From assembly GCA_937893415.1 (NCBI GenBank), contig CALBWZ010000335.1, positions 1 through 11,263 of the forward strand: 11,263 bases of DNA, given 5' to 3'. Positions 1-11,263 of the stretch are shown in pieces. The DNA comes from an uncultured Comamonadaceae bacterium (GTDB taxonomy: Bacteria > Pseudomonadota > Gammaproteobacteria > Burkholderiales > Burkholderiaceae_C). Position numbers and translations under genes: made by a program. The notes beneath the pieces are model-generated. The model was given only the letters and a program-made list of their open reading frames with translations, was not told the origin of the DNA and did not search any database. How positions within the stretch are numbered: the first letter of the stretch is position 1; every line of letters begins with the position of its first letter.

Positions 1-134
1 TGACTTTGGTGATTTGAAAAGTAAATACGCTGCTCTGCTGTTGGTGGACAGCCCAGCCAACGCGCTTGTGCACCTGTGAGCAAACGCACCACGCCTAGCA
101 GCAACAAGCCAACAACGTTACCTGCCCAGCTCAT
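1..134 (-). CDS. PlsC-like lysophospholipid acyltransferase, N-terminal fragment (cut by window edge)
   Basis: Reading the minus strand from an ATG at 134 gives 44 codons without a stop before the window ends. The peptide starts MSWAGNVVGLLLLGVVRLLT, a hydrophobic N-terminal segment, and ends with RIYFSNHQS. That ending matches the block I just before the HX4D motif of 1-acyl-glycerol-3-phosphate acyltransferase-like proteins, in which NH is followed by three or four residues and the catalytic Asp; the Asp itself lies outside the window. Known family role: acyl transfer to lysophospholipids at the inner membrane. The start codon overlaps the mtgA stop as ATGA, so translation is probably coupled and the gene belongs to the same operon. 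The family call rests on one short motif and the hydrophobic start; the exact substrate cannot be inferred. Confidence 0.72.
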   Translation of the reverse strand, partial: MSWAGNVVGLLLLGVVRLLTGAQARWLGCPPTAEQRIYFSNHQS

Positions 135-907
135 GGCGTTACACGCGGCAATGCCACTTGATTCATGCGCGCTTGAATGGTGATGGTGCGCCCTTGCAGA
201 TAACCCGAGTTGGGGCGGTCTTCATAAAATTTTGGATTGGGCAACATCACTGCTAATTTGGCCGCTTCGCGCGAACTTAGCTTGGCTGCAGACTTTTTAA
301 AATAATGTTGTGCAGCAGCCTCTGCACCAAAAATGCCCTCGCCCCATTCCACGCTGTTCAGGTAAATGGTAAGTATGCGGTGCTTGCTTAAACAGGTTTC
401 AAGCGCAAAGGTCAACAGCAACTCTTGGCCTTTGCGTAAAAAGGTTCGCTCTTTAGACAGCAACAAATTTTTGGCAAGTTGCTGCGTAATGGTGGAGCCG
501 CCTACAACTTTGGCAGGCTTGTTGGCGCGCTTTGTGACGGCACGTTGTTCAGCACGGCTGTTGCGCTGCCATGCACCTTGAATAGCTTCCCAGTCCACGC
601 CATTGTGCCGAAAAAAATCGCTGTCTTCGGATGCAACAACGGCTTGGCGCAGTTTGTTGCTGATGGCGGCGTCGCCCACCCACACCTGGCGCCATAACAT
701 ATCCTCTGGATGAGCCATCAGCCGCCAAGCTTCGCTGCGTTGCAAGCTGGTAGATTGCGGGTCCACAACAACCATCATTGCAATGCGGCCCAGTGCTAGC
801 AGCTGGAGTGCACATGCGGCTAGTACCAGCCAGCCCATCCACGACAACGCTAGCGAACGCTGGCGTTTAACCATGCTCAGCCTGTGTCGGATGCGTTGGA
901 CTGCCAT
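131..907 (-). CDS. mtgA: Monofunctional biosynthetic peptidoglycan transglycosylase MtgA
   Basis: A GT51-family glycosyltransferase that polymerises lipid II into glycan strands on the periplasmic face of the inner membrane. With the ATG at 907 the protein has 258 residues: a basic N-terminus, one membrane anchor at about 20-46, then the GT51 domain. Visible family motifs are ASEDSDFFRHNG (catalytic Glu94), GGSTITQQLAKN (136-147), RKGQELLLTFALE (158-170, second conserved Glu162) and IYLNSVEWGEGIFGAEAAA (181-199). There is no transpeptidase domain, as expected for MtgA (about 240 residues in E. coli). The frame stays open further up into aroE, but the 907 start lies 7 bases after the aroE stop; an ATG at 874 (247 residues) is a reasonable alternative and neither has a strong ribosome binding site. 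It probably belongs to the RNB-tonB-aroE-mtgA-plsC transcript. Confidence 0.93.
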   Translation of the reverse strand: MAVQRIRHRLSMVKRQRSLALSWMGWLVLAACALQLLALGRIAMMVVVDPQSTSLQRSEAWRLMAHPEDMLWRQVWVGDAAISNKLRQAVVASEDSDFFRHNGVDWEAIQGAWQRNSRAEQRAVTKRANKPAKVVGGSTITQQLAKNLLLSKERTFLRKGQELLLTFALETCLSKHRILTIYLNSVEWGEGIFGAEAAAQHYFKKSAAKLSSREAAKLAVMLPNPKFYEDRPNSGYLQGRTITIQARMNQVALPRVTP

Positions 908-914
908 GGTGTTC

Positions 915-1778
915 TTAAGGGGTCGGAGCATCCACAATGGCGCGCAACTCGCGCAGCACATTGTCCGTATGCGGCAAGCTGCCACGCCAAATGGCAAATG
1001 ACTGAGCTGCTTGCTCTACCAACATGCCTAGTCCATCGCGTGTCTGGCTGCAGCGTTCGGCTGCCCAGTCTAAAAAGACGCGACTAGACTGGCCATACAT
1101 CAGGTCAATGGCCAAGCTGTGGGGTGCTAACAACGCGTCGCTCAAATGAATATGCTGTCCACCTAGGCTGGCTGCGCTGGCGTTAATCACCACATCAAAG
1201 GCTTGTTGGCCCAAGCCGTTGAGGTCGTCTAGACCGCAAGCGCTGAGTTCACAGCCGCAAGCTAGGGCCAAGGTGGCGTGACGATTGGCCACCTCTGTGG
1301 CTTTGATCGGCGTGCGGTTGGTCAGCAAGATGTGTGCACACCCAGCATCTATTAGCGGGCCTAATATGCCAGCGCCAGCGCCACCTGCGCCTATCACCAG
1401 TATGCGTTTGCCTTGCAACTTGAAGCCCGCATTGTGCGTGATGTCACGCACCAAACCCACGCCATCGGTGTTGTCGGCTTTGAGCACGCCTGCGTCCCAC
1501 CACAGTGTGTTGCAAGCCTGCGCGAGCGAGGCAGCGGGGCTGTGCCACTGTGCCAGCGCAAAGGCGTCAATTTTGAATGGCACGGTCACATTGCAGCCTT
1601 GCAGCCCATTGGCGCGCAGCTGCGCCAAGCCGCTGGCGAAGTTACCGATTTCCAGCAAGCTGCGGTCGTAGCGCATAGCTTGTTGAGTTTGCGCTGCAAA
1701 CTTGGCGTGTAGCCATGGCGAGCGGCTGTGAGCAATGGGGTTGCCAATAACGGTGTAGTGGTCTGCGGCGTTTGGCAT
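915..1778 (-). CDS. aroE: Shikimate dehydrogenase (NADP+)
   Basis: Reduces 3-dehydroshikimate to shikimate with NADPH in the cytoplasm, the fourth step of the shikimate pathway. The 287-residue protein has normal family length (272 in E. coli). It shows the substrate-binding start YTVIGNPIAHSRSP (8-21, with the Ser pair 18 and 20), NVTVPFK with catalytic Lys69, ADNTDGVG with catalytic Asp105, the nucleotide-binding loop GAGGAGAG (130-137), the NADP-phosphate-binding TNRT (153-156) and the C-terminal DGLGMLVEQAAQSFAIW block. The Arg found in the E. coli loop (GGASRG) is absent, but the NRT motif supports NADP use. The ATG lies 2 bases after the stop of the TonB-family gene, so translational coupling is likely. 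Its link to aroG elsewhere in the window is functional only; they lie on opposite strands. Confidence 0.96.
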   Translation of the reverse strand: MPNAADHYTVIGNPIAHSRSPWLHAKFAAQTQQAMRYDRSLLEIGNFASGLAQLRANGLQGCNVTVPFKIDAFALAQWHSPAASLAQACNTLWWDAGVLKADNTDGVGLVRDITHNAGFKLQGKRILVIGAGGAGAGILGPLIDAGCAHILLTNRTPIKATEVANRHATLALACGCELSACGLDDLNGLGQQAFDVVINASAASLGGQHIHLSDALLAPHSLAIDLMYGQSSRVFLDWAAERCSQTRDGLGMLVEQAAQSFAIWRGSLPHTDNVLRELRAIVDAPTP

Positions 1779-1780
1779 GG

Positions 1781-2725
1781 TTATTGAGCGGGTGTTGCAG
1801 TACTGCTAAGTGGAACCAACAGTTGGGTGCTGAGCGTGCTGTCGCGTAGAAAGTCAAATTGTGTCACGACAACCAGTTCACTGGCTTGCGCGGCCAAGTT
1901 GGCAGGGAATGGCTCAAAGCGCATACCTGCAACCAATGCTTTGGCGCGTTGGTTGAGCGCGCCTTGGCGGGCTTCTTTCAGAACACGCGTGCCCAGTACC
2001 CGCCCTTGGGCGTCGACAGTAATGGCCATCACAAGCTGCCCATACAAGCGTTGTTGGTTGTAGCTCGGGAAGTTGCGTGTACCTTGCGCTTCAATGGTTT
2101 GGCGCATGTGGTCGTAGTACAAGGCGAAGACGGCCGCGCGCGTGGCTGGACTGATGAACCGGCGTTTAGGGCTGGCGTTGTCTAGCGCAATGGCTTGTTC
2201 AATGCGCCCAATATGCGACAGCAAACGTTGTCGCGTTTGACGGGCTTGCGCCAAGGTGATGATGGGGTCTGTATCGGTTGTGGTGCTGATTTGAACAACA
2301 GCTTGGCTGGCGAGTTCATCTTTAAGCGCTGTGAGTACGCGCAACTCTTGCTCTTGCGTGGCCTGTAGTTGGCTGTTCGTGTTGCTGGTTTCGAGCCGAT
2401 CTTTTGATGTTTTGCTGCCTGTCAAAGCTTGAGGCGCAGGCGCTTGGTCGGAAGAAGCCATGACGCCGGGGGCGGCTTGCCCCCCACCTTCAAGGTTGAC
2501 TTGCGCCATAGCTTGCGCGTTGACTGGCGCTGTTTCGCTGCGGGCATTGACCAGCACCACTTCAACTGTGTTGTTGTAGGTCAGCGTGCTGGGCTCAAAC
2601 TTGGGCGTGCCGCGCTGAAGCAACAACGCCATGGCGTGCACACACACAGACAGCAGCAGCGCGGCGTATAGCGTGCGTGTGCTGCTTGAGGCCTTGATGT
2701 GTACGGTGGAGGTTGCCGATGCCAT
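1781..2725 (-). CDS. TonB-family energy transducer-like protein
   Basis: A 314-residue protein with a short cytoplasmic N-terminus, one membrane segment at about 18-36 (LYAALLLSVCVHAMALLLQ), a long low-complexity linker and a C-terminal TonB-type domain at about 215-294 (FPSYNQQRLYGQLVMAITVDAQGRVLG is the visible signature, here at 219-245). Classical TonB links ExbB/ExbD proton motive force to outer-membrane receptors. Oddities: the linker is not the Pro/Lys-rich spacer of classical TonB but is Ala/Gln/Ser/Thr-rich, and no exbB or exbD lies nearby. The class is therefore well supported while a role in iron or vitamin uptake is not shown. It sits between the ribonuclease gene (26-base gap) and aroE (2-base gap), so it is cotranscribed with genes of unrelated function. 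Confidence 0.82.
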   Translation of the reverse strand: MASATSTVHIKASSSTRTLYAALLLSVCVHAMALLLQRGTPKFEPSTLTYNNTVEVVLVNARSETAPVNAQAMAQVNLEGGGQAAPGVMASSDQAPAPQALTGSKTSKDRLETSNTNSQLQATQEQELRVLTALKDELASQAVVQISTTTDTDPIITLAQARQTRQRLLSHIGRIEQAIALDNASPKRRFISPATRAAVFALYYDHMRQTIEAQGTRNFPSYNQQRLYGQLVMAITVDAQGRVLGTRVLKEARQGALNQRAKALVAGMRFEPFPANLAAQASELVVVTQFDFLRDSTLSTQLLVPLSSTATPAQ

Positions 2726-2751
2726 GGTGCTTGATTTAGCTTGCTGCCTTG

Positions 2752-4833
2752 TTAGCTGTTGCCGCCGGGCTCTGGCAAAGCTGGTGAGGCTGGTGCTTCG
2801 TCACTTAAGTCTAGTGCGAGCTTGAGACTGCCGGTGCCCGCGTCCTCAGCGTCCTCGGCATCGTCGCCAAAGTCTTCAAGCGCAATGCCCATCTCGCCGC
2901 CAACGTCAGCAGCATCTAGGCGTTCAATCACGGTGCCACTGATGTCTAAAGCCATGGTGTCGGGTTCGCCCAACTTGATGCGCAGGTGCGCGTGTCTGGG
3001 CATGGTTTGTGCACCCATAACGGGTACAACCAGTGGCAGGTCGTCAGCTCTGACCAAGCCGTCTTTAAACAGCACCGCTGTAATATCGGTGATGTTGTGC
3101 TGTGCCAAGTAGCGCAGTGTCCAGTAGCGCTCCATGGCATTTTGGAATTGGTTGTAGGCGCTGTAAGTGGCTTCAAAGTTGCTGATGATGGCAAACAGCT
3201 CAGCATCCTTAGGCTTAAAAGGGGCGACCAAGGCGGCTGTTGAGCCGTGCTGCACACAGGCCAGCAGCTGCCATTGGTTGACCAAGTCGGTGTAGCGGCG
3301 AAGGGGTGAGGTACTCCACGCGTAGGCTGGCACACCAATACCGGCATGGGGAGCCATTTTGGTGCCCATGCGTACCTTCACGCCTGGCGCCATGCTGGCT
3401 TGGCTGCGGTAAATACCGGGAACACCCAACGCACCCAGCCATTGACCCCATGTGCTGTTCGCCAAAATCATGGCTTCAGCAACGACCAAGTCTAAGTTGG
3501 AGCCTCTTGGCCTGACTGTGATGTCAACCACTTCGTCACCGTTTGGCAAGGCTGGCGCGCCTGGCGTTTTCACCAGCGAAAAGTTGTAATCAGGGCGGTT
3601 GAAGTTCTCGGGCTTGCCTCTAACCACCTCGCGTGCGGCCTTGAGTTGTTTGGCCAAACGGTTTAAAAACCGCAGTTCCGTGCCCCAGCGCGGCATATTA
3701 AGAGGTGGCTCTTGTGCGTCAAAAAAGGCGTTGTCAAACACGTCATCCAGTTTGTCGTGGCGTAAGTTTTGCGCAATATGCACGCGCTCAACCACGGTGG
3801 TGGTCTCGCCCAGCGCCATGGTCTCTTCGTCGATGGAGACGTACAGCGACAAAGCAGGGCAGTCGCGCCCTTCGGCCAATGTGTAGTGCTCCACCACGTC
3901 ATGGGGCAGCATGGTGACCTTAAAGCCAGGCATGTACATGGTCGACATGCGGGCTCTGGCGACGGTGTCTATGGCGTCACTGGGTTGAATGGCCAGTCCA
4001 GGTGCGGCGATGTGTATGCCAAGGGTGACTGTGCCTGTGCCCAGACCTTGCACAGAGAGCGCATCGTCAATTTCTGTGGTGTTGGAGTCGTCAATCGAAA
4101 AGGCCTGCGCCGGTGACAGCGCCAACGCGGCGGTGTCAATGCTGGGTGCTTCCAGAGGAGGGAAGCCAATACCTTTGGGAAATTGGTCGTATAAAAAACG
4201 CTGCCAATGAAACTCAAACGCGCTGCGAATGGCACCAGCTTGCTGCAACAGGTGCAGCGGTGCGAGCTGTGTTTGTTTGGTAGCTGCTACAACGGCCTTG
4301 TATTCAGGCGCATTTTTGTCTGGCTTGAACAGTATTTTGTAAAGTTGTTGGGCAATAGGCTCTGGGCATTGGCCATTGGCCAGATCGCTGGTCCATTGTT
4401 CAACCTGTGCCTGTATGGCTGCTTTCTTCTCAATGGCCGCCAAAGCCTGTTGCAACACCTCAGCACTTGCCTTTTTGAAGCGGCCTTTTCCAGCACGGCG
4501 AAAGTAATGAGGTGCTTCAAACAAGCGCATCAAGGCGCTGGCTTGTTGGATGATGTTTGGTTTGTCGCCAAAGTAGTCAGCGGCCATGTCGGCAAAGCCA
4601 AACTCGTCATCGCCGGCACATTCCCAAGCCAGGTCTAAGTCTATGTCTTGACTGCCTTGGGCAGCCTGCGCCATGAACTCGGCAGGGCTGGGTTGCTCGA
4701 AGCGAATCAGTCCATTGGTGCTTTTAACTTTTTGGCGCTTGCCTGAGGCCAATTCAACTTGGGCTGAGGCGTCTGTTTCGGACAAAATGCGTCCAGCTAA
4801 AAACTTACCGGTGTCTTCAAATAATAGGTACAT
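2752..4833 (-). CDS. RNB-domain (RNase II/R family) exoribonuclease
   Basis: A 693-residue protein of the RNase II superfamily, which degrades single-stranded RNA processively from the 3' end using metal ions. The N-terminal 230 residues look like small beta-barrel and helical modules. The RNB catalytic domain spans about 240-590: SIDDSNTTEIDDALSV (246-261; metal-binding Asp248, Asp256, Asp257), HIAAPGLAIQ (274-283), MLPHDVVEHYTLAEGRDCPA (308-327) and STSPLRRYTDLVNQWQL (507-523, with Arg512 aligned to the catalytic Arg of RNase II). The tail from about 640 is acidic, rich in Asp, Glu and Ala. The position of E. coli RNase II Asp207 is Glu254 here, which I recall as normal for the betaproteobacterial subfamily. 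It is the first gene of a probable five-gene minus-strand operon. I cannot say whether RNase II or RNase R is the closer functional match. Confidence 0.9.
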   Translation of the reverse strand: MYLLFEDTGKFLAGRILSETDASAQVELASGKRQKVKSTNGLIRFEQPSPAEFMAQAAQGSQDIDLDLAWECAGDDEFGFADMAADYFGDKPNIIQQASALMRLFEAPHYFRRAGKGRFKKASAEVLQQALAAIEKKAAIQAQVEQWTSDLANGQCPEPIAQQLYKILFKPDKNAPEYKAVVAATKQTQLAPLHLLQQAGAIRSAFEFHWQRFLYDQFPKGIGFPPLEAPSIDTAALALSPAQAFSIDDSNTTEIDDALSVQGLGTGTVTLGIHIAAPGLAIQPSDAIDTVARARMSTMYMPGFKVTMLPHDVVEHYTLAEGRDCPALSLYVSIDEETMALGETTTVVERVHIAQNLRHDKLDDVFDNAFFDAQEPPLNMPRWGTELRFLNRLAKQLKAAREVVRGKPENFNRPDYNFSLVKTPGAPALPNGDEVVDITVRPRGSNLDLVVAEAMILANSTWGQWLGALGVPGIYRSQASMAPGVKVRMGTKMAPHAGIGVPAYAWSTSPLRRYTDLVNQWQLLACVQHGSTAALVAPFKPKDAELFAIISNFEATYSAYNQFQNAMERYWTLRYLAQHNITDITAVLFKDGLVRADDLPLVVPVMGAQTMPRHAHLRIKLGEPDTMALDISGTVIERLDAADVGGEMGIALEDFGDDAEDAEDAGTGSLKLALDLSDEAPASPALPEPGGNS

Positions 4834-4860
4834 GACTGAATTGTCCCATGCCTGCCTTGC

Positions 4861-4866
4861 ACTATA
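4861..4866 (-). promoter_or_regulatory. Candidate -10 box of the RNB-tonB-aroE-mtgA operon
   Basis: The minus strand reads TATAGT here, five of six matches to the sigma-70 -10 consensus, 27 bases upstream of the ribonuclease ATG. It would give a 5' leader of about 20 bases. No good -35 hexamer sits at 16-18 bases; the nearest resemblance (ATGACT) is too far upstream. The 99-base gap to the upstream gene makes a separate promoter reasonable. Confidence 0.33.
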
Positions 4867-4912
4867 AATCTGCCCTGCATTAGCCCAGTCATTTCTGCTC
4901 GTCGGTTTAAGT

Positions 4913-4929
4913 CTGGTTTTTCCAACCAG
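4913..4929. other. Small perfect hairpin after the yqiA-like gene
   Basis: CTGGTT and AACCAG form a 6-bp perfect inverted repeat around a 5-base loop, 3 bases beyond the stop codon of the minus-strand hydrolase gene. No U-run follows on either strand, so it is a poor intrinsic terminator. It may be a 3'-end stabilising structure or chance. Confidence 0.25.
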
Positions 4930-4932
4930 TCC

Positions 4933-5520
4933 TTATGTTCGCAAGTGCAAAAAGTCGGCTATGGGTTCCAACCAGGGTTCAAAGTCGCTCAGGCCATGGT
5001 CCCCTTTGGCTAGTAGGTGCAGTTGGGCGTGCTGGTAATGGCCAGCCATCTCATGCCAGTCCAGCACTTCATCACCTTTGGCCACAATGGCCGTGGTGTT
5101 GGTGGGCACATCAGTAGAGTTGAGGGCTAGGGCCTCTAGCTCGTCCACGTAGCTGGGCAAAAAGTGAATGGTTTGTGTGGGGTCGTGCCACATGGGGTGC
5201 TCGCCAACCAGCTTGTGCCCATGTGTGTGGGCTGCCACTGCTGGGTTGACGACCACACTTGGCCAGCCTCTCTGTTGTGCAATAAAGCTGGCGTAAAAGC
5301 CGCCCAAGCTTGAGCCCATCACGGCGCTGCTTGCTGGCGGCCACTGCGCTGTGAGCTTGTCTATGAGACCTATGGCTGCGGCCGGGGATGCGGGCAGCTC
5401 AGGCGCAAGCCACACCACGTCAGGGTAATGCCGAGACAGCCAGTTTCGCAGTAGGCATGCCTTGGTGGATTTGGGTGATGACCTAAATCCGTGTAAGTAC
5501 AGCAAGTGCGTGGTGCTCAT
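4933..5520 (-). CDS. yqiA: YqiA/YcfP-like alpha/beta-fold esterase
   Basis: A 195-residue single-domain alpha/beta hydrolase, the size of E. coli YqiA (193 residues), whose members hydrolyse short acyl esters in vitro and whose cell role is unclear. Visible signatures are LLYLHGFRSSPKSTKA (6-21, oxyanion and strand-1 region), the nucleophile elbow GSSLGG (69-74, Ser71 as nucleophile), AKGDEVLDW with the probable acid Asp150, and GDHGLSDF with the probable catalytic His175. There is no signal peptide, so it is cytoplasmic. The ATG at 5520 places it divergent from rodA with only 57 bases between the two start codons. No clear ribosome binding site precedes this start. A 97-base gap separates its end from the ribonuclease gene. 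Confidence 0.87.
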   Translation of the reverse strand: MSTTHLLYLHGFRSSPKSTKACLLRNWLSRHYPDVVWLAPELPASPAAAIGLIDKLTAQWPPASSAVMGSSLGGFYASFIAQQRGWPSVVVNPAVAAHTHGHKLVGEHPMWHDPTQTIHFLPSYVDELEALALNSTDVPTNTTAIVAKGDEVLDWHEMAGHYQHAQLHLLAKGDHGLSDFEPWLEPIADFLHLRT

Positions 5521-5577
5521 AAAGTGTGACCAAGTGTCGACGCCGAACTGCAGCGTTAGGAGTTGATAATAACGACC

Positions 5578-6732
5578 ATGCCTGTTGTTATTAAAAACCC
5601 CGCTTGGTCAACCCGCCTAGCACCTTGGCTCGTTGGTTTTGACGGCCCATTGGTGTTTGCTGTGGTGATGTTGGCCTGCGCTGGATTAGCCACTATGTAT
5701 TCAGTGGGGTTTGACCATGGCACGCGTTTTTTCGACCATGGTCGAAACATGCTGATAGCTGCTGTGGTGATGTTCGTAGTAGCGCAAGTCTCACCTCAGC
5801 GACTCATGGCAATGGCAGTCCCTATGTACACGGTAGGCGTGGCATTGCTGATTGCAGTGGCTATTTTTGGACTGACCAAAAAAGGTGCCCAGCGCTGGCT
5901 CAATGTGGGTGTTGTGATTCAGCCCAGTGAAATTATGAAAATTGCGATGCCGCTGATGCTGGCGTGGTGGTTTCAACGCCGAGAGGGGCAAATGCGCGTA
6001 TTTGACTTCATAGTCGCAGCACTGATTTTGGCCATACCTGTAGGCCTAATCGTGTCGCAACCCGACCTTGGTACCTCTCTACTGGTGATGGCGTCTGGTG
6101 TCTTTGTCATTTATTTTGCAGGTCTGAGCTGGAAGCTGATTTGGCCGCCGGTGCTGATAGCAAGCGCCGGCATCATTGCACTGATAGTGATGGAGTCCTC
6201 ATGGTGCGCACCCGGCGTTGATTGGGTGGTGCTGCACGACTACCAAAAACAGCGGGTGTGCACCTTGTTAGACCCGTTCAAAGACCCCTTAGGCAAAGGC
6301 TTTCATATCATCCAAGGCATGATTGCTATTGGCTCAGGTGGTGTATTCGGTAAAGGCTTTATGCAGGGTACGCAAACCCATTTAGAGTTTATTCCTGAGC
6401 GCACGACAGACTTTATTTATGCCGCATTCGCAGAGGAATTTGGCTTTATTGGCACTGTGCTGTTGGTGGCCGGTTTTGTGTTCTTGATATTTCGAGGCTT
6501 GTTGATTGCCCTCGAAGCCCCTAGTTTGTTCTCGCGCTTGTTGGCTGGCTCCATCACCATGAATTTCTTTGTGTACGGTTTTGTCAACATGGGCATGGTC
6601 AGTGGCATATTGCCTGTGGTTGGCGTGCCTCTGCCATTTATCAGTTATGGCGGGACTGCTATGGTGACGCTGGGGATGGGCTTGGGCATCTTAATGGCCA
6701 TTACGCGTACCAAGCGGCTGATACAAAGTTAG
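5578..6732 (+). CDS. rodA: Peptidoglycan polymerase RodA (SEDS family)
   Basis: A SEDS-family glycosyltransferase of the elongasome: a polytopic membrane protein that polymerises lipid II during lateral wall growth, paired with the transpeptidase PBP2 (mrdA). The 384-residue protein has about ten hydrophobic segments and the family blocks GAQRWLNVGVVIQPSEIMKI (103-122), QPDLGTSLLV with the conserved Asp163, HLEFIPERTTDFIYAAFAEE (268-287) and GILPVVGVPLPFISYGGTAM (343-362). I chose ATG 5578 because the family normally starts 10-15 residues before the first helix. The AGGAG at 5558-5562 is 15 bases from that ATG (far) and directly abuts an in-frame TTG at 5563 (389 residues), so the start is not settled. 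The usual upstream partners mreBCD and mrdA are not here. An IS5-family remnant begins on the base after the TAG stop. Confidence 0.95.
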   Translation: MPVVIKNPAWSTRLAPWLVGFDGPLVFAVVMLACAGLATMYSVGFDHGTRFFDHGRNMLIAAVVMFVVAQVSPQRLMAMAVPMYTVGVALLIAVAIFGLTKKGAQRWLNVGVVIQPSEIMKIAMPLMLAWWFQRREGQMRVFDFIVAALILAIPVGLIVSQPDLGTSLLVMASGVFVIYFAGLSWKLIWPPVLIASAGIIALIVMESSWCAPGVDWVVLHDYQKQRVCTLLDPFKDPLGKGFHIIQGMIAIGSGGVFGKGFMQGTQTHLEFIPERTTDFIYAAFAEEFGFIGTVLLVAGFVFLIFRGLLIALEAPSLFSRLLAGSITMNFFVYGFVNMGMVSGILPVVGVPLPFISYGGTAMVTLGMGLGILMAITRTKRLIQS

Positions 6733-6750
6733 GGAACCTCAGCACAACCC
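6733..6750 (+). repeat. Left terminal inverted repeat of the IS5-family remnant
   Basis: GGAACCTCAGCACAACCC starts on the base directly after the rodA TAG. Its reverse complement matches 14 of 18 bases of the right-end copy at 7290-7307. The preceding four bases, TTAG, fit the YTAR target preference of IS5 and include the rodA stop codon. Confidence 0.68.
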
Positions 6751-6785
6751 TGACAACGGCGCCGCCTGACAGACGTTGCACAAAG

Positions 6786-7194
6786 ATGAAACCAATCAGC
6801 CTTGCCGCCAACGCATTCGACCTTGTCACCAAGCCCACGCGCACGCGTGTGTTTCTTGATGCAATGAGCTTGGTTGTCCCGTGGCGGGAGCTGGTCGGAT
6901 TGACCCAGCCGTTCGGGCCGACGGTCACTGAATAAGCGCTCGCCTTGGGGCAGCTTGCTAGACAAAGCCGAGCAACTCACAGCCAGCGTTCGAGCGACGG
7001 TCGAGCACCTGCTCCGAGTGATCCAGTGCCAGTTCGGCTTCACCACGGCTCGCTTCACAGGGCTGGCCAAGAACACGGCGCAGCTGATACCGCTGTGTGC
7101 GCTGAGCAATGTCTGGATGGCGCGAAGGCATGTGTTTGGGGCGCGGGGATGCGTGTGTGCACAGCGGGCACGTGCCCGGCAGAGGACTGAATAA
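6786..7194 (+). pseudogene. IS5-family transposase pseudogene (middle deleted, ends out of frame)
   Basis: The ATG at 6786 opens 49 codons that read like an IS5 transposase start: AFDLVTKPTRTRVFLDAMSL, then VVPWRELVGLTQPF, equivalent to the family block with V-I/V-PW and E/A-L. The frame then ends at a TAA at 6933. From about 6928, in another frame, the C-terminal block begins: NKRSPWGSLLDKAEQL, ATVEHLLRVIQCQFGF and FTGLAKNTAQL, then ALSNVWMARR, ending at TAA 7192-7194. This matches the family ending VEHPFRVIKRQFG...RYRGLAKNTAQL. The junction falls at about 6911-6931. Around 200 codons are missing, including the central DDE catalytic residues D and D and probably the final E region. No functional transposase can be made. 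Confidence 0.85.
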
Positions 7195-7289
7195 GCCCTG
7201 CAAACAGCCCGAATAAGCTGAATTCCGGTGAAATCACGCTGCGTGTTTCATCAGATGAACTGTTACGTCTCAACTTCCGCTGCCGCGGG

Positions 7290-7307
7290 GGGCTCTGCAG
7301 AGCTTCC
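7290..7307 (-). repeat. Right terminal inverted repeat of the IS5-family remnant
   Basis: GGGCTCTGCAGAGCTTCC on the plus strand pairs in inverted orientation with the left end at 6733-6750 (14 of 18 bases). It is followed by TTGG, one mismatch from the TTAG on the left side. The copy sits about 95 bases past the transposase remnant, a usual place for an IS right end. Confidence 0.62.
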
Positions 7308-7432
7308 TTGGCGCAGGCTGATGTCGCCTGACACAACAGAACTGGCTGCTGTTGAGTCATGGTCGAATCTAGGTTGAATGTGGCCCAAAACGATTAAAGC
7401 CAGTAAGCGCTACCAGTTATCTCATTAGTTTC

Positions 7433-7438
7433 TACAAT
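7433..7438 (+). promoter_or_regulatory. Candidate -10 box of tldD
   Basis: TACAAT matches five of six bases of the sigma-70 -10 consensus. It lies only 6 bases before the tldD ATG, so a transcript from it would start at or next to the start codon and be nearly leaderless; no ribosome binding site is visible before the ATG, which fits. No convincing -35 hexamer is seen at 16-18 bases upstream. Confidence 0.27.
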
Positions 7439-7444
7439 AGCGTT

Positions 7445-8905
7445 ATGACCAGTCGAACACCCACCATTGCCCGCTTGCAGACAGCCCATCAATATTTGTT
7501 GGAGCTGCATGGATTAACAGAAACACATTTGCGCCGCGCTTTAGGCGACATGCTCAGTGCAGGTGTTGATGATGCTGACCTGTATTTTCAGTACACCCGG
7601 TCAGAGGGGTGGAGCTTGGAAGAGGGCATTGTTAAAAGTGGCAGCTTCTCTATCGACCAAGGTGTCGGGGTACGTGCCATCAGCGGCGAAAAAACAGCAT
7701 TTGCCTATTCCGACGATTTGTCATGGACGGCCTTACGTGACGCCGCGCACACGGTGCGCACCATTGCCAACCAAGGGCAAGAAAAACGTATCAAAGTGCC
7801 CAGTAAAAAAATTGCACCAGCACGCAGCCTGTATGGCGCAGGTGACCCCACCCAAAGTTTAGACAGCGCCTCTAAGGTTGCGTTGCTGGAAAAAGTTGAG
7901 CGCTTGGCCAAAGCGGCTGACAACCGTGTGGTGCAAGTAATGGCCAGTTTGGCCAGCGAGTTTGACGTGGTGATGGTGGCTAGGGCAGACGGTGTAATGG
8001 CTGCTGACGTGCGTCCTTTGTCGCGTTTATCTGTGACTGTGATTGCCCAACAAGGCGATAGGCGCGAGGTGGGCAGTGCGGGCGGTGGTGGTCGTTTGGG
8101 GCTGGATATGTTTGATGACGCCTTGGTCGCACAGTACGTGCGTGAGGCCGTTGGCAGCGCCATCATTAATTTAGACGCGCAAGCTGCGCCTGCTGGCGAA
8201 ATGACGGTTGTTTTGGGCTCAGGCTGGCCAGGTATTTTGCTGCATGAGGCCATTGGCCACGGCTTGGAAGGCGATTTCAACCGCAAAGGGTCTAGCGCAT
8301 TTGCGGGCAGAATTGGCGAGCGCGTGGCTGCCAAAGGCGTGACGGTGTTGGATGACGGCACCATTGCCGACAGGCGTGGCTCTCTCAACATTGACGACGA
8401 GGGCAACACCAGCCAGCGCAACGTGCTCATTGAAGACGGCATATTGTGTGGCTACATCCAAGACAGCATGAATGCGCGCTTAAGCGGTGTTGCACCAACG
8501 GGCAATGGCAGGCGTGAAAGCTATGCCCATGTGCCCATGCCGCGTATGACCAATACCTACATGCTAAATGGTGATCACACGTCTGAAGAAATTATTGGTT
8601 CTATGAAAAAGGGCTTGTACGCCACAAACTTTGGTGGTGGGCAGGTAGACATTACCTCTGGCAAATTTGTGTTTTCTGCCAGCCAAGCTTGGTGGGTAGA
8701 AAACGGTCAACTGAAATACCCAGTCAGGGGTGCCACGTTGGTTGGCAATGGGCCAGATGCCTTGACACGTGTCAGCATGATTGGCAACGACATGGCCCTT
8801 GACAGCGGCGTAGGCACCTGCGGGAAAGAAGGGCAGAGCGTGCCTGTTGGCGTAGGCCAGCCCACCTTGCGCATTGATGGCTTGACGGTAGGTGGTACAG
8901 CCTAA
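7445..8905 (+). CDS. tldD: Metalloprotease TldD
   Basis: The TldD subunit of the TldD/TldE (PmbA) zinc protease, which digests unfolded peptides in the cytoplasm and in known systems matures microcin B17 and degrades CcdA. The 486-residue protein aligns over its length with E. coli TldD (481). It has DADLYFQ and SFSIDQGVGVRAISGEKTAFAY (67-88), the metal motif HEAIGHGLEGDFNRKGSSAF with ligands His267 and His272 and catalytic Glu268, MTNTYMLNGD (368-377), NFGGGQVDITSGKF (395-408) and GTCGKEGQSVPVGVGQPTLR (457-476) with Cys459 at the place of the third zinc ligand. All key residues are present. The ATG at 7445 gives five residues more than E. coli and is the first possible start. No tldE/pmbA partner is in the window, as is usual. 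No strong terminator follows, so read-through into the aroG leader is possible. Confidence 0.96.
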   Translation: MTSRTPTIARLQTAHQYLLELHGLTETHLRRALGDMLSAGVDDADLYFQYTRSEGWSLEEGIVKSGSFSIDQGVGVRAISGEKTAFAYSDDLSWTALRDAAHTVRTIANQGQEKRIKVPSKKIAPARSLYGAGDPTQSLDSASKVALLEKVERLAKAADNRVVQVMASLASEFDVVMVARADGVMAADVRPLSRLSVTVIAQQGDRREVGSAGGGGRLGLDMFDDALVAQYVREAVGSAIINLDAQAAPAGEMTVVLGSGWPGILLHEAIGHGLEGDFNRKGSSAFAGRIGERVAAKGVTVLDDGTIADRRGSLNIDDEGNTSQRNVLIEDGILCGYIQDSMNARLSGVAPTGNGRRESYAHVPMPRMTNTYMLNGDHTSEEIIGSMKKGLYATNFGGGQVDITSGKFVFSASQAWWVENGQLKYPVRGATLVGNGPDALTRVSMIGNDMALDSGVGTCGKEGQSVPVGVGQPTLRIDGLTVGGTA

Positions 8906-8941
8906 GAAGCTGTGTTGTCACCCGTGCCGACAAGGCTTTCA

Positions 8942-8958
8942 TATTAATGTGCTACATT
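8942..8958 (+). promoter_or_regulatory. Candidate promoter region of the aroG leader
   Basis: Two overlapping -10 candidates lie here: TATTAA at 8942-8947 and TACATT at 8953-8958, the latter preceded by TG one base away as in extended -10 promoters. TTGTCA at 8915-8920 resembles a -35 box but is 21 bases before the first and 32 before the second, so no pair is ideal. Either would start RNA just before or at the leader ATG. Confidence 0.3.
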
Positions 8959-8966
8959 TCAGATCT

Positions 8967-9041
8967 ATGAACAAACACATATTTTGGTTTGGTTACTTTT
9001 TTATCTCACGCACATTTGGCGGTCGAGAGTTAGTAGCCTGA
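8967..9041 (+). CDS. Aromatic-rich leader peptide of aroG (24 codons)
   Basis: A small ORF from ATG 8967 to TGA 9039-9041, upstream of aroG. The peptide begins MNKHIFWFGYFFISR: residues 6-12 are F-W-F-G-Y-F-F, and Phe17 follows, so 7 of 24 residues are aromatic (5 Phe, 1 Trp, 1 Tyr). This bias fits the product of the next gene, the first enzyme of aromatic amino acid synthesis. By analogy with the pheA and trp leader peptides it would act by where the ribosome stalls, not as a protein. Its Gly18-Gly19 codons are GGCGGT, the sequence able to pair with the terminator 5' arm. A weakness is the lack of a clear Shine-Dalgarno sequence before the ATG. Conservation was not tested. Confidence 0.72.
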   Translation: MNKHIFWFGYFFISRTFGGRELVA

Positions 9042-9091
9042 ACCACACTACTGTTTCTTCTCACTGAACCGCCGCAAGGCGGTTTTTTTTT
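9004..9091 (+). promoter_or_regulatory. Transcription attenuator of aroG (mutually exclusive hairpins)
   Basis: Three pairings compete. (1) An early hairpin inside the leader ORF: TCTC 9004-9007 with GAGA 9025-9028 and CGC 9009-9011 with GCG 9019-9021. (2) An antiterminator: GGCGGT 9018-9023 with ACCGCC 9068-9073. (3) The terminator: AACCGCC 9067-9073 with GGCGGTT 9078-9084. A ribosome stalled on the aromatic codons (8982-9002) would cover or melt the 5' side of hairpin 1, leaving 9018-9023 free for pairing 2 and read-through. A ribosome that reaches the stop codon would cover 9018-9023 and let the terminator form. Pairings are read from sequence; folding energies were not computed. Confidence 0.66.
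9067..9091 (+). terminator. Intrinsic terminator between the leader peptide and aroG
   Basis: AACCGCC, a GCAA tetraloop (GNRA type) and GGCGGTT form a perfect 7-bp GC-rich stem followed by a run of nine T (9083-9091). It ends 16 bases before the aroG ribosome binding site and so does not mask it; it acts on transcription. It lies 160 bases past the tldD stop and inside the aroG leader, which points to attenuation more than to simple tldD termination. Confidence 0.9.
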
Positions 9092-9118
9092 GCACTATCT
9101 AAATTCCAGGAGCCCACC

Positions 9119-10267
9119 ATGAGTAGCAAGACCAAGGCAACCAGCACAGCCAATCCCGCCGCAAGCTGGTACAACCAGGTCGAGAAAACCAGCCAGACCG
9201 ACAATGAGCGCATCAAGGACATCAACGTGTTGCCCCCTCCTGAGCACTTGATTCGCTTCTTTCCCATTGCCGGTACGCCTGTTGAAAGTCTGATTTCATC
9301 AACGCGCGGCCATATTCGCAGCATGATTGAAGGCAAAGACGATCGCTTATTGGTGGTAATTGGCCCTTGTTCTATTCATGACCCAGCCGCCGCTATGGCG
9401 TATGCCAAGCGTCTTAAAGTACTGCGCGATACATACGCCGACACACTGGAGGTGGTGATGCGTGTTTACTTTGAAAAGCCACGCACCACAGTGGGCTGGA
9501 AGGGTCTGATTAACGACCCTTATATGGATGAGAGCTTTCGCATCGACGAAGGTTTGCGCATGGCGCGTCAGTTGTTGATTGAAATCAACCGTTTGGGCTT
9601 GCCAGCGGGCAGTGAGTTTTTAGATGTGATATCGCCGCAGTACATTGGTGATTTGATTGCTTGGGGTGCCATAGGTGCTAGAACCACAGAGAGCCAAGTG
9701 CACCGCGAACTGGCCTCTGGCTTGTCCGCGCCTATTGGCTTTAAAAATGGCACAGACGGCAACATCAGAATTGCCACAGACGCCATCCAAGCAGCCGCGC
9801 GTGGGCACCACTTTTTGTCGGTACACAAGACGGGCCAAGTGGCCATTGTGCAAACCAACGGCAACAAAGATTGCCACGTCATTTTGCGTGGCGGCAAAGC
9901 GCCCAACTATGACGCGCAAAGCGTTCAAGAGGCTTGCGAGGAACTCACTGCGTCTAAGCTGCCAGCGCGCTTAATGGTGGACTGTAGCCACGCCAACAGC
10001 GCCAAGCAGTTTGGGCGTCAACTGGACGTTGCAAAAGACGTGGCAAAACAAATTGCGGCGGGCTCCAAGAGTGTGTTTGGCGTGATGGTGGAAAGCCATT
10101 TGTTTGAGGGAGCGCAGAAGTTCACTCCAGGCAAAGACAAGGTGGAAGACCTTGTCTACGGTCAAAGCATCACAGACGCTTGCTTGGGATGGGACGACTC
10201 TGAAGCCGTGTTGGCGGTGCTCAGTAATGCTGTGGAAACGCGCAGGGGCAGATCCGTTCAAGCCTAG
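9119..10267 (+). CDS. aroG: 3-deoxy-7-phosphoheptulonate (DAHP) synthase, class I
   Basis: Condenses phosphoenolpyruvate and erythrose 4-phosphate to DAHP, the committed first step of the shikimate pathway, in the cytoplasm. The 382-residue protein matches the E. coli AroF/G/H type along its length, with about 25 extra N-terminal residues. Visible blocks are LLVVIGPCSIHDP (78-90), RVYFEKPRTTVGWKGLINDP (115-134), WGAIGARTTESQVHRELASG (182-201), GFKNGTDG (207-214), VDCSHANS (287-294) and VESHLFEG (324-331). The four metal ligands are present: Cys84, His291, Glu325 and Asp353. The phosphate-binding Arg188 and Lys209 are also there. A clear ribosome binding site, AGGAG at 9108-9112, lies 6 bases before the ATG. 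It is preceded by a candidate aromatic attenuator. Which amino acid inhibits the enzyme cannot be told from sequence alone. Confidence 0.97.
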   Translation: MSSKTKATSTANPAASWYNQVEKTSQTDNERIKDINVLPPPEHLIRFFPIAGTPVESLISSTRGHIRSMIEGKDDRLLVVIGPCSIHDPAAAMAYAKRLKVLRDTYADTLEVVMRVYFEKPRTTVGWKGLINDPYMDESFRIDEGLRMARQLLIEINRLGLPAGSEFLDVISPQYIGDLIAWGAIGARTTESQVHRELASGLSAPIGFKNGTDGNIRIATDAIQAAARGHHFLSVHKTGQVAIVQTNGNKDCHVILRGGKAPNYDAQSVQEACEELTASKLPARLMVDCSHANSAKQFGRQLDVAKDVAKQIAAGSKSVFGVMVESHLFEGAQKFTPGKDKVEDLVYGQSITDACLGWDDSEAVLAVLSNAVETRRGRSVQA

Positions 10268-10339
10268 GTGCATCATTGGCTGACACGTTCACTGCATCGT
10301 TAACCGCAGTGCGGAATGGGTCGTCAAATCTGACATGGG

Positions 10340-10370
10340 CGCCAAACTTGAGTTGGCGTTCATGTTGTTT
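10340..10370 (+). terminator. Candidate terminator of aroG
   Basis: CGCCAA (10340-10345) and TTGGCG (10353-10358) form a 6-bp perfect stem around a 7-base loop, with one further G-T pair outside. A T-rich tail, TTCATGTTGTTT, follows on the plus strand but is interrupted. On the minus strand, after mpl, the tail is not T-rich, so it better serves aroG. A second inverted repeat, CACTGC/GCAGTG at 10290-10311, lies closer to aroG but has no T-run. Confidence 0.42.
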
Positions 10371-10404
10371 ATCTGCTGGCATTCAAGTGCACACCCTGTT
10401 GATC

Positions 10405-11263
10405 TCAGGCGAATTTGGCTTGCAACGCGTCCAGTAACTTGTCGTGTACGCCGCTAAAGCCGCCGTTGCTCATGCACACAATTCGGTCGCCCGCTATGGC
10501 GGCACGTGTCACTCGCCTTACCAATTGGTCTATGTTGTCTGTGCATGTCGCACGCTCACCCAAGGGCGACAAGGCTGCTGCGGCATCCCAGTCTAAGCCT
10601 GCTGTGTGGCAAAAGACTAGGTCTGCTTGGGTAAGGCTGTCCGGCAATTGGGCTTTCATCGCGCCCAGTTTCATGGTGTTGCTGCGCGGCTCGAATACCG
10701 CCAATATGCGTGCTGTGTTGTGGCCTTGCGCGTCTAGTAAGCCGCGCAAGCCGTCTACCGTGGTGCGTATGGCGGTGGGGTGGTGAGCAAAGTCGTCTAT
10801 GAGCTCTATGTCGCCCTGGCCGGTTTTGATGGTGCCACGCAACTCCATACGTCTGCGTACATTTTGGAATGTGGCCAATGCCACGCACGCGTCATGCGGA
10901 GCAACGCCTACATGTGCTGCACTGGCGATGCTGGCCAAGGCGTTGCGTTGGTTGTGTAAGCCGCTGATAGCCCATGTTAGGTGGCCCACCGTTTTGTTCT
11001 GATACACCACATCGAAGTCGTGGGCTGGGCCGTGGGCCTGCCACTCGGCTGGATCGGTGCCAAAGCTGGTTTGCGCGCAATACACACCTTGAGCCAACAC
11101 TCGCTGTAGCGCTGGGTTGTTGGCTTCAACCACCACTTGTCCGCTTGAGGCAATGGTGCGCAGCAGGTGTGTGAACTGGCGTTCAATCGCGGCTAAATTA
11201 TCGAATATATCGGCATGGTCAAACTCTAGGTTGTTGAGTATGGCTGTGCGCGGTTTGTAGTGC
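10405..11263 (-). CDS. mpl: UDP-N-acetylmuramate:L-Ala-gamma-D-Glu-meso-DAP ligase, C-terminal part (cut by window edge)
   Basis: The murein-recycling Mur ligase Mpl, which joins recovered tripeptide to UDP-MurNAc in the cytoplasm with ATP. The frame stays open from the TGA at 10405-10407 to the right window edge, 286 codons of about 460; the true start and the ATP-binding loop lie outside. The first residues seen, HYKPRTAILNNLEFDHADIF, are the Mpl-type version of the Mur-ligase central-domain motif. Further blocks are GLHNQRNALASIASA, the C-terminal-domain motif IDDFAHHPTAIRTTVDGLRG, FEPRSNTMKLG and IVCMSNGGFSGVHDKLLDAL. DDFAHHP and EPRSNTM distinguish Mpl from MurC, which has the DDYGHHP-type motif. 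It is convergent with aroG, with 137 bases between the stop codons. Confidence 0.95.
   Translation of the reverse strand, partial: HYKPRTAILNNLEFDHADIFDNLAAIERQFTHLLRTIASSGQVVVEANNPALQRVLAQGVYCAQTSFGTDPAEWQAHGPAHDFDVVYQNKTVGHLTWAISGLHNQRNALASIASAAHVGVAPHDACVALATFQNVRRRMELRGTIKTGQGDIELIDDFAHHPTAIRTTVDGLRGLLDAQGHNTARILAVFEPRSNTMKLGAMKAQLPDSLTQADLVFCHTAGLDWDAAAALSPLGERATCTDNIDQLVRRVTRAAIAGDRIVCMSNGGFSGVHDKLLDALQAKFA

Follow-up and report, generated by a model that had tools for sequence, protein, structure and literature searches.

A candidate ribosome-mediated attenuator with a mixed aromatic, apparently leaderless leader ORF upstream of aroG in Comamonadaceae and other Burkholderiales

Layout of the aroG upstream region

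The window, i.e., the whole stretch of 11,263 nucleotides analyzed here, carries tldD upstream of a short leader ORF, an intrinsic terminator, and aroG. The product of aroG matched TIGR00034 (aroFGH) with 533.9 bits, against a cut-off of 173.2. The features of the locus are as follows.

7445-8905: tldD, the upstream gene (NCBIfam TldD match)
8948-8958, plus strand: extended -10 element TGTGCTACATT, without a -35 consensus (motif spacing in the close set of relatives)
8967-9041, plus strand: leader ORF of 24 codons without a Shine-Dalgarno sequence; the mRNA probably begins with it (leaderless)
8982-9002, plus strand: putative regulatory codons F-W-F-G-Y-F-F, residues 6-12
9004-9007, plus strand: region 1 (UCUC), partner of GAGA in region 2 (window's own fold)
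9018-9029, plus strand: region 2 (GGCGGUCGAGAG), 5' strand of the predicted antiterminator
9058-9073, plus strand: region 3 (UUCUC ... ACCGCC), common to the antiterminator and, via ACCGCC, to the terminator
9066-9091, plus strand: intrinsic terminator, with GGCGGTT as region 4 and the T-run at 9083-9091
9108-9112, plus strand: aroG Shine-Dalgarno sequence AGGAG, 6 nt 5' of the aroG ATG (9119)
9119-10267, plus strand: aroG, DAHP synthase (TIGR00034)

The leader ORF starts with ATG at 8967-8969, ends with TGA at 9039-9041, and encodes MNKHIFWFGYFFISRTFGGRELVA; no NCBIfam model names this 24-residue product. An earlier sequence-only reading had described an ORF of 24 codons with 5 Phe, 1 Tyr, and 1 Trp, followed by a terminator with nine T, a ribosome binding site, and a DAHP synthase gene, and all of these counts and positions checked out. 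The terminator hairpin at 9066-9085 has the form GAACCGCC-GCAA-GGCGGTTT and runs into the nine T residues at 9083-9091. Its GNRA loop (9074-9077), which the sequence-only reading had emphasized, is present in the window, but the loops vary among relatives. The span proposed in that reading, 8967-9118, leaves out the conserved promoter element at 8948-8958. GGCGGT at 9018-9023 is complementary to ACCGCC at 9068-9073, the 5' arm of the terminator, and the folding of the leader region was better than that of shuffled sequences (z = -2.69, with 1 of 200 shuffles as good).

Conservation of the leader ORF and of the RNA strands

A protein search yielded 592 confirmed stretches, the best 80 of which were taken as aroG loci; they come from Comamonadaceae and their near relatives. 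Two loci with 22 nt of upstream sequence (L026 and L065) and one whose 110 nt include a leader and lack a terminator (L071) were dropped, and the remaining 77 relatives and the window formed the close set (n = 78). An ATG-initiated leader with an aromatic run and a terminator preceded aroG in 78/78 members, with a leader consensus of roughly M...FYFAYFWFS..GGRE. When one fixed finder was applied to the 260 nt upstream regions of the close set, a density of 6 or more aromatic residues in 10 was found in 73/78 real sequences, compared with 2/1560 dinucleotide shuffles and 0/78 reverse complements. The same density was found in 0/40 aroG upstream regions without an adjoining model match, these 40 being a part of all such places; the widest scan of no-match upstream regions (760 nt) gave 5 aromatic residues in 8 as its best result, once (L138).

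The leaders of the close set contained on average 4.5 Phe, 1.6 Tyr, and 0.9 Trp residues; Trp was present in 71/78, Tyr in 76/78, and at least three Phe in 77/78. The aromatic codons varied synonymously (TTT 229, TTC 92; TAC 74, TAT 46), which indicates that the amino acids, and not merely the letters, have been kept. At the four codons that close the run, which lie closest to the switch, the commonest residues were Tyr, Phe, Trp, and Phe (51, 60, 54, and 70 of 78, respectively). Given the average content of the three residues, the leader probably senses each of the three products of the pathway, and the mixed aromatic sensing suggested by the sequence-only reading is plausible. One close-set leader, L055, is divergent (MKNFLQFGFFKNF...), and its regions 2 and 3 have changed together (GGGGCGGCU with AGCCGCCCC).

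Alignment A1 contained three recurring strands: region 2, about CCGGCGG-nn-GAGAG and lying inside or ending the ORF; region 3, about AACCGCCGG; and region 4, about CCGGCGGTT, just 5' of the T-run. The terminator pairing (3:4) was intact in 96.1% of cells, compared with 28-66% for slid versions; column shuffles, given the near-invariant columns, still reached 95.2%. The 1:2 hairpin, consisting of UUCUC:GAGAG plus two inner pairs, was paired in 90.3% of cells, compared with 49-71% when slid, and showed 11 further pair types versus 6.5 in shuffles. The antiterminator pairing (2:3) was present in 77.9% of cells, with 92% for the GGCGG part and 58% for the GAGAG part, and no covariation above shuffles was found in the close set (77.9 vs 77.6% paired). 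Across families, the inner 2:3 pair beside GGCGG was CG in 60, UA in 16, UG in 5, and GC in 1, and was unpaired in 20 of 102 leaders. In permutations of this pair, the pooled set, with kinship ignored, never reached the observed value, while the close and distant sets did so in 94/10000 and 732/10000 permutations, respectively. This test left out 5 of 107 rows lacking an exact GGCGG (L004, L060, L076, L085, and L093), and L108 and L114, which have GTG starts, and L115-L117 were not taken in. The predicted antiterminator and the terminator are mutually exclusive, since their complementary strands have region 3 in common.

GGCGG lay in frame 0 (Gly-Gly) in 66/75 close leaders, whereas it lay in frame 2 in 21/27 distant leaders, and it was located 8-12 nt past the last aromatic codon in 66/75 and 20/27, respectively. 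The frame thus differs between the two sets while the spacing to the aromatic run holds, which indicates that GGCGG has been kept as RNA. Judged from these alignments, it is the codons that are conserved in the aromatic part and the RNA in the GGCGG part, which fits the requirement of an attenuator mechanism.

The effect of the ribosome position was simulated for 75 close and 27 distant leaders by masking the ribosome footprint and cutting the transcript 5' of region 4. In the 75 close leaders, the mean antiterminator probability was about 0.9 with the ribosome on the run and 0.62 at the last aromatic codon, and fell to 0.32, 0.07, and 0.01 at one, two, and three codons past the run, respectively. 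The 27 distant leaders behaved like the close set, and other footprint edges displaced the switching by roughly one codon. Switching was seen in 99/102 leaders, and 3/102 never formed the antiterminator. The mean antiterminator probability was 0.47 without a ribosome (0.30 for the window) and 0.51 with the stop codon occupied by a ribosome (1.00 for the window). Since the antiterminator also forms in these two situations, the off state is not accounted for by equilibrium folding in this model, and the gap must be filled by basal readthrough or by timing outside the simulation. In a published model, a race between ribosome and polymerase is described as the source of attenuation sensitivity (PMC1183508).

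Transcription start region and distribution of the leader

The motif TGnTAnnnT ended 6-9 nt 5' of the leader ATG in 78/78 members of the close set, and at 6-8 nt in 76 of them. At the same spacing, it was found in 59/15600 shuffles and at 0/1693 other ATGs of the same loci. Positions outside the forced pattern were also conserved, namely the G of TGTG (76/78) and the A of the hexamer (76/78). No -35 consensus was found upstream of the leader, and a generic promoter scan returned nothing at 8948-8958. The anti-Shine-Dalgarno energy averaged 0.0 at the leader starts, with 0/78 at -5 or below, compared with a mean of -5.6 at the aroG starts, where the best value among several possible starts was taken. 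The extended -10 ending 6-9 nt before the ATG, together with the missing Shine-Dalgarno sequence, suggests that the leader mRNA is probably leaderless, starting at or beside the AUG. The distant set (n = 29) had an extended -10 at this spacing in 8 cases, a bare TAnnnT in 6 more, and neither in 15. The leaderless trait is therefore not universal, 15/29 distant leaders having no -10-like site at that spacing.

Covariance model R1 matched 195 of 200 family genomes, once each except in one genome, and the position of the match before aroG was confirmed in seven of these genomes. In the order, 36/150 genomes matched; all 32 matches outside the family were fetched, and 31 lay directly before an aroG homologue with an aromatic leader, while one was false. 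These 31 leaders, 29 with ATG and two with GTG starts, were distributed over 12 further families. In the class, 6/184 genomes matched. Two of them belong to the window's family; two more come from a single family of another order and have the leader before aroG; the other two matches were false. The two loci from the other order, L182 and L183 (genomes G147 and G010), carried a leader of this type immediately upstream of aroG, with a GTG start in L183. The matches L113 (E = 0.0016), L184 (5.8e-4), and L185 (0.0072) were rejected as terminators not adjoining aroG; since L114 (0.0031) was a true match, E-values in this range fail to separate true from false.

Relatives that keep the terminator and lose the frame or the aromatic codons had been named in the sequence-only reading as evidence against an attenuator. 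The close set, with the leader in every member, contained none, and the 31 order-level leaders pointed the same way. The exception was L155 (genome G502), in which a -10-like TGATAGCAT and the terminator are kept and the aromatic ORF is lost; its tree neighbor L112 has the ORF.

A tree was built from a sample of 73 AroG proteins, among them 20 from the 77 close loci and the products of 20 genes without a leader. In one supported clade (95/87), the leader was present for 46 genes and absent for 5, and six more leader-bearing genes from two families lay outside it. This pattern fits an old unit with several losses, or else may reflect a second origin or transfer.

Several loci showed individual features. 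L066 (record named Solimonas sp. SE-A11 and labelled Nevskiaceae) has the leader and aroG without tldD upstream and nests beside Variovorax (97/92); either the unit was transferred or the record is mislabelled. L098 and L103 (genomes G402 and G521) have one leader followed by two tandem aroG genes. In L120 and L121 (genomes G454 and G411, 1.7-1.9 Mb), aroG directly follows tldD and the leader is absent; in L120, TAAAAT is found 6 nt upstream of the ATG of aroG, so that aroG itself may be leaderless there. The window's own genome has a second DAHP synthase gene (L002, 1459-2580), which is 54% identical, lies a few bases behind another ORF, and has no leader.

Proposed mechanism, alternative explanations, and known systems

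The leader ORF (8967-9041), the terminator (9066-9091), and aroG very probably constitute a ribosome-mediated transcription attenuator acting through the aromatic leader peptide, and the comparison with relatives thus supported the central proposal of the sequence-only reading. The basis in sequence and comparison comprises the ORF, its codons, the terminator, the complementary strands, their spacing, the promoter motif, and the missing Shine-Dalgarno sequence. In the proposed mechanism, transcription would start at or next to the leader AUG, on which the ribosome would load without a Shine-Dalgarno sequence. When charged tRNA-Phe, tRNA-Tyr, or tRNA-Trp is scarce, the ribosome would stall at 8982-9002, and region 2 (9018-9029), left uncovered, would pair with region 3 (9058-9073); no terminator would then form, and RNA polymerase would read into aroG. 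Under good charging, the ribosome would move past the run and cover region 2, or the 1:2 hairpin would hold region 2, so that region 3 would pair with region 4 and transcription would stop at 9083-9091. A shortage of any single one of the three amino acids would suffice. This reading would give the 24-residue ORF a role.

The hairpin might instead be only the terminator of tldD, with the ORF a chance frame. tldD was indeed found in the fetched upstream flank at 66/77 loci, but the leader persists at the 11/77 loci without detected tldD upstream (one with only 170 nt to inspect), L120 and L121 have tldD before aroG and yet no such terminator or leader, and the conservation of aromatic codons speaks against a chance ORF; this explanation was rejected as extremely improbable. 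We also regard it as very unlikely that the region is a riboswitch or a protein-binding leader in which the ORF is secondary. The strong conservation of GGCGG-NN-GAGAG as RNA would suit such an element, but the aromatic codons are kept with synonymous changes, and no family of Rfam release 15, leader families included, matched at the gathering score. The sub-threshold matches look like chance, and a known Rfam family was accordingly rejected; one of them, a match to RNAI in L090 (E = 0.071), overlaps the leader there at its terminator end.

Two further alternatives retain the attenuator and alter a part of it. It is rather unlikely that the leader mRNA starts further upstream and that TGTGCTACATT is a site of another kind: the missing -35 consensus near TGTGCTACATT and the 15/29 distant leaders would agree with this, but the spacing of TRTGnTAnnnT in 78/78 leaders and the lack of a Shine-Dalgarno sequence argue for a start at the AUG. 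A response in practice to Phe alone, with the Tyr and Trp codons incidental, seems unlikely. Phe is the commonest aromatic residue, but Tyr and Trp are missing from only two and seven of the 78 leaders, respectively, and both are prominent among the four codons nearest the switch.

E. coli aroG is a textbook target of TyrR. A search for a TyrR-type HTH (TIGR04381) was positive in E. coli, one of 14 control genomes, and found none in the window's own draft genome. Such a protein is likely, though not certainly, absent, as the draft comprises 468 contigs and is 97% complete. We lean toward the reading that, in the family of the window and in 12 or more further families of the order, one leaderless ORF with the consensus Tyr-Phe-Trp-Phe as its last codons polls three tRNAs, so that any one shortage would open aroG and replace the role of TyrR in E. 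coli; the leaderless part of this reading applies to the window's family and part of the other families. DAHP synthase sets the flux of the aromatic pathway, and a whole family and part of an order appear to use tRNA charging where E. coli aroG has TyrR. A compact, apparently leaderless RNA responding to three products would offer a clean system for studying multi-input attenuation and the coordination of first-ribosome loading with RNA polymerase.

The aroG leader thus appears to be a classical ribosome-mediated attenuator that is new and widespread, its unusual features being the mixture of three aromatic amino acids and the apparent leaderless start. In agreement with the sequence-only reading, we found no description of a leader for a betaproteobacterial aroG in searches of open-access papers; one may exist in print. 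The pheA, pheST, and trp leaders of enterobacteria are leader-peptide attenuators and likewise combine a leader ORF rich in codons for the pathway product with an alternative antiterminator and terminator. Unlike them, the aroG leader would act on the first common enzyme, has three aromatic amino acids in one leader, and lacks a Shine-Dalgarno sequence. The ilv and thr leaders also carry codons for several amino acids in one leader and poll them likewise, in pathways other than that of aroG.

Attenuation has also been proposed for other DAHP synthase genes. The uORFC-13-1 motif before Acholeplasma aroF is a predicted leader ORF with a terminator (PMC8632094); by its description, it belongs to another phylum, has 24 representatives and a ribosome binding site in its consensus, and is described with Phe codons only. 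Predicted attenuators have been listed for Vibrio aroF-tyrA (PMC1173090, Table 7) and Shewanella aroF (PMC2659441), and an older attenuation idea is recorded for E. coli aroF (PMC2659441, PMC8632094). By description, the Vibrio and Shewanella cases concern a gamma-proteobacterial paralogue that is tyrA-linked or Tyr-sensitive. The attenuator RNA of S. meliloti trpL (rnTrpL) is described as beginning with the ATG of the leader ORF (PMC7298713), and the aroG leader RNA would resemble it in beginning at the leader ATG. The S. meliloti system has a 14-residue Trp leader before trpE(G) (PMC7298713), compared with aroG and three amino acids in the present case.
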